Below are positions 1-64,000 of a DNA stretch of 64,000 bases, in pieces. The position numbers and the translations under genes were made by a program. How positions within the stretch are numbered: position 1 is the first letter of the stretch; each line of letters starts with the position of its first letter. The notes beneath the pieces are model-generated. The model made no database searches. It had not been told where the DNA came from and worked only from the letters and a program-made list of their open reading frames with translations. The stretch is from Anaerolineae bacterium (GTDB lineage Bacteria > Chloroflexota > Anaerolineae > Aggregatilineales > Phototrophicaceae), in assembly GCA_017303635.1 (NCBI GenBank), contig JAFLCG010000001.1, positions 1 through 64,000 on the forward strand, given 5' to 3'.

Positions 1-110
1 GCGTCAACAAACTGAAGCATTTTCGTCGTGTCTTCTCTCGTTTTGACAAACTCGCCCGTCGTTACGCAGGTTTCGTCCAGTTCGCCAGTGCGCTCATCTG
101 GTTACGTTGA
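1..110 (+). mobile_element. 3' end of an IS5-family-like transposase
   Basis: The third frame is open from the window edge to TGA at 108-110 and encodes 35 residues ending in ASALIWLR. The basic run KHFRRVFSRFDKLARRY followed by a hydrophobic end and WLR is typical of the C-terminus of IS5/IS4-type DDE transposases. Only this tail lies in the window; the catalytic part is off the left edge. The insertion boundary probably lies in the CTAG at 125-128, because the interrupted gene on the other strand matches its intact paralogue up to that point. The family is inferred from a short tail, so the subgroup is uncertain. Confidence 0.75.
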
Positions 111-308
111 AATGTCAACACAACCTAGATTGGCCTGTTTATTAACCCCGCTCGCATCCACAATCGTGTGGATGACCGGCGCATCACTCTGGTCGTAAGC
201 TTCATAGGACTGCTGAAAATAGCTGATGTAGTCATCCAGGTCTGTATCACCCCAGATATGGACGAAGAGGACTTGGTTTTCAATGTACCAGGTTGATTTG
301 CAAGGCAT
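102..308 (-). pseudogene. Truncated paralogue of the 2414-2851 protein, cut by the IS
   Basis: The first 60 or so residues (start MPCKSTWYIENQVLFVHIWG) match the start of the 145-residue protein at 2414-2851: both share WYIEN, a YxAYDQSD segment and a VHTIxDAS segment. Similarity stops at residues NL near position 126, exactly where the insertion sequence begins. The frame then runs into element sequence (GCVDIST) and stops. About 80 C-terminal residues are missing, so this is a disrupted gene. The function of the intact family is unknown. Confidence 0.8.
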
Positions 309-385
309 GATGGCTCCATCATCTAACTACGTTTGTATTAATCGTAGCGACGATGAGGCGTCAACAGGCTTTAGGAAAGGTAAAT

Positions 386-1174
386 TTATCCGAAAAAAAT
401 GAATCGGATGCTGATGAAGATCAGGAAAACGGCGTACAGTCGTTTGATGGTCTGCGAGGGTAATCCCAGCGCAATGCGTGCGCCGATGAAAGCCCCTCCG
501 ACCAAGCCGAGCGCCACCAGCAGACCCGCGCCCACATCCAGCTTGCCACTTTGAATATAGGGCAGAATCGCCGGGATATTCGGCGGTAGAAGGGCTGCCA
601 GGGAAGTCGCCACCGCCCGCTTGTGGTCAAACTTGACCAGGGCCACCAGCGCCGGGACGATGATGACCCCGCCGCCGATGCCGAATAAGCCTGCCAGGAC
701 TCCGGCCAGCGCCCCAATGCCGATCATGATCAGCAGGGAGGGATCGCTATCACCTTTACTATCCTCCGGGGCTTTGGTGACGGTTTCACCGCGGAGTTCG
801 GCCCACCACTTGACTGGCTCGGCAAAACGCCAGGCCACGAACAACAGGAATACGCCATAGGCGCGGCGCAGATCATCGCTGGGTAAATTGTTGGCGATGA
901 GGCCGCCCAGATAGCCACCTACCCAGAGTCCCGCCGCCATCCATAAAGCGATCTTCAGGTTGAGCTTGCCCGCCCGGTAGTAGGCGATGACGGCGAAGAT
1001 GCTGACCGGGGCCAGCAGCGCCACCAGCGACGTGCCGCTGGCCGCCAGTTGATCGAAACCCAACAGCAGAATCAGGATGGGAACAATGATGACTCCGCCG
1101 CCGATCCCAAACATGCCGGACGCGACCCCGGCCACCAATCCCAGCGCGATGAGTTCAATAATTAAGAGAGGCAT
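386..1174 (-). CDS. TauE/SafE-family anion exporter / permease
   Basis: A 262-residue polytopic membrane protein. It has the internal duplication of the TauE/SafE family: GMFGIGGGVIIVP near residue 20 and GLFGIGGGVIIVP near residue 163, each starting a half of about four helices, separated by a short charged loop (AEPVKWW through EDSKGDSD). Family members export sulfite, sulfoacetate or other organosulfur anions, or move similar anions. No sulfur-metabolism gene is adjacent, so the substrate cannot be assigned. The ATG at 1174 begins directly with the first membrane segment. No operon partner is apparent; the flanking gene at 1276 diverges. Confidence 0.9.
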   Translation of the reverse strand: MPLLIIELIALGLVAGVASGMFGIGGGVIIVPILILLLGFDQLAASGTSLVALLAPVSIFAVIAYYRAGKLNLKIALWMAAGLWVGGYLGGLIANNLPSDDLRRAYGVFLLFVAWRFAEPVKWWAELRGETVTKAPEDSKGDSDPSLLIMIGIGALAGVLAGLFGIGGGVIIVPALVALVKFDHKRAVATSLAALLPPNIPAILPYIQSGKLDVGAGLLVALGLVGGAFIGARIALGLPSQTIKRLYAVFLIFISIRFIFFG

Positions 1175-1230
1175 CTTGCACTTTCAGTTGAGCGGGTTGT
1201 GCTAAGGCGCAGTGTAACGCATTTCTCCGC

Positions 1231-1236
1231 TATAAT
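1231..1236 (+). promoter_or_regulatory. TATAAT -10 box before the 1276 gene
   Basis: A consensus TATAAT lies 39 nt before the ATG at 1276, with an AAGGA ribosome site at 1264-1268 in between. No good -35 hexamer is visible at 16-18 nt spacing. Confidence 0.45.
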
Positions 1237-1275
1237 CCTTGAAACCATACACCATTACCATTTTAAGGATTCTTT

Positions 1276-1779
1276 ATGAACCCGGAGCTCGAATACACTG
1301 CGCTGCGAGAAGAAATTCTCAAACGCATTGAGTCCCGCCAGCAGTTGATTTCCATTACCCTGACCATCGCGGCAGCCGTGTTGGGAGTCGGTTGGACGAG
1401 CGGCGCAGTCATCCTGCTCATCTATCCACTGATTGCGACGCTGATGGCGGCGGGCTGGGCGCAGAATGAAATGATGATTCGCCAGATCACCGCCTACATC
1501 CGGGATCATCTGGAAGGCAAAGTCACTGAACCGGGTTGGGAACGGACCAGCCGCGCCAAGATGACTGAAACCATGGTATTTGGCTGGCCGATGGACATTC
1601 TGGCGCTGGGTGGCATCTTCGTCTTGACGCAAATCATGGCACTGGCTTTAGGCTGGACGCGCTTCAACAATTCAGCCCTGGAATGGATTTTGCTGGTCGC
1701 TGATGGCGTGGGGCTGATCGTCGTCCTCTCCCTGCTGAATATGGTACGCGACCGGACCATGTCCGGAGTTTCACTTTAA
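1276..1779 (+). CDS. Small four-helix membrane protein, uncharacterised
   Basis: 167 residues. An N-terminal amphipathic segment (EYTALREEILKRIESRQQ) is followed by two close membrane helices (residues about 24-63), a soluble stretch containing the WAQNEMMIRQITAYIRDHLEG segment and a GWE motif, and two more helices (about 101-122 and 133-157). The layout of charged E/R-rich start, helix pair, conserved WAQN...I..YI segment and helix pair recurs in unstudied bacterial proteins, some near signalling or defence genes, but I cannot name a function. A ribosome site AAGGA precedes the ATG. It stands alone between a divergent permease and the NTPase gene. Confidence 0.75.
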   Translation: MNPELEYTALREEILKRIESRQQLISITLTIAAAVLGVGWTSGAVILLIYPLIATLMAAGWAQNEMMIRQITAYIRDHLEGKVTEPGWERTSRAKMTETMVFGWPMDILALGGIFVLTQIMALALGWTRFNNSALEWILLVADGVGLIVVLSLLNMVRDRTMSGVSL

Positions 1780-1817
1780 TCGGAATCAGTTATCGATTAC
1801 GGATCGAGAATTCAAAC

Positions 1818-2402
1818 ATGCCCCATCTTGTCGTTGCCTCGACCAACCCGGTCAAAATTAATGCTGCCCTGGAAGGCTTTCAAACCTTATTCCCAGACCC
1901 TATCTGTACTGTCCAGGGCGTGAGCGTCCCGTCAGGCGTGAGCGACCAACCCCTGAGCGATGAAGAAACCCTGCGTGGGGCGCTCAACCGGGCGCGTGCG
2001 GCGCAGGCGCAAGTCCCCCAGGCGGATTATGCTTTTGGCATCGAAGGCGGTTGTGAAGAACGCTATGGCTTGCTGTGGACTTTTGCCTGGATTGCCGTGA
2101 TCGCAGGCGATCAGACCGGGCTGGGGCGCACCGGAGCATTCGCTTTGCCGGAAGCGGTTGCGGCGTTGGTGCGGGAAGGGCTGGAACTGGGCGGGGCGGA
2201 TGACCGGGTCTTTGGGCGGACTAATTCCAAACAGGCGAATGGGGCGATTGGGCTGCTGACCGATGACAAAATCGACCGTCGAGGCTACTACGTTCACGCC
2301 GTCATGATGGCGCTGGTCCCGTTCAAGAATCCGGCGCTGGCTTTCGCCGCGCCGGAGTTAACATCTCGCCGTTCCCGCAAAGGGCTGATCTGTGAAGGCT
2401 AG
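1818..2402 (+). CDS. yjjX: YjjX-type inosine/xanthosine triphosphatase
   Basis: 194 residues of the YjjX/DUF84 family, which hydrolyses non-canonical purine triphosphates (ITP, XTP) so that they are kept out of nucleic acids. Visible signatures are the N-terminal nucleotide-binding strand VASTNPVKINAALEGF, the SGVSDQPLSDEETLRGALNRA segment, FGIEGG, the FGRTNSKQANGAIGLLT segment and a C-terminal YYVHAVMMALVPF. These fit the family over its usual length of 170-180 residues. The last 15 residues (TSRRSRKGLICEG) are an extra basic tail. The gene starts 38 nt after the membrane-protein gene and may share its transcript. Confidence 0.9.
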   Translation: MPHLVVASTNPVKINAALEGFQTLFPDPICTVQGVSVPSGVSDQPLSDEETLRGALNRARAAQAQVPQADYAFGIEGGCEERYGLLWTFAWIAVIAGDQTGLGRTGAFALPEAVAALVREGLELGGADDRVFGRTNSKQANGAIGLLTDDKIDRRGYYVHAVMMALVPFKNPALAFAAPELTSRRSRKGLICEG

Positions 2403-2413
2403 CCAGTCCCGTT

Positions 2414-2851
2414 CTAGCGTGCCGGTAGGACTTCGACAGGCTGTAAGACCTCTGGATTCGCCAGATCCCAACTGACACTGGCATCCATCGATTGCAGGAA
2501 GGTCAGCGCTTCATCCAGTTTGTTGAAGTGCCGCAGGCGCTGCTGGGTGACGTTGCTGACCGTATTGACCACAAAGCGGGTCAACACATTCTTAGGGCCA
2601 TCCACCACACTCAGAATCCAACCCGCACGCGGATGGGTTTCTTTGGGCAGCGAACGCTTGATCTCCAGCAGATTGGGATTGTGAGTCGTGCGGCTGGCAT
2701 CAATGATGGTATGGACCATCGGGCGATCACTTTGGTCGTAGGCCGTGTAGCAGTCCTTGAAGTAGTTTACATAGTCGGCCAGTTCCAAACTTCCCCACAT
2801 TTGGACAAAGACGACTTCGTTTTCGATATACCAGTCAACTTTATAAGGCAT
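2414..2851 (-). CDS. Uncharacterised 145-residue protein (possible STAS-like fold)
   Basis: A soluble protein with no membrane segment. The alternation of short strands and helices (VDWYIENEVVFVQMWG, a helix with ADYVNYFKDCYTAYDQSD, then PMVHTIIDAS, then GWILSVV) resembles small STAS/SpoIIAA-like proteins, but this is only a fold guess. Its importance in the window is that a second copy at 102-308 has been cut by an insertion sequence, so this is the surviving paralogue. The C-terminal third (FNKLDEALTFL) is missing in the damaged copy. It converges on the NTPase gene with an 11-nt gap. Confidence 0.7.
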   Translation of the reverse strand: MPYKVDWYIENEVVFVQMWGSLELADYVNYFKDCYTAYDQSDRPMVHTIIDASRTTHNPNLLEIKRSLPKETHPRAGWILSVVDGPKNVLTRFVVNTVSNVTQQRLRHFNKLDEALTFLQSMDASVSWDLANPEVLQPVEVLPAR

Positions 2852-3211
2852 GACAGATCCTCATTCCAGTAGCTAACAGACTTTATGGGCTTCTAAGGTT
2901 CATGGTATACGCATTAACCTTCGATAACCGTAAAGGTACCCCCCAGAACCGTGAATTATTCGTGAACAATGTTACAAAATGCAATCCAATCGGACTTGTG
3001 GTATCCGTCGACTTTGTTGGGTGATACCACTTTCCAGAAGCAGGATCGAGGACGCTCTTACCAAATCATACTCCCTATGTGCGATTTGCGCTGAACCTCC
3101 CGCCACGCTCCATTGTGAGTGATGAACATCACTGCTGCTTGATGACTGACAAGGCCTTGCCAGGCGACTAGCATAGACATGGAGGCTGTAATGTTATAAG
3201 GAGTTTCCCTC
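2852..3211. other. Gene-free 360-nt divergent intergenic region
   Basis: No open frame with coding character. It must hold the promoters of the two diverging genes, but I find no convincing paired -35/-10 boxes. The only clear signal is the TAAGGAG ribosome site at 3197-3203 for the gene starting at 3212. Confidence 0.5.
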
Positions 3212-4039
3212 ATGTTGCTCCGAATCCTGCTGGTGGTTCTGGCAGTCCTCGCTGTTATGGTGCTGGTCGGTTGGCTGGGCTTCCGGGTGAAGCCAACTGC
3301 CGTTGAAGCCCTTCTTCCAGGTGAAACCTATCCCGCACTCCCATTGCCGACCGCACTTTCCGGTCCACTGGCTCGCTATGCCCATGCCCTCTACGGGGAT
3401 ACTCTCCCGAAGGTGGAAACGGCCATTGTCGCCGGACGTGCCACCATGACGGTCAATGGCCTGACGATGCCATCCCGCTTCATTTTTTACTATGATGCTG
3501 ACCCCATCAGCCATTACCACGATATTCAAGTCACCTGGTTCAATGTGCCCATCATGCGGATCCATGAACGTTTTCGGGAAGGGCACGCCCGGTTGGATAT
3601 GGCGATCATTGGTCAGGTGGAGAATTCACCGAAGGTCGATCATGCTTCTCTGCAAGGCTTCTATGCCGAAACACTGGCCTGGCTCCCGGCTATTGCCCTG
3701 AGTGATGGCGCGATCCGTTGGGAAACAGTTGACGACCACACTGCTCGCGCTTTTCTGCCCGGCGCGGATGACGCTGAGTCGTTTACCCTGCGTTTTGATC
3801 CGGTGACAGGGTTGATCACCGAAGTCGAAGCGCTGCGCTATCGGGATGCGAATTCCCCCGAGCGCTCTCGCTGGATTTGTCGGGCGCTGGCCTGGGGTGA
3901 TCTGAATGGAACTCCCACCATGTTGCAATCTGAAATTCAATGGGATGCGGATGCCCCCTGGGTTCAATGGGAACTGGAGCAGGTCGCCGTCAATGTCCCG
4001 GTCGAAGCTCGCCTCAATCAATTTGGTGGCGATGTCTAA
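3212..4039 (+). CDS. DUF6544-family membrane-anchored protein
   Basis: 275 residues. One N-terminal membrane helix (residues 2-23) is followed by a soluble domain of about 240 residues. The core segments SRFIFYYDADPISHYHDIQVTWFNVPIMRIHERF, W...W, then F.PV.G.ITE and the final W..WELEQVAVNVPV match the DUF6544 family, whose function is unknown; related sequences are predicted to sit outside the membrane as a beta-rich sandwich. A strong ribosome site supports the ATG. It has no clear operon partner. I am confident of the family but not of any role. Confidence 0.75.
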   Translation: MLLRILLVVLAVLAVMVLVGWLGFRVKPTAVEALLPGETYPALPLPTALSGPLARYAHALYGDTLPKVETAIVAGRATMTVNGLTMPSRFIFYYDADPISHYHDIQVTWFNVPIMRIHERFREGHARLDMAIIGQVENSPKVDHASLQGFYAETLAWLPAIALSDGAIRWETVDDHTARAFLPGADDAESFTLRFDPVTGLITEVEALRYRDANSPERSRWICRALAWGDLNGTPTMLQSEIQWDADAPWVQWELEQVAVNVPVEARLNQFGGDV

Positions 4040-4066
4040 TTGCTCCATCCGGTAAATGATCAAAGC

Positions 4067-4113
4067 GGGCGCACAGCCGTCCCAAAGGGAGGCTTCGCTC
4101 TGCGCCCCTACAG
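4067..4113. repeat. Dispersed palindromic repeat (GGGCGCACAGCCGT type), interrupted copy
   Basis: The left arm GGGCGCACAGCCGT (4067-4080) and right part TGCGCCCCTACAG (4101-4113) equal the two parts of the intact palindrome at 13878-13903. Here 20 extra bases separate them. It lies just downstream of the DUF6544 gene. Confidence 0.6.
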
Positions 4114-4292
4114 GAATCACTGATTTCGATTAGATTACTTACCGGATGAAGCACCAATGCAGACTGGTCTGCTGAACAGGGCGACATTCAGTCCTTTGAC
4201 GGACGAAACAGGGTATAGGTTTGCATTACGATCAGGCATCTAAACATCGCTCAACGAATGCTCGTATGAGGCTAATGGAGAGGAATGCATAG

Positions 4293-5285
4293 ATGCGTGC
4301 GATTCGTGTACAGGAACATGGTGGTCCGGATGCGCTGCAATGCATTGACCTGCCTGTTCCGGCCCTCAAGCCCGGTCATGCGCTCGTCCGGAACCACGCC
4401 ATCGGCGTGAACTATGTGGATGCCCAGCATCGGCAGGGTGGCTACTACCCCATTGGCCTGCCCTTCATTCCGGGTATCGAAGCTGCCGGGGTGGTTGAGC
4501 AGGTCGGGGAAGGCGTGACCCAGTTTGCACCGGGTGACCGAGTCGCCTACGCAGGGTACATGGGCGGGAACTACGCGGATTACACGCTGGTGCCGGAGGC
4601 TGAACTGCTGCCGGTGCCTGCCGCGCTGAGTCTGGAGCAGGCTGCTGCTGGTTTGATGCACGCCATGACCGCCCACTGCCTGACTCACGAGGTCGCTCCC
4701 TTACGTGATGGTCAGTGGGTGCTGATTCATGCGGCGGCTGGCGGTGTGGGGTATCTGCTGGCGCAGTTCGCCAAACGAGCTGGAGCCACAGTGATCGGCA
4801 CGGTATCCAGCCATACGAAAGCCGCTTTTGCCACTGCTGCCGGGGCGGATTTTGTCATCCAGTATCACGAACGACCCATTGCCGCTGCCGTCCATGAGAT
4901 CACACGCGGAGAGGGTGTGCATGTCGTCTACGATGCCATCGGTCAGGCCACGTTCGAGGCCAGCTTAACCGTCCTGCGCGCCTGCGGGCATCTGGTGATC
5001 TACGGCCAGACCAGCGGGGCCATTCCGCCCTTCGACCTCAATCGCCTCTCTGGCCTGACTCCGGGCAGCGGTCGTGGCTCACTGTCGGTCACCTGGGCGG
5101 CGCTCAGTCATTACAACGCCGACCCGGAAGTGCGTCGGGCGCGGGCCGCCGCCGTCTTTGCCCTGATCGCCGCCGGTCAGCTTGACATCCACATCAGCCA
5201 CCAACTGCCCCTGGAGGCGGTGGCTGAGGCCCATCGCCTGCTGGACGACCGCGAGCGCGTCGGCAAAATCCTGCTGATGCCGTGA
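4293..5285 (+). CDS. qor: NADPH:quinone oxidoreductase-like MDR dehydrogenase
   Basis: 330 residues, the full length of the zinc-free quinone oxidoreductase branch of the medium-chain dehydrogenase superfamily. The N-terminal GroES-like catalytic part has the conserved NYVDAQHRQGGYY segment and the IPGIEAAGVVEQVGEGV segment. A Rossmann part follows with the nucleotide motif AAAGGVGYLLAQFAKRAGA (residues about 147-165), then VVYDAIGQATFEASL and the C-terminal HRLLDDRERVGKILL. No zinc ligand cluster is present, so it should be an NAD(P)H-dependent quinone or enal reductase in the cytosol. The ribosome site GAGAGGA precedes the ATG. The true substrate cannot be read from the sequence. Confidence 0.9.
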   Translation: MRAIRVQEHGGPDALQCIDLPVPALKPGHALVRNHAIGVNYVDAQHRQGGYYPIGLPFIPGIEAAGVVEQVGEGVTQFAPGDRVAYAGYMGGNYADYTLVPEAELLPVPAALSLEQAAAGLMHAMTAHCLTHEVAPLRDGQWVLIHAAAGGVGYLLAQFAKRAGATVIGTVSSHTKAAFATAAGADFVIQYHERPIAAAVHEITRGEGVHVVYDAIGQATFEASLTVLRACGHLVIYGQTSGAIPPFDLNRLSGLTPGSGRGSLSVTWAALSHYNADPEVRRARAAAVFALIAAGQLDIHISHQLPLEAVAEAHRLLDDRERVGKILLMP

Positions 5286-5300
5286 AAATCGGAACAAAAT

Positions 5301-5342
5301 CGGAACATTTGTTCCGATTTGCCCCCGAAGAAAGCTTATACT
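5301..5342 (+). promoter_or_regulatory. LexA-like palindrome with downstream -10 box
   Basis: The perfect palindrome CGGAACATTTGTTCCG (5301-5316) contains GAAC-N4-GTTC, the core of the Gram-positive LexA site, also reported for the chloroflexote Dehalococcoides. TATACT follows at 5337-5342, exactly 22 nt after TTGTTC. The same arrangement, including a 24-nt identical block, occurs at 39127-39168. It starts 16 nt after the oxidoreductase stop codon and points toward the 5575 gene. A third half-site, an AATCGGAACA direct repeat, lies just upstream at 5286-5295. Binding by LexA is inference. Confidence 0.5.
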
Positions 5343-5409
5343 GAGGCTGTCAGGTGTTCTCAATTGCTCGGAATCCGGCTCCATAAACCAAAAGCGATGA
5401 ATCCGGCGT

Positions 5410-5445
5410 GTCAAAAGGGTCAAATTTGTCCACTTTGTCAAATAG
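5410..5445 (+). repeat. 9-nt-period tandem array, four degenerate units
   Basis: Units GTCAAAAGG, GTCAAATTT, GTCCACTTT, GTCAAATAG. The same period and consensus (GTCCA/GTCAA plus four bases) recur in the array at 38961-38996, in the same order relative to the LexA-like palindrome. Confidence 0.6.
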
Positions 5446-5538
5446 GTGAGGTCTTTGCGGAGCGCCGCCGGCGATGACCGCCGCCGCCGCCGCCGCAACA
5501 AACGATTGACCATCGACTTGAGACTAGACTGCCGCTGG

Positions 5539-5568
5539 TTGAATACCGGCAAGCGCCTCATGTAAAAT
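5539..5568 (+). promoter_or_regulatory. Promoter giving a probable leaderless transcript
   Basis: TTGAAT (5539-5544), an 18-nt spacer and TAAAAT (5563-5568). The ATG of the permease follows 6 nt later, so transcription should start at or beside the start codon. No Shine-Dalgarno sequence is visible. Confidence 0.6.
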
Positions 5569-5574
5569 GGCCTC

Positions 5575-6609
5575 ATGCAAACTTCAACCACCTCCTCCCC
5601 CCTGACCCAGTTGGTGCGTGACTGGCTGTGGATCATTCTGGCGCTGCTGATCGCGGGCGTGCTGCTGGCGATCTCCATCAGCGCCGGGCGCGACCCCGGC
5701 ACGGTCATCAGCATCTTCGCCACTCGCTTCCTCGGCATCTTCATCGAGGCCGCACCATTCCTGTTGCTCGGCGTGATGGTCTCCGGCATGATCGATGCCT
5801 TCGTCACCCCGGATGACATCGCCCGACTGGTGCCGAAGAACCCGGTGCTGGCGACCATTGCCGGGGCCTTCCTCGGCTTTGCTTTCCCGGTCTGCGAGTG
5901 CGGCGTGGTGCCAGTCGTCCGTAAGCTCTTCACCAAAGGACTGCCCATGTGGGTCGGCGTGACCTTCCTGCTGGCCGCCCCGGTCATCAACCCGATTGTG
6001 CTGGCGAGTACCTTTGTCGCGTTCGGGTTCAGCCCGGTGTTTATCGGGCGTTTCCTCGGCACCATCGCCGTCTCGATCGCGGTCGGGTTGGTCTTTGCCC
6101 TCGGCGCTCGTCCGCAGGATGTCCTGCGACCGGTGGCGCTCATGCCCCTGCGTGGTGGCGATGGCACCGTTCCGTTGACCATGCCGCGCCGCACGCTGAT
6201 GATGGGCCTGCGAGAGGCCCTCCGCAGCGCCAACCGCGAATTCTTTGATATGAGCCGCTATCTGGTCATCGGTACGGCGCTGGCCGCGGCCATGCAAACC
6301 TTCGTCCCGCAGGATGTGCTGGTGGCGCTGGGGCGTGGGCCGGTCATCTCGGTGGTGGTGATGCAGGTACTGGCCTTTGTCCTCAGCGTCTGTTCAACCG
6401 TAGACTCGTTCCTGGCGCTGGCCTTCGTCGGGACTTTCACCAGCGGCTCGATCATCACCTTCCTGATCTTCGGCCCCATGATCGACATCAAGAGCATGTT
6501 GATGTTCGTGGGCGTGTTCAAGCGCAAGACGGTGTTGTATTTGATCGTGCTGCCCTTCCTCATGTCCCTCATCATTGGGGTATGGCTCAACCTGAATGTG
6601 GCGATTTAA
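5575..6609 (+). CDS. YcgR/YraQ-type (DUF318) permease
   Basis: 344 residues with about eight membrane helices. The family hallmark FPVCECGVVPVVRKLFTKGLP (residues about 103-123), with its CEC motif, and the second-half CSTVDSFLALAF segment are present. An interdomain loop (residues about 180-215) is soluble. Members are putative permeases linked to metal (zinc, copper, arsenic) stress or to small-molecule export. In Bacillus the YcgR permease is encoded beside YcgQ in a zinc-responsive locus. Here a YcgQ-like gene also lies downstream, with a hydrolase between them, so a joint membrane complex is likely. The substrate is unproven. Start chosen by the -10 box 6 nt upstream. Confidence 0.85.
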   Translation: MQTSTTSSPLTQLVRDWLWIILALLIAGVLLAISISAGRDPGTVISIFATRFLGIFIEAAPFLLLGVMVSGMIDAFVTPDDIARLVPKNPVLATIAGAFLGFAFPVCECGVVPVVRKLFTKGLPMWVGVTFLLAAPVINPIVLASTFVAFGFSPVFIGRFLGTIAVSIAVGLVFALGARPQDVLRPVALMPLRGGDGTVPLTMPRRTLMMGLREALRSANREFFDMSRYLVIGTALAAAMQTFVPQDVLVALGRGPVISVVVMQVLAFVLSVCSTVDSFLALAFVGTFTSGSIITFLIFGPMIDIKSMLMFVGVFKRKTVLYLIVLPFLMSLIIGVWLNLNVAI

Positions 6610-6636
6610 GCGCGGCCGTCGTCGGCAAAGCGTTTG

Positions 6637-6666
6637 TTGACGCTGTGCCAGACGTTCCATTACACT
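6637..6666 (+). promoter_or_regulatory. Sigma-70-type promoter before the hydrolase gene
   Basis: TTGACG (6637-6642), 18-nt spacer, TACACT (6661-6666), 28 nt before the ATG at 6695, with GAGGAT in between as a ribosome site. The hydrolase can therefore be transcribed separately from the permease. Confidence 0.6.
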
Positions 6667-6694
6667 GCTGCTATTGGATTGAGGATGTAACCTG

Positions 6695-7432
6695 ATGAAC
6701 CGTATGCGCTTGCTCATGATCGTCTTTTTGCTCGGTTTGGTTGCGCTGCCAGTGGCCGCCCAGGATGGAGCTAGCACGGTCGAAATCGCCAGCGGCGAAC
6801 GCAGTTATCCGGCCTATCTGGCGCTCCCCGCGTCGGAGGGGCCGCACCCGGCTATCATCTTGATCCATTCCTTCCGTGGTCTGGAAACTGGTTACCTGAC
6901 CATGTCCGATCAGTTAGCGGCGGAAGGATTTGTCGTACTGGCCATCCAGTGGCAGACATTCGAGCAAAGCCCGGCAGATTCAGTGGTGAAAGCGCTGGTT
7001 GAGGATAGTATTCGCTATCTGGAAGGCCGCCCGGAAGTCGATCCCATGCGGATTGGGCTGACTGGCTTCTGTGCGGGCGGGCGCTATACCATGCTGCTGC
7101 TGCCACAAATCCCGGCGCTTAAGGCCGGGGTCGCCTGGTACGGCTTCCCGGATCGGGGCGAACCTGCGCCGATTGATCTGGTCGCTGATTTGACTGCACC
7201 CATGCTGGTCATTCACGGCACCGAAGATGAACCCAGCCCGATTGCAGGTATCTACAATTATGCCAACGCCCTGCAAAGCGCGGATGCAACCTTTGAACTG
7301 AAAGTCTACTCTGGCGAGCCACACGGGTTCATGCTCCAGGGTGGTCAGCTCCGGCAGGATGAGGTCGCGGCGGATGCTTACCGTGAAATGGCTGATTTCT
7401 TCACCCGTAAACTGATCGAAGCCGGTGCCTAA
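6695..7432 (+). CDS. Secreted dienelactone hydrolase family protein
   Basis: 245 residues. A signal peptide (MNRMRLLMIVFLLGLVALPV, then AAQ cleavage site) precedes an alpha/beta-hydrolase domain. The nucleophile is Cys126 in GFCAGGR, as in dienelactone hydrolases; the acid is probably Asp in HGTEDEP and the histidine lies in GEPHGF. The family hydrolyses lactone or ester bonds; most members are cytosolic, so export is notable. It sits between the YcgR and YcgQ homologues, which suggests a role at the same membrane system, but the substrate is unknown. A separate cytosolic homologue with a serine nucleophile is at 24997-25653. Confidence 0.88.
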   Translation: MNRMRLLMIVFLLGLVALPVAAQDGASTVEIASGERSYPAYLALPASEGPHPAIILIHSFRGLETGYLTMSDQLAAEGFVVLAIQWQTFEQSPADSVVKALVEDSIRYLEGRPEVDPMRIGLTGFCAGGRYTMLLLPQIPALKAGVAWYGFPDRGEPAPIDLVADLTAPMLVIHGTEDEPSPIAGIYNYANALQSADATFELKVYSGEPHGFMLQGGQLRQDEVAADAYREMADFFTRKLIEAGA

Positions 7433-7461
7433 CCCGCCCGGTTATTCCTGAGGCTGATCTG

Positions 7462-8232
7462 ATGCAAGTCACCACCAATTTTGATTTGATCCAACCCCGC
7501 GTCCGTCAGGATGGGCAGGCCTGGGCCAAGACGATCATTCTGATCGGTCTGGCCGCCTATTTTGCCTGGGTCATCGCCAGCGGCAACTTGAGCAATTACA
7601 TCAATGAACGCTTCTCGTGGTTGTCCTATGTGGCGGTTGTGATCTTCGCCCTATTGGGTATCGGTAATGTCATCGAGACCCTGCGCCGCCGCTCGAGCGA
7701 ACTGCCAGTGATCCAACCGGCAGGATCAGAAGTCCTTACCTGGCGCGGTATTCTGGTGGTCGCGGTGCCGCTGGTGCTGGGCACGCTCATTCCATCCCGT
7801 CCGCTGGGCGCCGAGTCCGTCAGCGGCAACCTGAGCACCAACGCCGTCGCTACCAGCAATATGACCGCTTTCACAACGGACCCTTTGACCTGGAATGTGT
7901 TGGACTGGCTGCGGGCGTTCCACAGTGCGGAAGATGTGACCAGTTTCAACGGGCGTGAGGCGGATGTGGTTGGTTTTGTCTACCGGGAAGCCGACTTCCC
8001 GGAGGATACCTTCATGGTGGCGCGCTTCACCGTGAGCTGCTGTGTGGCGGATGCCGGTGCTATTGGTCTGCCAGTCGTCTGGCCGGATGCACCCAACTAT
8101 GTGCAGGATACCTGGGTACGGGTGACGGGCAGTTTTGAGGTGAGCGAGTTCCGGGGGGATAAGCTGCCGATCCTTAAGGCAGCGGCTGTCGAGGTTGTTA
8201 CCCAGCCCGACCATCCTTACCTGTATCCGTAG
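7462..8232 (+). CDS. YcgQ-like TIGR03943 family permease subunit
   Basis: 256 residues. Two N-terminal membrane helices (about 25-43 and 53-72) and a third (about 90-106) precede a soluble domain. That domain begins with WNVLDWLRAF and contains ADVVGFVYREADFPEDTFMVARFTVSCCVADAGAIGLPV, the TIGR03943/DUF1980 signature with paired cysteines (SCCVADA) that could bind a metal. The family regularly neighbours YcgR-type permeases, as it does here. It starts 29 nt after the hydrolase gene and is probably co-transcribed with it. Transport of a metal or metal complex is inference from the Bacillus pair. Confidence 0.88.
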   Translation: MQVTTNFDLIQPRVRQDGQAWAKTIILIGLAAYFAWVIASGNLSNYINERFSWLSYVAVVIFALLGIGNVIETLRRRSSELPVIQPAGSEVLTWRGILVVAVPLVLGTLIPSRPLGAESVSGNLSTNAVATSNMTAFTTDPLTWNVLDWLRAFHSAEDVTSFNGREADVVGFVYREADFPEDTFMVARFTVSCCVADAGAIGLPVVWPDAPNYVQDTWVRVTGSFEVSEFRGDKLPILKAAAVEVVTQPDHPYLYP

Positions 8233-8263
8233 CCCAGTCCATTAACAGCTTAGGGATTAGCTC

Positions 8264-8719
8264 TCAAGCAGTATCAGGCGGTAAGTCTTCTTTGGGTGGA
8301 TGCCAGCCTGCGGATACCCAATTCATGCGTGCGATGAGCGCATCTGGATCATCATTCAGATGCAGTGCCGCGATGGTAACACGACCGGTTGATGTCAAAC
8401 CCAGCAGATGGACGTAATCAGTATCCCACATAAAGTGGTCTGTCCAGACTTGGGTGCGGGGGTTAAACAGGGCTTCTGATTGACCGGTTTCCGGGTCAAT
8501 AGCCGTTGTCTTGTCACTTTTGTGACCATTGCAAATCGGGCATGCCAGCCAAAGGTTGGACTCGTCATCGGTCCCGCCTTTAGCCAGTGGCTTGATGTGG
8601 TCAATTTCTAAGCGTGCCCCTAGATACTTCTGCTGGGTATGGCAATAGCCACAACGAAAACCTGCCGCTTGCCGGACACGCTCAAGAACTGCTGGAGGAA
8701 TAGACTTTCTTGGGATCAC
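8264..8719 (-). CDS. HNH endonuclease domain protein
   Basis: 151 residues. The HNH/McrA-like core is complete: CGYCH, then LEIDHIKPLAKGGTDDESNLWLACPICNGHKSD, giving the zinc cysteine pairs CxxC...CxxC and the catalytic DH and N residues. The C-terminal half (LFNPRTQVWTDHF, then a strand-rich tail) is shared by HNH proteins encoded beside a small partner; the protein at 57149-57574 has the same order of motifs. The gene follows the small protein gene (8726-9082) by 6 nt, so the two form an operon. Its DNA target and purpose (defence, intron-like mobility or repair) cannot be told. Confidence 0.88.
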   Translation of the reverse strand: MIPRKSIPPAVLERVRQAAGFRCGYCHTQQKYLGARLEIDHIKPLAKGGTDDESNLWLACPICNGHKSDKTTAIDPETGQSEALFNPRTQVWTDHFMWDTDYVHLLGLTSTGRVTIAALHLNDDPDALIARMNWVSAGWHPPKEDLPPDTA

Positions 8720-8725
8720 ACTGAC

Positions 8726-9082
8726 CTAACCCGACAGGGGCGGCATCAAACCTCGCTGGACAGCTTCTTTGAGCGCCTCAGATTTCCGCACGAATGCACG
8801 CCGATAAATCAACATGAGTTCTGCCAGGCGCTTGGGTTCATCCCCCTGCAACAGATGCTCGCGCTGCTTGTATAACAAGTCGCCAAGTTCATCCTGCTGA
8901 TCTTCCGGCAGCATAAACTCAGTCAGTTCCAGAACTTGATCGTCAGGCAGCATTTGCATAGGGACATTCGCAAGCCCATTGCTTACCAGATCAACGACGA
9001 CATCCTCGATAGGACGTTGGGTCTGTGTGGCGATTTTCCGGGCTGCTTCCTCAAGCATATCGGGTAATCGGATGGTCAACAT
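8726..9082 (-). CDS. Small helical protein paired with an HNH nuclease
   Basis: 118 residues. The N-terminus MLTIRLPDMLEEAARKIA looks like a ribbon-helix-helix start, followed by charged helices including MLPEDQQDELGDLLYKQREHLLQGDEPKRLAELM. The ATG at 9082 was chosen over an upstream in-frame start at 9112 because GAGGAC lies 6 nt before it. The gene is immediately upstream of an HNH nuclease, an arrangement repeated at 57149-57822 with another small acidic protein (ELLRK...LTAEEQAELDEFEQ). A DNA-binding or nuclease-restraining role is possible; it is not demonstrated. Confidence 0.7.
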   Translation of the reverse strand: MLTIRLPDMLEEAARKIATQTQRPIEDVVVDLVSNGLANVPMQMLPDDQVLELTEFMLPEDQQDELGDLLYKQREHLLQGDEPKRLAELMLIYRRAFVRKSEALKEAVQRGLMPPLSG

Positions 9083-9124
9083 CACTATGTCCTCGCAAAC
9101 GCTATAAACCACAGTGTATCACAC

Positions 9125-11827
9125 TCACAGCACATCCAGTGGATCGACCTCGACTGACCAGCCACGCGGCGGATCGAAGCCCCGCAGGACGGCTGTCGGG
9201 TCCGGGCCACGCAGGAGCAAATGCCAGCGGTAGACATTGTTCACCCGGCGGAAAAAGCAGGGTGCCGGGCCGATGATCTCGGTCGCAGCCAATCCCAACT
9301 TGCTCAGGCGAGCGCGAAGCAAATCTGCAGCAGCGATGGCTTCGGACTCGGCGCGGGTTTCCTGCTCAGCGCGGATAACCACCCGTACCAATCGCCGATA
9401 GGGCGGATAACCCAACTGCTGGCGGAAGGCCATCTCATGGGCGTAGAAGCCTTCCATATCGTGCCGGGCAGCGAACTGAATGGCATAATGCTCTGGTTGG
9501 TAGGTCTGCAAGATCACCCGTCCACCCAGTAAACCCCGCCCGGCTCGGCCCGCAACCTGAGTCAAGGTCTGGAAGGTGTGTTCACCGGCGCGGAAGTCCG
9601 GCAGGTTGAGCGCCATATCCGCGCTGACGACCCCGACCAGCGTCACCAGCGGCAAGTCCAGCCCTTTGGCGATCATCTGCGTACCGATCAGGATGTCCGC
9701 CTTACGGTCGATGAAGCGCTGCAGGAAGTATTCGTGCATCTCGGCAGTCGTGGCGGTATCCGCATCCCAGCGCAAGGTGCGTGCCTGCGGGAACAGCGTG
9801 TTCATCGCGGCTTCCACCTGCTGCGTCCCGGCACCAAAAAACTTGATGCGACCGGAACCGCACTGAGGGCAGCGTTTGGGTTCTGGTGTGGTATGTCCGC
9901 AGCGATGACAGCGCAGGGCTTCCCCTTGCCGGTGGAAGGTCAGCGGGGTGTCACAATTGGGGCAGCTGGCCACATAGCCGCAGTCCCGGCAAAAGACGTA
10001 GGTAGCGGCTCCACGCCGGTTGAGGAACAGGATAGCCTGCTGCTCACGCTTCAGCACTTCGGCCAGCGCCGCTTGAAGGGCGGTGCTGAAGATGCTCGTG
10101 TTGCCTGCCTTGAGTTCATCCCGCATATCGACGACCTGCACCGGCGGCAGATCCATGGTCAGGGCATCGGGCAGCACAGAGCGATTGTATTCGGCTTCGA
10201 CGCCGACTTTGGCCGCCTGCTGGTAGATGTGCTGGCGATGCCCAATGATACGGGACGGCAATTGCAGGTGGGTGATTTCTCCGGCTTCGGCGCGGTAGAT
10301 CGTCTCCAGCGCGGGCGTTGCACTGCCGAGCAGGAGTGTGCCGTCCGTATCCTTCAGGCGTTCTTCAGCGACATCTAGGGCGTGGTAGTAGGGTGTTTCA
10401 CCGTTTTTGTAGCTCCGGTCATGTTCTTCATCCAGGATGATGAGGCCGAGGTTGGGCAGCGGGGCGAACAGCGCCGAACGTGCGCCAATCACCACATCAA
10501 TCAGGCCTTCACGGGCGCGGCGCCAGGTATCGTAGCGTTCACCTTCGGTGAGCTGGCTGTGGATGACCGCCAGTCGTCCGGTCAGGCGGGCACCGACTCG
10601 GCGGATGGTCTGCGCGGTCAGGGCGATTTCCGGCACCAGCAGGATGGCTTGCTGACCACGGGCAATGACCGCCTCCATGGCCCGGAGATAGATTTCTGTC
10701 TTGCCGGAACCCGTGACACCCTGCAGGAGGAACGTTTTACCCGGATTCCGCGCAATCTGTTCCCAAACCGCCGACTGCTCCGGTGTGAGCGTGGGCGGGG
10801 TGGTCAGCACAAAGTCACGTTCAGCCAATGAGTCACGCCAGTGGGGACGTTCACCCAGCAGAACATAACCGAGCTCTTCCAGGTGCTGCAGATCAGGTAG
10901 TTTGCAATTGGTCTGCGCGTAGAGCCAACTGACATCGATCGCGCCGGGTTCATGAGCCAGGACTTGCAGGATGTGCAGATGCTTTTCGGCTTTGCGGAGC
11001 GTGATGAGCGTCGTTTCCACCTGGTCACGGGGGACAGCGAGTGAGACGGTATGCGGGCGGCTGTTCCGGTCAATGATCACCAGGCCAGCATCTTCCATGG
11101 CTTCGAGCGGGCTGCGACTGGCAAGGTCACAGGCACGGAGCAAGCCATCGACGGTGGGGCGGGGTTCATCCGGCAGGGCAGCCAGCAGCATGAGCAAATC
11201 GGCCCGGCGAGAGTCCCGCCCAAGCGTGGGGATGATGCCGGGGATCATGTTCGGATGGATGGCGAGGGCAGCCGTCTGCACAATCTGGGCGCGGGTGCGG
11301 GGTGGGCGAAGGATGCGTTCCTGCTGGAGGATGCCATCTTTGACCAGACGTCGGACGGTACTATCCCAGGGGATGCCGTGCATGGATTTTGCGCCGTCGA
11401 TCTGGTGACCCGTGATGACTCCATCTCGTTTGCGGATGAGGGCGAGCAGCTTACGGGCGACCGGATCATCACTATCGACGGCGGGGTCGAGCAAGTTCAG
11501 ACGGATGTCACGACCGTTGGTGATGCCGGGCGGCAGCATCAACCACAGGCAGTAACCAACCGGGGCCAGATAGCGGTCAGCCATCCAGAGACCGAGGTCA
11601 AGCTGCTGGAACGTCAGCAGGGGTACCGGGTGGATGAGGTTGGTGATGTCTTTGGTCTGGGGGATTTCGGTTTCGGTGTGCAGATCAACCACAATGCCAT
11701 GCTGCTGGGCGGTGGCAAACGGCACTTCGACCAGATGACCGGGCTTGATGACCGGCTGTAAATCTGGCGGCACGTGGTAGTGAAAGGTCTGGTGGACGGG
11801 TGCGTTGATGGCGATTTCAGCGTACAT
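9125..11827 (-). CDS. priA: Primosomal replication-restart helicase PriA
   Basis: 900 residues. An N-terminal 3' DNA-end-binding domain (starts MYAEIAINAPVHQTFHYHVP) is followed by a winged-helix region and a superfamily 2 helicase: Walker A GVTGSGKTEIYL, DEEH box ILDEEHDRSYKNG, and GSATP. The zinc-binding module has eight cysteines (CRDCGY...CPNC...CHRCGH...CPQC). Helicase motifs IGTQMIAKGLDLP and QVAGRAGRG follow, then the C-terminal domain. PriA reloads the replicative helicase at stalled forks. It is longer than the E. coli protein, mainly through the region between the N-terminal domain and the helicase. A TAAAAT box 6 nt before the ATG suggests leaderless transcription. Confidence 0.97.
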   Translation of the reverse strand: MYAEIAINAPVHQTFHYHVPPDLQPVIKPGHLVEVPFATAQQHGIVVDLHTETEIPQTKDITNLIHPVPLLTFQQLDLGLWMADRYLAPVGYCLWLMLPPGITNGRDIRLNLLDPAVDSDDPVARKLLALIRKRDGVITGHQIDGAKSMHGIPWDSTVRRLVKDGILQQERILRPPRTRAQIVQTAALAIHPNMIPGIIPTLGRDSRRADLLMLLAALPDEPRPTVDGLLRACDLASRSPLEAMEDAGLVIIDRNSRPHTVSLAVPRDQVETTLITLRKAEKHLHILQVLAHEPGAIDVSWLYAQTNCKLPDLQHLEELGYVLLGERPHWRDSLAERDFVLTTPPTLTPEQSAVWEQIARNPGKTFLLQGVTGSGKTEIYLRAMEAVIARGQQAILLVPEIALTAQTIRRVGARLTGRLAVIHSQLTEGERYDTWRRAREGLIDVVIGARSALFAPLPNLGLIILDEEHDRSYKNGETPYYHALDVAEERLKDTDGTLLLGSATPALETIYRAEAGEITHLQLPSRIIGHRQHIYQQAAKVGVEAEYNRSVLPDALTMDLPPVQVVDMRDELKAGNTSIFSTALQAALAEVLKREQQAILFLNRRGAATYVFCRDCGYVASCPNCDTPLTFHRQGEALRCHRCGHTTPEPKRCPQCGSGRIKFFGAGTQQVEAAMNTLFPQARTLRWDADTATTAEMHEYFLQRFIDRKADILIGTQMIAKGLDLPLVTLVGVVSADMALNLPDFRAGEHTFQTLTQVAGRAGRGLLGGRVILQTYQPEHYAIQFAARHDMEGFYAHEMAFRQQLGYPPYRRLVRVVIRAEQETRAESEAIAAADLLRARLSKLGLAATEIIGPAPCFFRRVNNVYRWHLLLRGPDPTAVLRGFDPPRGWSVEVDPLDVL

Positions 11828-11833
11828 GCTTCT

Positions 11834-11839
11834 ATTTTA
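11834..11839 (-). promoter_or_regulatory. -10 box 6 nt before priA start (leaderless)
   Basis: On the minus strand TAAAAT is followed by AGAAGC and the ATG. No ribosome site is present and no clear -35 hexamer is seen. The spacing equals that at 5563-5575 and 52291-52303. Confidence 0.5.
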
Positions 11840-11865
11840 CAGTGGTCGGTGGCTGGTGGGGGAGT

Positions 11866-11930
11866 GATTAGTGGTTAGTGATTAGTGGGAAGAAGTGAAA
11901 AGTACAGAGTGCTGGGTACAGAATGGTGAT
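11866..11930 (+). repeat. Degenerate word-like short repeat
   Basis: GTGATTAGTGGTTAGTGATT and then GTACAGAG...GGTACAGAA form short imperfect direct repeats of 6-7 nt words, with no coding frame. Similar word repeats occur at 42768-42845 and inside the ABC-F gene. Confidence 0.5.
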
Positions 11931-11945
11931 GGTGGTGGCGGTTTT

Positions 11946-12050
11946 GTGACCTGCTTGACCACAAAGAGCAGGTGATTTATTACGGCGGAAAGGGGAATTG
12001 TGACCTGTTGTGCAGGGAAATAACAGGTAATGTATGTCGTAATATTAAGA
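11946..12050 (+). repeat. Two-hairpin dispersed repeat, copy 1
   Basis: Two tandem hairpin modules: ACCTGCT / AGCAGGT (11949-11973) then ACCTGTT / AACAGGT (12003-12028). The loop-closing pair changes from C-G to T-A, so pairing is kept. ATTACGGC follows the first module and CGTAATATTA ends the second. Copy 2, inverted, lies at 52085-52195. Both copies end about 85-105 nt before a gene start in the same orientation. Nature unknown: regulatory RNA, operator array or small non-autonomous element. Confidence 0.6.
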
Positions 12051-12085
12051 ATGAATAGCAGGCGGCATGATTAGGAGAGTTAGCC

Positions 12086-12091
12086 TATAAT
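12086..12091 (+). promoter_or_regulatory. TATAAT -10 box before the TIR-FGE gene
   Basis: A consensus TATAAT 44 nt before the ATG at 12136, between the two-hairpin repeat and the gene. No matching -35 hexamer is evident. Confidence 0.4.
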
Positions 12092-12135
12092 CCACAACAT
12101 TACCCCCAAGTGCCGAGGCAACCAGCGGGAATTTC

Positions 12136-13677
12136 ATGGCGCACATCTTCATCAGCTACAGCAAGAAAAATCGTGACTACGCCTATCAACTCGCCGACTA
12201 TCTGGAAGCCAATGGCTTCCCCATCTGGATTGACCGTGCCGATATTGAGTACGGCGTGGACTGGTGGGATGCCATCGTGGAGGGCTTGCGAGTCTGTGGA
12301 GCCTTCATCGTCATCATGACCCCGGAGTCGAAAGCCTCGCAATGGGTCAAGCGGGAGGTCTTCCTCGCTGAACAGCAGCGCAAGTCGACCTTCCCGATTC
12401 TACTGAATGGCGACAATTGGGAATTGTTCGTATTGACGCAGTACGCCGACCTGCGGAACGGAGCTATGCCGGGTGCCGAGTTCCTCCAGCGACTGAGCCA
12501 GCATGTGACGCCGCGCCGAAAAGGAGAAGCTACTGTTCCGCCGCCCTTGCCCATTGTCACTCCTGCCGCGCCCACACCTGTTGAAGTCAGCTTTGATGTG
12601 GATGAAGCCATCATCGCTTTTAATGTTGCTTACCGGGCAAAACAATGGTCGGAGGCCTTAAACCTGCTGGGGCGCATTCGCGCCTCCCGGCAAGACCCAT
12701 CACCCTTTGACCCGGATGATGCCGAACGCCGGGTACAGACCATCATTGAAGACGAAAAGCGGCGGCGCGAGCGAGAAGCCTGGGAAGGGGAACGCGCCAA
12801 ACGCTACCGCCGGGTGCAGGCCACCGAGCAGATGGGGGACTCCGCCGCGACCTGGGCGGCATTGCAACGTTTTTGGCAAGACTTCCCGGAGTACGACCCG
12901 GAGCATATAGCCGAGCAAGTGCGCCCCAAACCCAGCCGACCCAGCAGCCTATCCATTCTCCGTCAGGGATTGCTCAGCTTCGACTGGATCGCCATCCCCG
13001 GCAAGGGATACAGCATCGCCAAATACCCGCTGACTAACGCGCAGTTCAAATTGTTTATGGATGCGAGGGGGTATCAGAACCAGCAATGGTGGACGGCGGC
13101 AGGTTGGGAAGCACGCGCACGAGGGTGGGTGTATGACGGCGGTTGGAAAGAAACGGGAAATGCCTGGGTTCAACCACGCTCCTGGACAGATGCCAAATGG
13201 AACGGCGCGGAACAACCGGTCGTGGGGGTGTCGTGGTACGAAGCGGTAGCGTATTGCCTGTGGTTGAGCGACTTGACGGGTGAACAGATTATGCTGCCGA
13301 CCGAAGACCAGTGGCAGTACGCCGCGCAGGGGGAGGACGGCAGGCAGTACCCCTGGGGGAATGACTGGGACTGCAAAAAGTGCAATAATTCAGTCAAACC
13401 GTGCAACAATGATCGCACGACCTCGGTACGGCAGTATGAGGGTAAGGGCGATAGCCCTTTCGGGGTAGTGGATATGGCGGGCAACGTATGGGAATGGTGC
13501 CTGACAGATTATGAGGATCGCACCAATGACATTCACAGCGCTGCTAACAAGCGCGGGCTGCGGGGCGGTTCATGGCTCAACCTCAATACCGATCTCTTCC
13601 GCTGTGGCGTCCGTGTCAGGAGTACCCCTCATGGCAGGGATGACGACGGGGGGTTCCGTCTTGCACTCTCTTCATAA
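12136..13677 (+). CDS. TIR domain - FGE/C-type-lectin protein, predicted DGR target
   Basis: 513 residues. Residues 1-125 are a TIR domain (FISYSKKNRDYAYQLADYLE; IWIDRADIEYG; IVIMTPES) with Glu74 in QWVKRE at the usual NADase glutamate position. A charged linker (about 150-270) follows, then an FGE-sulfatase (SUMF1) domain from about 275: YPLTNAQFKLFM, PVVGVSWYEAVAYCLWLS, LPTEDQWQYAAQG, YPWGN, FGVVDMAGNVWEWC. The end R476-GGSW...GGFR-S513 has the pattern of a DGR variable region. Signalling by NAD+ cleavage upon ligand recognition by the lectin-fold domain is a plausible role. The true sulfatase-activating cysteines are not conserved, so it is not an FGE enzyme. Confidence 0.9.
   Translation: MAHIFISYSKKNRDYAYQLADYLEANGFPIWIDRADIEYGVDWWDAIVEGLRVCGAFIVIMTPESKASQWVKREVFLAEQQRKSTFPILLNGDNWELFVLTQYADLRNGAMPGAEFLQRLSQHVTPRRKGEATVPPPLPIVTPAAPTPVEVSFDVDEAIIAFNVAYRAKQWSEALNLLGRIRASRQDPSPFDPDDAERRVQTIIEDEKRRREREAWEGERAKRYRRVQATEQMGDSAATWAALQRFWQDFPEYDPEHIAEQVRPKPSRPSSLSILRQGLLSFDWIAIPGKGYSIAKYPLTNAQFKLFMDARGYQNQQWWTAAGWEARARGWVYDGGWKETGNAWVQPRSWTDAKWNGAEQPVVGVSWYEAVAYCLWLSDLTGEQIMLPTEDQWQYAAQGEDGRQYPWGNDWDCKKCNNSVKPCNNDRTTSVRQYEGKGDSPFGVVDMAGNVWEWCLTDYEDRTNDIHSAANKRGLRGGSWLNLNTDLFRCGVRVRSTPHGRDDDGGFRLALSS
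13561..13674 (+). other. Candidate DGR variable repeat (VR)
   Basis: Codons 481-504 are dominated by NNC/NNT codons (CTC, GTC, TTC, GGC, GAC, GAT, CAT) set among invariant R, T and P codons, as expected when AAC/AAT codons of a template repeat are randomised at adenines. The flanks GGSW and GGFR are the usual borders of FGE-type targets, and the stop codon follows eight bases-plus-codons later, as in known targets. No reverse transcriptase or template repeat is visible in the window. Confidence 0.6.
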
Positions 13678-13712
13678 GGTTCTGATATTCTGATTCCTGG
13701 TCTTCTGTATTT

Positions 13713-13795
13713 TAGGACTTACGCAATCACGGGCGGATTAGGCGTCTTCGCCGTATATCCGCCCCTACGAAATTCGGCGTTTTGCGTAAGCCCTA
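13713..13795. mobile_element. MITE-like element with 14-nt terminal inverted repeats
   Basis: TAGGACTTACGCAA (13713-13726) and TTGCGTAAGCCCTA (13782-13795) are inverted repeats with one mismatch. Between them lies a GC-rich palindrome (GGGCGGAT...ATCCGCCC). The 83-nt unit has no ORF and sits 35 nt downstream of the TIR-FGE gene. The GGACTTACGCA type of end is familiar from small elements in other bacterial genomes; an autonomous parent is not in the window. Confidence 0.65.
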
Positions 13796-13877
13796 TACTT
13801 CTGATTCTGGAATCCAAACTTCTTGCCGCCCTATTGTCGGCTGATAATTTGGTGCGGCAAGCGTTATGGGGTGCGGC

Positions 13878-13903
13878 GGGCGCACAGCCGTGCGCCCCTA
13901 CAG
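13878..13903. repeat. Dispersed palindromic repeat, intact copy
   Basis: GGGCGCAC AGCC GTGCGCCC is a perfect 8-bp stem followed by CTACAG. An interrupted relative is at 4067-4113. It lies at the 3' side of two converging genes and could also act as a terminator stem. Confidence 0.6.
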
Positions 13904-13951
13904 ATACCTGATGGTTTACCTATGTCGTCACTTTAGGTTGTTATCTTCGGG

Positions 13952-14341
13952 TCAGCAAATCATCACGGCGGCTTCATGGAAGTACTGCCGCACCGCCATC
14001 ACCAGTTGGCAATCCGTCATCGCCTCGGTGGATTCGACGCCGATAATCAGGTCGCCCAACCCATGAGCCACCAGCCGTTCCTGCAAATCGAACTTGGCTG
14101 CACCCGGCCCCACCAGCAATAGGGCTGAGGCGTCCCGCAGGTGATCGACCACGTCGTCGTAGAAGGCTTCGGCAGTCGCGGCTTCCTGGTAACGGGAGGC
14201 ACGCGCGTAGGCATTCTCCTGTGGCGCATGGGCGGCTACCACCCGGCTGATATCGGCATGATGTTCCGGGTTTGTGACCAGGATCGCCTGATGCGGGTCG
14301 ATCCAAATGCCAATTTGCGGTTTCACGGGCGGCTCCTTCAC
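13952..14341 (-). CDS. eRF1-domain-3-like (baeRF-type) protein
   Basis: 129 residues. The N-terminal strand IGIWIDPHQAILV and the C-terminal segment LLLVGPGAAKFDLQERL...VESTEAMTDCQLVMAVRQYF resemble domain 3 of the eRF1/Pelota fold found in the bacterial baeRF group and related ribosome-associated families, where GPGxxK and TxxMTDxQ recur. Length fits a single-domain version. Function in bacteria is not established; a ribosome-linked or stress role is inferred for the group. It is probably transcribed alone; the downstream palindrome at 13878 may end its message. Confidence 0.6.
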   Translation of the reverse strand: MKEPPVKPQIGIWIDPHQAILVTNPEHHADISRVVAAHAPQENAYARASRYQEAATAEAFYDDVVDHLRDASALLLVGPGAAKFDLQERLVAHGLGDLIIGVESTEAMTDCQLVMAVRQYFHEAAVMIC

Positions 14342-14355
14342 TAGCGTTATCGGCT

Positions 14356-14393
14356 CAAAAATAAAAAGAGGCGCACACTGATTCGCGCGCGCC
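14356..14393 (-). terminator. Intrinsic terminator of the 14402-14875 gene
   Basis: On the minus strand a stem GGCGCGC / GTGCGCC (one G-T pair) is followed by TCTTTTTATTTTT. It starts 9 nt after the stop codon. Confidence 0.8.
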
Positions 14394-14401
14394 CCAGGAT
14401 G

Positions 14402-14875
14402 TCAGATTTTGTAGTAGCGGCGCATCTCTGGCAAGAGATCCAGCACCATAATGACCACACCCACCGCCGCGATCACGATCTGCAACGGGCTGAAGGTGCG
14501 CATGATGGCGTACTGCACGGCAATCCAGATGATGAGCGCAAAGCCCAGCATCAAGGTCAGGAACCAGGCCCAGTGTTCATGAGTCATGCGGCTGATGAAG
14601 GCGAGTGGCCCGGATTGGGGTTTGACCCATAACCCGTAAATCAGCACCGCACTCCCCAACCCAAAGAGCACAAACAAGACCGCGCCGGGAAGCAGGTAAT
14701 TGACGAAGGGCGAACCACTTAACCAGGCCGCATCCAACCCCAGGCCCGAACCATCTGGATCTCCCATCAAGGCCGCGCCACCACCCAAAGCTGACATCGC
14801 CAGAAAGACCAGCGCCGCCGTCAGGAAGTAAAGCGAGAGCGGATGATCTTTCTTATGGGCATTCCAGGATGACAT
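14402..14875 (-). CDS. Four-helix membrane protein, uncharacterised
   Basis: 157 residues. Membrane helices lie at about 14-34, 60-80, 101-121 and 127-145; the first loop is Gly/Asp-rich (LMGDPDGSGLGLDAAWLSG) and the tail is basic. The ATG at 14875 was chosen over an upstream one because AAGGAGG stands 6 nt before it. No family is recognised. A strong terminator follows and no co-transcribed gene is apparent, so it is a single-gene unit. Confidence 0.75.
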   Translation of the reverse strand: MSSWNAHKKDHPLSLYFLTAALVFLAMSALGGGAALMGDPDGSGLGLDAAWLSGSPFVNYLLPGAVLFVLFGLGSAVLIYGLWVKPQSGPLAFISRMTHEHWAWFLTLMLGFALIIWIAVQYAIMRTFSPLQIVIAAVGVVIMVLDLLPEMRRYYKI

Positions 14876-15075
14876 ACAGTGCCTCCTTACCATTCTCAAA
14901 AAATCTCTTCACCCTGATTGTGCGCGCTTAAGGGTTTCCCTTTCAGGGACAGATGACACCCGCCGGGGCGACATTTATCACCTTGCGGGACGGAGGGCCT
15001 ATTCGTACGGGGTGCTTATCGGGCGTACAATGGCCCTGAAACACCACTCGTTATACGGGATACGGGAGTAGGTTC

Positions 15076-16287
15076 ATGCGAAGAATGATGATCGCGCTGG
15101 TTGGGGCGGCGCTGCTGCTCGGTTTGGCGACTGTGCGGGCGCAGGGCGGCCCTCCTACTGTCGCGGGCTGTACGGTGTTCCCGGCGGATAACCTGTGGAA
15201 TACGCGGGTGGACAGCGCCCTGGTACATCCCAATTCGGCAGCCTATATCGCCAATATCAACGCTAACGGGGGACAGTCAGTCCACCCGGACTTCGGCGAA
15301 GACCCGAGCTATGGTATCCCCTGGGCAACGGTGCCCGGCTCGCAACCACTGGTGCCGGTTGATTTCTACTACCCGGATGAGAGTGACCCCGGCCCCTATC
15401 CCATTCCGCCAGATGCACCGGTTGAAGGGGGCGGTGACCGGCATGTGCTCATCATCGATCAGGATAACTGCATCCTGTATGAGATGTTCGATTCCACCTT
15501 CAATGGACCGCCGAGCAATTCGTGGAGCGCGGGTTCAGGGGCTGTCTTCGACCTCGGTTCCAATGCACTGCGGCCAGAAGGATGGACTTCGGCGGATGCT
15601 GCCGGTCTGCCGATCTTCCCCGGTCTAGCGCGGTGTGAAGAAGCCAACAGCGGCGTGATCAACCACGCGCTGCGCTTCACTGTGCGGCGGACGCAACGGG
15701 CTTATATTTACCCGGCGCGGCACTTCGCTTCCAGCCTGACCGATGCCAATTACCCGCCGATGGGGCTGCGCTTCCGCCTGAAGGCCGATTATCCGATTGA
15801 TGCCCTGCCGCTTCAGGCCAAAACGATTGCCACAGCTCTCAAGCAGTACGGCATGATCTTGGCGGATAACGGCTCAAATTGGTTCATCAGCGGGGAGACG
15901 AATCCCGGCTGCTGGGATGATGACCAGTTGAATACGCTGAAAGCGATTCCCGGGACGGCGTTTGAGGTGGTGGTCAACAGCGGGCTGGAACCAAGCAGTA
16001 CCAGCGCCGCGCCGACCCGAACCGTGTTCAATCTGGCTACGCCCACCCTGACCTGGCTGCCGGTGAGTGGAGCACAAGGCTATAACCTACAGATCAGTTC
16101 CAGCGCGACCTTTGCCAGCGGTATGACCCAGACTTACCTCATTCCCAGCGGAGAAAGCTGGACCGCAACCCCGGCACTGGTGCGCGGCATCTACTACTGG
16201 CGGACGTGTGCGCGCGATGCCGGCGGGGTATGCGGTGGTTGGAGCAGTACCGAAACCTTCGCGGTGATCGTGCCGACTGTGAGCTAG
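15076..16287 (+). CDS. Secreted protein with C-terminal Fn3-like domain
   Basis: 403 residues. A signal peptide (MRRMMIALVGAALLLGLATV, cleavage after RAQ) is followed by a domain of about 290 residues starting CTVFPADNLWNTRVDSALVHPNS. It contains HVLIIDQDNCILYEMFD and the segment GVINHALRFTV; this 'FPxxNxWN...' domain is found in secreted proteins of unknown function in several phyla. A linker and a C-terminal fibronectin-type-III-like module (about 310-400: TPTLTWLPVSGAQGYNLQIS...YYWRTCARD) follow. It is probably extracellular or cell-surface bound; a polysaccharide- or wall-binding role is only a guess. Confidence 0.75.
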   Translation: MRRMMIALVGAALLLGLATVRAQGGPPTVAGCTVFPADNLWNTRVDSALVHPNSAAYIANINANGGQSVHPDFGEDPSYGIPWATVPGSQPLVPVDFYYPDESDPGPYPIPPDAPVEGGGDRHVLIIDQDNCILYEMFDSTFNGPPSNSWSAGSGAVFDLGSNALRPEGWTSADAAGLPIFPGLARCEEANSGVINHALRFTVRRTQRAYIYPARHFASSLTDANYPPMGLRFRLKADYPIDALPLQAKTIATALKQYGMILADNGSNWFISGETNPGCWDDDQLNTLKAIPGTAFEVVVNSGLEPSSTSAAPTRTVFNLATPTLTWLPVSGAQGYNLQISSSATFASGMTQTYLIPSGESWTATPALVRGIYYWRTCARDAGGVCGGWSSTETFAVIVPTVS

Positions 16288-16318
16288 GCAGCAGGGATTC
16301 GACCGATGAATAAGCCAA

Positions 16319-16759
16319 TCAGACGGTCTTGCGCCGCCCGGATTTGAGGACATCCTGAACCGCGCGGATCAAACTGTGAGAAATCGCCGTCTTAATGACA
16401 TAGCGATCCGCACCCAGGGTGAGGGCTTCCCGAATTTTGTTCGGATCCGCGATGGCTGACAGGATGATGATCGGTACTGAGTCGAAAAAGTCCTTGGCCC
16501 GCATCTGCCGCAGCAGTTCAAGGCCGCTGACATCGGGCAACATCAGGTCGAGCAAGACCAGTTCGGGTAAAGGCTGGGTTCGTAATACGTTGACCGCGGA
16601 TTCGACATTAAAGCATTGAACCGTGTCGATACCCGCACGTCCGAGCATGACACGAACCAGGTTCTGCATCCCCTGTTCATCTTCGACGACCAACACATAT
16701 TTATGGGATTGGGAGGGGGATTCCTCGGCAGGGGTAGGAGGAATGACCTTAGGCTGCAT
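16319..16759 (-). CDS. Stand-alone response regulator (receiver domain)
   Basis: 146 residues. After a Pro-rich start (PKVIPPTPAEE), a receiver domain shows the acidic pair in VVEDEQGMQN, the phospho-acceptor Asp in LVLLDLMLPDVSG and the conserved Lys in YVIKT. There is no output domain, so it would act through a partner protein, as CheY-like or adaptor-type regulators do. The ATG at 16759 (AAAGGA 9 nt upstream) is preferred to GTG at 16765. No histidine kinase is adjacent; the nearest is at 48717. Confidence 0.88.
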   Translation of the reverse strand: MQPKVIPPTPAEESPSQSHKYVLVVEDEQGMQNLVRVMLGRAGIDTVQCFNVESAVNVLRTQPLPELVLLDLMLPDVSGLELLRQMRAKDFFDSVPIIILSAIADPNKIREALTLGADRYVIKTAISHSLIRAVQDVLKSGRRKTV

Positions 16760-16987
16760 GGTCACACATCCTTTGACATGAGCATGATGAATTCTCCATT
16801 GATATATACATAAGGTAGCAGGTTTTCGGGCGAATATACCTTAAGCTTCCTTAATGATCGTGCGCTAATGAGCATCGGGTTGTGGCCCTGTGCAGGGACG
16901 GTGGATAATCGTGGGTCAAACGCCCTGCATTCCAGACAGGGCGATGTTACAATACAGTTAGAACGGTTCCGGGCGGAGGAAAACAGG

Positions 16988-17920
16988 GTGTTCAAACGCA
17001 TACTTCCATTGATGGTATTGCTCTCGCTAACGCTGGCCGGGTGTTTCCAGCGGGCTGGCGATGCCTTCGAGCCAGCGCAATCGGTTGGGGTTCCTACCAG
17101 CGAGCAAAGCATCCCAACCAGTGACCCCGCCCTGGTCAATCCTACAACTGAGGTCGTCAACAGTGGCTCCACGCCGACAGATGCCGCGCTGCCCACTGAT
17201 CTCCCAACCATTGAAGTATTGCCGACCCAGGTGCCGCCTACTGATGTTCTGCCGCCTAATGTGACCGTGTTACCACCGGATACCCAGGTGGACATCACCA
17301 TCATCGCCCCGACCAATCCTAGCCCGGTTATCGTCCAACCGAGCGCGACGGCGATCCCGCCGACGTCCAGCGAATCCGGCACCACGCAACAAATCTTCCG
17401 CACCCCGGCTCCTCCACTCGGCCCGGTGACGATCACGCCGTTCATCGCGTCCGATTTGCAGGCGACCAATACCCCGTCCGGATTGATTACCCCGACGGCG
17501 TTCTCTATCGCCACCAGTGACCCGGATTCGGCGTGCAGCTATACCATCCAACGAGGTGATACCCTGTTCCGGATCGCGTTGGATAACGGCACGACTGTCG
17601 AAGCGATCCGGCAGGCCAACCCGCAAATCAGCGGCGACCTGATCCAACCCGGGGATATCCTCAACCTGCCGGATTGCGATCCAGGCAGCGGGCAGATTGC
17701 ACCGGCCCTCCCCACGGTGGTTCCCACCGTACAGCCCAACCTGCCGACGCCCGGCCCCGGCGGTGAAACGACTTATGAAATTCAATCCGGTGATACGCTG
17801 TTCAATATTGCGCGCCGCTTTGGGGTGACCGTAGATGCCATCGTGGCGGCCAACCAGATCAGTAACCCAGATCGGCTGCGGGTTGGGGATACTATCATCA
17901 TCCCGCCAGCCGCTCCGTAA
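16988..17920 (+). CDS. LysM-repeat lipoprotein
   Basis: 310 residues. Translation probably starts at GTG 16988, with GGAGG 7 nt upstream; it gives VFKRILPLMVLLSLTLAGC, a lipoprotein signal with lipobox LAGC. A Pro/Thr/Ser-rich low-complexity spacer of about 160 residues follows, then two LysM domains: CSYTIQRGDTLFRIALDNGTT... (about 185-230) and TYEIQSGDTLFNIARRFGVT... (about 262-306). LysM binds N-acetylglucosamine-containing glycans, so the protein should be membrane-anchored and contact peptidoglycan or another glycan. It is followed closely by a secreted SH3/PA14-like protein gene with the same direction. Confidence 0.88.
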   Translation: MFKRILPLMVLLSLTLAGCFQRAGDAFEPAQSVGVPTSEQSIPTSDPALVNPTTEVVNSGSTPTDAALPTDLPTIEVLPTQVPPTDVLPPNVTVLPPDTQVDITIIAPTNPSPVIVQPSATAIPPTSSESGTTQQIFRTPAPPLGPVTITPFIASDLQATNTPSGLITPTAFSIATSDPDSACSYTIQRGDTLFRIALDNGTTVEAIRQANPQISGDLIQPGDILNLPDCDPGSGQIAPALPTVVPTVQPNLPTPGPGGETTYEIQSGDTLFNIARRFGVTVDAIVAANQISNPDRLRVGDTIIIPPAAP

Positions 17921-17977
17921 GTGTGAGTCCGGGTGGTGCCTGTAAGCACCACCCCAGTCCGTTGGAGGAAAGCGATT

Positions 17978-19393
17978 ATGTTGCGACGATTCGTGCTTGT
18001 TGTCTTCGCCATGATGGCACTGATCAGTGCCCTGCCCGCGGCGGCACAGGGGGCCATCTGGAACAGCCAGTTCTACAATAATCCCAGCCTTTCCGGTCAA
18101 CCGGCGGCTACCCGCCAGGATGCGGCGCTGGGCTTCAACTGGGGCACGGGTTCACCGAACCCTGGTATCAATACGCAGAACTGGAGCGCCCGCTTCGCCA
18201 GTGACCCGGTGCTTGGCCCGGGCACCTACCGTTTCTTCGTGCTGGCAGATGATAACGTCAAGCTGTTCGTCAATTTCCCCTTCCAGCCGCAGATCGACAG
18301 CTTTGCCAGCGGCGTGGTGGGGCAGGTGCTCACCGCCGATGTGGTCATCCCTGGCGGCGTAACTCATGTGCAGGTCGATTACCGGCAGATCACTGGCGAA
18401 AGCTTCCTGTACGTGACGTGGGCGAATCTGGCGGACAACCCAAATCCGCAGCCGAACTTCCCCATCGCGCAGGCGGCTTTTACGCCGGTCAATAACGCCC
18501 CCTGGACGGCTCAGTACTATGCCAATAGCAACCTGATCGAACCGCCTGCCGGGATCATCGGCGTGAGTGGCCCCTCCGGGGATTGGGGCGCGGGTGCGCC
18601 GCTGCCCAGCCTGCCGATTGATAACTTCAGCGCTCGGTTCACCAGCGTACAAACGCTAGAGGCCGGGACTTATGTGGTGACGGTACGGGCTGATGACGGT
18701 GTCCGCGTGTATGTGAACGGGGTGCTGGTCATCAATCAGTGGGGTGGGGCGACCGGCCAAACCTATACGGCGTCGGTCAACCTGGGTGGTGGAGCCAATA
18801 ACTTTGTGGTGGAATACTTCGAGGCGGGCGGCAGCGCCTTCCTGCAGTACTCCCTCAATCGGCAGGGCACCAGCGGGATCGTCAATCCGGTACCGGCTGG
18901 CGTGAACACAGGTGTAAACGCGACTGTCAACGCATTCCGCCTGAATGTGCGGTCACAACCAAACCCCAACGCCAGCATTCTGACCAAGATCAACCGGAAT
19001 GAGAGCTACCCCATCGTGGGAGCGAATGGTGACCGGACGTGGTATCAGATCAACGTCAACGGGACGGTTGGGTGGGTCTTTGCCCGCTTCGTCAATGTGG
19101 GTGGGAATGCTGGTAATGTGCCGACGACCAGCAGCCAGCAGACTTTCGCCGCGCCTGCCACGACGGGTCTGGTGGTCACGGCGCTGGATCAGGTGAATAT
19201 CCGCAGTGGGCCGAACCGCACCGCCGCTATTGTGGGCAAGCTGCCGATCAACAATCAGGCGCAGGTGGTCGGGCGGAACAGCGACAGTTCGTGGTGGCAG
19301 ATCAGCTATCAGGGGATTAGTGGTTGGGTGAGCGCCCGCTTCGCCCAGCTACAGGCCGATGCACGACTCGATCAAATTCCGGTGACGGGATAG
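17978..19393 (+). CDS. Secreted protein: two PA14-like and two SH3 domains
   Basis: 471 residues. The ATG at 17978 has GGAGGAAA upstream and starts a signal peptide (MLRRFVLVVFAMMALISALP, then AAAQG). Two PA14-like modules follow (WNSQFYNNPSLSGQP..., and WTAQYYANSNLIEPP... with VRADDGVRVYVNGVLVINQW). Two bacterial SH3 modules close the protein (LNVRSQPNPNASILTKI...WYQINVNGTVGWVFARF and VNIRSGPNRTAAIVGKL...WWQISYQGISGWVSARF). PA14 domains bind glycans and SH3b domains bind wall peptides, so an extracellular, wall-attached role is likely. Upstream lies the LysM lipoprotein, possibly a functional partner. Confidence 0.88.
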   Translation: MLRRFVLVVFAMMALISALPAAAQGAIWNSQFYNNPSLSGQPAATRQDAALGFNWGTGSPNPGINTQNWSARFASDPVLGPGTYRFFVLADDNVKLFVNFPFQPQIDSFASGVVGQVLTADVVIPGGVTHVQVDYRQITGESFLYVTWANLADNPNPQPNFPIAQAAFTPVNNAPWTAQYYANSNLIEPPAGIIGVSGPSGDWGAGAPLPSLPIDNFSARFTSVQTLEAGTYVVTVRADDGVRVYVNGVLVINQWGGATGQTYTASVNLGGGANNFVVEYFEAGGSAFLQYSLNRQGTSGIVNPVPAGVNTGVNATVNAFRLNVRSQPNPNASILTKINRNESYPIVGANGDRTWYQINVNGTVGWVFARFVNVGGNAGNVPTTSSQQTFAAPATTGLVVTALDQVNIRSGPNRTAAIVGKLPINNQAQVVGRNSDSSWWQISYQGISGWVSARFAQLQADARLDQIPVTG

Positions 19394-19418
19394 CGGATAG
19401 TCGATCGCCAGGTATCAA

Positions 19419-19449
19419 AACGAGTGACTGCACTACACAGTCACTCGTT
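19419..19449. terminator. Hairpin terminator after the PA14/SH3 gene
   Basis: A perfect 12-bp inverted repeat AACGAGTGACTG / CAGTCACTCGTT with a 7-nt loop, 26 nt after the stop codon. The A-run on its left would give a T-run on the minus strand; on the plus strand only a weak CT-rich tail follows. Confidence 0.6.
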
Positions 19450-19549
19450 CTGCTCTCAAACAGCTCTTCACTTGTCTGAACCGAACACATGATCTATACT
19501 GAGCAGGTGAAGATATAATCGGTCAGGATGCGACACCGGAGGACGCCCC

Positions 19550-19819
19550 ATGTGCCGCAACATCAAGACACTTTACAATTTTGAGCCGCCGGTGAACGCG
19601 GATGAAATCCAGGCCGCCGCCCTCCAGTATGTGCGGAAGGTCAGCGGGTTCAACAAACCCTCCCAGACCAATGAAGCCGCTTTCAACAGTGCCGTCGAAG
19701 CCATCACTCTCATTACCCGCACGTTGCTCGACACCTTAGAAACCAACGCACCACCGAAGAATCGGGAAATCGAAGCGGCAAAAGCCCGCGCCCGTTCGGC
19801 CGAGCGTTTTGCCCGATAA
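19550..19819 (+). CDS. DUF2277 family protein
   Basis: 89 residues, the standard length of DUF2277. The conserved start MCRNIKTLYNFEPPVNADEI and the VRKVSGFNKPS segment are present, followed by a helix with LITRTLLDTLETNAPP and a basic end. Members are small cytosolic proteins of unknown function common in Actinobacteria, Chloroflexota and cyanobacteria. GGAGGA precedes the ATG and TATAAT lies at 19515-19520. It begins the series of small cytosolic genes that extends to 25653; the AraC gene follows after 24 nt. Confidence 0.85.
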   Translation: MCRNIKTLYNFEPPVNADEIQAAALQYVRKVSGFNKPSQTNEAAFNSAVEAITLITRTLLDTLETNAPPKNREIEAAKARARSAERFAR

Positions 19820-19843
19820 GTTATACACATTCAGGGGATTGAT

Positions 19844-20692
19844 GTGGACTTAATTTGGGACGAGCGCGCCGCCGAATCGCCATGGATTGAACGAATCTGG
19901 TACAGCCGCAGCACGGAAGCGGGCGAATTTCGCTCGGTCGCCGGGTCGCGGTCAGAAATCGTCATCACACGCTATCAGGGAGAAACAACGCTCACACTCC
20001 GCGGGCCGGAGACTAAGTCGTCGGAAGCATGGTGCCCACCGGATGCTGAATTCCTGGGCATTCAGTTCAGACCAGGGACGTTCATGCCGGATTTCCCGGC
20101 CTCGACCCTGCTGGATCGCAACGACATCAATCTGCCTGCTGCCGGGAGCAACCGCTTCTGGCTTAAAGGGTCAGCCTGGGAATACCCAACGATGGAGACA
20201 GTCGATACGTTTGTCGACCGTCTGCTGCGGGAGGAACTCCTGGTGCATGATTCGCTGGTGGAAAGTATCCTGTGCCAACAACCGCTGGAGATTTCCCTGC
20301 GGACGGCCCAGCGCCGCTTTCTGCGGGCGACCGGACTCACCCATAACACCCTGTTCCAAATTGAACGCGCCCGGCAAGCAACCCTCTTCCTGAAAGACGG
20401 TCACTCGATCCTGGATACCGCAACCCAATTGGGCTACTTTGACCAGCCCCATCTGAACCGTTCACTCAAGCAATACATCGGGCTGACTCCCACCCAAATT
20501 CAGGATGCGCACCGCACGGAACGACTGTCGTTTTTGTACAAGACCCTCACCAGCGACTGGCATATGCTAACCATATCCGAGTTACAACAGGGGGATGGAT
20601 TGTATGAACAAGATCGTCGTATCCGAGTTCATGTCGCTGGACGGCGTGATCGAAGCACCGGAGACGTGGCACTTCCCGTACATTACGGATGA
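19844..20692 (+). CDS. AraC-family transcriptional regulator
   Basis: 282 residues from GTG 19844 (AGGGGA upstream). The N-terminal part begins LIWDERAAESPWIERIWYSRS, a sensor domain seen in AraC regulators of this subgroup. The C-terminal AraC double helix-turn-helix is at about 150-230, ending SILDTATQLGYFDQPHLNRSLKQYIGLTP. Homologues usually end near LSFLYKT. Here the frame continues for about 48 residues, 89 nt into the next gene in another frame, so the original stop may have been lost. It probably regulates the neighbouring reductase or itself; the effector is unknown. Confidence 0.85.
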   Translation: MDLIWDERAAESPWIERIWYSRSTEAGEFRSVAGSRSEIVITRYQGETTLTLRGPETKSSEAWCPPDAEFLGIQFRPGTFMPDFPASTLLDRNDINLPAAGSNRFWLKGSAWEYPTMETVDTFVDRLLREELLVHDSLVESILCQQPLEISLRTAQRRFLRATGLTHNTLFQIERARQATLFLKDGHSILDTATQLGYFDQPHLNRSLKQYIGLTPTQIQDAHRTERLSFLYKTLTSDWHMLTISELQQGDGLYEQDRRIRVHVAGRRDRSTGDVALPVHYG

Positions 20693-21152
20693 TATGCAGG
20701 AGTCGGTCAACGCGCAGATTCATGCTTCGACCGCCTTCCTGTATGGGCGGATCACCTACGAAGCCTTTGCATCTTTCTGGCCGTCCCAGACTCAGAATGA
20801 GTTCGGTATTGCGGATCAGATCAACCGCCTGCCCAAGTACGTGGTATCTACCAGCCTGCAACGGGCGGACTGGCAGCACACCACTATCATCCGTGACCAC
20901 ATCATGGAGTCGATCGCTGACCTCAAACAGCAGGGCGATGGGGTCATCGGGCTGACCGGCAGCGCGACCCTGGTGCAAGGGCTGACGAAAGCGGGACTGA
21001 TTGATGAATACCGACTGTGGGTTCATCCGATTGTGGTGGGCAAAGGCAAGCGCCTTTTCGCAGACGGCATGGATGCCGGGTTGAAGCTCGGTTCAACGCA
21101 GACTTTCGCTGGCGGCGTTGTTGAGATGGTTTATCACCCAGCTACCACCTAA
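20604..21152 (+). CDS. Dihydrofolate-reductase-like (RibD C-terminal) protein
   Basis: 182 residues from ATG 20604, with GGGGGA 8-13 nt upstream. The RibD-C/DHFR-like fold shows KIVVSEFMSLDGVIEAPETW, the FLYGRITYEAFASFWP segment, KYVVSTSLQRADW and, at the end, GSATLVQGLTKAGLIDEYRLWVHPIVVGKGKRLF. Proteins of this type are NADPH-dependent reductases of unknown natural substrate and are widespread in soil bacteria. They often follow an AraC regulator, as here. The two genes overlap by 89 nt, which is more than usual and reflects the extended AraC frame. Confidence 0.88.
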   Translation: MNKIVVSEFMSLDGVIEAPETWHFPYITDDMQESVNAQIHASTAFLYGRITYEAFASFWPSQTQNEFGIADQINRLPKYVVSTSLQRADWQHTTIIRDHIMESIADLKQQGDGVIGLTGSATLVQGLTKAGLIDEYRLWVHPIVVGKGKRLFADGMDAGLKLGSTQTFAGGVVEMVYHPATT

Positions 21153-21177
21153 CCATACCTAAGAAAGATACCTGAAT

Positions 21178-21960
21178 ATGTACAGCGTGACTTCAAAAGA
21201 TAGCACTGTCATCACTTATGATCTGCTGGGGAGCGGACAAGCGGTTGTCCTGGTCAGCGGTGGCTCGGTGGATAAATCCTCCAATGCCAGCCTGGCTGAC
21301 CAACTGGCTCCTCATTTCCGGGTCTATAACTATGATCGGCGGGGGCGCGGAGCAAGCGGGGATACCCAACCCTATGCGGTCGAGCGCGAAGTTGAGGATA
21401 TTGAAGCGGTGATTGATGCAAGTGGAGGCTCCGCCTGCCTCTACGGATCATCTTCCGGGGCGGCGCTGGCACTGGAAGCCGCCCGTTTGCTACCCGGAAA
21501 GGTCAGGAAGCTGGCGCTGTGGGAGCCGCCTTACAGCCCGGATGCAAACAGCCGCCGTCCGCCGCTGGATGCGGCCCAGACGTTCCATGATCTGGTGGCA
21601 GCCGGGAAGCGCGGCGAGGCTGCTGAGTATTTTATGGCGCAGGTCGTCGGGATGCCTGCCGACTTCGTGGCGTTCGCCCGGTCACAACCGTGGTGGGCAG
21701 GGCAAGAAGCCATCGCTCATACGCTGGAATATGATGCCCGCATTATGGGTGATTACCTGATCCCTGCCGAGCGAGCCGCCTCGGTGCAAACGCCGACGGT
21801 GGTCATCGCTGGCGGTGCGGACTTCGCCTTCATGACCAAGACTGCGCAGGTTCTGGCAGGGGTGATGCCGCACGCCCGCGCACACATTCTGGAAGGCCAA
21901 TCACACAATGTCCAACCAGAAGTGCTGGCACCCGTGCTCATTGAGTTTTTTGTGAGCTGA
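21178..21960 (+). CDS. Alpha/beta hydrolase
   Basis: 260 residues. The fold is complete: oxyanion region LVSGGSVDKSS, RRGRGASGDTQPY, nucleophile Ser in YGSSSGAALALEAA (near residue 101), an acid in VVIAGGADFAFM, and His in EGQSHNV. The nucleophile context (GSSSG) is that of common esterase-like hydrolases with no assigned substrate. A cupin gene starts only 2 nt after the stop, so these two and the following DUF1905 gene form a tight operon. Confidence 0.88.
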   Translation: MYSVTSKDSTVITYDLLGSGQAVVLVSGGSVDKSSNASLADQLAPHFRVYNYDRRGRGASGDTQPYAVEREVEDIEAVIDASGGSACLYGSSSGAALALEAARLLPGKVRKLALWEPPYSPDANSRRPPLDAAQTFHDLVAAGKRGEAAEYFMAQVVGMPADFVAFARSQPWWAGQEAIAHTLEYDARIMGDYLIPAERAASVQTPTVVIAGGADFAFMTKTAQVLAGVMPHARAHILEGQSHNVQPEVLAPVLIEFFVS

Positions 21961-21961
21961 C

Positions 21962-22306
21962 ATGATACAGATCATCGAGATTGCCAGCCTCAAGCCACTC
22001 AGCGGCGGTTCACCCCGGTTTGAGGGCTACCTCTACGGAGCGAAGACCTCATTCTTTGTGGTGAACAGTCCGAAGGGTCATGGGGCGGATAAACACCGTC
22101 ATCCCTATGAGGAAATCTTCGTCGTGCTGGGCGGCGATATTGAAGTGATTGTCGATGGTGAGCTCCAGCGCATCGAGCCAGGGCACATTGTCATCATCCC
22201 GCCCAACACCTGGCACGAGTTCAAGAATCGGGCGGAACAACCGGCTTTGATGGTCAATATACACGCTGCACAGACCATGATTCAGGAAGATTGGAATCCG
22301 TCATGA
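21962..22306 (+). CDS. Cupin-domain protein
   Basis: 114 residues forming one cupin barrel. Motif 1 is HRHPYEEIFVVLGGDIEV (metal ligands His, His, Glu) and motif 2 is EPGHIVIIPPNTWHEFKN with a late His. A divalent metal is therefore likely. Small single-domain cupins act as isomerases, dioxygenases or ligand sensors; nothing indicates which. The gene begins 2 nt after the hydrolase and its stop overlaps the next ATG (ATGA), indicating translational coupling. Confidence 0.88.
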   Translation: MIQIIEIASLKPLSGGSPRFEGYLYGAKTSFFVVNSPKGHGADKHRHPYEEIFVVLGGDIEVIVDGELQRIEPGHIVIIPPNTWHEFKNRAEQPALMVNIHAAQTMIQEDWNPS

Positions 22307-22749
22307 AAACGACCTTTTCGACCACGCTCCAGCAAGCCGAGGGCATGAACGCCACCGGCATCCAGGTGCCGGATGAAGCGGTTGCGGCACTGGGCAAAGG
22401 GAAACGCCCGCCAGTCAAAGTCACTGTCAATGGCTATACCTATCGGAGCACAGTAGCCTCGATGGGTGGCGTCTTCATGATCGGTTTTGCCGCCGAGCAT
22501 CGGCAGGCTTCTGGCATTCAGGCCGGAGATACCATCGAGGTGACACTGGAACTGGATGAGGCACCGCGCACAGTCGAGCTCCCGGCAGATCTGGCGGCGG
22601 CACTAGAGTCCGCCGGAGTTCGCGCCGCCTTCGATGGTTCTGCCCCATCTAAACGTAAGGAATTCGTCCGGCAGGTCGAAGAAGCCAAAAGCGAAGAAAC
22701 CCGCCAACGACGCATCGCCAAAGTCGTCGCCGGATTGAGTGGAACATAG
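22303..22749 (+). CDS. DUF1905 / YdeI-OmdA-like protein
   Basis: 148 residues from ATG 22303, whose ATGA overlaps the cupin stop. The first half is a DUF1905 beta domain (FSTTLQQAEGMNATGIQVPDEAVAALGKGKRPPVKVTVNG...). The second half is the basic YdeI/OmdA-associated helix region (ALESAGVRAAFDGSAPSKRKEFVRQVEEAKSEETRQRRI). Proteins of this kind have been linked to bacteriocin or peptide protection in some bacteria, but the biochemistry is unknown. It is the last gene of the hydrolase-cupin operon. Confidence 0.85.
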   Translation: MKTTFSTTLQQAEGMNATGIQVPDEAVAALGKGKRPPVKVTVNGYTYRSTVASMGGVFMIGFAAEHRQASGIQAGDTIEVTLELDEAPRTVELPADLAAALESAGVRAAFDGSAPSKRKEFVRQVEEAKSEETRQRRIAKVVAGLSGT

Positions 22750-22882
22750 CCCACCCACCGTTAGCGTCTCACATCCGCTGTCCGCTCCGCACTCGGCGGA
22801 CGCGCGACGAGGAGAGGGAAGCGAACGAGTCGTCGAAGTACCAATTACTGGGACTAACTGGTAATTCATCAGGAGATCATGC

Positions 22883-23224
22883 ATGAACCCGCAAGTGACC
22901 GAATACATTGATGGGCTGGACGCGTGGCAGGCCGAAATCTGCACGCGCATCCGGCAGATTATCCAGCAGGCGATCCCGGATGTGGAAGAACGCATCCAGT
23001 ACAAGAAGCCACACTTTCTGAAAGGTGGCAAGTATGCCGGTGTCCTCGGCCCGGCCAAGGGTTGGGTGAGCTACACCATCTTCAACGCGCAGGATTTGAA
23101 GACGCCGGATGGCCTGTTTGAGTCTTCCGATACCGGCGACCGCAAGACCATCAAGATTAAGCCGGGGCAGGTGGTCGATTATGATCAACTGGCAGCGCTG
23201 ATCGCGCAGGCGGCGGGTGCGTAG
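22883..23224 (+). CDS. DUF1801 family protein
   Basis: 113 residues. The family signature WQAEICTRIRQIIQQAIPDVEERIQYKKPHF near residues 14-44, followed by a strand-rich end (GWVSYTIFNAQDLKTPDG), matches DUF1801 (YdhG-like). The function is unknown; the fold resembles iron-chaperone-like YdhG proteins. AGGAG lies 7 nt upstream. A GC-rich hairpin follows the stop at 23231. Confidence 0.85.
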   Translation: MNPQVTEYIDGLDAWQAEICTRIRQIIQQAIPDVEERIQYKKPHFLKGGKYAGVLGPAKGWVSYTIFNAQDLKTPDGLFESSDTGDRKTIKIKPGQVVDYDQLAALIAQAAGA

Positions 23225-23230
23225 AAAAAG

Positions 23231-23251
23231 GGGCGACCCAGCGGGTCGCCC
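23231..23251. repeat. Dispersed GC hairpin (GGGCGACC type)
   Basis: GGGCGACC / GGTCGCCC 8-bp stem, 7 nt after the DUF1801 stop. A longer relative is at 39079-39103. It may serve as a terminator although a T-run is missing. Confidence 0.55.
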
Positions 23252-23331
23252 GCTCAATCAGGACACAATCTGTCCGGTTTGGGAGCTACGCTGGGGAGGT
23301 TTAACCACCCTTCCAAAAAGGATACCCGCTC

Positions 23332-23856
23332 ATGATCCGCCCTCCGCACGCCGATGAACACGCACCTTACTACGGTCAGTATATTGCCCAGGTGCCAACC
23401 GACCGGGATTTCTTTGAGCTGATGGCGGCTCAACCCGGTGACCTCAATACCTTGCTCCAGCGAGTGACGGAAGCGCAGGCCAGCGAGTCGCCTGCCCCCG
23501 GCGAGTGGAGCATCAAGGAAGTGCTGGGTCACATCAACGACACTGAGCGGGTCTTTGCTTACCGCGCTTTGCGATTTGCGCGGGGTGACAGCACGCCTAT
23601 TCCCGGCTATGACCATGAGTTATTCATGGCCGGGACAGACTTCAACCGCCGCAGCCTGCGTGATTTGCTGGATGAATTTGAGGCCCAGCGGGGGGCCAAC
23701 CTGATTTGCTTCCGCGCCCTGACCGCTGACGAGATCGACCGGCGCGGCACTGCCAGCAATAACCCCTTTAGTGTCCGCGCCCTGCTGTATGTGCTGGTCG
23801 GGCATGCCATTCATCACAGTGCCAGTTTGCGGGATGTGTACAAGGTTGGCGGATAA
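23332..23856 (+). CDS. DinB-like four-helix protein, copy 1
   Basis: 174 residues of the DinB/YfiT metalloprotein superfamily: GEWSIKEVLGHINDTERVFAYRALRFARGD gives the first metal histidine, and the C-terminal LYVLVGHAIHHSASLRDVY gives the HxxxH pair. Such proteins act as thiol-dependent transferases or hydrolases in some bacteria. The product is about two-thirds identical to the next DinB gene (24025-24549), with the same length and the same EWSIKEVLGHINDTERVFAYRALR segment, so this is a tandem duplication. AAAAAGGA precedes the ATG. Confidence 0.9.
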   Translation: MIRPPHADEHAPYYGQYIAQVPTDRDFFELMAAQPGDLNTLLQRVTEAQASESPAPGEWSIKEVLGHINDTERVFAYRALRFARGDSTPIPGYDHELFMAGTDFNRRSLRDLLDEFEAQRGANLICFRALTADEIDRRGTASNNPFSVRALLYVLVGHAIHHSASLRDVYKVGG

Positions 23857-23873
23857 ACGGTATGATGGGGTAG

Positions 23874-23948
23874 CCCTCACCCCCAACCCGCCTTCGGCGT
23901 CCCAAATTCGCCGTTCGCCGAAGACGGCGCGGCGGGGAGAGGGGAGTC
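23874..23948. repeat. Dispersed CCCTCACCCCC...GAGAGGGGAGTC repeat
   Basis: Begins CCCTCACCCCCAACCCGCCT, holds a GCCGAAGACGGC-type palindrome, and ends GGGGAGAGGGGAGTC. A second copy with different interior is at 39800-39862. It separates the duplicated DinB genes. Such units are common intergenic repeats in bacterial genomes. Confidence 0.7.
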
Positions 23949-24024
23949 CAATACCAGGAAGAGCAGGGATGCATGGGCAGTTGCCTGATGGGTCAAACTC
24001 CCCATATACAAAGGATATTGTCCG

Positions 24025-24549
24025 ATGGTTCAGCCGCCCAAATCTGATGAATACGCCGAATTTTATGCCGGGTATATCCAGCGGGTGCCGCCGGTCAGCG
24101 GCTTCTTCACTTTGATGACCGCGCAACCCGGTGAACTGAAGGCCCTGGTGCATGGTGTGACCGAGGCTCAGGCCAGCACCCCGCATAAATCCGGCGAGTG
24201 GAGCATCAAGGAAGTGCTGGGGCACATCAATGATACCGAGCGGGTCTTTGCCTACCGTGCGCTGCGGATCGCCCGCGGTGATCAGACACCGCTGGCCGGT
24301 TTTGACCAGGATGCTTACGTCCGTCATACCGATTTCAACCAGCGCACAGTCAACGACCTCATCAATGAGTTCGCCGGACAGCGACAGGCCAATGTATGGT
24401 GCTTCAAACCGCTGACGGAAGCGGAAATCGACCGGCGCGGCACTGCCAGCAATCATCCGGTCAGCGTGCGCGCTCTGCTCTATATGTTGGTGGGGCATGT
24501 GCTGCATCACATGGAAAGCCTGCGGGCGGATTATAAGTTGGGAGGATAA
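24025..24549 (+). CDS. DinB-like four-helix protein, copy 2
   Basis: 174 residues, collinear with the previous DinB protein. It keeps the metal-site segments HINDTERVFAYRALRIARGD and MLVGHVLHHMESLRADYKLGG. Differences cluster in the middle (residues about 90-120) and at the N-terminus (MVQPPKSDEYAEFYAGYIQ). The duplication probably arose in place, with the second copy diverging after insertion of the intergenic repeat between them. The HhH gene follows 8 nt downstream. Confidence 0.9.
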   Translation: MVQPPKSDEYAEFYAGYIQRVPPVSGFFTLMTAQPGELKALVHGVTEAQASTPHKSGEWSIKEVLGHINDTERVFAYRALRIARGDQTPLAGFDQDAYVRHTDFNQRTVNDLINEFAGQRQANVWCFKPLTEAEIDRRGTASNHPVSVRALLYMLVGHVLHHMESLRADYKLGG

Positions 24550-24557
24550 ACCAGATC

Positions 24558-24929
24558 ATGCCAGAACCTGAGTCGGATTTGCCACCTATCGGTGCGCCTG
24601 CACGGGAAGCCCTCCGGCTGGAAGGGTATACCCGTCTGGAACAATTGAACGGCGTGAGTGAATCAACCCTTGCCCGAACACATGGCGTTGGCCCTAAAGC
24701 CCTGCGAATTCTACGGGAAGCCCTGGCGGAAAGGGGTTGGGCGTTTTCCGACCTGCCCAAGCTGGCAGCGCCCGCCCTGCGCGCGCTGCACGGCGCGGGC
24801 TATACCCGCCTCGAACAGTTAAACGGCGTCAGTGAAACGGCTCTCAAGCAATTGCATGGCATGGGGCCGAATGCGCTCAAGACGCTGCGTGAGGCGCTGG
24901 CAGCGAAGGGGTGGATGTTTAAGGATTAG
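24558..24929 (+). CDS. Tandem HhH / RNAP-alpha-CTD-like protein
   Basis: 123 residues made of two near-identical halves of about 58 residues: IGAPAREALRLEGYTRLEQLNGVSESTLARTHGVGPKALRILREAL and LAAPALRALHGAGYTRLEQLNGVSETALKQLHGMGPNALKTLREAL. Each is a helix-hairpin-helix unit of the type found in the RNA polymerase alpha C-terminal domain and in small DNA-binding proteins, with the GVGP/GMGP hairpin. It should bind DNA without sequence specificity or protein partners. The halves differ at few positions, pointing to a recent internal duplication. It ends the DinB operon. Confidence 0.75.
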   Translation: MPEPESDLPPIGAPAREALRLEGYTRLEQLNGVSESTLARTHGVGPKALRILREALAERGWAFSDLPKLAAPALRALHGAGYTRLEQLNGVSETALKQLHGMGPNALKTLREALAAKGWMFKD

Positions 24930-24938
24930 AACATTTGT

Positions 24939-24967
24939 TTGACATCGCAATTGAACAGTGCCATAAT
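24939..24967 (+). promoter_or_regulatory. Strong sigma-70-type promoter before the 24997 gene
   Basis: TTGACA (24939-24944), 17-nt spacer, CATAAT (24962-24967), 29 nt before the ATG, with a near-perfect AAGGAGGA ribosome site. It is the best promoter match in the window. Confidence 0.8.
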
Positions 24968-24996
24968 CCTAAAATACCCTATTCAAGGAGGAAGCG

Positions 24997-25653
24997 ATGT
25001 CATCAACGCTGCTCAATGGCTATACGGCGCTACCCGCAAGTGGCACTGGTGACCCCGTACTGGTCCTGCATCCCTGGTGGGGGCTAAACGACACCATCAA
25101 GGCTTTTTGTAACCGATTGGCAGAGGCTGGTTTTATCGCCTTCGCGCCTGACCTGCATCATGGTCAGATCGCCACGACGATTCCCGATGCCGAGGCGCTG
25201 GCCGGCGTGATCTTCAATAACCTCGACTCGGCCCGCGCGGAAGTCGGAGCAGCGCTTGCGTTTCTGGCTGAACACGCCGATCCCGATGGCCGCGGTCTGG
25301 CGGTGGTCGGGTTCTCGCTGGGGGCATTCTTCGCACTGGATGCCGCCATTCGCCTGCCCGAGTCGATTCGTTCTGTGGTGGCATTTTACGGCACTCGCCC
25401 CAGCGAAGCGGCTGATTTTGTGAACTCTAAAGCCAGCTTCCTGGGTCACTACGCGGAAACGGATGACTTCGAACCGGCAGAGGAAGTTGCCAAGCTGGAA
25501 GCCGCGCTCAAGCAGGCAGGTCGCCCGGTCACCTTCCATCACTATCCTGGTACCGGACACTGGTTCTTTGAGCCGGATGTCGTGCAAGCATATGAGCCGG
25601 CAGCAGCGGCCCTCGCCTGGGAGCGCACTCTGGCCTTTCTGAAACGGTCATAA
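24997..25653 (+). CDS. Dienelactone hydrolase family protein (serine type)
   Basis: 218 residues, cytosolic. HPWWGLNDTIKAFCNRLAEAG, the nucleophile region VVGFSLGAFFALDAA and the late HHYPGTGHWFFEPD are typical. The nucleophile is Ser instead of the Cys of true dienelactone hydrolases, so it is a carboxylesterase-like member. A consensus promoter and a strong ribosome site suggest good expression. Another hydrolase of the same superfamily but secreted and with Cys126 is at 6695. The substrate is unknown. Confidence 0.88.
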   Translation: MSSTLLNGYTALPASGTGDPVLVLHPWWGLNDTIKAFCNRLAEAGFIAFAPDLHHGQIATTIPDAEALAGVIFNNLDSARAEVGAALAFLAEHADPDGRGLAVVGFSLGAFFALDAAIRLPESIRSVVAFYGTRPSEAADFVNSKASFLGHYAETDDFEPAEEVAKLEAALKQAGRPVTFHHYPGTGHWFFEPDVVQAYEPAAAALAWERTLAFLKRS

Positions 25654-25657
25654 TCGA

Positions 25658-26428
25658 TTACGGTGTCGACTCAGCCGTCACCTCAGCGGTGGCTTCAATC
25701 GTTGGCGGGCTGTAACGGGCTGCAGCACCGTAGTCGAAGACATCAATCGTCCAGACAGTCGGCCCGGCGGGATCGTCAGCCGTAGCGATTTGGGTGGCGA
25801 CGAAGCGGGCTGGGAGCAAGTTATCGCGCCGCAGGTACAGGTTTAGCCCGACGGGGCCTTCCATTGTAATCAGGTTGACCACCAGCGCGGAGAGTTGTGG
25901 CCCATCGGCTTCCGCGGCTAAATGATAGACTTCAGTGCCATCTTCCAACGATTCTTCGCCTACCAGAGTCAGATTTTGCAGGGAACGCAGCGCCCGGCTG
26001 AATCCGTTATCCTCGGCACTTAAGACCTGGGCGGCATCGAAGCCATTGACCAGCGTTTCCGGTAACCAGCGGTTGGCAGTGAAGATGGCGCGCACAAACT
26101 GCTGTGTTCCCTGGGCAAATACATCTGCCTCCAGCGCTAACTGTCCTGTGCCAACCTTGACCCGAATCCCCAGTTGATCTGGTGCGATGTACTGACCTTC
26201 GGCACGGTCGAGCCGCAGTGCTCCCAAATCCGTAAAGATAAAGTAGTCGGCACCTGTACGATCTACCAGCAGGTCGAAGGTGGTTTGTGCCCGCATTCCG
26301 CTGATGGCCTGTTCGATCATTGTAGCGGGTTCGAGCGTGGCGTTAGGGGTCCCGCCAGGGCTACCTCCACAGGCGGCCAACAGGAGCGCAAGCAGCATGA
26401 ATACGATCAAGGCAATACGATTGGTCAT
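25658..26428 (-). CDS. LppX/LprAFG-like lipoprotein
   Basis: 256 residues from ATG 26428; the upstream frame (26461) only adds a non-signal stretch. A lipoprotein signal MTNRIALIVFMLLALLLAAC ends in the lipobox LAAC. The mature domain (MIEQAISGMRAQTTFDLLVDRTGADYFIFTDLGALRLDRAEGQYIAPDQ...) has the alternating strand pattern of LppX_LprAFG proteins, which carry lipids or glycolipids across the envelope in mycobacteria. A C-terminal tail rich in Thr/Glu (TIEATAEVTAESTP) follows. A lipid-carrier role in this organism is inference. Confidence 0.75.
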   Translation of the reverse strand: MTNRIALIVFMLLALLLAACGGSPGGTPNATLEPATMIEQAISGMRAQTTFDLLVDRTGADYFIFTDLGALRLDRAEGQYIAPDQLGIRVKVGTGQLALEADVFAQGTQQFVRAIFTANRWLPETLVNGFDAAQVLSAEDNGFSRALRSLQNLTLVGEESLEDGTEVYHLAAEADGPQLSALVVNLITMEGPVGLNLYLRRDNLLPARFVATQIATADDPAGPTVWTIDVFDYGAAARYSPPTIEATAEVTAESTP

Positions 26429-26654
26429 GGATGTTTTTGGTCTCGTTTGGAAGTTATTCATTCAGGAAGCGTATCATCCTACTATGATGCAGAGGCCAGC
26501 AGATGTCTATAGTCCGCAGGCATCCTTTTGTATTACGTGCGAATCCTGTAAAAGGGTGCAGGATACTCAGCCGAGAACGCCTCTCTGCAACCCTGGGTGG
26601 CAGCCTGCGTATAATGTATTGTAAGATCAACTGAACGAACCTGAGGAGTAGAGT

Positions 26655-26966
26655 ATGGATACCGAGAATCTGAACGGCACCGGCCATCAACCTGAAGAAG
26701 AATCGCCGCGCGCCCCGCTGGAAGCGTTTGTCTATCATCAGCGCCGCGCACTGGAAGAAACCGGGAAAGCCCTGGAAGCCCTGCTGCCAGAAGGCTTCCG
26801 CGCACATGGTGGCGAAGCCGGTCGCGAATTTGTGAAGGGCTTCAAGGCGCTGATTGATGCTGCCATTGATGAGATCGAGAAAGCCACCAACAAAGAGGAC
26901 AGCGCCGACGAGGACGACCGTCCTTCGACCACGGGTAAAGCCAAGGTCAAGGTGCAGGTGGACTAA
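26655..26966 (+). CDS. Small acidic protein, unknown
   Basis: 103 residues. Predicted mostly helical: RAPLEAFVYHQRRALEETGKALEALLPEGFRAHGGEAGREFVKGFKALIDAAIDEIEK, with an acidic and then basic tail (EDSADEDDRPSTTGKAKVKVQVD). GAGGAG precedes the ATG and TATAAT lies at 26610-26615. No family is recognised. The strongly charged composition and length are compatible with a nucleoid- or ribosome-associated helper, but that is a guess. Confidence 0.65.
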   Translation: MDTENLNGTGHQPEEESPRAPLEAFVYHQRRALEETGKALEALLPEGFRAHGGEAGREFVKGFKALIDAAIDEIEKATNKEDSADEDDRPSTTGKAKVKVQVD

Positions 26967-26996
26967 GTCCGGCAGATATCTCAAGCATTGTCTGTT

Positions 26997-27074
26997 AAAA
27001 CCATCCTTTACACTACGTATATTCAACCGCAATGGTTGAGCATTATCTGATACGTTGTGTGTAAGGATGGTTTT
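26997..27074. repeat. 78-nt nested hairpin covering the ribosome site
   Basis: The outer arms AAAACCATCCTT (26997-27008) and AAGGATGGTTTT (27063-27074) pair over 12 bp. Inner arms ACGTAT / ATACGT (27015-27020, 27050-27055) and TCAACC / GGTTGA (27023-27028, 27034-27039) continue the stem. The 3' arm contains the AAGGATGG ribosome site of the next gene. It may be a hairpin MITE or a translation-controlling leader. Confidence 0.6.
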
Positions 27075-27076
27075 TG

Positions 27077-27907
27077 ATGCGGAAGTCCATCGCCTTCATC
27101 GTTACCGTTGTTGCTCTCAGCCTGTTCATCCTGCCCGCCGGAGCTACTTCGACTGGCACCGACTGCCTCCCCAGCACTGATTTCTCGCAAGCAGTGGAAC
27201 TGCGCGTCATTCAGATGCGATCAGGCTTCACCTACACGGCTACCGTATTGGGCATCAATGGCTTTGATCCCTCGATCTGGGTGACAGCCCCTTATGACAA
27301 TGGCATCTGCGTGGATGACGATGTGGTCGCCGCCAACTACAGCGCGTGGCTACCGACAACAGGGCAGGTGGAAGCCTCCAACACCAACTCACAAGTCAGC
27401 TTCAGCTACAACGGGTCGGACGCATTCGGCAATGTCTCGCTGTGGGTCGCCAGCACCACCAACGAACCCGGCGAATTTATTCTGCTGTTGGAGGGCATGG
27501 CTGTTACCGACATGGACGGCATTGGTGATCCCCTCTCGATGCTCATCACCCCTGGTGTGGTTAACTCTGGTGTGACCCCTACGGCCTACATGCTTTCGCG
27601 CTATGGCGATGTAGACTCCTTCGTTGGCCTGATCGACTCGGAATACAACTGGTTGCTGGACAATGACCAGGTCTATATGAGCTGCGACGATGCTGGGCGT
27701 TCATGCTGGGGCGAATCGACGGAATTGGGTGGGGCCTGGGTCGCCATGTCCGACCAGCAGTGGGTGGAAGCCAGCGGCTACGATGCCATGCTCAGCATCC
27801 CGGTCAGCGCGGAATCCGAAGGTGGCTTTCTCAACTTCGTCATGCGGAGTTCAGGCATGAGCACTTTTGGAGAATACATCGCGGCATTCCATATTGGGCT
27901 GGGATAA
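27077..27907 (+). CDS. Secreted protein, uncharacterised
   Basis: 276 residues from ATG 27077 (a TTG lies one codon upstream). A signal peptide (RKSIAFIVTVVALSLFILPA, then GATS) precedes a soluble domain. It contains the segments YTATVLGINGFDPSIWVTAPYDNGICVDDDVVAAN, QVSFSYNGSDAFGNVSLWV and a repeat of the same type later (SFVGLIDSEYNWLLDNDQVYMSCDDAGRSCWG). The pattern resembles PPC-like pre-peptidase beta modules in series. Its ribosome site sits inside the hairpin at 26997-27074, which could limit translation. Function is unknown. Confidence 0.7.
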   Translation: MRKSIAFIVTVVALSLFILPAGATSTGTDCLPSTDFSQAVELRVIQMRSGFTYTATVLGINGFDPSIWVTAPYDNGICVDDDVVAANYSAWLPTTGQVEASNTNSQVSFSYNGSDAFGNVSLWVASTTNEPGEFILLLEGMAVTDMDGIGDPLSMLITPGVVNSGVTPTAYMLSRYGDVDSFVGLIDSEYNWLLDNDQVYMSCDDAGRSCWGESTELGGAWVAMSDQQWVEASGYDAMLSIPVSAESEGGFLNFVMRSSGMSTFGEYIAAFHIGLG

Positions 27908-28087
27908 CCCGGTTTACCCCCTTCTATCCGTCCACACTGTGGACGGATAGATCGCCTGGTTGGCTGTGGGTTGGTTCACTGGCTCTCCGTAGATCCAGTA
28001 TCGGCCTGGGCCGACAATCGTTATCCTATAGTAAGACACAAGCCAGTCTTGAGGGCGATGCAGGGGAAAATCGTGTAGGATAACGGT

Positions 28088-29266
28088 ATGAAGATCCTTT
28101 ACCTTGTCCCGCATGTCCCTAATCCAACCAAAGCACGTTCCTGGTATCACATTCGTGGTCTATTAGAGGCTGGTCATCAGGTGATGGTCGCTACTCTGGA
28201 ACGGGGCGCGGCCGATGCTGCCCGCCTAAAGCAGCTGAGTGAGTTGGGTGTGGGTATCATCAGTGCACGCATCAGCCGGATACAGATGGCACTGAATGCG
28301 ACACGGACGCTGACTAGCTGGCAACCTCTTCAGGCGGATCTGTTATGGTCGGATGCCCTGCTGCGTGCTGTCATTGACTATGTCCGACGTGAACAACCAG
28401 ATATCATCCATGTGGAACATTTACGGATGGCAAAATATGGACTCTGGTTGCGCGAATTGAGACCGGTCATCTGGGACGCGGTTGACTATCTGGCTCCCCT
28501 CTTTGCCCAGGCTGCTACTAATGGGCAGGGGATGGGGCTGCGCTTGGCAGCCCGCATCGAAGCTACGCGCTTGCCGGCTTACGAACGTTGGTTGACCGAG
28601 CAGTTCTCGCGCACGCTGGTCATCACCGGGCGGGATCGCCAACTCATGAGCCAGGATAATCCCTACGCTGACCGAATTCAGGTGGCACCACCCGGCTTGC
28701 CCATTAACACCCTTGAATGGGTTGAACGCGAAAGCCACACTCTTATCATGACGGGTACGCTGAACTACCACCCGAACGTGGCCTCAGTTCACTACTTTGT
28801 GGAGCGGATTTGGCCGGATTTGCGACGAACCCACCCACTTTTGCGCTTGCAACTGGTCGGGGCGCACCCGACGCCTGCCATTCAGGCGCTGGCATCTACC
28901 GAGGTCAAGGTGACCGGATTTGTTCCATCCGTCATGGACTACCTGCAAAAAGCAACCATCGCGGTTGCGCCGGTTCAGTACGGCGCAGGCATTCAGAATA
29001 AGGTGTTGGAAGCTTTCCTGACCGCTACACCGGTTGTGGCTTCCCCGGAAGGATTAGCCGGATTAGAAGCGCAGGATGGTGAGCATCTGTTGGTGGCTGA
29101 TAGCCCGGAGGATTTCGCCGCGGCGGTCAGTCGGTTGTTGGATGACCCAGCCCTACGCGCCCGAATCGGGGCCGCCGGACGAGCGTACATTGAAACACAT
29201 CACGATCTGCGACTGACGACCCAGGCGTTGGTCGCACAGTATGAGGCAGTCATGAGCCAGGGATGA
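28088..29266 (+). CDS. GT4-type glycosyltransferase
   Basis: 392 residues, a two-domain GT-B enzyme. The N-terminus KILYLVPHVPNPTKARSWYHIRGLLEAGHQV is the acceptor domain; the C-terminal half contains LIMTGTLNYHPNVASVHYF, the KVTGFVPSVMDYL segment and the donor site APVQYGAGIQNKVLEAFLTATPVVASPEGLAGL, the EX7E-like region of GT4. It should transfer a sugar from a nucleotide donor to a lipid-linked glycan at the inner membrane face. It converges on the leftward glycosyltransferase block and is the first gene of the locus. Confidence 0.9.
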   Translation: MKILYLVPHVPNPTKARSWYHIRGLLEAGHQVMVATLERGAADAARLKQLSELGVGIISARISRIQMALNATRTLTSWQPLQADLLWSDALLRAVIDYVRREQPDIIHVEHLRMAKYGLWLRELRPVIWDAVDYLAPLFAQAATNGQGMGLRLAARIEATRLPAYERWLTEQFSRTLVITGRDRQLMSQDNPYADRIQVAPPGLPINTLEWVERESHTLIMTGTLNYHPNVASVHYFVERIWPDLRRTHPLLRLQLVGAHPTPAIQALASTEVKVTGFVPSVMDYLQKATIAVAPVQYGAGIQNKVLEAFLTATPVVASPEGLAGLEAQDGEHLLVADSPEDFAAAVSRLLDDPALRARIGAAGRAYIETHHDLRLTTQALVAQYEAVMSQG

Positions 29267-29276
29267 AGTCGGTGGA

Positions 29277-30485
29277 TCATTTGCGTAGTTGCTCAAACCA
29301 ATCCTCAAGCTGACCTGCAACCTGTTCGGTGCTGTAGTGCGCTTCAGCCGCCTGGCGGGCGGCGACCCTCAATGCACGTAACTCATCCGGGCGCTGCAAC
29401 CAGTAGCGTAGTCCCTCAGCCAACGCACCGGCTTCAGCACTTTTCGTGACCAGCGCAGGATGTATTGGCGAAAGGATTTCCGGGGTGGCACCTACTGGCG
29501 TTCCCAGTACCGGCGTCCCAGAAGCCAGCGACTCGATGGTCGCCAGACCAAAGCCTTCCAGGCTTTCAGTCGGCAAGACAAACAGGTTAGCACTCGCCAT
29601 ATATCGAGGCAAATCGGCTTCGCTCACAAAGCCGAGCAAGCGCACATGGTCTCTCAAGCCGTATTTTTCGATCAAGGCTTCAAGCTTTGGTTGGAGGAAT
29701 CCTTTACCGGCGATCAAGAGAAGCACATCCGGGTGCTCCCTTCGCAACGTGACCATTGCTTCAATCAGGTTGGTCAAACCCATGCGCCCTTCCAGACGGC
29801 GGGCCGTGAATAGGATCGGACGATTGACCGGTAAACCCAGCCGTAGCCGGGTCTGTTCGACGGGCTGTGGCGAATAAAAGTGCGTATCCACGCACAGCGG
29901 AATGAGTTCAGGCATGGTGGGTGCAGGGGCTTTAGGATACAAGCGTTGGAGATCACGCAGGACGCTGAGACTACGCGGCATTACACAGGTCATTCGGTTG
30001 AAAGCATAGGCTTCAACTCGTCCCATCAACCAACCGCCGAGCCGCGCCAGTGGAGCCAGCCGACCGTATTTCCCTCGTTCAACATTGCTCAATACGTATT
30101 CGGTAGCACCGGAATAGAAGGTGCCGATAGCTGGCACATGATTGTGAAGACGCGCCCAACGGAGCGGATAGTAGTAGAGTGCATTGTGTAGGTAGATCAG
30201 GTCAGCCGGGGAGGGCGAATGGCTTAGTAGCCACCTCACCTGGGTAAAGATCGTTAGCGGGTAGTGGAAGTAGTAAAGCGGGTTTTGCCGGCTCGGCCCA
30301 AAAAAACGCCGTATATGAATCCCGTTGATTGTTTGATCCGGTGGCAAGTCAGGGTTTGTTGCCCGAACGATCACTTCAATGTGATGACCGCGTGCTGCCA
30401 GCGCCACACACTCGTTGTAGAGGCTCTTGCCGACGCCGCCAATGGCATCTGGAAAGATCTCATCCGTGATGACGAGGATATGCAT
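29277..30485 (-). CDS. GT4-type glycosyltransferase
   Basis: 402 residues. The N-terminal domain begins MHILVITDEIFPDAIGGVGKSLYNECVALAARGH, with the GG loop of GT4 enzymes. The C-terminal domain has FTARRLEGRMGLTNLIEAM and FVLPTESLEGFGLATIESLASGTPVLGTPVGATPEIL, the EX7E donor-binding motif. It acts at the cytoplasmic face on a glycan precursor. It is the last gene of a leftward operon of five genes (34246 to 29277) separated by 0-7 nt, so a single transcript is likely. Confidence 0.92.
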   Translation of the reverse strand: MHILVITDEIFPDAIGGVGKSLYNECVALAARGHHIEVIVRATNPDLPPDQTINGIHIRRFFGPSRQNPLYYFHYPLTIFTQVRWLLSHSPSPADLIYLHNALYYYPLRWARLHNHVPAIGTFYSGATEYVLSNVERGKYGRLAPLARLGGWLMGRVEAYAFNRMTCVMPRSLSVLRDLQRLYPKAPAPTMPELIPLCVDTHFYSPQPVEQTRLRLGLPVNRPILFTARRLEGRMGLTNLIEAMVTLRREHPDVLLLIAGKGFLQPKLEALIEKYGLRDHVRLLGFVSEADLPRYMASANLFVLPTESLEGFGLATIESLASGTPVLGTPVGATPEILSPIHPALVTKSAEAGALAEGLRYWLQRPDELRALRVAARQAAEAHYSTEQVAGQLEDWFEQLRK

Positions 30486-31355
30486 TTATGTTCTCCAGAT
30501 CTCGTTCAATACACGCAGATAGAGTGACTTTCGACCGGGTAGTGCAACCAGCTTGAGTAAAAGTTCCAGGGTAAAGCCGATCTTCAAGAGTAATACCTGA
30601 CGCTGTTGCCCTCGCTTGCGGAAGTAGTGCAGCGGACTGAGGTGATAGGCACGGATGCGACGCTCCGGGTAACGGGAGACCGTGCTGGATTCGATGTGTT
30701 GCACGATGGCATCTGGCAGAAAGTGTGTTTCCCATCCGGCCTTCGCAGCACGATCACACAAGTCTGGGTCTTCGCAAAACAGGAAGAAAGCTTCATCCAG
30801 GCCACCAACCTGCTCGTAAACCTGACGCCGGAGTAGAAGACAGTGGGCCTGCACCCAGGCTACCCTAACAGGAGTCCTATCTGTTGGTGATGGAGAGTCT
30901 GTCAGTGGAAAAAGTCGATCCAGTCCCAGGTATTCGCGTAGTACGCTCCGGGCGGTGTAGAGACCATGGGCGGTGTGGGCCAGGTCGCCGTTTCGGTTGA
31001 GCGTGCGGGGGCCGACGATGCCGACCGACGACGCGGATTCCAGAAACGCCACCATCGCTTTCAGGCTGCCCGGTTCTACGATCACATCCGGGTTGAGCAG
31101 CAGCAGATAGTCCCCGGTGGCCTGATCCAAGCCCTGATTATTACCCCCGGCAAATCCACGATTGTCGGTGTTCAGGATATAGCGGTGGTGCGGGAAGGCC
31201 ACCTGTGCCTGCTGGACGAGGCCATCAGTGGAAGCGTTATCGACCACGATCACCTCATAGGTCAAATCATTCACCCCTGCCGGGAGGCTCCTCAGGCAGT
31301 CGAGCAGGATTGCACCGGGGTTATAGGTGACGATGATGATCGAGAGGGTGGTCAT
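30486..31355 (-). CDS. GT2 glycosyltransferase (rhamnosyltransferase-like)
   Basis: 289 residues with the GT-A fold. LSIIIVTYNPGAILLDCLRSLP at the N-terminus, VVDNASTDGL, the NRGFAGGNNQGLDQATGDYLLLLNPDV segment with the DxD-type site, and FLFCEDPDLCDRAAKAGW toward the C-terminus define the family often called rhamnosyltransferase. The 30486/30485 junction is immediate, without spacing, to the next gene. The sugar is not determinable from sequence. Confidence 0.9.
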   Translation of the reverse strand: MTTLSIIIVTYNPGAILLDCLRSLPAGVNDLTYEVIVVDNASTDGLVQQAQVAFPHHRYILNTDNRGFAGGNNQGLDQATGDYLLLLNPDVIVEPGSLKAMVAFLESASSVGIVGPRTLNRNGDLAHTAHGLYTARSVLREYLGLDRLFPLTDSPSPTDRTPVRVAWVQAHCLLLRRQVYEQVGGLDEAFFLFCEDPDLCDRAAKAGWETHFLPDAIVQHIESSTVSRYPERRIRAYHLSPLHYFRKRGQQRQVLLLKIGFTLELLLKLVALPGRKSLYLRVLNEIWRT

Positions 31356-31359
31356 AGGT

Positions 31360-32304
31360 TCATGAGTTTAAGGGGGAACGAGTCGCTCGTAAACGCGCGA
31401 TCACATCCACGATGCGCCGGAAGTTTTGTTCACCGGTATAGGTCAGCCAGCGCAAGAGCAGCGGTGTCTTCCAAGCGGGAGCTTCCCGCCGTGCCTGCTG
31501 ATACCAGCACCGCGCATCGGCCATTTCCCCAAGTTGGGCGCAGCGGGTGCCGTGGGTGCTGTAGGCCCTTGCTCGTTCCAGCGGGGAGAGCTGTGAGAAA
31601 GCTGCCATGCTAAAGACACGCTCATGCACTTTTAGGTCATTGCGCTGCATGGGTTGGCGATCTACACGAGTCATTTGCTGAGCATGGACGCGATAGTTGG
31701 CGAGTGCTTCATCAAGATACTGGAAATCATAGTGAGCAGCCATCCGCAACCAGAAATCATAGTCTTCAATCGAGCGTAGGGATTCATCAAAGAGACCGGT
31801 TTGCGCCAGGCATTCTCGGCGAAATATGAAGGCATGGACAGGCATCAGATTGTAGCGAACCAGCATCCCGAAGACATTGCCAGAGGGTTGCAGACCAGGC
31901 ATCAACTGCGAATAGCGTCCCATAGCCGTACCATTTTCCTGAACCAGTTGGACGTCACTATAGATGACGAACCACTCCGGATGGGATTCCAGCAAAGCAG
32001 ATCGTTTTTCCAGACTAGTTGGTTCAAGGGTGTCATCAGAATCAAGAAAGGCGATCAGATCACTAGTGCAGGCCTGTAAGCCCGTGTTGCGTGCTCCCGC
32101 TAGCCCGCGATTAGCCTGATTGATGAGTTTGACGGGCGGGCCGTAACGTCCGGCGACTTCCGCTGTATTGTCAGTGGAGCCGTCATTCACAACGATGATT
32201 TCATCGGGCGGGCGAGTCTGGGTCAGCAGGGAGCCGATGGCGTTCGCCAGAAAGGTGGCCTGGTTGTAGCAAGGGATAACCACAGAAATGCTATGGCGCG
32301 GCAT
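31360..32304 (-). CDS. GT2 glycosyltransferase
   Basis: 314 residues, GT-A fold: ISVVIPCYNQATFLANAIGSLLTQTRPPDEIIVVNDGSTDNT, the NRGLAGARNTGLQACTSDLIAFLDSDD segment with DSDD, and the C-terminal ED-type base region SIEDYDFWLRMA. A C-terminal extension (about 240-314) is helical. Its ATG overlaps the stop of the upstream gene (ATGA at 32302-32306), showing translational coupling in the polysaccharide operon. Confidence 0.92.
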   Translation of the reverse strand: MPRHSISVVIPCYNQATFLANAIGSLLTQTRPPDEIIVVNDGSTDNTAEVAGRYGPPVKLINQANRGLAGARNTGLQACTSDLIAFLDSDDTLEPTSLEKRSALLESHPEWFVIYSDVQLVQENGTAMGRYSQLMPGLQPSGNVFGMLVRYNLMPVHAFIFRRECLAQTGLFDESLRSIEDYDFWLRMAAHYDFQYLDEALANYRVHAQQMTRVDRQPMQRNDLKVHERVFSMAAFSQLSPLERARAYSTHGTRCAQLGEMADARCWYQQARREAPAWKTPLLLRWLTYTGEQNFRRIVDVIARLRATRSPLNS

Positions 32305-33323
32305 CAGACTGGGCCTTTCCCAAGAAGGCGCTGCTGAACGAGCCGCAGCGGCAGTGCCGGATCAGCCTGCAAGGCCTTTAGTCCGGTCAAAACGGCCTGA
32401 CCCGGCGCCGACGGCCAGCCGCGTTTTGCCAACCGGAACAAGCGCCGTGCCAGGTCCGACTGAATGGCGTGTTGCTCGGCAGGGGTCAGGGTACGCTGGC
32501 GTAACCAGGCTGCATGAAAGCGATTCAGCGCCGTGACGGTCGCTCGTAGTTCGCTTACCGGGATCGGCGGGCCGCTGGCAGAGAAGGAAATATCATGCAA
32601 GTACTCGGCTACTGAAGACGGCAGCGCCTCGTTCATCCAGTCGAGGGCGTTCTGTTGGACCAGGTAGATGGCATCGCGGCGGGATCGCTGGTTGGTGGCA
32701 GAGCCGGTTGTCAGGCGATAGCGCAGGCCGATGATGGGCAGGTTTGCCAGGGAAAAGCGACGGTTGAGGCGCGTCCAGAGTTCGTAGTCTTCGCAATACA
32801 TAGTCAAATCTCGGTAAAAGCCAACTTCAGCCACCATTGAGCGTCGCATCATGACCGATGGATGGATGAGGACGCTGCCAAAGAGCAGGTGCCAGCCAAT
32901 CTCACCGGGTAAGGTCGGGGGGGTGATCGACACGCCGGGCTGACCGTGATCATCCATGGTCTGCGCCCAAGTGCCGACGACTGCTACAGGGGGATTTTGA
33001 TCAAGGAAAGCGACTTGTTGTGCCAGGCGAGTTGGCAGGCTGATGTCATCCGCATCCATACGGGCGATGTACTCCCCACGTGCCCGCTCAACCCCCGCAT
33101 GGAGGGCGGCCCGGACCCCCTGATTGCGGGGCTGCGGTACGACGATTACCCGCGCATCCCGTCCGGCAAAATCCTCCAGCAGTGAACGGCTGTCATCCGT
33201 GGAGGCATCGTCCACGGCAATCATCTCTATGTCGGTGTAGGTCTGTTCCAGGATGCTCTGAACAGCTTCTCGGAGGAATCGCCGGGCATTGTAGACGGGC
33301 ATGACCACACTGACGCGGGGCAT
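32304..33323 (-). CDS. GT2 glycosyltransferase
   Basis: 339 residues from ATG 33323, which has GAGG 9 nt upstream; a start 9 nt earlier is also in frame but overlaps that site. VSVVMPVYNARRFLREAVQSILEQTYTDIEMIAVDDASTDDS, EYIARMDADDISLPTRLAQQVAF with DADD, and a later EDYELWTRLNRRF give a complete GT-A catalytic set. The C-terminal 90 residues (LNRFHAAWLRQRTLTPAEQ...) are helical, as is common for GT2 enzymes of O-antigen or capsule loci. Confidence 0.92.
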   Translation of the reverse strand: MPRVSVVMPVYNARRFLREAVQSILEQTYTDIEMIAVDDASTDDSRSLLEDFAGRDARVIVVPQPRNQGVRAALHAGVERARGEYIARMDADDISLPTRLAQQVAFLDQNPPVAVVGTWAQTMDDHGQPGVSITPPTLPGEIGWHLLFGSVLIHPSVMMRRSMVAEVGFYRDLTMYCEDYELWTRLNRRFSLANLPIIGLRYRLTTGSATNQRSRRDAIYLVQQNALDWMNEALPSSVAEYLHDISFSASGPPIPVSELRATVTALNRFHAAWLRQRTLTPAEQHAIQSDLARRLFRLAKRGWPSAPGQAVLTGLKALQADPALPLRLVQQRLLGKGPV

Positions 33324-33337
33324 TCGATACATCCTCG

Positions 33338-34246
33338 TTAGCGTCGTAGCGCTGATGGATTGATCGGTTGGCGGCCATATGCCTGGTTTTCCAGGATGCT
33401 CGCGAACAGGCGGAGCAAGGCTGCTAACTTGACCTTAAAACGACTGGGAACCAGTGCAGTCAGGCCGAGCAGTCGACGTACTTTGGTCGAGGGAATTGCC
33501 CGATGTGTTTGCAGGATGGCTTCTGCCCCTGGCCAGTTAAGGGCTTTGAGTCGCCCATGAAAACTATCCAATGGCAGATTACCTTCACCAGCTAAGGGTA
33601 GGGGCAGGCATCCCGCCTGATCGAGCAGATACAGGTCGCCACGGTCCCCGCGCAGAGGCGGGAGTATGGTCTGTCCTTTTTGAACGAAGGCACAGACGTT
33701 ATAGCCGCACTCGATGAAACGTCCGGGCTTCACATCAAACCCATTTAGTAACAGCACATAGAGCAGTTGACCGATGTTCCAACCAATAGAAACATGTCCA
33801 GCAGTGACTTGCTCCTCGTGCGGCGGGACAAACAAGAATAACCAACCGCCGGGGCGCAGCACACGTCGCACTTCGGTGAGGGCGGCTGCCACATTTGGGA
33901 CGTGTTCGAGGATGTGGCTCATTACAACGGCATCAAATGACCCGTCGGGAAAAGGCATCGAATCCGCTGGACAATCTACCACCTCGATTTGATGGTCGTT
34001 GCTCAAGCGTTTCAGATCAGCACCATAAGATTCCAGCGCTAAGCCAGTGCCGGTGACCCGCTTGCCTCGCTGGACAAACCAGCGTGCTAACTGCCCTTTG
34101 CCGATGCCGATGTCGAGGACAGTCGTAATGGACTCAAGTGGCGCGAATTCGAGCAAGTGCATGACGGTCGCCAGCCGTTCGTCTGGTTGGTCATCAGTGC
34201 CACCCATATCATCGGGGATCGCATCCGGTCGGCGATAGTTGGACAT
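33338..34246 (-). CDS. SAM-dependent methyltransferase (class I)
   Basis: 302 residues. The N-terminal half carries the Rossmann methyltransferase set: TTVLDIGIGKGQLARWFVQRG (motif I), EVVDCPADSMPFPDGSFDAVVMSHILEHV (motifs II-III) and VRRVLRPGGWLFLFVPPHEEQ. The rest is a less conserved C-terminal region ending in a helical stretch (KVKLAALLRLFASILENQAYG). It opens the leftward glycan operon, so it probably methylates a sugar of the same polysaccharide or a lipid precursor. The ribosome site lies in the GAACGAGGTCATC leader. Confidence 0.9.
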   Translation of the reverse strand: MSNYRRPDAIPDDMGGTDDQPDERLATVMHLLEFAPLESITTVLDIGIGKGQLARWFVQRGKRVTGTGLALESYGADLKRLSNDHQIEVVDCPADSMPFPDGSFDAVVMSHILEHVPNVAAALTEVRRVLRPGGWLFLFVPPHEEQVTAGHVSIGWNIGQLLYVLLLNGFDVKPGRFIECGYNVCAFVQKGQTILPPLRGDRGDLYLLDQAGCLPLPLAGEGNLPLDSFHGRLKALNWPGAEAILQTHRAIPSTKVRRLLGLTALVPSRFKVKLAALLRLFASILENQAYGRQPINPSALRR

Positions 34247-34342
34247 GATGACCTCGTTCCTGCAGTGATTATCTCTACCGTTGGGCGGTTCAATGCACAG
34301 TATACTATCCTGTAGCTTGATCCTTCAGTAAAGGTCGGAACG

Positions 34343-35791
34343 TTGTCCCGGCGTACAACCGCTCTCATCACCTTCTCGCAGTTATTCAGTTATGCCATTC
34401 CTCTGCTGACATTCCCGCTGCTGGTACGGGCATTCAGCATCGAGGATTATGGGCTGTGGCTGGAAGTGTCGACCATCACAAGCCTGATGTTCAGTCTGCT
34501 TATCCCGGGCCTGGGCAATGCCTTTAATGCTCTGTGGATTGGTACGGATGACCAACGCACGACCCTGACCAGCGCGGCGGTACTCTTTGGCGGGAGCGGC
34601 CTCCTGCTGACGCTGCTCACCTGGGTGCTGGCTGGGCCGCTGAGCGCAGTGGCAATTCATGAGCCGATTGGGGAGGATCTACTGCGGTTGGTCGCAGCCC
34701 AACCGCTGATTTTGGCGGTGCTGGCCTTCTATACCCAGTTGTTCCGGCAGCGTCAGCAACCGATCCTGAATGTGGCTCTGGAGATGAGTCAGGGGATCGT
34801 GCGTGCCATCACGGCAGTACTGGCGCTCCTCAGTCGTGATCTGATTTTGTTTGCGGTGTTACAGACTTTCCTTCCCGCTATTCTGGTCATCATCTTCGGG
34901 GCCATCACGCTGCGAGTCCGAGGGGCGTGGGGTGCATTTGAAGTCCCCCATGCCCGCAAGATGATGCGCCAGGCGATGAATTTCGCGCTCGCTAATCAAT
35001 CGACATGGCTGGTGCAGTACGGCGACCGATTGATGCTCTCGATTTTGACAGTCAGCAGCGCCGTTGCGATCTATTCGGCTTCTTATCAGATCTGCCTGGT
35101 ATTGATCGCGCTCGGTTGGCCGTACCTGTATGGGCTGCTGACGGTGATCGGTGAACGCTGGCGGGCAGGGGATGTGAACGGTACCCAGCAGATCGCCCGC
35201 CAGACCTCGGCGAGTATGTTTCTGGTGATGGTACCGGCGGTAGTGGGGTTGACCCTCGTCAGCAATCCGTTGATCCGGGTGCTGGCGACAGACGACTTTG
35301 CTCAGAGTGGTCTGCTGACCCTGATGATCGCCACCGGGATTGCCATTGACACGCTGGGCGGTATTCTGCATTACCTGCTGTATGCCCTCGAGCGGCCTCG
35401 GGCTATCCGCAATGCTTATCTACAGGGGGCCGCTTTTAACCTGCTGGCAAATCTGGTCGCTATTCCCTGGCTGGGTTACAACGGGGCTGGCCTGACGACT
35501 TTCCTGACGTTTGCCTATATTTTCTGGCGCATGTGGCGTTCAACAGGAATGCCTTTCCCCTTACTCTTCGATCTGAACCGACTAATAAGATGCCTGTTAG
35601 CGTGTGTGCCGATGGCGATCTGGGTGCTACTGACCGCGCAAGCGACGCTCCCTCATTTACTGCTGGCCATGGGCGGTGGGGCGGTGTGCTATGGTTTGGG
35701 GCTGCTGCTCACTGGCGTCATTCAGTGGGATGATGTGCTGCGGATACAAGCTCGCATCCGCAGCCGGTTATTCCCTATCCCTAAAAATTGA
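34343..35791 (+). CDS. Wzx-like polysaccharide flippase
   Basis: 482 residues starting at TTG 34343 with AAGGTCGGAA upstream. About 12-14 membrane helices; the start RRTTALITFSQLFSYAIPLLTFPLLVRAFSIEDYGLWLEV is the polysaccharide-biosynthesis (MATE-like) family signature. It should flip lipid-linked oligosaccharide units across the membrane. It diverges from the leftward glycosyltransferase operon across a 96-nt gap and supplies the export step for it. The last 11 nt overlap the end of the convergent M23 gene. Confidence 0.88.
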   Translation: MSRRTTALITFSQLFSYAIPLLTFPLLVRAFSIEDYGLWLEVSTITSLMFSLLIPGLGNAFNALWIGTDDQRTTLTSAAVLFGGSGLLLTLLTWVLAGPLSAVAIHEPIGEDLLRLVAAQPLILAVLAFYTQLFRQRQQPILNVALEMSQGIVRAITAVLALLSRDLILFAVLQTFLPAILVIIFGAITLRVRGAWGAFEVPHARKMMRQAMNFALANQSTWLVQYGDRLMLSILTVSSAVAIYSASYQICLVLIALGWPYLYGLLTVIGERWRAGDVNGTQQIARQTSASMFLVMVPAVVGLTLVSNPLIRVLATDDFAQSGLLTLMIATGIAIDTLGGILHYLLYALERPRAIRNAYLQGAAFNLLANLVAIPWLGYNGAGLTTFLTFAYIFWRMWRSTGMPFPLLFDLNRLIRCLLACVPMAIWVLLTAQATLPHLLLAMGGGAVCYGLGLLLTGVIQWDDVLRIQARIRSRLFPIPKN

Positions 35792-36986
35792 ATGTGGCTG
35801 CCGGGTTGGTAGGTTCATAACCGCGGCGGATTTCAAAATGCAGGTGTGGTCCGCTGGAACGTCCGGTACTGCCGACCAGACCGATGATTTGCCCCGCACC
35901 GACCTGATCGCCGCAGTTGACATTCCACTGGCTGAGATGCCCGTAGACCGTCAGATAGGGGCCATGCGCCAGTACGACCGCCAAGCCGTAGCCGCTGGAA
36001 TTTGTTCCGGCGAAGATGACAACGCCGCTATTGGCCGCCAGCACCGGCGTGCCAACCGAGGCGGCCAGGTCAATGCCCTGGTGATAGACCGAGTAGCCCT
36101 GGGTGATGGTGTAGGAGCCGGGGCGTAAGGGCAGCACCCAACCCGCTCCACCGCCGGTGTTCTGTACCTGACCGCAAGAGCCGGCATCCCCCACGGCAAA
36201 GGTGGTGACATAACCCCGCCGGGGGCCGCTTTCTTCGACTTCGACCACTGGATTCCAGTTGATGCTCTCGGCAATGCCGCCGGGCAGAAATAACCAGGTA
36301 CCGCTGGGCGGGATCGAGTCCGGAGTGAGGTTGGCGATAGCTGGATTGTATTCCGAGTCAATGATGATATAGGGATCGGCAATCTGATAGCGCCGAGCAT
36401 AATCCGCCAGCACCGTACTGCCAACGGCCTGCACATAGACGCCATCGGCCGGGGGGATGTTCATCACATCACCCGGTTGAAGGGACTCGATCATACGGCG
36501 CGGATTCGACCAGGCGATGGTTTCGGGCTTGAGGCCGAAGCGGGCGGCGATGAGATTAATGCTATCGCCCTGGACAACCGTGTACTGGATGGTTTCGTCG
36601 CGCGGACGCTGTTCAGCCTGGGTGAAGGGATTGTAAACATCCCGTTCGATCTGTACGCCCGTGTTTGAAACCATTTGCAAAGGTGATTCCAGCAATGCTT
36701 GACGCTGTTCGGCGTTCAGCGTGGGCAGCCCAACTGGCGCGAGGGTGGGTTCCAGATTGGGCAGGGTAAGCTGCATCACAGGTTGATCTGGGTTGACGGG
36801 GTTATCCGGCGCGGGATCAGACGGCGCGAAGAGCAGGAAAGCTGTAGCGGCTGTGAGACCGGCAGCGATGAGCAAACTCAGGAAGCTGACGGTATTGCTC
36901 CGGCGCGGCGGTTGGTGATCAACCGGGGCCGGATCGAATGGATTGCTATCGCCCGGTTGGACCGGAGGCTCGACTATCTGTGACAT
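35781..36986 (-). CDS. LysM / M23 endopeptidase, membrane-anchored
   Basis: 401 residues. A cytoplasmic N-terminus (about 40 residues, Pro-rich) and one membrane helix (about 31-51) precede a Pro-rich stalk, a LysM domain (QYTVVQGDSINLIAARFGLKPETIAWSNP, about 137-175), a second partial LysM-like unit (about 180-230), and a C-terminal M23 domain with HQGIDLA (HxxxD) and HLHFE (HxH) zinc residues. It should cut peptidoglycan cross-bridges on the outer face of the membrane. It overlaps the flippase end by 11 nt (convergent). Confidence 0.9.
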   Translation of the reverse strand: MSQIVEPPVQPGDSNPFDPAPVDHQPPRRSNTVSFLSLLIAAGLTAATAFLLFAPSDPAPDNPVNPDQPVMQLTLPNLEPTLAPVGLPTLNAEQRQALLESPLQMVSNTGVQIERDVYNPFTQAEQRPRDETIQYTVVQGDSINLIAARFGLKPETIAWSNPRRMIESLQPGDVMNIPPADGVYVQAVGSTVLADYARRYQIADPYIIIDSEYNPAIANLTPDSIPPSGTWLFLPGGIAESINWNPVVEVEESGPRRGYVTTFAVGDAGSCGQVQNTGGGAGWVLPLRPGSYTITQGYSVYHQGIDLAASVGTPVLAANSGVVIFAGTNSSGYGLAVVLAHGPYLTVYGHLSQWNVNCGDQVGAGQIIGLVGSTGRSSGPHLHFEIRRGYEPTNPAATFNF

Positions 36987-37078
36987 ACAAACGCCCTCAG
37001 ATCAGATTGCGAACCCCCACCCGCGCCTAGGATAGCGGACACTGACGCTGCCGTCAAAGTGGAGGTCGCACAGGCAGA

Positions 37079-37342
37079 TTATGGGATAGGGGGAGCGGTC
37101 AACTGTTCCCATTCGGAGAGCGTCGCCATCGCTTCGGCATCAGTCTGACCGCACATTTCCAGATGTGGGCGCAAGCGGACGCACACGGCGGGACGTTCTG
37201 GCAAGCCAAAGAGCTGGCAGCGGTTATCGGCGGTCAATTGAATGCAGCGCACCCCGGCAGGTTTGCCATCCGGCATACCGGGGATCGGTGATGAGATAGA
37301 AGGCGCGATACAGCACGCCCCACAGCCTATCCGGCAATCCAT
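37079..37342 (-). CDS. YkgJ-type cysteine-cluster protein
   Basis: 87 residues from ATG 37342, chosen because GGGAGGG lies about 11 nt upstream. The longer upstream frame is noise. The conserved start [19 protein letters not shown] has the CxxGCGACC iron/zinc-binding cluster, followed by [30 protein letters not shown]. This is the YkgJ/UPF0153 family, of unknown function and probably metal-binding. The gene diverges from the methyltransferase at 37409. Confidence 0.88.
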
Positions 37343-37408
37343 AAAAGTCCGTACCCTCCCGCGCGGTGTAGAATGAGGCCGTGCTGCCCCATTCATGTGA
37401 GGTGTCTT

Positions 37409-38182
37409 ATGCCGCTGAGTCCTACTGAACGCTTCAGCCGCCGAGCCCCATATTACCATCCTTCTCGTCCACGCTATCCGCGCGCGCTGGTGGATTTGCT
37501 GGTCGCCGAGATCGGTTTAACACCGAGCAGCCTCATCGCTGATATCGGCGCGGGCACCGGTATTTCGGCTGAACCCTTCCTGGATTATGGCTGTACGGTT
37601 TACGCCGTAGAACCGAACGCCGCCATGCGGGCGATTGCCCAGGCTGAATATGGTGCGCGGTCCAATCTGCACCTGCTGGATACGAGTGCCGAGGCGACCG
37701 GACTGCCTGATCACCAAATGGACCTGGTCATGGCTGGGCAAGCTTTTCACTGGTTTGACCACACAGCGGCCCGCATTGAATTTGACCGCATTCGCAAGAC
37801 CGACGGTCATATTTGCCTGTTCTGGAATACGCGGCAGGAAAAGGGCAATGACGGTGGTTTTCTGGCCGGGTATAACGCGCTGGTCGCCCGTTATGATCAA
37901 GATGGTGGAGAGAACCGGATGCGCGGTACGGCTACCGATGAAAGCCAGCAGTTGACGACTTTCTTCGGTGCGGGTGGTTTTCAGGCACGGGAACTGCCGA
38001 ACACGCAAACGATGAACTGGGAAGGCTTTCGCGCACGGCTGCTCTCGGCCAGTTATCTACCGCTGCCGGATGATCCGGGTTACGAACCCATGATGAACGA
38101 GGCACAGTCCCTCTTTCACCAGCATCAGGTTGATGGCAACGTGAGCCTGCATTACGTGACAGAGGTCTATTGGAATCGGTAG
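37409..38182 (+). CDS. Class I SAM-dependent methyltransferase
   Basis: 257 residues from ATG 37409 (GTGAGGTG upstream); a longer frame starts at 37373 but lacks a ribosome site. [16 protein letters not shown] at the start, [32 protein letters not shown] (motif I and II), then [18 protein letters not shown] and a long C-terminal helical part. The pattern 'AQAFHWFD' is that of methyltransferases with unknown small-molecule substrates. No operon partner is visible. A hairpin terminator lies after the stop. Confidence 0.9.
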
Positions 38183-38209
38183 ATGGGTGATGTTTCGGCC
38201 TGGATGAAC

Positions 38210-38233
38210 AAGGACGCGCAAGCGCGCGTCCTT
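38210..38233. terminator. Hairpin between convergent genes
   Basis: AAGGACGCGC / GCGCGTCCTT, a perfect 10-bp stem with a 4-nt loop (AAGC). It lies between the methyltransferase (ends 38182) and the flavodoxin (ends 38277), so it can serve both directions. T-runs are short. Confidence 0.6.
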
Positions 38234-38276
38234 CCTCAAATTTGGTCCATATGCAGGCAAGAAAGGCCCGGTCATC

Positions 38277-38798
38277 CTAGCTGGCGTTGAGTTTGTTGGC
38301 GATTCCTTCTGCCCAGGCGCGGATGGCATTCCAATCCCGGAAGTCTCCATTGCGCATATCGGGCAGCGTTTCCGAATCCCAGCGGGCTGAAAGCGACCAG
38401 CGTTCCTCAAAATTGGTCGCTTTGAGATCGAGCTTGCCACCAAAGACCTCAACCTGCTTGATACCGGCTTTTTCCAGCATCGGCCAGTACAGGTATTCCT
38501 TCTGAACGTATTGAGGACCGTCATCTTCCAGCACGCGGATGCAAGAGATGAACATAAAACTCGGTTTGCTCTTGAGCGTATCCCCGAAGCGGCCCAGGAA
38601 CTGCGAAAACTCGGTGCGCCACATATTGGCATAGATGGGTGAGCCGATCACAAAGGCATCATAGCCAGCGACGGAGTTCACATCAGCCACATTCGCGGCC
38701 ACCACTTCCAGACCCTTTTCCCGCAGGGCATCGCGGATGAACTGACCAATTTCAGCAGTAGCGCCATGCCCGGTGGCATAAGCGACAAGTACCTTCAT
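38277..38798 (-). CDS. Flavodoxin-domain protein
   Basis: 173 residues from ATG 38798 (GGAGGAAT upstream). The phosphate-binding loop VAYATGHGATAEIGQFIRDALREKG, the DAFVIGSPIYANMWRTEFSQFL segment and a C-terminal FWDWNA-type end belong to the flavodoxin-like (protoporphyrinogen-oxidase HemG or menaquinone-dependent) group. It should bind FMN and pass electrons. The leader of about 330 nt upstream contains the LexA-like palindrome, a GC hairpin and the 9-nt array. Its redox partner is unknown. Confidence 0.88.
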   Translation of the reverse strand: MKVLVAYATGHGATAEIGQFIRDALREKGLEVVAANVADVNSVAGYDAFVIGSPIYANMWRTEFSQFLGRFGDTLKSKPSFMFISCIRVLEDDGPQYVQKEYLYWPMLEKAGIKQVEVFGGKLDLKATNFEERWSLSARWDSETLPDMRNGDFRDWNAIRAWAEGIANKLNAS

Positions 38799-38960
38799 CG
38801 TGATATTCCTCCATGCGTAGGGCCGCCGATATGCCATCGAGTATAGGCGGCCTGTGATCATTATTCCCTGTTAAACCTCACCTAAAGTAGCCGATCTTCC
38901 GCACCTCCGCCAGCGTTGTAGTGCTGGCATCAGCTTTCCAAAGGCGATAAAGCGTTCGTC

Positions 38961-38996
38961 TGGACAGATTGGACATACTGGACACATTGGACTGAT
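38961..38996 (-). repeat. 9-nt-period tandem array, four units
   Basis: On the plus strand TGGACAGAT, TGGACATAC, TGGACACAT, TGGACTGAT. Read on the minus strand these are GTCCA-plus-four units, the same consensus and period as the array at 5410-5445. Confidence 0.7.
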
Positions 38997-39078
38997 GGAT
39001 GCTCAGCGATCACACCGGGGGATGAGGCAAGTGTAACCGCGCCAGAATAAGCTGTGATGACCTGGCTGTTATCCTAAA

Positions 39079-39103
39079 AGGGGCGACCTGCCAGGTCGCC
39101 CCT
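39079..39103. repeat. Dispersed GC hairpin, 11-bp stem
   Basis: AGGGGCGACCT / AGGTCGCCCCT with a GCC loop. The same core stem occurs at 23231-23251; a looser relative GGGGCGGCCC...GGGCCACCC is at 40595-40616. It may double as a terminator for the GNAT gene at its right. Confidence 0.6.
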
Positions 39104-39126
39104 AGGTGCAAGGGTTTATACACCTT

Positions 39127-39168
39127 AGCATACCAGAAATAAAGCACAGATTCGGAACAAATGTTCCG
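39127..39168 (-). promoter_or_regulatory. LexA-like palindrome with -10 box, copy 2
   Basis: On the minus strand CGGAACATTTGTTCCG (39168-39153) is followed 22 nt after TTGTTC by TATGCT (39132-39127). The palindrome and flanks (39152-39175) are identical to 5294-5317 over 24 nt. It starts 12 nt after the stop of the GNAT gene and points to the flavodoxin gene. Equal spacing at both loci supports a promoter-operator rather than a chance palindrome. Confidence 0.55.
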
Positions 39169-39179
39169 ATTTTGTCGCA

Positions 39180-39773
39180 TCAAGGCCGATGTTCCAGAAT
39201 CCCGACCACCTGAAACCATTCTGGTGTGGGATCGGGATTGCGCTGGATGGACATGCCGAGCTTTTCCATCACCCGGATGGAGGCGGCGTTGTCGTACTCG
39301 GTCGTCGCCACCACACGGCCGAGTCCCCAGCGCGTGAACAGGAAATCAACGACAGCATGGGCAGCTTCGGTCGCATACCCTTTCCCCTGCTGATCGGCAC
39401 GCAGTCCCCAAAAGAGGCCTACCTCCGGTGTGAAGTGTGATGCGGTGGGCGTTTTCAGGCGGGCCTGGAACCAGGGTAGTCTCTCAAAGGGGCCGTAGGC
39501 CGGGACGACGCCGACCGCGCCAATGAGTTCGCCGGTGGCTTTGAGGGCGACAGCGCGTTCGCCATAGGGCGGCTGCCCCAGCCCGGCCAGCGCATCATAG
39601 TTCATGACCGTCCACTGGAGCCAGTGACGGCGCTTTTCAACGGGATAGTCGCCAAAAGCGCTGTTCAGCGCCGCGTGGATCGAGTCGAAATCCTCCAGCG
39701 TGAGCGGGCGGATGATGAGCCGGTCGGTTTCCAGCGTGAAATGGTGTAGTTCGTACAAGATGGTTTCCCTCAA
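39180..39773 (-). CDS. GNAT acetyltransferase (RimJ/RimL type)
   Basis: 197 residues. ETDRLIIRPLTLEDFDSIHAAL at the N-terminus, a central LPWFQARLK segment, the acetyl-CoA loop LRADQQGKGYATEAAHAVVDFLF (motif A, QxxGxG/A) and VVATTEYDNAASIRVMEKLGM at the end match the RimJ/RimL branch. It should acetylate a primary amine of a small molecule or protein N-terminus. A LexA-like site follows its stop, and a consensus promoter lies about 330 nt upstream (40101-40129). Confidence 0.88.
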   Translation of the reverse strand: MRETILYELHHFTLETDRLIIRPLTLEDFDSIHAALNSAFGDYPVEKRRHWLQWTVMNYDALAGLGQPPYGERAVALKATGELIGAVGVVPAYGPFERLPWFQARLKTPTASHFTPEVGLFWGLRADQQGKGYATEAAHAVVDFLFTRWGLGRVVATTEYDNAASIRVMEKLGMSIQRNPDPTPEWFQVVGILEHRP

Positions 39774-39799
39774 GGTTTATGCGATGCGTCAATACAAAG

Positions 39800-39862
39800 C
39801 CCTCACCCCCGACCCCTCTCCCAAACGCTCTGCCTTCGGCAGACGGCTGGGAGAGGGGAGTC
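39800..39862. repeat. Dispersed CCCTCACCCCC...GAGAGGGGAGTC repeat, copy 2
   Basis: Starts CCCTCACCCCCGACCCCTCT, has a TGCCTTCGGCA palindrome inside, ends GGGAGAGGGGAGTC. Related to 23874-23948 at both ends. Confidence 0.7.
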
Positions 39863-40018
39863 AAACGCGGGAGTGCGCTATCGCCTGCGGTCTGAGGAAT
39901 ACATTCACACCGAAGAGAAAGATTTTACTGCAGAGAAGCAGAGGTACAGAGTCTCAGAGGTGGTTTATAACCGCCAAATCTTTCAGATCGAGAAACAGGG
40001 TTTCGGTTGTATGGATAC

Positions 40019-40063
40019 TCAGGCGGGGCAGGCGGTGAAAACGGTCAGACGCAGGGCATTCAT
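40019..40063 (-). CDS. 14-codon leader peptide candidate
   Basis: Encodes MNALRLTVFTACPA and stops. It has AAAGGAC 7 nt upstream and begins about 30 nt after the predicted transcription start of the promoter at 40101-40129. There is no hint of amino-acid-specific attenuation. It may be a leader ORF of the GNAT transcript or the remnant of a larger gene. Confidence 0.3.
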   Translation of the reverse strand: MNALRLTVFTACPA

Positions 40064-40100
40064 GGGTACTGTCCTTTCGTGCGGGAAGCATTGAGCGCAG

Positions 40101-40129
40101 AGTATAGTGAGGTGGATGGGGTTCGTCAA
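40101..40129 (-). promoter_or_regulatory. Consensus-like sigma-70 promoter, leftward
   Basis: On the minus strand TTGACG (40129-40124), 17-nt spacer, TATACT (40106-40101). Transcription would run through the 14-codon ORF toward the GNAT gene 320 nt away. Confidence 0.65.
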
Positions 40130-40278
40130 AACGCAATAAACTGTATCTTTGCCTTGCCCAAGGCATAAGAGAGCATCAATTTGGGGCTGTGTGAAACGAT
40201 ACAGCCTTAACATCCCCTGAAAATGACTTGGGTAGGGGTGGCAATTTCCATAATAGTCAGGCTACAATCGTTGTCAGA

Positions 40279-40521
40279 TTAAACTGATGTGGGCGGGATA
40301 CCGCTGCCGGTATACTTGCTACAAGGCTTGATCCAGCCATGACAGGTGCCATTATGGACGTTGAACCTGCCAGACTCTCGAATGACCTCTTGATCGTAGA
40401 CCCGTGTTGCGGCACTCATCTTCTGCATGTCACCAGTGCAGACACGCCTACCCGCCGCCACGATCCACACCTCACTACCTTTCGCGACAACGTATTTTGA
40501 ATTAATCGGCTGACAGCTCAT
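40279..40521 (-). CDS. Doubtful 80-residue ORF
   Basis: An open frame of 80 codons with five cysteines (GRRVCTGD, GTCHGW, KPCSK). It has no recognised family, only a weak GGTGAC ribosome site, and lies in a gene-poor stretch. It may be a decayed fragment or chance; I keep it only because no stronger feature explains 40279-40521. Confidence 0.2.
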   Translation of the reverse strand: MSCQPINSKYVVAKGSEVWIVAAGRRVCTGDMQKMSAATRVYDQEVIRESGRFNVHNGTCHGWIKPCSKYTGSGIPPTSV

Positions 40522-40647
40522 TCGTCACCGGGGGCGTATTGCACCTGTTGACCGGCGAATGTGTCAGCCGTTTGTGTTTAACGTACCTGTATGAAGGGGC
40601 GGCCCGATGGGCCACCCGATGAAATGAATTCATCGTAAGGAACTGAC

Positions 40648-42093
40648 GTGCCAAATTTGACCTTTAAGCAGTATATCAATGGCGAATGGGTGGATGCCCT
40701 GAACGGCGGCACCTGGTCGCTCGTCAATCCGGCGACTGAAGCGGTATTGATGGAAATCCCGTTCGGGGATGCCGCCGATGCCAGCGCCGCCATTGACGCT
40801 GCTGCTGCGGCCTTCCCGGCGTGGTCGCGCAAAACGCCGTATCAACGGGCTGAAGTCCTGATGAAAGCGGCAGAGTGGATCCTCGCCAATGCCGCTGATC
40901 TGGCCCCCATCACGACGGAAGAATGTGGCAAACCCCTGAGTGAGTCGCTGGCGGAATGGCGCAGCGCTGCCAATTACCTGATCTGGTTTGCTGAAGAAGG
41001 CAAGCGGGCTTACGGGCGCACCATCCCGGCGCGGCTGCCCGGTCGCCGCATCATGGTCATCCAGCAGCCGCTGGGTGTTGTCGGCACCATCACCGCCTGG
41101 AACTTTCCGGTCTATAACGTGGTGCGCTGCTGGGCGGCGGCACTGGCGGCGGGCTGTACCGTCGTCGGGCGGCCTTCGGAATACACGCCGCGCTCGGCCA
41201 TGATGATGGCGCAGGCTTTCCACGAGGCAGGCGTCCCGGCGGGCGTCCTCAACTGCATCAATGGTGACCCGGCAGCCATGGCCCAGGTCATGCTCAAGGA
41301 TGCGCGGCTGCGGAAGATCAGCTTCACCGGCAGCACCCGCGTCGGTAAGCTGTTGATGGATGGCGCTTCGCAAACCGTCACCAAGCTGGGCCTGGAACTG
41401 GGCGGCAACGCGCCAGTGATTGTGTTCCCCGATGTGGATGTGCAGGAAGTCGCCAAGCAAGCGGTGTCCTGGAAGTACCGCAATAATGGGCAGGTGTGCA
41501 TCGCCCCGCAGCGGTTCTTCGTGCACCACAAAGTCGCGGATGAATTTACTGAAGCTGTCGCCACACTTTCACGGGCGGTCAAGCTGGGCAATGGGTTGGA
41601 TAAGGGTACGGAAGTCGGCCCGCTCATCAATGCCGTTCAGCGTGACCGGGTAGAACTGATGGTGGCGGAAGCGGTCAGCGCGGGCGCGGAAGCCCTGACC
41701 GGAGCCGCCCGCCCCGGCGATATGACACGCGGTTACTTTTACCAGCCCACGGTCATCACCAACCTGCAGCCCGACATGCGGATTTACCGCGATGAAATCT
41801 TTGGGCCGGTGATGCCGATTGTCCGCTTTGACGAACCTGAAGAAGTGCTGACTTTAGCGAACGACACGCCTTACGGTCTGGCGGCGTTCGTGATGACCCG
41901 TGACCTGTATACCTCAATGCTCATGTACGAGAGATTGGAGTTTGGAATGATTTGTATCAATGATTGGCTGCCGGCTACGCCGGAGGCCCCGTTTGGCGGG
42001 GTCAAACAAAGTGGGTTGGGCCGTGAATGCGGCCTGGAAGGGTTAGAGGACTACCTCGAAACCAAGACGGTATTCACGGGAGGTGGCCCATGA
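40648..42093 (+). CDS. NAD(P)-dependent aldehyde dehydrogenase
   Basis: 481 residues starting at GTG 40648 (GTAAGGAAC upstream). All hallmarks of the aldehyde dehydrogenase superfamily are seen: FKQYINGEW start, ITAWNFPVYNVVRCWAAALA, the cofactor loop FTGSTRVGKLLMDGA, general base Glu in LGLELGGNAP, nucleophile Cys in NNGQVCIAPQRF, and EIFGPVMPI. It resembles succinate-semialdehyde or related aldehyde dehydrogenases. Its stop overlaps the ATG of the GNAT gene (ATGA), and a class-III aminotransferase follows further on, so it likely oxidises an aldehyde formed from an amine or amino acid. Exact substrate unknown. Confidence 0.92.
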   Translation: MPNLTFKQYINGEWVDALNGGTWSLVNPATEAVLMEIPFGDAADASAAIDAAAAAFPAWSRKTPYQRAEVLMKAAEWILANAADLAPITTEECGKPLSESLAEWRSAANYLIWFAEEGKRAYGRTIPARLPGRRIMVIQQPLGVVGTITAWNFPVYNVVRCWAAALAAGCTVVGRPSEYTPRSAMMMAQAFHEAGVPAGVLNCINGDPAAMAQVMLKDARLRKISFTGSTRVGKLLMDGASQTVTKLGLELGGNAPVIVFPDVDVQEVAKQAVSWKYRNNGQVCIAPQRFFVHHKVADEFTEAVATLSRAVKLGNGLDKGTEVGPLINAVQRDRVELMVAEAVSAGAEALTGAARPGDMTRGYFYQPTVITNLQPDMRIYRDEIFGPVMPIVRFDEPEEVLTLANDTPYGLAAFVMTRDLYTSMLMYERLEFGMICINDWLPATPEAPFGGVKQSGLGRECGLEGLEDYLETKTVFTGGGP

Positions 42094-42764
42094 TTACGCA
42101 CCCCGCCAAACCCAGGGTCGAAGTCCGCGTAGTCCAGACAGATGCGCGCTTTGCCCGCCGCCTCGCCAAGATGCAGGCGGTGATTTTCCCCACGCTGACC
42201 GATGAAGAATTGTTCAGCGAAGAGCAGTATCTGCATCATATTGCTCTGTTCCCCGATGGTCAGCTCACCGCCCTCGTCAAATACAAGGACGATAAATGGG
42301 TGGTGGCGGGTTCGACCGTCAATTTCCTGACCACCTGGGAAACCGCTATGGAAGACCACACCTTCCCGGATGTGATCGCCCATGGCTGGCTTGACCATCA
42401 CAACCCCAAGGGTGAATGGATCTATGGGGCCGATGTCAGCGTCCACCCGGAATTCCACGGGATGGGTGTGGGCAGCGCGCTCTATAAGGCCCGCCAGCAG
42501 GTCGTCCAACGGCTCAACCTGCGCGGTGAAATCGCAGGCGGCATGATCCCCGGCTACCAAAACTACGCCGACGTTTACCGACCGGATGAATATATCTGGG
42601 CTGTGGAGCGCGGTGAGGTCTTCGACCCGACGCTCTCGGTGCAGATCAAGAACGGTTTCCACGTCAATCGGGTGCTGTACGATTACATCACCGACCCGCG
42701 TTGTGACAACTGCGCGGCGCAAATCGTGCGGCGGAATCCGTTTTATATGCCGGTAGGGGCGTAG
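42090..42764 (+). CDS. GNAT acetyltransferase coupled to the ALDH
   Basis: 224 residues from ATG 42090, overlapping the dehydrogenase stop. The acetyl-CoA site is VSVHPEFHGMGVGSALYKARQQVVQRLN, with GMGVG. N-terminal strand VEVRVVQTDARFARRLAKMQ and the long C-terminal part (PGYQNYADVYRPDEYIWAVERGEVFDPTLSVQIKNGFHV) are typical of GNAT proteins with a small-molecule substrate. In this cluster (aldehyde dehydrogenase, GNAT, aminotransferase) it may acylate an amino acid or polyamine, but no known pathway with these three genes is obvious to me. Confidence 0.88.
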   Translation: MITHPAKPRVEVRVVQTDARFARRLAKMQAVIFPTLTDEELFSEEQYLHHIALFPDGQLTALVKYKDDKWVVAGSTVNFLTTWETAMEDHTFPDVIAHGWLDHHNPKGEWIYGADVSVHPEFHGMGVGSALYKARQQVVQRLNLRGEIAGGMIPGYQNYADVYRPDEYIWAVERGEVFDPTLSVQIKNGFHVNRVLYDYITDPRCDNCAAQIVRRNPFYMPVGA

Positions 42765-42767
42765 GCG

Positions 42768-42845
42768 AGTTCCAGGTTACGGGTTTCAGGTGGCAGGTAT
42801 CGGTTACCTGTTTCCGGTTTCCGGTTGAAAGTACCCGGTTAGGGT
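42768..42845. repeat. Degenerate GGTTTCAGG-type word repeat
   Basis: GAGTTCCAGGTTACGGGTTT continues as CAGGTGGCAGGTATCGGTTA and CCTGTTTCCGGTTTCCGG: imperfect 7-8-nt units with no reading-frame constraint. The same word type occurs in the ABC-F gene at 55424-55460, where it is translated. Confidence 0.6.
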
Positions 42846-43054
42846 CAGCCTGATCCGGCTGAAGCGCGTTCATTCCACTATACCGATGAGTTGCGGGTCG
42901 GCGACGACCACAGGCGTTTTTAGTGTGCGTCTGTGCATGTGGTTGATGTTGCCCGATGGATGCGATTGTTTGCGTCCCTACACAATTTCTGTGTTCCCTG
43001 TGCCTTTGTGGCGACTGTGATCGACCACTGGCACCTATCAAGAGGAGTTTCAGT

Positions 43055-43189
43055 ATGTCCCCTATCTTCCAGAACAGACCGCCCGATATACCCTCTGTGC
43101 GGGTCGCCCTGCGGTATTTTGTCGAGTTCGGTATGGATTCACGCGCAGCCCTCCAGTTGTTCAAGGAGCGACGATCATTATCACCGTAG
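43055..43189 (+). CDS. 44-residue ORF leading the aminotransferase
   Basis: Starts ATG 43055 with AGGAG 7 nt upstream and ends TAG 43187-43189. The product is a short basic, hydrophobic-amphipathic peptide (PSVRVALRYFVEFGMDSRAALQLFKERR). Its final codons overlap the proposed ATT start of the aminotransferase, so ribosomes ending here could start there. It is not recognised as a family. It may be a leader ORF for translational coupling. Confidence 0.5.
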   Translation: MSPIFQNRPPDIPSVRVALRYFVEFGMDSRAALQLFKERRSLSP

Positions 43190-44547
43190 CCACTTCCACC
43201 GGCGTCATTGATCGCCAGCGACTGCGTGCCCGACTGCGACAGGAGGAGCAGCGTTTTATTGAGACTCACCCCCGTTCGCAGCAGTTATTCAAGCAGGCGC
43301 AGCAGCATATGCCCGGCGGCGTCCCCATGCACTGGATGGTGAAATGGGCCGGGGCCTTCCCCTTATTCGTCGAAGCCGCATCCGGGGCCACTTTCACCGA
43401 TGTAGACGGCCACGATTACCTCGATCTCTGCCTGGGCGATACCGGCGCTATGACCGGCCACGCGCCTCCGGCGACTGTGCAAGCCATCACCGATCAACTC
43501 CAACGCGGAATTACCTTCATGCTGCCGACCGAGGACTCTTTGTGGGTGACAGAGGAGCTTTCCCGGCGCTTCGGATTGCCCTACTGGCAAACGGCCCTGA
43601 CTGCCACCGATGCCAACCGCTTCTCGATTCGGCTGGCGCGGCATGTCACCGGTCGCAAGAAGATTCTGGTGTTCAACTGGTGCTATCACGGCACAGTGGA
43701 TGAAACCTTCGCCACGCTGACCGAACATGGCATCGCGCCACGCCGGGGCAATGTCGGCCCGCCGGTGCATCCCGCTGAAACGACTCGTGTGGTCGAGTTC
43801 AACGATATTCCAGCGCTGCGGAGAGAACTGGCGCATGGTGATGTGGCCTGCGTGCTGACCGAGCCGGTCATGACCAACATCGGCATTGTGCATCCCGAAC
43901 CGGGATTTCATGACGCCCTGCGCGACCTGACCCGGCACTTCGGGGCGCTGCTGATCTACGATGAGACCCACACCATTTGCAGCGGGCCGGGCGGCTATAC
44001 CCGTGAATATGATCTGGAGCCGGATATTCTGACCATCGGCAAGCCGATTGCCAGCGGCATCCCGGCGGCGGTCTATGGCTTCAGCGAGCGCGTGGCCGAG
44101 CGCATCCGTTCACGGTTGGCCGTGGATACAGCGGATACCGGTGGCATCGGTGGGACGCTGGCAGGCAATGCGCTCTCGGTTGCCGCCATGAAGGCCACGC
44201 TCCAGCAGGTGCTGACCGAGGAAGCCTTCGATTACACGATTCCATTGGCGGCCCGCTGGGCGGCTGGCGTTTCCGATGTGATCGAGGAGTTTGAGCTGCC
44301 CTGGCATGTGACTCAACTGGGTTGCCGTGCTGAATACTGGTTCTGTGAGCGGCATCCGCGCAACGGTGGCGAGGCGGCGCGGGCGGTCGATCATGACCTC
44401 GACCGCTATATGCACCTGGCCTGCCTGAACCGGGGCATCCTGATGACGCCGTTCCACAACATGGCGCTCATCTCCCCGGCGACGACGGCAGCCGACATTG
44501 ACTATCACACGGACGTGTTTAGAGAGTGTGTGGAGGGGTTGGTGTAG
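43177..44547 (+). CDS. Class-III aminotransferase with probable ATT start
   Basis: 456 residues if started at ATT 43177. The first ATG (43309) would remove 44 residues that match family N-termini (IDRQRLRARLRQEEQRFIETHPRSQQLFKQAQQHMPGGVPM...). From TGA 43018 to 43309 this frame has no ATG, GTG or TTG. AAGGAG (43163-43168) is 8 nt before ATT and 5 before ATC. PLP-site lysine is in DILTIGKPIASGIPAAVYGF; NWCYHGTVDET and YDETHTICSGPGG are conserved. It belongs to the glutamate-1-semialdehyde-aminotransferase-like group and may feed the upstream aldehyde dehydrogenase. Confidence 0.85.
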   Translation: MITVATSTGVIDRQRLRARLRQEEQRFIETHPRSQQLFKQAQQHMPGGVPMHWMVKWAGAFPLFVEAASGATFTDVDGHDYLDLCLGDTGAMTGHAPPATVQAITDQLQRGITFMLPTEDSLWVTEELSRRFGLPYWQTALTATDANRFSIRLARHVTGRKKILVFNWCYHGTVDETFATLTEHGIAPRRGNVGPPVHPAETTRVVEFNDIPALRRELAHGDVACVLTEPVMTNIGIVHPEPGFHDALRDLTRHFGALLIYDETHTICSGPGGYTREYDLEPDILTIGKPIASGIPAAVYGFSERVAERIRSRLAVDTADTGGIGGTLAGNALSVAAMKATLQQVLTEEAFDYTIPLAARWAAGVSDVIEEFELPWHVTQLGCRAEYWFCERHPRNGGEAARAVDHDLDRYMHLACLNRGILMTPFHNMALISPATTAADIDYHTDVFRECVEGLV

Positions 44548-44673
44548 GGGGCGGTCAGCTTTCAGCGGATAGCGATCAGCAGGGGAGGGTGACAGCACTT
44601 TCCTCTGTTTTTGATTTCGCCAGATGCAGCGTAGAATGAACAAAAGTGGTACACAAGTCGAAAGACAATCTAC

Positions 44674-45249
44674 ATGGAGATTCTCGTCGGCGTCGTTGGG
44701 TTTGGGAGCATTTTGCTGGTGCTTGGACTCTCTATTTACGGGGAAAAGCTGTATTCGCAATACCCTGGACGCGGCGTAGGACGCTTTGCCAGCCGGGTTA
44801 TCCAACTAGCGCTTGGTAGCCTACCTGGCCCCATCTTTGTACTCATAACCGCGGTTGCGAATCCTTACTTGAGCCTATTTGTTGTTCTCATTCCGCTGCC
44901 GCTGATGATTGCGCTGGGTGTTCGGTATCGGCATCAAGCTAACTGGCGCTGTCGCATAGAGTTACTGAGTCTATATGTGCTCATCTGGTCGCTGACATGG
45001 GCCGTCATCCCACAACTGGGATATGGTTTTGTCGCGGAAGGACTCAACGAGTTTTACATCGATGACTACATCCGATTTCTTTCTGTAGAACAATATGGGA
45101 TCGCGCTCTTGGGTGCGTTTGCTGCCCTCGTGGTTCTGTGTCTCGTGCTGATGTGGCGGGCAGGGCGGCTCGCTCGCATGTACGATACACCTGCCGTCCA
45201 GCCTGATTCCGATCATCCAGCGGTAGCCTTAGAAACCAAAATCAGTTGA
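44674..45249 (+). CDS. Multi-helix membrane protein, unknown
   Basis: 191 residues with five membrane segments predicted (about 3-22, 47-66, 70-86, 104-124, 140-165) and a cytoplasmic tail. No family is recognised. TAGAAT at 44632-44637 with TTTGAT upstream is a possible promoter. The 'GEKLYSQYPGRGVGRFASRV' loop between helix 1 and 2 is basic. It is followed 109 nt later by a DUF3592 membrane protein, and the two may be related in location. Confidence 0.7.
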   Translation: MEILVGVVGFGSILLVLGLSIYGEKLYSQYPGRGVGRFASRVIQLALGSLPGPIFVLITAVANPYLSLFVVLIPLPLMIALGVRYRHQANWRCRIELLSLYVLIWSLTWAVIPQLGYGFVAEGLNEFYIDDYIRFLSVEQYGIALLGAFAALVVLCLVLMWRAGRLARMYDTPAVQPDSDHPAVALETKIS

Positions 45250-45357
45250 CCCTCATCCAGAGGCTCACAGGGCAGCGCAATCTTGCGTCGCTTGTGCTGG
45301 TTAGCTGTTTCACTACACTGGAGAAATGACACGGCTTCTACCAGATGGGAAAATTGC

Positions 45358-45960
45358 ATGCCTGATCTTGATGTGCTGCTCGGCCTGGTGCTGAGAATTG
45401 GTACGGTGGCCTGTGGTGGCATTGTGGTGTTAGGGGTCTTTGGACTGATCTTCGCCCTTAACCGGGGGAAATCGTTCTTTCGGGCGCTACAATTTGGGGT
45501 CGCGGTGGTGATGTTGAGCCTGCTGCTCCCAGCGGCGATGGGGGTGGGTGCATATGTCGCTTACAACGCCACCTCGACCTTTATGGCAAACGCGCAGGAA
45601 ACGACAGGTGAGGTCGTGCGACTGGTCGAAGAACCCACGCAGGAAGGCGGTTTCGCTTACAGTACGGTGGTCAAATTTACCCCGTTGAACAGCGAGTCTT
45701 CTATTGAATTTGATGATCCCGGTGCGATCTGCAACCCACCTTGTCACGAGGTTGGGCAGGCAGTGACCGTTCTGTATGATCCGGCGAATCCGACGACAGC
45801 GACCATCAAAAACATAGTGACCAATTGGATCTGGGTGGGGGTGTTTGGGCTGCTCGCACTGGTGTTCTTGGTGCTGGCGTTGGTGTACATCCGAGATTCG
45901 TATCGCAAGGATCGCTACTGGCGTGTTTTAGTCGGGTTGGCTGATGCTGCGACGGGATAG
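45358..45960 (+). CDS. DUF3592 membrane protein
   Basis: 200 residues from ATG 45358; the upstream frame (45283) has no ribosome site. Two N-terminal helices (about 10-32 and 43-67) precede an extracytoplasmic beta domain: ETTGEVVRLVEEPTQEGGFAYSTVVKFTP...GQAVTVLYDPANPTTATIKN, the DUF3592 signature. A last helix lies at about 158-180. DUF3592 proteins are common, often in defence or envelope neighbourhoods, and their role is unknown. It converges on the ClC gene. Confidence 0.82.
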   Translation: MPDLDVLLGLVLRIGTVACGGIVVLGVFGLIFALNRGKSFFRALQFGVAVVMLSLLLPAAMGVGAYVAYNATSTFMANAQETTGEVVRLVEEPTQEGGFAYSTVVKFTPLNSESSIEFDDPGAICNPPCHEVGQAVTVLYDPANPTTATIKNIVTNWIWVGVFGLLALVFLVLALVYIRDSYRKDRYWRVLVGLADAATG

Positions 45961-45976
45961 GCGAAAGTGATCTATG

Positions 45977-47266
45977 TTATTTCCTTAAGATACCTTGCTG
46001 CTCCAGCGGAACATCCAGCGCCACTGGCTCACCCACCACTTTGAACGACCCCAGACGCTGCTGCCCGTAAATCCCACGATGTCCGGAAGCCATGTAACTG
46101 ACAAAACAGGCTAAGGCCAGATAGAGTGCTGCTCCGCCGCCAAACAGTTCGATGCCCATCAGAGTGCAGGCTAGCGGGGTGTTGCTGGCTCCGGCGAAGA
46201 CCGCCGCCATCCCCAGCGCGGCCAGCAGAGTCGAATCCAGGCCCAATGGGGCAGCCAGGACATAACCCAGCGTTCCACCCATGACAAAGAGCGGCGTTAC
46301 TTCGCCGCCGACGAATCCGCTGCCCAATGTGACCGCCGTAAAGAGCAGCTTGAACAGGAATGCGCTGGCGGGAACACCGGTTCCATCCAGCGCCTGATTG
46401 AGCAGCGGCAGGCTTAAGCCCAGATAATCCTGCGTGCCCAAGAGTGCCGTCATCCCCAGAACCACGAGACCCCCCAGCAGGGGGCGCAGGAGCGGATTTT
46501 TCAAGCGGCTCGTCAGGTGTTTGACCCCGTGGGTGACCTCGATGAAGAGCAGGGCGGTCAGGCCGAAGGCGATGCCCGCGACCAGCACCCGCAGCAAGAG
46601 CAGGGGATCGAGTTCAAGCGTCGGCAGCAGGGGATAGTGGCTGTGGGAAGTTCCTAACGCCCGCGCGGTTAAATCTGCCACCAGGGCGCTGATAAAGCAG
46701 GGAATAACGCCCTCATAACGGATGCGTCCGGCGGATTGTACTTCCATGCCAAAGACGAACCCGGCCAGCGGTGTGCCAAACACCCCGCCAAAACCGCCGC
46801 TGATCCCGGCCATCACGGCCAGCCGGCGATCCATCGGCGGCAAGCGCAGCGCCCGCCAGACTCCATCGGCCAGGCTGGCGCCCATCTGTGCAGCCGTCCC
46901 CTCGCGGCCCGCCGAACCCCCAAAGAGGTGCGTCCAGAGCGTGCCGAGGAGGATGAGCGGGGCCATCCGCAGCGGAATGCGTCCATCCGTGGGGTTGGTA
47001 TGCAAGTGTTCGAGGATCAGGTTGGTACCGCGTGCGGCGCTGCTGCCCCAACGTTGATAGATCCAGGCCAGCGCCACGCCTGCCAACGGCAGCAGCAGGA
47101 TGATCACCGGGTTGGCGAGGCGGAAGCCGGTGACCGCGTTAAGCAGCGCCAAAAACAGGGCGGATGCCGCGCCCGATAGCACGCCAATCAGTCCGCCAAC
47201 CAGCAGCCAACGCACCAGCAGGCGCAGAAAGGCCCAATGGTAATCAAAGTGTAAAATGTCTTTCAT
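45977..47266 (-). CDS. ClC-family chloride/anion channel or exchanger
   Basis: 429 residues with ten or more membrane helices. The ClC signature regions are present: GGSAGREGTAAQMGASLAD (GREGT with the gating Glu), GGFGGVFGTPLAGFVFGMEV, and the third GGEVTPLFVMGG, then FAGASNTPLACTLMGIELF. It lacks CBS domains. Family members exchange Cl-/H+ or export fluoride; the first region has GREGT, not the fluoride-type substitution I would expect, but this cannot be settled. Start ATG 47266. It is a single-gene unit. Confidence 0.92.
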   Translation of the reverse strand: MKDILHFDYHWAFLRLLVRWLLVGGLIGVLSGAASALFLALLNAVTGFRLANPVIILLLPLAGVALAWIYQRWGSSAARGTNLILEHLHTNPTDGRIPLRMAPLILLGTLWTHLFGGSAGREGTAAQMGASLADGVWRALRLPPMDRRLAVMAGISGGFGGVFGTPLAGFVFGMEVQSAGRIRYEGVIPCFISALVADLTARALGTSHSHYPLLPTLELDPLLLLRVLVAGIAFGLTALLFIEVTHGVKHLTSRLKNPLLRPLLGGLVVLGMTALLGTQDYLGLSLPLLNQALDGTGVPASAFLFKLLFTAVTLGSGFVGGEVTPLFVMGGTLGYVLAAPLGLDSTLLAALGMAAVFAGASNTPLACTLMGIELFGGGAALYLALACFVSYMASGHRGIYGQQRLGSFKVVGEPVALDVPLEQQGILRK

Positions 47267-47344
47267 CGATGTGTGTTGTCATGCCCGTTCTGGTCAGGGC
47301 GGTAGTATACTTTAATTGTAGTCTGATGAAATGGATGGTAGCTG

Positions 47345-47674
47345 ATGCAATCCGTATATGATCTTGAAGATACGCTCTCCCGCCTAAGCCGGGCTGAAAA
47401 AGCGCAAGTGCTGCAATGGATTGCCCGTGATCTAGGCGATACTTTTCCTGGAATTGAAAGCAATCCTGGTGTGTCTGGCGGGGAAGCCTGCATTGTGCGG
47501 ACGCGCATTCCGGTATGGGTGCTGGTGCAAATGCGGCGGCTTGGCGCAAGTGACGCGGACATCTTACGAAGCTATCCCGGATTGCGGGCTGAAGACCTGA
47601 GCAATGCATGGGGATATGCGCGCCTCCACCGCGATGAGATTGACCGGGATATTGAAGAAAACGAGAATGCGTGA
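47345..47674 (+). CDS. DUF433 antitoxin
   Basis: 109 residues. N-terminal helices (DLEDTLSRLSRAEKAQVLQWIARDLGD) are followed by the DUF433 core: GEACIVRTRIPVWVLVQMRRLGASDADILRSYPGLRAEDLSNAW, a winged-helix-like DNA-binding unit that represses the operon and neutralises the downstream PIN-like partner. Preceded by GGATGG ribosome site and TATACT at 47303-47308. Its stop overlaps the start of the toxin gene (GTGA). Confidence 0.9.
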   Translation: MQSVYDLEDTLSRLSRAEKAQVLQWIARDLGDTFPGIESNPGVSGGEACIVRTRIPVWVLVQMRRLGASDADILRSYPGLRAEDLSNAWGYARLHRDEIDRDIEENENA

Positions 47675-48018
47675 TTGTGGCCCGCTTGTATACCAATGAA
47701 AATTTCCCAAAACCCGTCGTCGACTTGCTGAGGGAACGGGGACATGATGTACTTACCACACACGATGCCGGGAAATCTAACCAGCGTATCCCTGATGACG
47801 AGGTTCTGGCATTCTCGACCAACGAAAATAGAATTCTTGTAACCTTCAATCGGAAACATTTTATACACCTGCATAATGAAGACTCCAATCATGCAGGGAT
47901 TATCATTTGCACAGTTGATACGGATTTCGCTGCTTTGGTTGAACGCATTGATGAAGCCCTAAACCAATATACATCCGTATCTGGTCAACTCATTCGGGTC
48001 AATCGCCCACCCAAGTAA
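47671..48018 (+). CDS. DUF5615 PIN-like toxin
   Basis: 115 residues starting at GTG 47671, overlapping the DUF433 stop by 4 nt. The core LYTNENFPKPVVDLLRERGHDVLTTHDAGKSNQRIPDDEVLAFSTNENRILVTFNRKHFIHLH is the DUF5615 fold, a PIN relative (Mut7-C-like) with acidic residues for a metal-dependent RNase. In such pairs the antitoxin DUF433 is upstream, as here. It is a typical type II toxin-antitoxin or stress-control module; the RNA target is unknown. Confidence 0.9.
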   Translation: MIVARLYTNENFPKPVVDLLRERGHDVLTTHDAGKSNQRIPDDEVLAFSTNENRILVTFNRKHFIHLHNEDSNHAGIIICTVDTDFAALVERIDEALNQYTSVSGQLIRVNRPPK

Positions 48019-48036
48019 CCCATTAGGATTATCCCC

Positions 48037-48717
48037 ATGCCTGACACGCTCTTTCTCGTGGATGACGAACAGCACATCATTGATCTGGCGGCCATGTATC
48101 TGGAACAGGAAGGCTTTCAGATCACCTCGGCCAATGACGGCGCGGTCGCGCTCCAGCGGATTCTGAACGAAGAACCGGCGCTGGTCGTCCTCGACCTGAT
48201 GCTGCCAGGCATGGATGGGCGCGAAGTCTGCAAACGGGTGCGGGCACAATCCGACGTGCCGATTATCATGCTGACGGCCCGAACGGACGATGTGGACAAG
48301 ATCGTTGGGTTGGAACTGGGGGCGGACGATTACCTGACCAAGCCCTTCAATCCGCGTGAGTTGGTGGCTCGCGTCAAGGCTATCTTGCGACGTAGTGCCA
48401 CCCGACCCAGCGCCACTCCAACCACCGATGCCCCGCTGATGATCGACAACCTGAGCATTTACCCGGAGCGCCGGGTGGTCGAGATCAGTGGTCGCCCGGT
48501 GGCGCTGCGTATGAAGGAATTTGATCTGCTGATGACGCTGGCCCAGAACCGGGGCATCGTCTTCAGCCGGGAAAAGCTGCTGGATGTCGTCTGGGGCTTC
48601 GACTTTGCCGGGGAGACGCGCACAGTTGATGTGCATGTCGCGCATCTGCGCCATAAGCTGGAAGGCATGCGCCCCCAAATTGAAACGGTCTGGGGGGTGG
48701 GCTACAAGCTCGACTGA
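48037..48717 (+). CDS. OmpR/PhoB-type response regulator
   Basis: 226 residues. Receiver domain with acidic pair VDDEQHI, phospho-acceptor Asp in LVVLDLMLPGMDG, and Lys in YLTKPFNPRELVARV; then a PhoB-type winged-helix domain (LSIYPERRVVEISGRPVALRMKEFDLLMTLAQNRGIVFSREKLLD...ETRTVDVHVAHLRHKL). It regulates target promoters after phosphorylation by the histidine kinase encoded next, with which it overlaps by 1 nt. The signal is not known. The DUF5615 gene ends 18 nt before, so it may be cotranscribed. Confidence 0.95.
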   Translation: MPDTLFLVDDEQHIIDLAAMYLEQEGFQITSANDGAVALQRILNEEPALVVLDLMLPGMDGREVCKRVRAQSDVPIIMLTARTDDVDKIVGLELGADDYLTKPFNPRELVARVKAILRRSATRPSATPTTDAPLMIDNLSIYPERRVVEISGRPVALRMKEFDLLMTLAQNRGIVFSREKLLDVVWGFDFAGETRTVDVHVAHLRHKLEGMRPQIETVWGVGYKLD

Positions 48718-50177
48718 TGCGTATCCGAACCCGCCTCATCCTCTCCTTCGGCTTTGTGCTGGCTGTCACCCTGGCGGTGATTGCCGCGGCTCTCATTCTG
48801 TTCATCGCTGCCCAACCACCACCGCAGGATGATGTGTACCAGAAGCTGGCCACCATCATGCGCGACCTGACCAGCGAATTCCAGCAGGCGCGCCTGCGCG
48901 ACCTGACGCAACTGCCCGAACGCCTGACCGCCTTCGCTGAAGAGAATGAAGTCCGTGTATTGATGGTCGGGCTGGAGCGGAACGCGATCCTGGTCGATAC
49001 AAGCGGTGTCTTCCAGACATCGGATGTGCTACCCCTGCAAGCAGGCTCGGTCACCCGTTTGCCTACGTACCTGCGGCGCGGCTTGCCCATCGATACCGAG
49101 CCGATCCTGGGTGAGTTTGAGGACTCATCCGGTGATTGGTTGTTCACCGGCCTGACCATTCAGGGGCGGAACTCCGGTGCCGCCGTGCTGGTGGCCGAGC
49201 AACCGGTCATGCGGACTCTGGCTGAAGCGCTGCTGATTTTCCGGGATACGCTGGCGACGCCGCTGGCGCAGGCGGCCCTGGTCGGTCTGCTGGTGGCGCT
49301 GGTGCTTTCCGCCTTCATCAGCCGCAGTCTGGCGGGCGGTCTGCAAAGCCTCTCGGAAGCGGCTCATGCGGTGGCACGGGGCGACTATGCCTGGAAGGTC
49401 AAACCCAGCGGGCCGCCGGAAGTCCGTGATGTGGCGGATGCCTTCAACCGGATGAGCCAGCAGGTGCATGATACGCAGCGCGCCCAGCAGGATTTTGTCG
49501 TCAATGTTTCCCATGATCTCAAAACGCCGCTAACGTCGATTCAGGGGTATTCGCAGGCCATCATGGATGGGGCGGCTAAAGACCCGGTTGGCGCGGCCCG
49601 CATCATCTACGACGAGTCTGGCAGGCTCAACCGCATGGTGATCGAGCTGACCGATCTGGCGCGGCTGCAATCCGGGCAGTTCTCGTTCCAGATGAAATCG
49701 ATTGATCTGGCGGCACTGAATCGGGCGGTCGGTGAACGGCTCGCGCTGATGGCGCAGCGCAGGGGCGTTCGCCTGCATGTCGAAACTGCACTAACTCCAC
49801 CCGTGATGGCGGATGGCGACCGGCTGGCGCAGGTGCTCACCAACCTGATCGGCAACGCTATCAATCACACCCCCTCCGGCGGGCAAGTCTGGCTGCGGAC
49901 GGCCCCCGCAGCCGGTGGCGTCAATATCAGCGTACAGGATACGGGTGCGGGGATTCCTCCGGCGGAACTCGAACGCATCTTTGAACGCTTCTATCAGGTC
50001 GATGCCTCACGCGGCCCGAAGCGTGGCACTGGGCTGGGCCTCGCCATCGCCCGTGAGATCGTCACCGCGCACGGCGGGAAGATCAGCGCGACCAGCGAAG
50101 GGGTGGGCAAAGGCTCCACCTTTACGGTGTGGTTGCCCGTGGGCAAGCCAGAAGCAGGTGGCAAGAAGCAGGCCTAG
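48717..50177 (+). CDS. HAMP sensor histidine kinase
   Basis: 486 residues. Two membrane helices (about 7-31 and 177-200) flank an extracytoplasmic sensor domain of about 145 residues with no recognised fold. HAMP is about 200-253, followed by HisKA with the H-box FVVNVSHDLKTPLTSIQGYSQAI and a HATPase domain (N box LIGNAINHTP, G1 DTGAGIPPAEL, G2 GTGLGLAIAREIV). It phosphorylates the response regulator encoded upstream. The linked membrane proteins at 50219 and 50968 are candidates for regulated targets, but that is speculation. Confidence 0.95.
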   Translation: MRIRTRLILSFGFVLAVTLAVIAAALILFIAAQPPPQDDVYQKLATIMRDLTSEFQQARLRDLTQLPERLTAFAEENEVRVLMVGLERNAILVDTSGVFQTSDVLPLQAGSVTRLPTYLRRGLPIDTEPILGEFEDSSGDWLFTGLTIQGRNSGAAVLVAEQPVMRTLAEALLIFRDTLATPLAQAALVGLLVALVLSAFISRSLAGGLQSLSEAAHAVARGDYAWKVKPSGPPEVRDVADAFNRMSQQVHDTQRAQQDFVVNVSHDLKTPLTSIQGYSQAIMDGAAKDPVGAARIIYDESGRLNRMVIELTDLARLQSGQFSFQMKSIDLAALNRAVGERLALMAQRRGVRLHVETALTPPVMADGDRLAQVLTNLIGNAINHTPSGGQVWLRTAPAAGGVNISVQDTGAGIPPAELERIFERFYQVDASRGPKRGTGLGLAIAREIVTAHGGKISATSEGVGKGSTFTVWLPVGKPEAGGKKQA

Positions 50178-50218
50178 GTCGGCGCTGATCACCCATCGGG
50201 TGATGTAGGGAGTGTGCG

Positions 50219-50956
50219 ATGCAACCGATGATTCTGCAACCGGAGGACAACACCCCTGAAGCCTGGGCGCTCAATCAGCTAGGGGAATTCACCCCGGCAC
50301 AGAGCGACTATCTGCAACAGGTCATTGAAGCCCAGCAATCAAGACCAGTTCTTGAATCCGGCTCCAACCCGTTTCCTGGTATCCGGTGGTATCTCGGAAG
50401 AAGCGTGGTTCTGGCTGCATTCTTTTCATTGCTGATCGCTACTCTTTTTGTCTGCCGAGTTTCTGGCGGCGGCCTTCAAAATTTGGGGTTTTCTACGCTG
50501 GCATGGATCTTTCTACCGGCTTTATCGGTTAGTTTGACGATCCTGTATGTGTACAGGCAGGTTTACCAGCCCTCGCAAGTCCACAGCGACTCCAATTGGC
50601 AAGCACCTACACCCAATCTCACGTTCCACTATGCCGGGTCTAGCGGGCAGGCACTTCCTCATCGTCCCCCGATTCGCTATTACGAAGGCTCGATCTCTCT
50701 CGATCAGCGCACCGACGACCAATCCACCCATTACCTGATGTTTGTGCAGTCTCATTCATTCGAGCTGTCGAAAGCATTGTGGGATTCCCTCCAGCCGCAT
50801 ACGAACCATGTGCGCCTGCATTATCTGACCGATCCGGTACCGATGTTGCTCTCAATAGAGGCTGTCACGGTTTCAGCAGCGCCGACAGATGAGGACTTGG
50901 CGCAGGTGGTCGGCATTGGGGATGATGGCGAACTTTTGTATAGAGCGGATCAATAA
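50219..50956 (+). CDS. Two-helix membrane protein, unknown
   Basis: 245 residues with AGGGAG 7 nt before the ATG. A cytoplasmic N-terminal segment (about 58 residues, QSDYLQQVIEAQQSRP) is followed by two membrane helices (about 61-83 and 94-110) and a soluble C-terminal domain of about 130 residues (IRYYEGSISLDQRTDDQSTHYLMFVQSHSFELSKALWDSLQPHTNHVRLHYLTDPVPMLLSIE). The domain is strand-rich. No family is recognised. It follows the kinase gene after 41 nt in the same direction and converges with the 50968-51969 gene. Confidence 0.7.
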   Translation: MQPMILQPEDNTPEAWALNQLGEFTPAQSDYLQQVIEAQQSRPVLESGSNPFPGIRWYLGRSVVLAAFFSLLIATLFVCRVSGGGLQNLGFSTLAWIFLPALSVSLTILYVYRQVYQPSQVHSDSNWQAPTPNLTFHYAGSSGQALPHRPPIRYYEGSISLDQRTDDQSTHYLMFVQSHSFELSKALWDSLQPHTNHVRLHYLTDPVPMLLSIEAVTVSAAPTDEDLAQVVGIGDDGELLYRADQ

Positions 50957-50967
50957 CGGCCCCGGTC

Positions 50968-51969
50968 TCAAGGGCGCTCCATATCCGGGACATCGTGAAC
51001 ATCCAGCGATTCATATTGGAGTGCAGTACGAAAGTTATAGATTGCATCACTGATATTTCGGCGAAGAAACAACAAAGAAACACCGACGAATAGCAACAAA
51101 GTCACATTGGGCAGCTTGAATGCGGCATCAAAGATTATGAATAGAACACCGCTAACTACTACCCCATAGCTGAGGACTACCATGAGGCTAATCAGACTCT
51201 GCATCCGGCTTGGATAACCGCGAATGAGAGCAATCGATGCAGGCAGCAACCGTTGATGCGCCAGTGCTGGCTTGATGATGTGCTGTTCGGTAAGCATGGT
51301 ATATACGTCACTAAAAGCAAGTGCATTTGATCTGTAGCTCAAAGCATAGGGTGCTGCATAAGTCAGCCAGTTGAGCAGAGTTCCAGCTTCATCACCACCC
51401 AAACTGCGACACTGAGAAGGAAGTCCCTTTTCCCGTCGCTTTTCGGTCTGACACCAGACCTGCACAAAGAACAGATTACTGGTATGTTCAAAATAGAAGT
51501 AAATCGCCGTCTCACGCCCCCAGGTGGCCCGGTCTTTACCCCCATTCAATGAAATCCCTTCTGAATCGATCTGAACTGCTTTTCGGAGTTTATCTGAGGG
51601 AGTCAAACTGGTTTTCCGGTCGGCGGGTGCCGATCGTTCAGACAGCGCTCGTTGGTCAGCTACCGGGTCTTGCTGGAAGATCGCCCGCAGACGTTTGGAC
51701 TCAGTATGCAGGAAGTCACCATCCTGTAAGCGATGCTGTCCCACCAGCGGATGCCCATTGACCATGACCACTTCACGATCCGATGTGGCATAGAGGATGC
51801 AGCCTTGTCCGGTGTTTTCGGCCTCGAGGAAAGGCCGAATCTTAAGCGGCCCGTCACCTGGGCGCAACCAGAGGCTCACTCCAGGCGCGACAATACGCGG
51901 AGGATAGCTGCCATTCGGTGGTAGGTGAACTTCCAACGCTATTGGTGGCACATTGGCTAAAGCGCGCAT
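50968..51969 (-). CDS. FHA-like, two-helix membrane protein
   Basis: 333 residues. The first 100 residues show FHA-like features: SLWLRPGDGPLKIRPFL, EVVMVNGHPLVGQHRLQDGDFL, i.e. the 'VNG...L.DGD' strand turn of FHA folds, without an obvious phosphothreonine pocket. A middle basic/soluble part (about 130-230) and two C-terminal helices (about 253-275 and 280-297) follow. The protein resembles envelope proteins that pair an FHA-like fold with membrane anchors. Upstream lies the two-hairpin repeat (copy 2). No better assignment is possible. Confidence 0.55.
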   Translation of the reverse strand: MRALANVPPIALEVHLPPNGSYPPRIVAPGVSLWLRPGDGPLKIRPFLEAENTGQGCILYATSDREVVMVNGHPLVGQHRLQDGDFLHTESKRLRAIFQQDPVADQRALSERSAPADRKTSLTPSDKLRKAVQIDSEGISLNGGKDRATWGRETAIYFYFEHTSNLFFVQVWCQTEKRREKGLPSQCRSLGGDEAGTLLNWLTYAAPYALSYRSNALAFSDVYTMLTEQHIIKPALAHQRLLPASIALIRGYPSRMQSLISLMVVLSYGVVVSGVLFIIFDAAFKLPNVTLLLFVGVSLLFLRRNISDAIYNFRTALQYESLDVHDVPDMERP

Positions 51970-52084
51970 GTTTCGGGAATAAATACCTCGTATTCAGGTC
52001 TCACACACCCGTTGAGATAGATGGCGACAATCCAAGTAACAATTATGACAGCCTATAATTGGGTGGGCAAATTGCACTCAATCA

Positions 52085-52195
52085 GTTGTAATATTACGTT
52101 ATGATTACCTGTTCTTTTCCTGCATAACAGGAAATACTTGCCCGCCCTGCCGTAATGTTCGATAGCCATCACCTGATCGAGTTGCTGAATGCTGG
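52085..52195 (-). repeat. Two-hairpin dispersed repeat, copy 2 (inverted)
   Basis: On the minus strand CAGGTGAT, ATTACGGC, CCTGTT...AACAGGTAAT and CGTAATATTA follow in the same order as in copy 1 (11946-12050). The second stem CCTGTT / AACAGG is kept while loop bases differ. The element ends 115 nt before the 51969 start codon, in the same relation to the downstream gene as copy 1. Confidence 0.6.
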
Positions 52196-52290
52196 TTTCC
52201 GGTTGGCTATCTCCGACCCGCTTCCAACTTCACGCCTCTTCTGCACTGCTTTTCCACTAACCACACCCCTCACTCGCGTCCAGCAACAGG

Positions 52291-52296
52291 TATAAT
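52291..52296 (+). promoter_or_regulatory. -10 box 6 nt before the Nudix-GNAT gene
   Basis: Consensus TATAAT, then TCCCCC, then ATG. No ribosome site. The spacing is the same as for the permease and priA, consistent with a leaderless transcript. Confidence 0.6.
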
Positions 52297-52302
52297 TCCC
52301 CC

Positions 52303-53298
52303 ATGCGTGAACTCATCTACTGCCCGGTCTGCGGGCATAAACTCATCGAACGAGAACTCGGTGGACGACCCCGGAAAGCCTGCGCTAACTGCGGGTATGT
52401 GCATTACGTCAACCCGGTGCCAGCCGTCGGCATCCTGATCGAGATGGAGGATGGAGTCGTCCTCATCCGGCGGGGACAACCGCCGCATCAGGGTGAATGG
52501 ACGCTGCCGAGCGGGTTCATCGAGGCTGATGAAAGCGCGGAGGAGGCAGCGGTTCGTGAAGCCGAAGAAGAAACTGGCCTGCAAGTGGAGATCATCGACC
52601 TGGCCGGGATCAACTCCTTCCCCGAAGGGCCGCCGACCAGCGGCATTATCATTTTCTTCCGGGTCAGGCCGATTGGCGGGGTGCTGCGCGGCGGCGATGA
52701 TGCGCTGGAAGCCCGCGTCTTCCCGGTCGAGTCGATACCCCGGCTGCCGTTCCGTACCCACCGTGAAGTCATGGCAAGCTGGCTGGCGGCACGCTCGGCT
52801 GGCGAGACGGCGATCAGGGCAGATGAGCGCGAGCATGAGTATGTGGTGCGCCCGGCGGAAGCGCGAGATATTGATGAGATCATGGCGCTGATCGCGCTCA
52901 TCCCGGCTAACCGTGCCCTGAGCGATGATGAATGGCGGGCGGTTGAACTCCGCCTGCGCGAGTCCGCCGGGGTGGAAGTGTTTGTCGCGGTTTCGGTTGG
53001 CACGCCGCCGATCATCCTGGGTTTTCTGGCGCTTTCGATTGTGCGGACGCTCACCGGCGGGCGCGGTTTTATCAACGATATGGCGGTGCTGCCGACCTAT
53101 CAGCGGCGTGGGATTGGGGCGGCTTTGCTGGAGGCGGCCCTCAAACGGGCGCAGCGCCTGAGCCTGCGGACGATGCTGGTCAACACGCGGCAGAATCCGC
53201 ACCTCGACCCGATCTGGCCGGATAAATTGGGCATGACCCATGCCGATTTGCGTCAACTGCCGATCCCTGGACTGGATGAGGACGCGGTGGATGATTGA
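52303..53298 (+). CDS. Nudix hydrolase - GNAT acetyltransferase fusion
   Basis: 331 residues. A zinc ribbon (CPVCGHKLIE...CANCGYVHY, residues 5-28) precedes a Nudix domain with box GFIEADESAEEAAVREAEEETGLQV (GX5EX7REXXEEXG). The second half is a GNAT domain (about 185-331) with a coenzyme A loop VLPTYQRRGIGAALLEAALKRA. Such fusions hydrolyse an activated nucleotide-type substrate and acetylate a second one, perhaps coupled steps on a metabolite; the zinc-ribbon Nudix subgroup is common. Leaderless start. It converges with murQ (15-nt gap). Confidence 0.9.
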   Translation: MRELIYCPVCGHKLIERELGGRPRKACANCGYVHYVNPVPAVGILIEMEDGVVLIRRGQPPHQGEWTLPSGFIEADESAEEAAVREAEEETGLQVEIIDLAGINSFPEGPPTSGIIIFFRVRPIGGVLRGGDDALEARVFPVESIPRLPFRTHREVMASWLAARSAGETAIRADEREHEYVVRPAEARDIDEIMALIALIPANRALSDDEWRAVELRLRESAGVEVFVAVSVGTPPIILGFLALSIVRTLTGGRGFINDMAVLPTYQRRGIGAALLEAALKRAQRLSLRTMLVNTRQNPHLDPIWPDKLGMTHADLRQLPIPGLDEDAVDD

Positions 53299-53313
53299 GG
53301 TCGAGGGCTCCCT

Positions 53314-54189
53314 TTAGCCGATCACCTCGCGCAACCGCCCGCCTGCGGCGTCGAGCAAGGCGCGGCCTGCTTCAGCATCTACGCCGCGCTTGGCCATCAC
53401 AATCGCCAGTTTGACGCTCCGACTGGCGCGTGCCAGTAAATCGGTGGCAGTCGTTTCATCGACACCTGCCACCCGCATCACCAGGCCGCGCGCCCGCCCT
53501 TCGAGCTTGCTGTTGCTCGGCTGCACATCGACCATCAGGTTACCATAGACCTTGCCCAGACGGATCATAGTGGCGGTACTGATCATGTTCAGAGCCATCT
53601 TCTGGGCGCTACCGGATTTCATGCGGGTGCTGCCCGCGATTACCTCTGGACCGACCACTAGCGGAATGGCGATCTCGGCGGCTTCCAGCAGCGGGGCAGG
53701 CGCATTACAGGCGATTCCAATCCGCGCGGCGCCCACTTCGGCAGCATAGCGCATCCCGGCCAGGACATAGGGTGTGCGTCCGCTGGCGGCAATCCCCACC
53801 AGTGCATCCTGGGCATTCAGCTTGAGCGCGACCAGGTCTGCCCGGCCAGCGGCTTCATCATCTTCGCTGCCTTCAATGGAGTGGGTCAGTGCCTGATCGC
53901 CACCCGCCAGCAAGCCAACAACCAGGCCCGGTGGTGTGCTGTAAGTGGGCATACACTCGACGGCATCCAGTACGCCCAAACGCCCACTGGTGCCCGCCCC
54001 CATATAGATTAAGCGCCCGCCGGCCTGCATGCGGGCTGTGATGACATCGACCGCCTGCGCGATCTGTGGCAGGGCAGCGCCGACCACCTCGGCCACGGTG
54101 CGGTCTTCCCGGTTGATGGCCTGCACAATGCCAAGCGCATCCAGTTGGTCAATATTGAGCGTGTTGGGATTGGATTGTTCAGTGAGCAT
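53314..54189 (-). CDS. murQ: N-acetylmuramic acid 6-phosphate etherase MurQ
   Basis: 291 residues from ATG 54189 (AAGGAC upstream); the frame extends 19 codons further without a ribosome site. The SIS-domain MurQ signatures are clear: LIYMGAGTSGRLGVLDAVECMPTY, ALTHSIEGSEDDEAAG, GRTPYVLAGMRYA, and TRMKSGSAQKMALNMISTATMIRLGKVYGNLMVDVQ, with HSIEGSED holding the catalytic Glu. It cleaves the lactyl ether of MurNAc-6-phosphate to give GlcNAc-6-phosphate. It is encoded downstream of a sugar kinase, completing a peptidoglycan-sugar recycling unit. Confidence 0.95.
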   Translation of the reverse strand: MLTEQSNPNTLNIDQLDALGIVQAINREDRTVAEVVGAALPQIAQAVDVITARMQAGGRLIYMGAGTSGRLGVLDAVECMPTYSTPPGLVVGLLAGGDQALTHSIEGSEDDEAAGRADLVALKLNAQDALVGIAASGRTPYVLAGMRYAAEVGAARIGIACNAPAPLLEAAEIAIPLVVGPEVIAGSTRMKSGSAQKMALNMISTATMIRLGKVYGNLMVDVQPSNSKLEGRARGLVMRVAGVDETTATDLLARASRSVKLAIVMAKRGVDAEAGRALLDAAGGRLREVIG

Positions 54190-54302
54190 GGGTGTCCTTG
54201 GCTTATGGCTGATAGCCGGAAAATCACTCGTTCTACACGTCATCAATAGCGGCTACTGGCAGAAGACTTTGATGATCATAGCGCGCTTCAAGCCATGAGC
54301 CA

Positions 54303-55196
54303 TCAGCTATTGGCCGTAAGCCGCTGCGCCAGAATCGCCGCGCCGATCACCGCAGGGTAGATGGCTTTGGGCAGCGTTTCCAGGTGGAGGGCTTGCGCGA
54401 CCCGCCGGGATAAGGGGTTCTCATGGGTCAGCAAGCCGCCGACACAGGCCAAGGGCAAATCCGGTTCAGCCAGTTGGCGCAGGGCATCGTGATAGAGGGC
54501 CATGACGTGCCCAGCCGCCGCATCGACAATGCCAACCGCTGCCGGATCGTCCGCCGCTGAATCCAGCACCAGGCGGGCCAACTGCGCGATTTCCGGCACC
54601 CGTGGGCGACCCTGCCCGTAGACCCAGGTCACCAGTTCCCGCGCCAGAGTCAGCCCCAATTGGTCGAGCACCCCTTGCACGAGCGGGCCGGTCGGCACCC
54701 GTCCATCGAGTGCGAAGGCGGTCAGCCGCAGGGCTTCCGATCCCAGCCAATAGCCGCTGCCTTCGTCGCCGATCAGGTAACCCCAACCGCCGCATTTGAC
54801 GCGCAGCCCGGCCGTGTTGATCCCCAGTGAGCAGCTCCCCGTCCCGGCCAAGAGCAACAGACCGGGTTTGCCCGCGTGGGCACCAATCAGCGCGATATCT
54901 AAATCCCACGAGGCGGCGACTTTTACACCGGGCAGCGCACCTTGAACCACGCTTTCCAGCCACTCGTTCGAGTCGCTGGCACCGGCGACGCCGATGCCCA
55001 CCGCTGAGATGGGTTCGCTCACCTGATTCGCAGCGGCGCGAATGCCCGCCTGTATGCGCTCGGCAGATGTGTCCCGCCCGACGGTATTGGGGTTGACGGC
55101 TTCGCCCTGCACCTCGGTGAGAATGGTCAGATCCGGCTGCATGACGATGACCCGCAGGCCGGTGCCGCCGCCATCAATGCCCATGTAGAGAGTCAT
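54303..55196 (-). CDS. BadF/BcrA-type amino-sugar kinase (MurK/NagK-like)
   Basis: 297 residues from ATG 55196; GGAG lies 8 nt upstream and includes the stop of the ABC-F gene. MGIDGGGTGLRVIVMQ is the phosphate-1 motif of the ASKHA fold; VGIGVAGASDSNEW and LLLLAGTGSCSLG follow, then the WGYLIGDEGSGYWLGSEALRLT adenosine region, as in N-acetylglucosamine kinases of the BadF/BcrA group. MurK of Clostridium phosphorylates both MurNAc and GlcNAc. With murQ next, phosphorylation of MurNAc is the likely job. A gap of 113 nt with word-like repeats separates it from murQ. Confidence 0.88.
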   Translation of the reverse strand: MTLYMGIDGGGTGLRVIVMQPDLTILTEVQGEAVNPNTVGRDTSAERIQAGIRAAANQVSEPISAVGIGVAGASDSNEWLESVVQGALPGVKVAASWDLDIALIGAHAGKPGLLLLAGTGSCSLGINTAGLRVKCGGWGYLIGDEGSGYWLGSEALRLTAFALDGRVPTGPLVQGVLDQLGLTLARELVTWVYGQGRPRVPEIAQLARLVLDSAADDPAAVGIVDAAAGHVMALYHDALRQLAEPDLPLACVGGLLTHENPLSRRVAQALHLETLPKAIYPAVIGAAILAQRLTANS

Positions 55197-55201
55197 CGAA
55201 C

Positions 55202-57130
55202 TTACTCCATCAACTGTTCCCACTCTGCCATCGCTGCGTGGAGATCGGCTTCGGCCTGCGTGTACTGTGCGCCGAGCGACTCGACCTTCGTGTATTCGCC
55301 GTTGGTGCTGGCGGCGGTCAGGGCGGCTTCGAGTTCTGCCACTTTGGACTCCAACTGTTCAATCTGTTCTTCGACCTTCGCCACCCGCTTTTGCAGCTGG
55401 TAGGGGTTGAGGCCGTGCTTTTTGGTTTCAGGTTTCAGGTTGCTGGATACAGGTTGGGCAGATGGTTGGTCACCATTCGCTGACGGCTTTTTGCCGGGAA
55501 CGGGAAGTGGGTCGCTGGTTGCCTTTGCAGCTTTCGCCGCCATCCACTCGGTATAGGTTCCCTGGAAGATCTCCATCTGACCGGGTGAAGCTGCCCAGAT
55601 TTGAGTCGCCAGCGCGTCGATCAGGTAGCGGTCATGGCTGACTAGCAAGATGGTGCCGTTGAAGCCCGCCAGCACATTCTGGAGCATCTCCTGGCTGTCG
55701 ATATCGAGATGGTTGGTGGGTTCATCCAGGAGCAGGAGATTGGCCCCGCTCAAGGCTAGCTTCGCCAGCGCCACCCGTCCGCGCTCACCGCCGGACAGTG
55801 TGCCGATACTGCGGAAGACATCATCCCCTTGAAAGAGGAAGGGGCCGAGGAAGTTACGCGCCTCAGCCGGATTCATCCCGCTGGCATCCATGATGGTGTC
55901 GATGATGGTGCGGTTGGGATTGAGCAGTTCGTGCGCCTGGGCGAAGTAGCCGATCTCGACCGAAGCGCCAATCTTGACCTCGCCGCCCAACGGGGGTAGT
56001 TGGCCGAGGATGGTTTTGAGGAAGGTACTTTTGCCGACGCCATTCGGGCCGATGAGCGCAGCGACTTCCCCGCGCCAAAGCGTCAGATCAGGGACGGTGA
56101 ACAGCGGCGCGGGGGCATCGGCATAGCCGACGGCCACGTTAACCGTGGTGATGACCTTATTGCCGGAGCGCATGGACTCGTTCATGTTCAGGTTCATGGT
56201 CTGGCGGTTGCGGGGGCGGGTGAGCAGCTTGCCGCGCTTCTTCATCGTCTCCCGACGGCGCAGCTTGCCTTTGGCCTGCCGGGTGTTCTGCCCGGCGATG
56301 TTCCGGCGGATGTAGTCCATTTCTTTCGCCAGGAATTCCTGCTGGGCTTCATATTCCTTCTGGCGGCGTTCGTAACGCTCCTCACGCTGCTGGACGTAGT
56401 GGCTGTAGTTGCCGCGATAGGTTTCCAGCGTGCCGAAGTCCATCTCCCATACGGTCGAGGCGAAGGCATCCATAAAGTAACGATCATGGCTGACCGCCAG
56501 CACTGCACCGGGGAAGTCCTTGAGGAAGCCTTCCAGCCATTCCACGGCCTGAATATCGAGGTGGTTGGTGGGCTCATCCAGCACCAGCAGATCGGGCGAA
56601 TCCAGCAGCAGCCGACCGAGCAGCGCCCGCGTCTTCTGCCCGCCGGAGAGCCGACCTAGCGGCACTTGATACTGTTCCGGTTTGAAGCCGAGGCCGTTTA
56701 ACACAGTTTTGATGCGCGTTTCATAGAGGTAGCCCCCGGCTTCCTCGAAGCGGTGCTGCAGATCGCCATAAGCTGCGAGAGCCGAGTCGTGTTTAGCGGG
56801 ATCAGCTAAATCGTGTTCGAGGTCACGCAGGCGGTTTTCCATGCGGCGCAGGTCAGTGAAGGCGGCCAGCATTTCTTCCCACAGGATATGGTCGCCGTGC
56901 AGTTCGGGGCGCTGTGGCAGGAAGCCGATGCGGGTGCCGCGCGCCAAGGCGATGCTGCCCTCATCCGGCACATCCGCGCCGATGAGCAGGTTGAGCAGGG
57001 TGGTCTTTCCTGCGCCGTTCGGTCCGACCAGGGCAACCCGCGCCCGGTGCGGAATTTCGAGGCTGATGCTGTCAAAGATGTCATCCGCACCAAAGGACTT
57101 GGCGAGGTTGGTGGCAGTGAGTAGAGACAT
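55202..57130 (-). CDS. ABC-F ATPase
   Basis: 642 residues, two ABC domains without membrane helices. NBD1 has Walker A GPNGAGKTTLL, signature LSGGQKTRALLGRLL and Walker B LLVLDEPTNHLD; an interdomain linker is basic (residues about 240-310), with GQNTRQAKGKLRRRETMKKRGK; NBD2 has GPNGVGKSTFL and LSGGERGRVALAKLAL. A coiled-coil C-terminal domain (about 560-642) follows. ABC-F proteins act at the ribosome; this one is of the Uup/YdiF-like type. The linker between NBD2 and the coiled coil includes translated word-like repeat DNA (55424-55460). It heads the murK-murQ operon. Confidence 0.92.
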   Translation of the reverse strand: MSLLTATNLAKSFGADDIFDSISLEIPHRARVALVGPNGAGKTTLLNLLIGADVPDEGSIALARGTRIGFLPQRPELHGDHILWEEMLAAFTDLRRMENRLRDLEHDLADPAKHDSALAAYGDLQHRFEEAGGYLYETRIKTVLNGLGFKPEQYQVPLGRLSGGQKTRALLGRLLLDSPDLLVLDEPTNHLDIQAVEWLEGFLKDFPGAVLAVSHDRYFMDAFASTVWEMDFGTLETYRGNYSHYVQQREERYERRQKEYEAQQEFLAKEMDYIRRNIAGQNTRQAKGKLRRRETMKKRGKLLTRPRNRQTMNLNMNESMRSGNKVITTVNVAVGYADAPAPLFTVPDLTLWRGEVAALIGPNGVGKSTFLKTILGQLPPLGGEVKIGASVEIGYFAQAHELLNPNRTIIDTIMDASGMNPAEARNFLGPFLFQGDDVFRSIGTLSGGERGRVALAKLALSGANLLLLDEPTNHLDIDSQEMLQNVLAGFNGTILLVSHDRYLIDALATQIWAASPGQMEIFQGTYTEWMAAKAAKATSDPLPVPGKKPSANGDQPSAQPVSSNLKPETKKHGLNPYQLQKRVAKVEEQIEQLESKVAELEAALTAASTNGEYTKVESLGAQYTQAEADLHAAMAEWEQLME

Positions 57131-57148
57131 GGGTAGTTTTGGGTTTGC

Positions 57149-57574
57149 CTAGAGGCGTGATGGGCCACATGGATAACGACCAAGTGAGACTAATTCAGCA
57201 CGGGCTTTCAGGCGGTGCTCGTTATTCAGGCGTAGAAGAAACTCAGTTACACGTCCTATAGCAGTCAATGAAACAATCAGTGTGCCTTCAAGGGCAAAAT
57301 GCTCTGACCAATCCATGCTGCGGGGATTAAACAGCGGCGCAAACGTGCGGGTTCCAATATCAAATGAGCCAATATCGCTACCCTTAAAGCGATTGCACTC
57401 GAAACAGGTCAAGCACAGATTGTCCTCAATCGTTTCTCCCCGATGTTTTTCAGGAAGAATGTGATCTACCTCATATGTGAACGGATGATAATCCTGATGC
57501 AATCGGCAATACTCACAACAATTGATGGCACGTTCCCGCACCAATTGTCGGAGTTGATCGGAGATGTAACTCAT
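57149..57574 (-). CDS. HNH endonuclease domain protein, second copy
   Basis: 141 residues. The HNH core is CEYCRLHQDYHPFTYEVDHILPEKHRGETIEDNLCLTCFECNRFKG, with CxxC...CxxC and the DH catalytic pair. The end LFNPRSMDWSEHFALEGTLIVSLTAIGRVTEFLLRLNNEHRLKARAEL parallels the 8264-8719 protein (LFNPRTQVWTDHF...LTSTGRVTIAALHLNDD). It overlaps the upstream small-protein gene by 4 nt (57571-57574). Domain architecture and pairing suggest a conserved two-gene module. Target unknown. Confidence 0.88.
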   Translation of the reverse strand: MSYISDQLRQLVRERAINCCEYCRLHQDYHPFTYEVDHILPEKHRGETIEDNLCLTCFECNRFKGSDIGSFDIGTRTFAPLFNPRSMDWSEHFALEGTLIVSLTAIGRVTEFLLRLNNEHRLKARAELVSLGRYPCGPSRL

Positions 57575-57822
57575 TCCGGCTTTGTCATTCGCGCTTCAGC
57601 ATAGATCTTCAACATCGTCATCATGTGGCTGATCTGCTCGAACTCATCCAGTTCAGCTTGTTCCTCGGCGGTCAATTGATTAGTCTTGTTCTTCCGCAGT
57701 AATTCACTGGCACGCTTTTGAAAAGGTTCCGATACGCGGAAGGCCATGATTTGCTCCGGGGTCGGGGCACTAACCATAAAACGATAGACTTCATCCGAGA
57801 CTGAAACCCGTGCGGCTTCCAT
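57571..57822 (-). CDS. Small helical partner of the HNH nuclease
   Basis: 83 residues, acidic and helical: RVSEPFQKRASELLRKNKTNQLTAEEQAELDEFEQISHMMTMLKIYAEAR. The block LTxEEQAELDEFEQ is found in small proteins encoded directly upstream of HNH enzymes. GAGG precedes the ATG (57822). Its stop is overlapped by the HNH start. It may be an antitoxin-like or targeting partner. No DNA-binding motif is obvious apart from the N-terminal short strand-helix. Confidence 0.75.
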   Translation of the reverse strand: MEAARVSVSDEVYRFMVSAPTPEQIMAFRVSEPFQKRASELLRKNKTNQLTAEEQAELDEFEQISHMMTMLKIYAEARMTKPE

Positions 57823-58012
57823 ACAGAATCCCTCCTCTTAACTAGGCATGATTATACCATTTGCCCGCGGATAGTAAGGCTGTCCATGTCATGCGAAACG
57901 GGTGACCAATCCAATTTGCGTTAACCATCCATGAACCTCACTACCGTTCTGGCAAAAGTCAGGGTACGCTTATAGGCAAATCAGTTTCACATTGCTGAAA
58001 GAGTGAATTTCA

Positions 58013-59284
58013 ATGTCCACAGCTAAACTCACCCTCAACGGCAAGGAGTATGAACTGCCCGTAATCGTCGGCTCGGAAAACGAAGTCGGCATTGATGTGC
58101 AGCAACTCCGCGCCAAGTCCGGTGCCATCACCTACGATCCGGGGTATGGCAACACCGGGGCCTGTCAAAGCGCGATCACCTTCATTGATGGCGACCAGGG
58201 CATCCTGCGCTATCGCGGCTACCCGATTGAACAACTGGCAACCCAGGCCAGTTTTGTCGAGGTGTGCTTCCTGCTCATCTACGGGCACCTGCCGAATCAC
58301 AATGAGCTGACCAACTTTGAAAGTGAACTGACCCGCCACACCCTGCTGCACGAAGACATGAAGAAATTCTTCGAGGGCTATCCGCGCGGGGCACACCCGA
58401 TGGCGCAGTTGGCTTCGATGATTATCTCGCTTTCGACCTACTATCCGGAGTCCGAAAGCGAACTCGACCTGAATATCATTCGTCTTATCGCCAAGATCAA
58501 GACGCTGGCTGCCTTCGCTTACAAGAAGTCGATTGGTCAACCGTACATCTATCCGCGCAATGACATGAGCTATGTGGCGGATTTCATGCACATGCTGTTC
58601 GCGGTGCCGTCGGAAAACTATCAGGTCAATGAAGTTGTCGAACGTGCCTTGAATCTGCTGTTGATCCTGCACGCTGACCACGAACAAAACTGCTCCACTT
58701 CAACCGTGCGGATGGTGGGTAGCAGCCAGGCTGATCTGTTTGCCAGCATTGGCGCGGGCGTCTGTGCACTGTGGGGGCCGCTGCACGGCGGTGCCAACCA
58801 GGAAGTGATCGAGATGCTGCAGATGATCCAGGATGACGGGGCTAACTACAAGAAATATGTCGATAAGGCCAAGGACAAGAACAGCGACTTCAAGTTGTTC
58901 GGGTTCGGCCATCGCGTCTACAAGAACTTTGACCCGCGGGCCACTATCCTCAAGAAATCGACCGACGAAGTGCTGCACGCGCTGGGCATGAGCGATCCGC
59001 TGCTGGAGATCGCCAAGAATCTGGAAGAAGTCGCTCTGAAGGACCCCTACTTCGTGGAACGCAAACTGTACCCGAATGTGGACTTCTACAGCGGCATCAT
59101 CTACCGCGCTATCGGCATTCCGACCAACATGTTCACAGTGATGTTCGCCCTTGGACGGTTGCCCGGCTGGATCGCTCACTGGCGTGAAATGCGCTCGGAC
59201 AAGGCCAGCCGCATCAATCGCCCACGCCAGGTGTATACCGGCGCGACTGTACGCGATTACCAGAGCGTTTTCGAGCGGAAATAA
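58013..59284 (+). CDS. gltA: Citrate synthase
   Basis: 423 residues, the length of type II citrate synthase. Active-site residues are in place: the first His in LHADHEQNCSTSTVR, the second in GFGHRVYKNFDPRA, and Asp in ERKLYPNVDFYSGI. The CoA/oxaloacetate segment GPLHGGANQEVIEML and the C-terminal R-rich end (INRPRQVYTGATVRDYQ) follow. It condenses oxaloacetate and acetyl-CoA in the TCA cycle. A gene-free 190 nt upstream has TTCTGG-N18-TATAGG as a weak promoter match. A perfect terminator lies directly after it. Confidence 0.96.
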   Translation: MSTAKLTLNGKEYELPVIVGSENEVGIDVQQLRAKSGAITYDPGYGNTGACQSAITFIDGDQGILRYRGYPIEQLATQASFVEVCFLLIYGHLPNHNELTNFESELTRHTLLHEDMKKFFEGYPRGAHPMAQLASMIISLSTYYPESESELDLNIIRLIAKIKTLAAFAYKKSIGQPYIYPRNDMSYVADFMHMLFAVPSENYQVNEVVERALNLLLILHADHEQNCSTSTVRMVGSSQADLFASIGAGVCALWGPLHGGANQEVIEMLQMIQDDGANYKKYVDKAKDKNSDFKLFGFGHRVYKNFDPRATILKKSTDEVLHALGMSDPLLEIAKNLEEVALKDPYFVERKLYPNVDFYSGIIYRAIGIPTNMFTVMFALGRLPGWIAHWREMRSDKASRINRPRQVYTGATVRDYQSVFERK

Positions 59285-59311
59285 GCCGCCATTTCGGTCA
59301 GCAATATACAA

Positions 59312-59342
59312 ACCGCCCGGTCATGTGCCGGGCGGTTTTTTT
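59312..59342 (+). terminator. Intrinsic terminator after citrate synthase
   Basis: ACCGCCCGG / CCGGGCGGT, a 9-bp perfect stem with a 7-nt loop, followed by a run of seven T. It begins 28 nt after the stop codon. Confidence 0.95.
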
Positions 59343-59589
59343 GTTTCAACAGGTTCAGTCGCTACGTCGCTAGGCGGCGTAATCCTGCATGAACTGGTCG
59401 TCGGACTTCTCCAGTATTGTGAGGGTAAACTCCAGCGACTACTCCGAAATCCAGGGTCATTACCAAGCGCGCTGGTTTTGAGAGTTTCAGATCAATGCGT
59501 ACTTCAAATCGTGCGATCGGTAGCGCAAACCCAGACCCGCCGTTACACTTCCTTGCGGTTCCAACAGTACCCTTATGGAGAGAATAGTT
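59343..59589. other. 247-nt leader region before trpB2
   Basis: No ORF with coding features. I looked for T-box or tryptophan-attenuator features and found none that I can support. A GGAGAG site before 59590 is the ribosome site. Confidence 0.4.
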
Positions 59590-60957
59590 ATGTCTGACTT
59601 GATAACCCGTTTTGATTTACCGCAGTCGCAGATGCCCACCGCCTGGTATAACGTTCAGCCTGATTTGGCGCGTCCGTTACCTCCTGTACTGCATCCTGGT
59701 ACGCACCAACCCATCGGCCCGGCAGATTTAGCGCCCCTGTTCCCGATGGAACTCATCAAGCAGGAAGTCAGTCAGGACCGCTACATCGACATCCCGGAAG
59801 ATGTCCGGGAGATGTACAAACTCTGGCGGCCCACTCCACTCATCCGCGCCCGTCGCCTGGAAAAATTACTGGATACCCCGGCACACATCTATTACAAGTA
59901 CGAAGGCACCAGCCCCAGCGGCAGCCACAAACTGAATACGGCGCTGCCGCAGGCTTACTACAATAAGCAGGAAGGGGTACAGGGACTCACGACGGAAACC
60001 GGCGCGGGTCAGTGGGGGACAGCACTTTCGATTGCCTGTAATTTCTTCGACCTCGAATGCTACGTCTATATGGTCAAGGTCAGCTACCAGCAAAAGCCCT
60101 ACCGCCGCGCCATCATGCAGAACTTCGGGGCGGAAGTGTACGCTAGCCCCTCTGACCGCACCAACGCCGGGCGGGGTATCCTCGCCAAAAATCCGGATAG
60201 CACTGGCTCACTGGGCATTGCTATCAGCGAGGCGGTCGAAGCGGCGGCTACTTCGGGTGGCAAGTACAAATATGCGCTCGGATCGGTGCTCAACCACGTC
60301 CTCATGCATCAGACTGTCATCGGGCAGGAAGCGATTCAGCAGTTGGAAATGGCTGGTGAGTACCCGGATATTGTGGTCGGCTGTATCGGTGGCGGTAGTA
60401 ACTTTGCCGGGATTGCGCTGCCGTTTGTGCGGGAAAAGTTACACGGCGGCAAGCATGATCTGCGGATCATCGCGGTCGAGCCGCTGGCCTGCCCAAGCCT
60501 GACCCGCGGCAAATATGCCTATGACTTCGGGGACACGGCAGGCATGGCCCCGATGGTCAAGATGTATACGCTGGGTAAGGACTTCGTGCCACCGCCCATG
60601 CACGCTGGTGGCCTGCGCTATCACGGCATGGCAAGCGTCGTTTGCGAATTGTACGATCAGGGCATCATCGAAGCCCGCGCCATTCCGCAGTTGGAAACCT
60701 TCCAGGCCGGTGTCCAGTTTGCCCGCAGCGAGGGGATTGTCCCCGCGCCGGAGCCGACCCACGCGATTGCCACTGTCATTCAGGAAGCCCTGCAAGCCAA
60801 GGCAGAAGGGGTGAAGCGTACCATCCTGTTCAATCTGTGCGGGCATGGTCACTTCGATATGGCGGCGTATGAGGCGTATCACAACGGCGCTCTGACCGAC
60901 TATGAACTGCCAGAAGCGGAGATCGAAGCGGCGATGGCAGCTCTGCCGGTGGTCTGA
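59590..60957 (+). CDS. trpB: TrpB2-type tryptophan synthase beta chain
   Basis: 455 residues from ATG 59590 (GGAGAG upstream; an upstream ATG at 59575 would abolish it). The N-terminal extension and the insert [38 protein letters not shown] mark the TrpB2 group; the PLP lysine is in [35 protein letters not shown], and the phosphate loop [15 protein letters not shown] follow. Ordinary TrpA/TrpB genes are absent here. TrpB2 makes Trp from indole and serine without TrpA, so a salvage role is likely, beside a carbon-carbon lyase acting on aromatic amino acids. Confidence 0.9.
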
Positions 60958-61059
60958 ACGCCGGTTGGTATGGAAGTCTTATAAACAAAAGTGGCTGCTG
61001 ACTTTGAATACTTTCGCATTTCAAGCAGCAGCCTTTATTCCCTGTAGACTGCGGTCAGG

Positions 61060-61539
61060 ATGAAAAAAGAACCGATTACAGGCCTGGACGATCTGGACTT
61101 GGACTTGCTGCGGCATCTGCAGGTCGATTCCAGTATCAGCAAAGCTGACTTGGGCCGACTGCTGAATCTCTCTCAGCCAGCCGTGCATCACCGCATCCGG
61201 CGATTGGAAGATCGCGGCTACATCCAGCGCTATGTCGCTCTGCTCGACCGGGAACTGCTGGGGTTGGACTTGCTGTGCTTTGTGCAAGTCTCGGTGCAGA
61301 AGCATCACCGGGATCACATCGTCGCGTTTGAGCAGGCCGTCCAGGCCATGCCGGAAGTGCTGGATTGCCACCATCTAACCGGGGAATTTGATTTCCTGCT
61401 CAAGGTGGTGGTCACACATCGCAAGGCGCTGGAAACGCTGCTGGTCGAGCGGCTCTCGACTTTGCCGGGCGTCACCCGCTTGCAGACGAGCGTCGTCCTG
61501 AGCGAGGTCAAGCATGTGACGGCTTTCCCGCTGGAATAG
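61060..61539 (+). CDS. Lrp/AsnC-family regulator
   Basis: 159 residues. The N-terminal helix-turn-helix (DDLDLDLLRHLQVDSSISKADLGRLLNLSQPAVHHRIRRLEDRGYIQRY) and the C-terminal RAM effector domain (LDLLCFVQVSVQKHHRDHIVAFEQAVQAMPEVLDCHHLTGEFDFLLKVVVTHRKALETLLVERLSTLPGVTRLQTSVVLSEVKH) are complete. It should form octamers and respond to an amino acid. Its position between trpB2 and a tyrosine phenol-lyase-type gene makes an aromatic amino acid the likely effector. TAGACT lies 10 nt before the ATG with little or no leader. Confidence 0.95.
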   Translation: MKKEPITGLDDLDLDLLRHLQVDSSISKADLGRLLNLSQPAVHHRIRRLEDRGYIQRYVALLDRELLGLDLLCFVQVSVQKHHRDHIVAFEQAVQAMPEVLDCHHLTGEFDFLLKVVVTHRKALETLLVERLSTLPGVTRLQTSVVLSEVKHVTAFPLE

Positions 61540-61578
61540 GCTCGGTTCCCATTCATCCCTGATTTGACCATGAAGTGA

Positions 61579-63027
<1,449 letters not shown>

Positions 63028-63036
63028 ATCTCATCA

Positions 63037-63057
63037 GGGGCGCAGGAACTGCGCCCC
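63037..63057. terminator. Hairpin between convergent genes
   Basis: GGGGCGCAG / CTGCGCCCC, 9-bp stem with a GAA loop, 10 nt after the lyase stop and 13 nt before the end of the creatininase gene. T-runs are lacking, so termination may be partial. Confidence 0.55.
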
Positions 63058-63069
63058 CGCCATGAACCA

Positions 63070-63867
63070 CTAGCCGTGCTGCGAGGCGGCGAAAAATTCA
63101 TCCTGCAGGCGTTTGGATACCTTGTCCGCCTTCACCGTTTTGACCACTCGCGAGAGGGCCTGTGCCATCGTCTTCAGATAGAGTTCACCCTTCTCGCGGG
63201 TGGCAGGCTGACCATCACCGGCGTAGTGAGTCGGGTGATCGGCATACCACCAAATCGCGGTATAGGCACCATGATCGCCGAGGGTTTTCAAGCGTCCCTG
63301 TGGTTCGCCTTCGCCGGGAGTGATGCGATCCATGTGCACCAGATCTGGCCGGATAGTCAGTATCGCGCTGGTTTCACTCTCTCCAGCGTGATCCCATACG
63401 GGCGTAGACCACTGAGCATCCAACGCAGCAGCTTCCTCTGGTTCAAAGCGCGGATTGGCCACATACACGACATAGTCCCGCGGGCTGGCCAGTTGAGTCT
63501 GGGCGAAGAAGGGGGCTAGCGAGCCATTCCCCCCATGGGAGCTAAAAAGAATGATTTTCTTGAATCCGTTGCGGGCAATTTCCCGGCAAACGTTATCCAA
63601 TAGTTTCAGGATCAGATCCGGGTCCAGCGCGATGGTGCCGGGCAAGTGCCGCGCTTCCAGAATCTGCGTGAAAATGAAATCGGGAAAGATCATCACCGGT
63701 TCAAGCTGCGCAGCTCGCTGGCAGATCTCCCGACCGATGTAGGTATCGGTGCCGAGCGGCAGATGATGGGCATGGCGCTCGACGACCGACAGCGGCACCA
63801 GGCAAACACCCTGGGTACTGGTGACGGCTTCCGCGAATTGGTCGCCCGTCAATGATTCCCACTGCAT
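63070..63867 (-). CDS. Creatininase-family amidohydrolase
   Basis: 265 residues from ATG 63867 (GGGGG upstream; TTG 63879 is the other choice). The metal-site segments VERHAHHLPLGTDTYIG, SSHGGNGSLAPFF and DHAGESETS match the creatininase superfamily, with ligand Glu, His, Asp, His and Glu. Members hydrolyse cyclic amides or N-formyl amides such as creatinine and riboflavin- or mycofactocin-pathway intermediates. No partner gene indicates which. The last 121 nt to the window end contain no further gene. Confidence 0.88.
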   Translation of the reverse strand: MQWESLTGDQFAEAVTSTQGVCLVPLSVVERHAHHLPLGTDTYIGREICQRAAQLEPVMIFPDFIFTQILEARHLPGTIALDPDLILKLLDNVCREIARNGFKKIILFSSHGGNGSLAPFFAQTQLASPRDYVVYVANPRFEPEEAAALDAQWSTPVWDHAGESETSAILTIRPDLVHMDRITPGEGEPQGRLKTLGDHGAYTAIWWYADHPTHYAGDGQPATREKGELYLKTMAQALSRVVKTVKADKVSKRLQDEFFAASQHG

Positions 63868-64000
63868 GATTACCCCCAAGCATAAAGTTCAGGCGGACGA
63901 GGTAGACCTTGTCCCTAGTGATTACCATCTTACCCTGCCCCGGCAAAATGGGTTAACCCATTCACGATTGCCCTTACAACACGCCCTAACGAATTTGTGA

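Follow-up and report, generated by a model that had tools for sequence, protein, structure and literature searches.

A TIR-FGE gene in an Anaerolineae genome bears a DGR-type variable region for which the assembly holds no matching retroelement

The window (the whole stretch of 64,000 nucleotides analyzed here) encodes a TIR-FGE protein whose gene is probably a genuine, variable region (VR)-bearing target of a diversity-generating retroelement (DGR), now orphaned and frozen as the product of past diversification. We favor this reading because the matching template repeat (TR) and reverse transcriptase (RT) are absent from the assembly, and because the only DGR found in the genome, on contig C34, is of a different target class and has lost most of its RT. 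It is based on what the sequences document directly, namely the domain architecture, the A-specific signature of the VR, local DGRs at homologues, and a truncated RT together with a mismatched TR in the own genome. The features of the locus are:

12136-13677, plus strand: TIR-FGE gene (513 aa), a putative sensor/effector and DGR-type target protein, from the open reading frame list, Pfam and homologues
12145-12465, plus strand: TIR domain, residues 4-110, a putative effector (Pfam TIR_2, 2.8e-23)
13003-13665, plus strand: FGE-sulfatase / C-type-lectin-fold domain, residues 290-510, a putative ligand-binding sensor (Pfam, 1.6e-43)
13561-13668, plus strand: VR, consisting of RGGSW, 25 variable-zone codons (13576-13650) and GFRLAL
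13651-13677, plus strand: 3' end of the VR, reading GFRLALSS-stop, the expected position of the homing-initiation site (IMH) from by-eye comparison of VR and TR 3' ends
13680-13709, plus strand: TCTG heptad array (TTCTGATATTCTGATTCCTGGTCTTCTGTA) immediately following the stop codon, 4 units with 7-8 nt spacing, a candidate DGR-associated cis element
13715-13793, no strand assigned: MITE-like element with inverted ends GGACTTACGCAA / TTGCGTAAGCCC, between TA dinucleotides and inside the heptad array

An earlier note, made from the letters alone, had described the product as a fusion of TIR and FGE domains, and Pfam confirmed this with its TIR_2 and FGE-sulfatase models, the latter extending through residue 510 and thus placing the VR within the FGE-type fold. 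The TIR domain also matched the ThsB and SAVED-TIR models of PADLOC, and no ThsA partner or cyclase was identified for the gene. In a structure model of modest to moderate confidence (overall pLDDT 68), Foldseek matched the N-terminal part to the TIR structures of SARM1, BtTir, AbTir and SPARTA, and the best matches of the C-terminal part were FGE-fold sulfoxide/selenoxide synthases; the part between the two Pfam domains was mostly helical, with low-confidence gaps. A Glu in the SQWVKREV segment of the TIR domain may resemble the catalytic Glu of SARM1. The VR, which contains a single Cys, presumably corresponds to the region of the catalytic cysteine pair in FGE enzymes. Solved relatives of the FGE domain include FGE, EgtB and the Treponema denticola DGR variable protein TvpA (2y3c), the last of these through a phmmer match. 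Full-length homologues of the protein are 63% (G059), 61% (G008) and 45% (G030) identical.

Codons 476-513 read RGGSW LNLNTDLFRCGVRVRSTPHGRDDDG GFRLALSS, with the last 38 codons at 13561-13674 and the stop codon ending at 13677. As the earlier note had it, this segment runs from RGGSW through mostly C/T-ending codons to GFR: 22 of the 25 codons between the two motifs are NNY, compared to a fraction of 0.505 in the remaining gene (binomial P = 1e-4), and the three exceptions are AGG, AGG and GGG. The count is the joint maximum among all 25-codon windows of the gene, and those tying with it all overlap the VR. When conditioned on the encoded amino acid, the NNY excess was weaker (13 of 16 informative codons versus 8.8 expected, P = 0.02), which lends some support to the alternative that this is an ordinary FGE-fold protein whose loop residues are under positive selection, with codon bias as the source of its NNY endings. 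We nevertheless regard this alternative as highly improbable: five paralogous FGE genes in this genome (L005, L010, L013, L019 and L020) lack the pattern, some homologues are borne on DGR cassettes, and it is mostly refuted already by the family comparison of VR and body and by the adenine test described below. The decisive evidence for the VR is comparative, and not the single-gene NNY count.

As the reference for the adenine test, we used a congeneric TR of the same type as the window VR (RGGSWNNNNTDNFRCDYRNRNNPHNRNNNRGFRLALPC; G012, contig C48), which is located 3' of an RT fragment that the contig end cuts off. At codon positions 1 and 2, the window VR was changed relative to this template at 18 of 32 adenines versus 1 of 18 non-adenine sites (P = 3e-4). 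Third positions differed in 8 of 25 codons, all eight being C<->T differences, whereas in the gene body C<->T accounts for only 28% of the differences at third positions (P = 4e-5 for a VR with C<->T differences alone). Both results speak against codon bias. The A-specific variation that the earlier note had proposed to look for was hence assessed against a template from another genome of the same genus, and the differences were adenine-biased, the gene carrying near its 3' end a VR whose changes at codon positions 1 and 2 fall at template adenines with one exception. None of the 13 window codons at AAY-derived columns ends in a purine (0/13), and the AGG columns read AGG, AGG and GGG.

The family comparison covered 13 homologues with the same 25-codon VR type. 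At their AAY-derived columns the third base is nearly always a pyrimidine, and each column keeps its particular C or T; their AGG columns encode mostly R, G or W. Amino-acid identity of the family members to the window protein is 20-44% in the VR, compared to 52-76% in the preceding ~180 codons. In G030 (two loci) and G044, both genomes of the same family, a TIR-FGE or FGE homologue, a DGR RT and a TR follow one another directly, and at most intact loci scanned TR and VR differ by 0-2 non-A mismatches. Most cassette homologues end in GFRLARS or GFRLSRS; the window gene ends in GFRLALSS, and the G012 TR reads GFRLALPC. Given the adenine-restricted changes relative to the G012 TR, the C<->T third positions and the presence of homologues in complete DGR cassettes, the C-terminal segment of the window gene was very probably written by a DGR, in line with the DGR-type variable C-terminus that had been proposed from the sequence, which the adenine contrast and the cassettes of G030 and G044 support.

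The assembly of the own genome, G000, comprises 6.8 Mb in 39 contigs and is 96.3% complete. A search with RVT_1 (E <= 0.001) returned no RT. By itself this test was misleading, as it overlooked a truncated DGR RT detected by a clade profile that we built from the DGR RTs of 14 relatives. The sole match to this profile, C34:384763-385137, covers columns 240-364 of 365; the DGR-clade RT of this genome is a fragment, with no intact copy among the contigs searched. The A-degenerate VR pattern (<=3 mismatches) matched only itself, revealing no exact TR, and the TR-type patterns returned the C34 TR alone, which is of another type, so that no TR in the assembly matches the window VR at non-adenine sites. 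The earlier note had seen neither RT nor TR in the 64 kb, consistent with these genome-wide searches, which place the sole RT fragment and TR on C34. It had also suggested searching the genome for a DGR-clade RT, which is present as that fragment, and for a near-identical, AAC/AAT-rich template, of which none fits.

Two generic patterns were set aside. The TR start pattern gave nine matches, of which only a fragment on C37 (L024/L192) is known to be FGE-like, and it overlooks the C34 TR because the latter begins SFDNN; the TR tail pattern gave 14 matches in total versus 16 in the control, with an FGE frame at the C34 TR only. The C37 fragment (L024 1501-1617, minus strand; C37:73490-73606) encodes only the C-terminal part of an FGE protein, contains AAC/AAT codons and lies shortly downstream of the TIR-FGE gene L011. 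It was rejected as the TR of L011, since several of its non-adenine positions, compared by eye, differ from those of L011; these mismatches suggest the relic of a VR instead.

The C34 locus (L195) is the only DGR locus found in the assembly, and contains one TR (SFDNNQNNAAAAYRNNNNPNNRNNNYGFRLVLGAH), two STAND-FGE targets (EAD8-TIR-nSTAND1-FGE and nSTAND1-FGE), a bAvd gene (PF22296) and the RT fragment. The Avd gene is intact beside the RT fragment, and none is found at the window gene. Compared with the intact G077 locus, ~707 bp are missing between the end of avd and the YVDD region of the RT, a deletion that removes the N-terminal two thirds, including the start and the greater part of the catalytic region. 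The TR (SFDNNQNNAAAAYRNNNNP...) differs in fixed residues from what the window VR requires (SWNNNNTDNFRCDYRNRNNPHN...) and lacks its fixed residues TDxFRCDYR; the best-fitting TRs for the window gene are all in relatives. Judged by these differences, the C34 DGR is not one that serves the window gene, and the earlier proposal of a remote target of a DGR elsewhere in the genome could not be upheld, the sole DGR having a truncated RT and an unfitting TR.

The C34 system itself looks long inactive, because its TR is mismatched at 6-11 of 89 non-adenine sites to the VRs of its targets and to that of L017, a remote paralogue. A comparison of L017 with L022 indicates that it did act in this lineage in the past, since third positions differ at 116 of 213 codons in the body versus 1 of 24 in the VR, where first positions differ in 14 of 24 codons and second positions in 9 of 24. 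RT remnants that keep the C-terminal part and have lost the N-terminal part were observed at C34 (L195 8728-9216, plus strand) and in G033 (L213), G049 (L214), G096 (L216) and G015 (L220), with an open frame from about YVDD onward in G000 and G033; this pattern could reflect chance, the ends of contigs or the retention of a thumb-domain protein. G000 further contains ~22 FGE genes, including TIR-FGE and STAND-FGE (nSTAND1-FGE) fusions, and these numerous paralogues are dispersed across the genome, several of them with VR-like C-termini and at least three template types between them.

Among 98 family genomes, 13 gave a DGR RT match at E <= 1e-25 (nine near-full-length and four fragments, the own genome included), and an intact RT of this clade is kept in 9 of the 98. 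TRs of the window type were found with 0 mismatches only in G012, G018, G030 and G044, each of which also has a DGR RT, and with 2 mismatches in two further matches, in G067 and G096. The orphan state is common in the family. G059, G052, G016 and the single-contig G043 have no RT of this clade, and none of the 13 codons at the AAY columns of their VRs ends in a purine; in G008 and G004 two of these codons do, perhaps as early decay. The orphan state may be due to loss of the RT, to gene transfer that left the DGR behind, to contigs missing from the assemblies, or to other cells carrying intact variants.

Gene transfer would mean that the window gene arrived already diversified and without its DGR, and that the present lineage never diversified it. 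This is a version of the frozen-product reading in which only the place of diversification is different. The patchy distribution of homologues across the order, with most carriers lacking an intact RT of this clade, and the numerous FGE paralogues dispersed over the genome are consistent with such a history. We consider it unlikely, however, since the TR type occurs in the same genus and the genome had a DGR of its own, now broken, which renders local diversification followed by loss simple as well. A viral donor was rejected: two scans of viral contigs returned no TR of the window type and only two related RTs, and the FGE relatives found there were <=38% identical.

Alternatively, a complete DGR of the right type, located in the unassembled 4%, on a plasmid or in population variants, might still diversify the gene in trans. 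A matching RT and TR could be missing because the assembly is incomplete and the DGR cassettes of relatives often reside on very short contigs (3-10 kb), and the congener G012 carries the right TR next to the 3' end of an RT that lies at the edge of a contig. The VR is also pristine in its 0/13 purine-ending codons, and since it shows no visible decay, it may have been diversified recently or may still be so on occasion. In Thiohalocapsa PB-PSB1, trans activity has been documented and intact and broken DGR variants coexist among cells (PMC10907252). Against this stand the 39-contig assembly without a matching RT or TR, the single-contig G043, which likewise has no RT of this clade yet carries the same kind of VR, and the scanned viral contigs; taken together, we judge an active remote target to be quite unlikely. 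An orphaned, frozen gene accordingly remains our preferred reading.

Directly 3' of the gene, the TCTG heptad array resumes at ~13798 (CTTCTGATTCTGG) after the MITE-like element, which has related partial copies at three other genome sites. Similar arrays were found 3' of the own-genome targets L004, L011, L018 and L022 and of targets in several intact cassettes. They also occur 3' of DGR-type FGE targets at L195 5358-5382 and 9302-9326, L197 5704-5735 and L198 4359-4403 (all minus strand), as well as in Chlorobiaceae, Methylococcaceae, Planctomycetota and Thermoflexus loci. In a set of 107 FGE genes drawn from many phyla, an array was present in 27 of 61 genes with high, 5 of 19 with intermediate and 1 of 27 with low NNY content (P = 1e-4, for loci that are not independent samples and an array definition set after some loci had been seen), and never in three control stretches. 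Octamer arrays of CTCTGNNN (CTCTG) form a separate class, with one copy in the window (39931-39958, minus strand) and ~40 other places across the genome. We rejected the view that heptad arrays are exclusive to DGRs, since G000 also contains many octamer arrays and a few heptad arrays unconnected with the FGE genes examined. A limited literature search returned no description of the heptad array. We propose it as a candidate cis element of DGR target sites, its function remaining a candidate one given the non-independent loci, the post hoc definition and the CTCTG octamers elsewhere.

Mechanistically, mutagenic retrohoming from a TR of the type RGGSWNNNNTDNFRCDYRNRNNPHNRNNNRGFRLAL would have randomised the adenine-derived codons (AAC/AAT to NNY, AGG to NGG) and, in the past, fixed the binding face at the VR, the putative tip of an FGE (C-type-lectin-type) sensor in a TIR-effector protein. 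The FGE domain would now act as a fixed sensor whose tip might bind a ligand, for instance a phage or non-self molecule, and would thereby activate the TIR domain, probably an NAD-consuming or signal-making effector. We infer ligand sensing and TIR signalling from family knowledge and from published proposals that DGR-diversified proteins are conflict proteins (PMC10907252, PMC7159879).

The A-specific comparison with a congeneric template thus points to an immune-type TIR sensor that was hypermutated by a DGR, in a genome that no longer appears to encode a working one. As a tentative and possibly incorrect generalization, the DGRs of this family may be transient diversifiers that write variable immune-type sensors and then decay through RT truncation and TR loss, so that a standing repertoire of receptors, once randomised and now fixed, stays behind, with targets sharing the 3' TCTG heptad array as a cis element conserved across several phyla. 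If frozen repertoires are common, RT-centred surveys will overlook target genes, and the fate of randomised receptors after loss of the retroelement becomes testable. The heptad array, if functional, would offer a handle to detect DGR targets without an RT or TR and to study target recognition.

As a DGR target, the protein belongs to a known kind, and the orphan state and the heptad array are its interesting parts. The closest parallel is offered by the DGRs of the multicellular bacterium Thiohalocapsa PB-PSB1 (PMC10907252), which likewise diversify C-type-lectin/FGE sensors joined to STAND or effector modules, TIR, nSTAND1 and EAD8 among them. They also comprise degenerate loci whose RT is missing or a pseudogene, decayed loci with MITE-like elements, and trans or remote targets. 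In contrast to that system, the window protein is a two-module TIR-FGE fusion without a STAND ATPase in a Chloroflexota-type genome, and whereas each DGR class of PB-PSB1 keeps one complete locus, the present assembly contains no intact RT or fitting TR. A published set of DGRs with dispersed remote paralogues similarly places a C-terminal CLec VR on varied N-terminal domains, TIR-like ones included, but its remote variable proteins are tied to a TR of the same genome, compared to the sole, unfitting TR here. By sequence match, the window protein shares the FGE-type C-type-lectin fold and the C-terminal VR with TvpA (PDB 2y3c) and other FGE-fold DGR variable proteins, and differs from TvpA in its fused TIR domain. 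Finally, its TIR domain is related to the ThsB and SAVED-TIR models and to bacterial NADase TIR structures, as in Thoeris-type and other anti-phage TIR effectors, and the putative sensing module here, unlike that of Thoeris-type effectors, is an FGE domain on the same chain.
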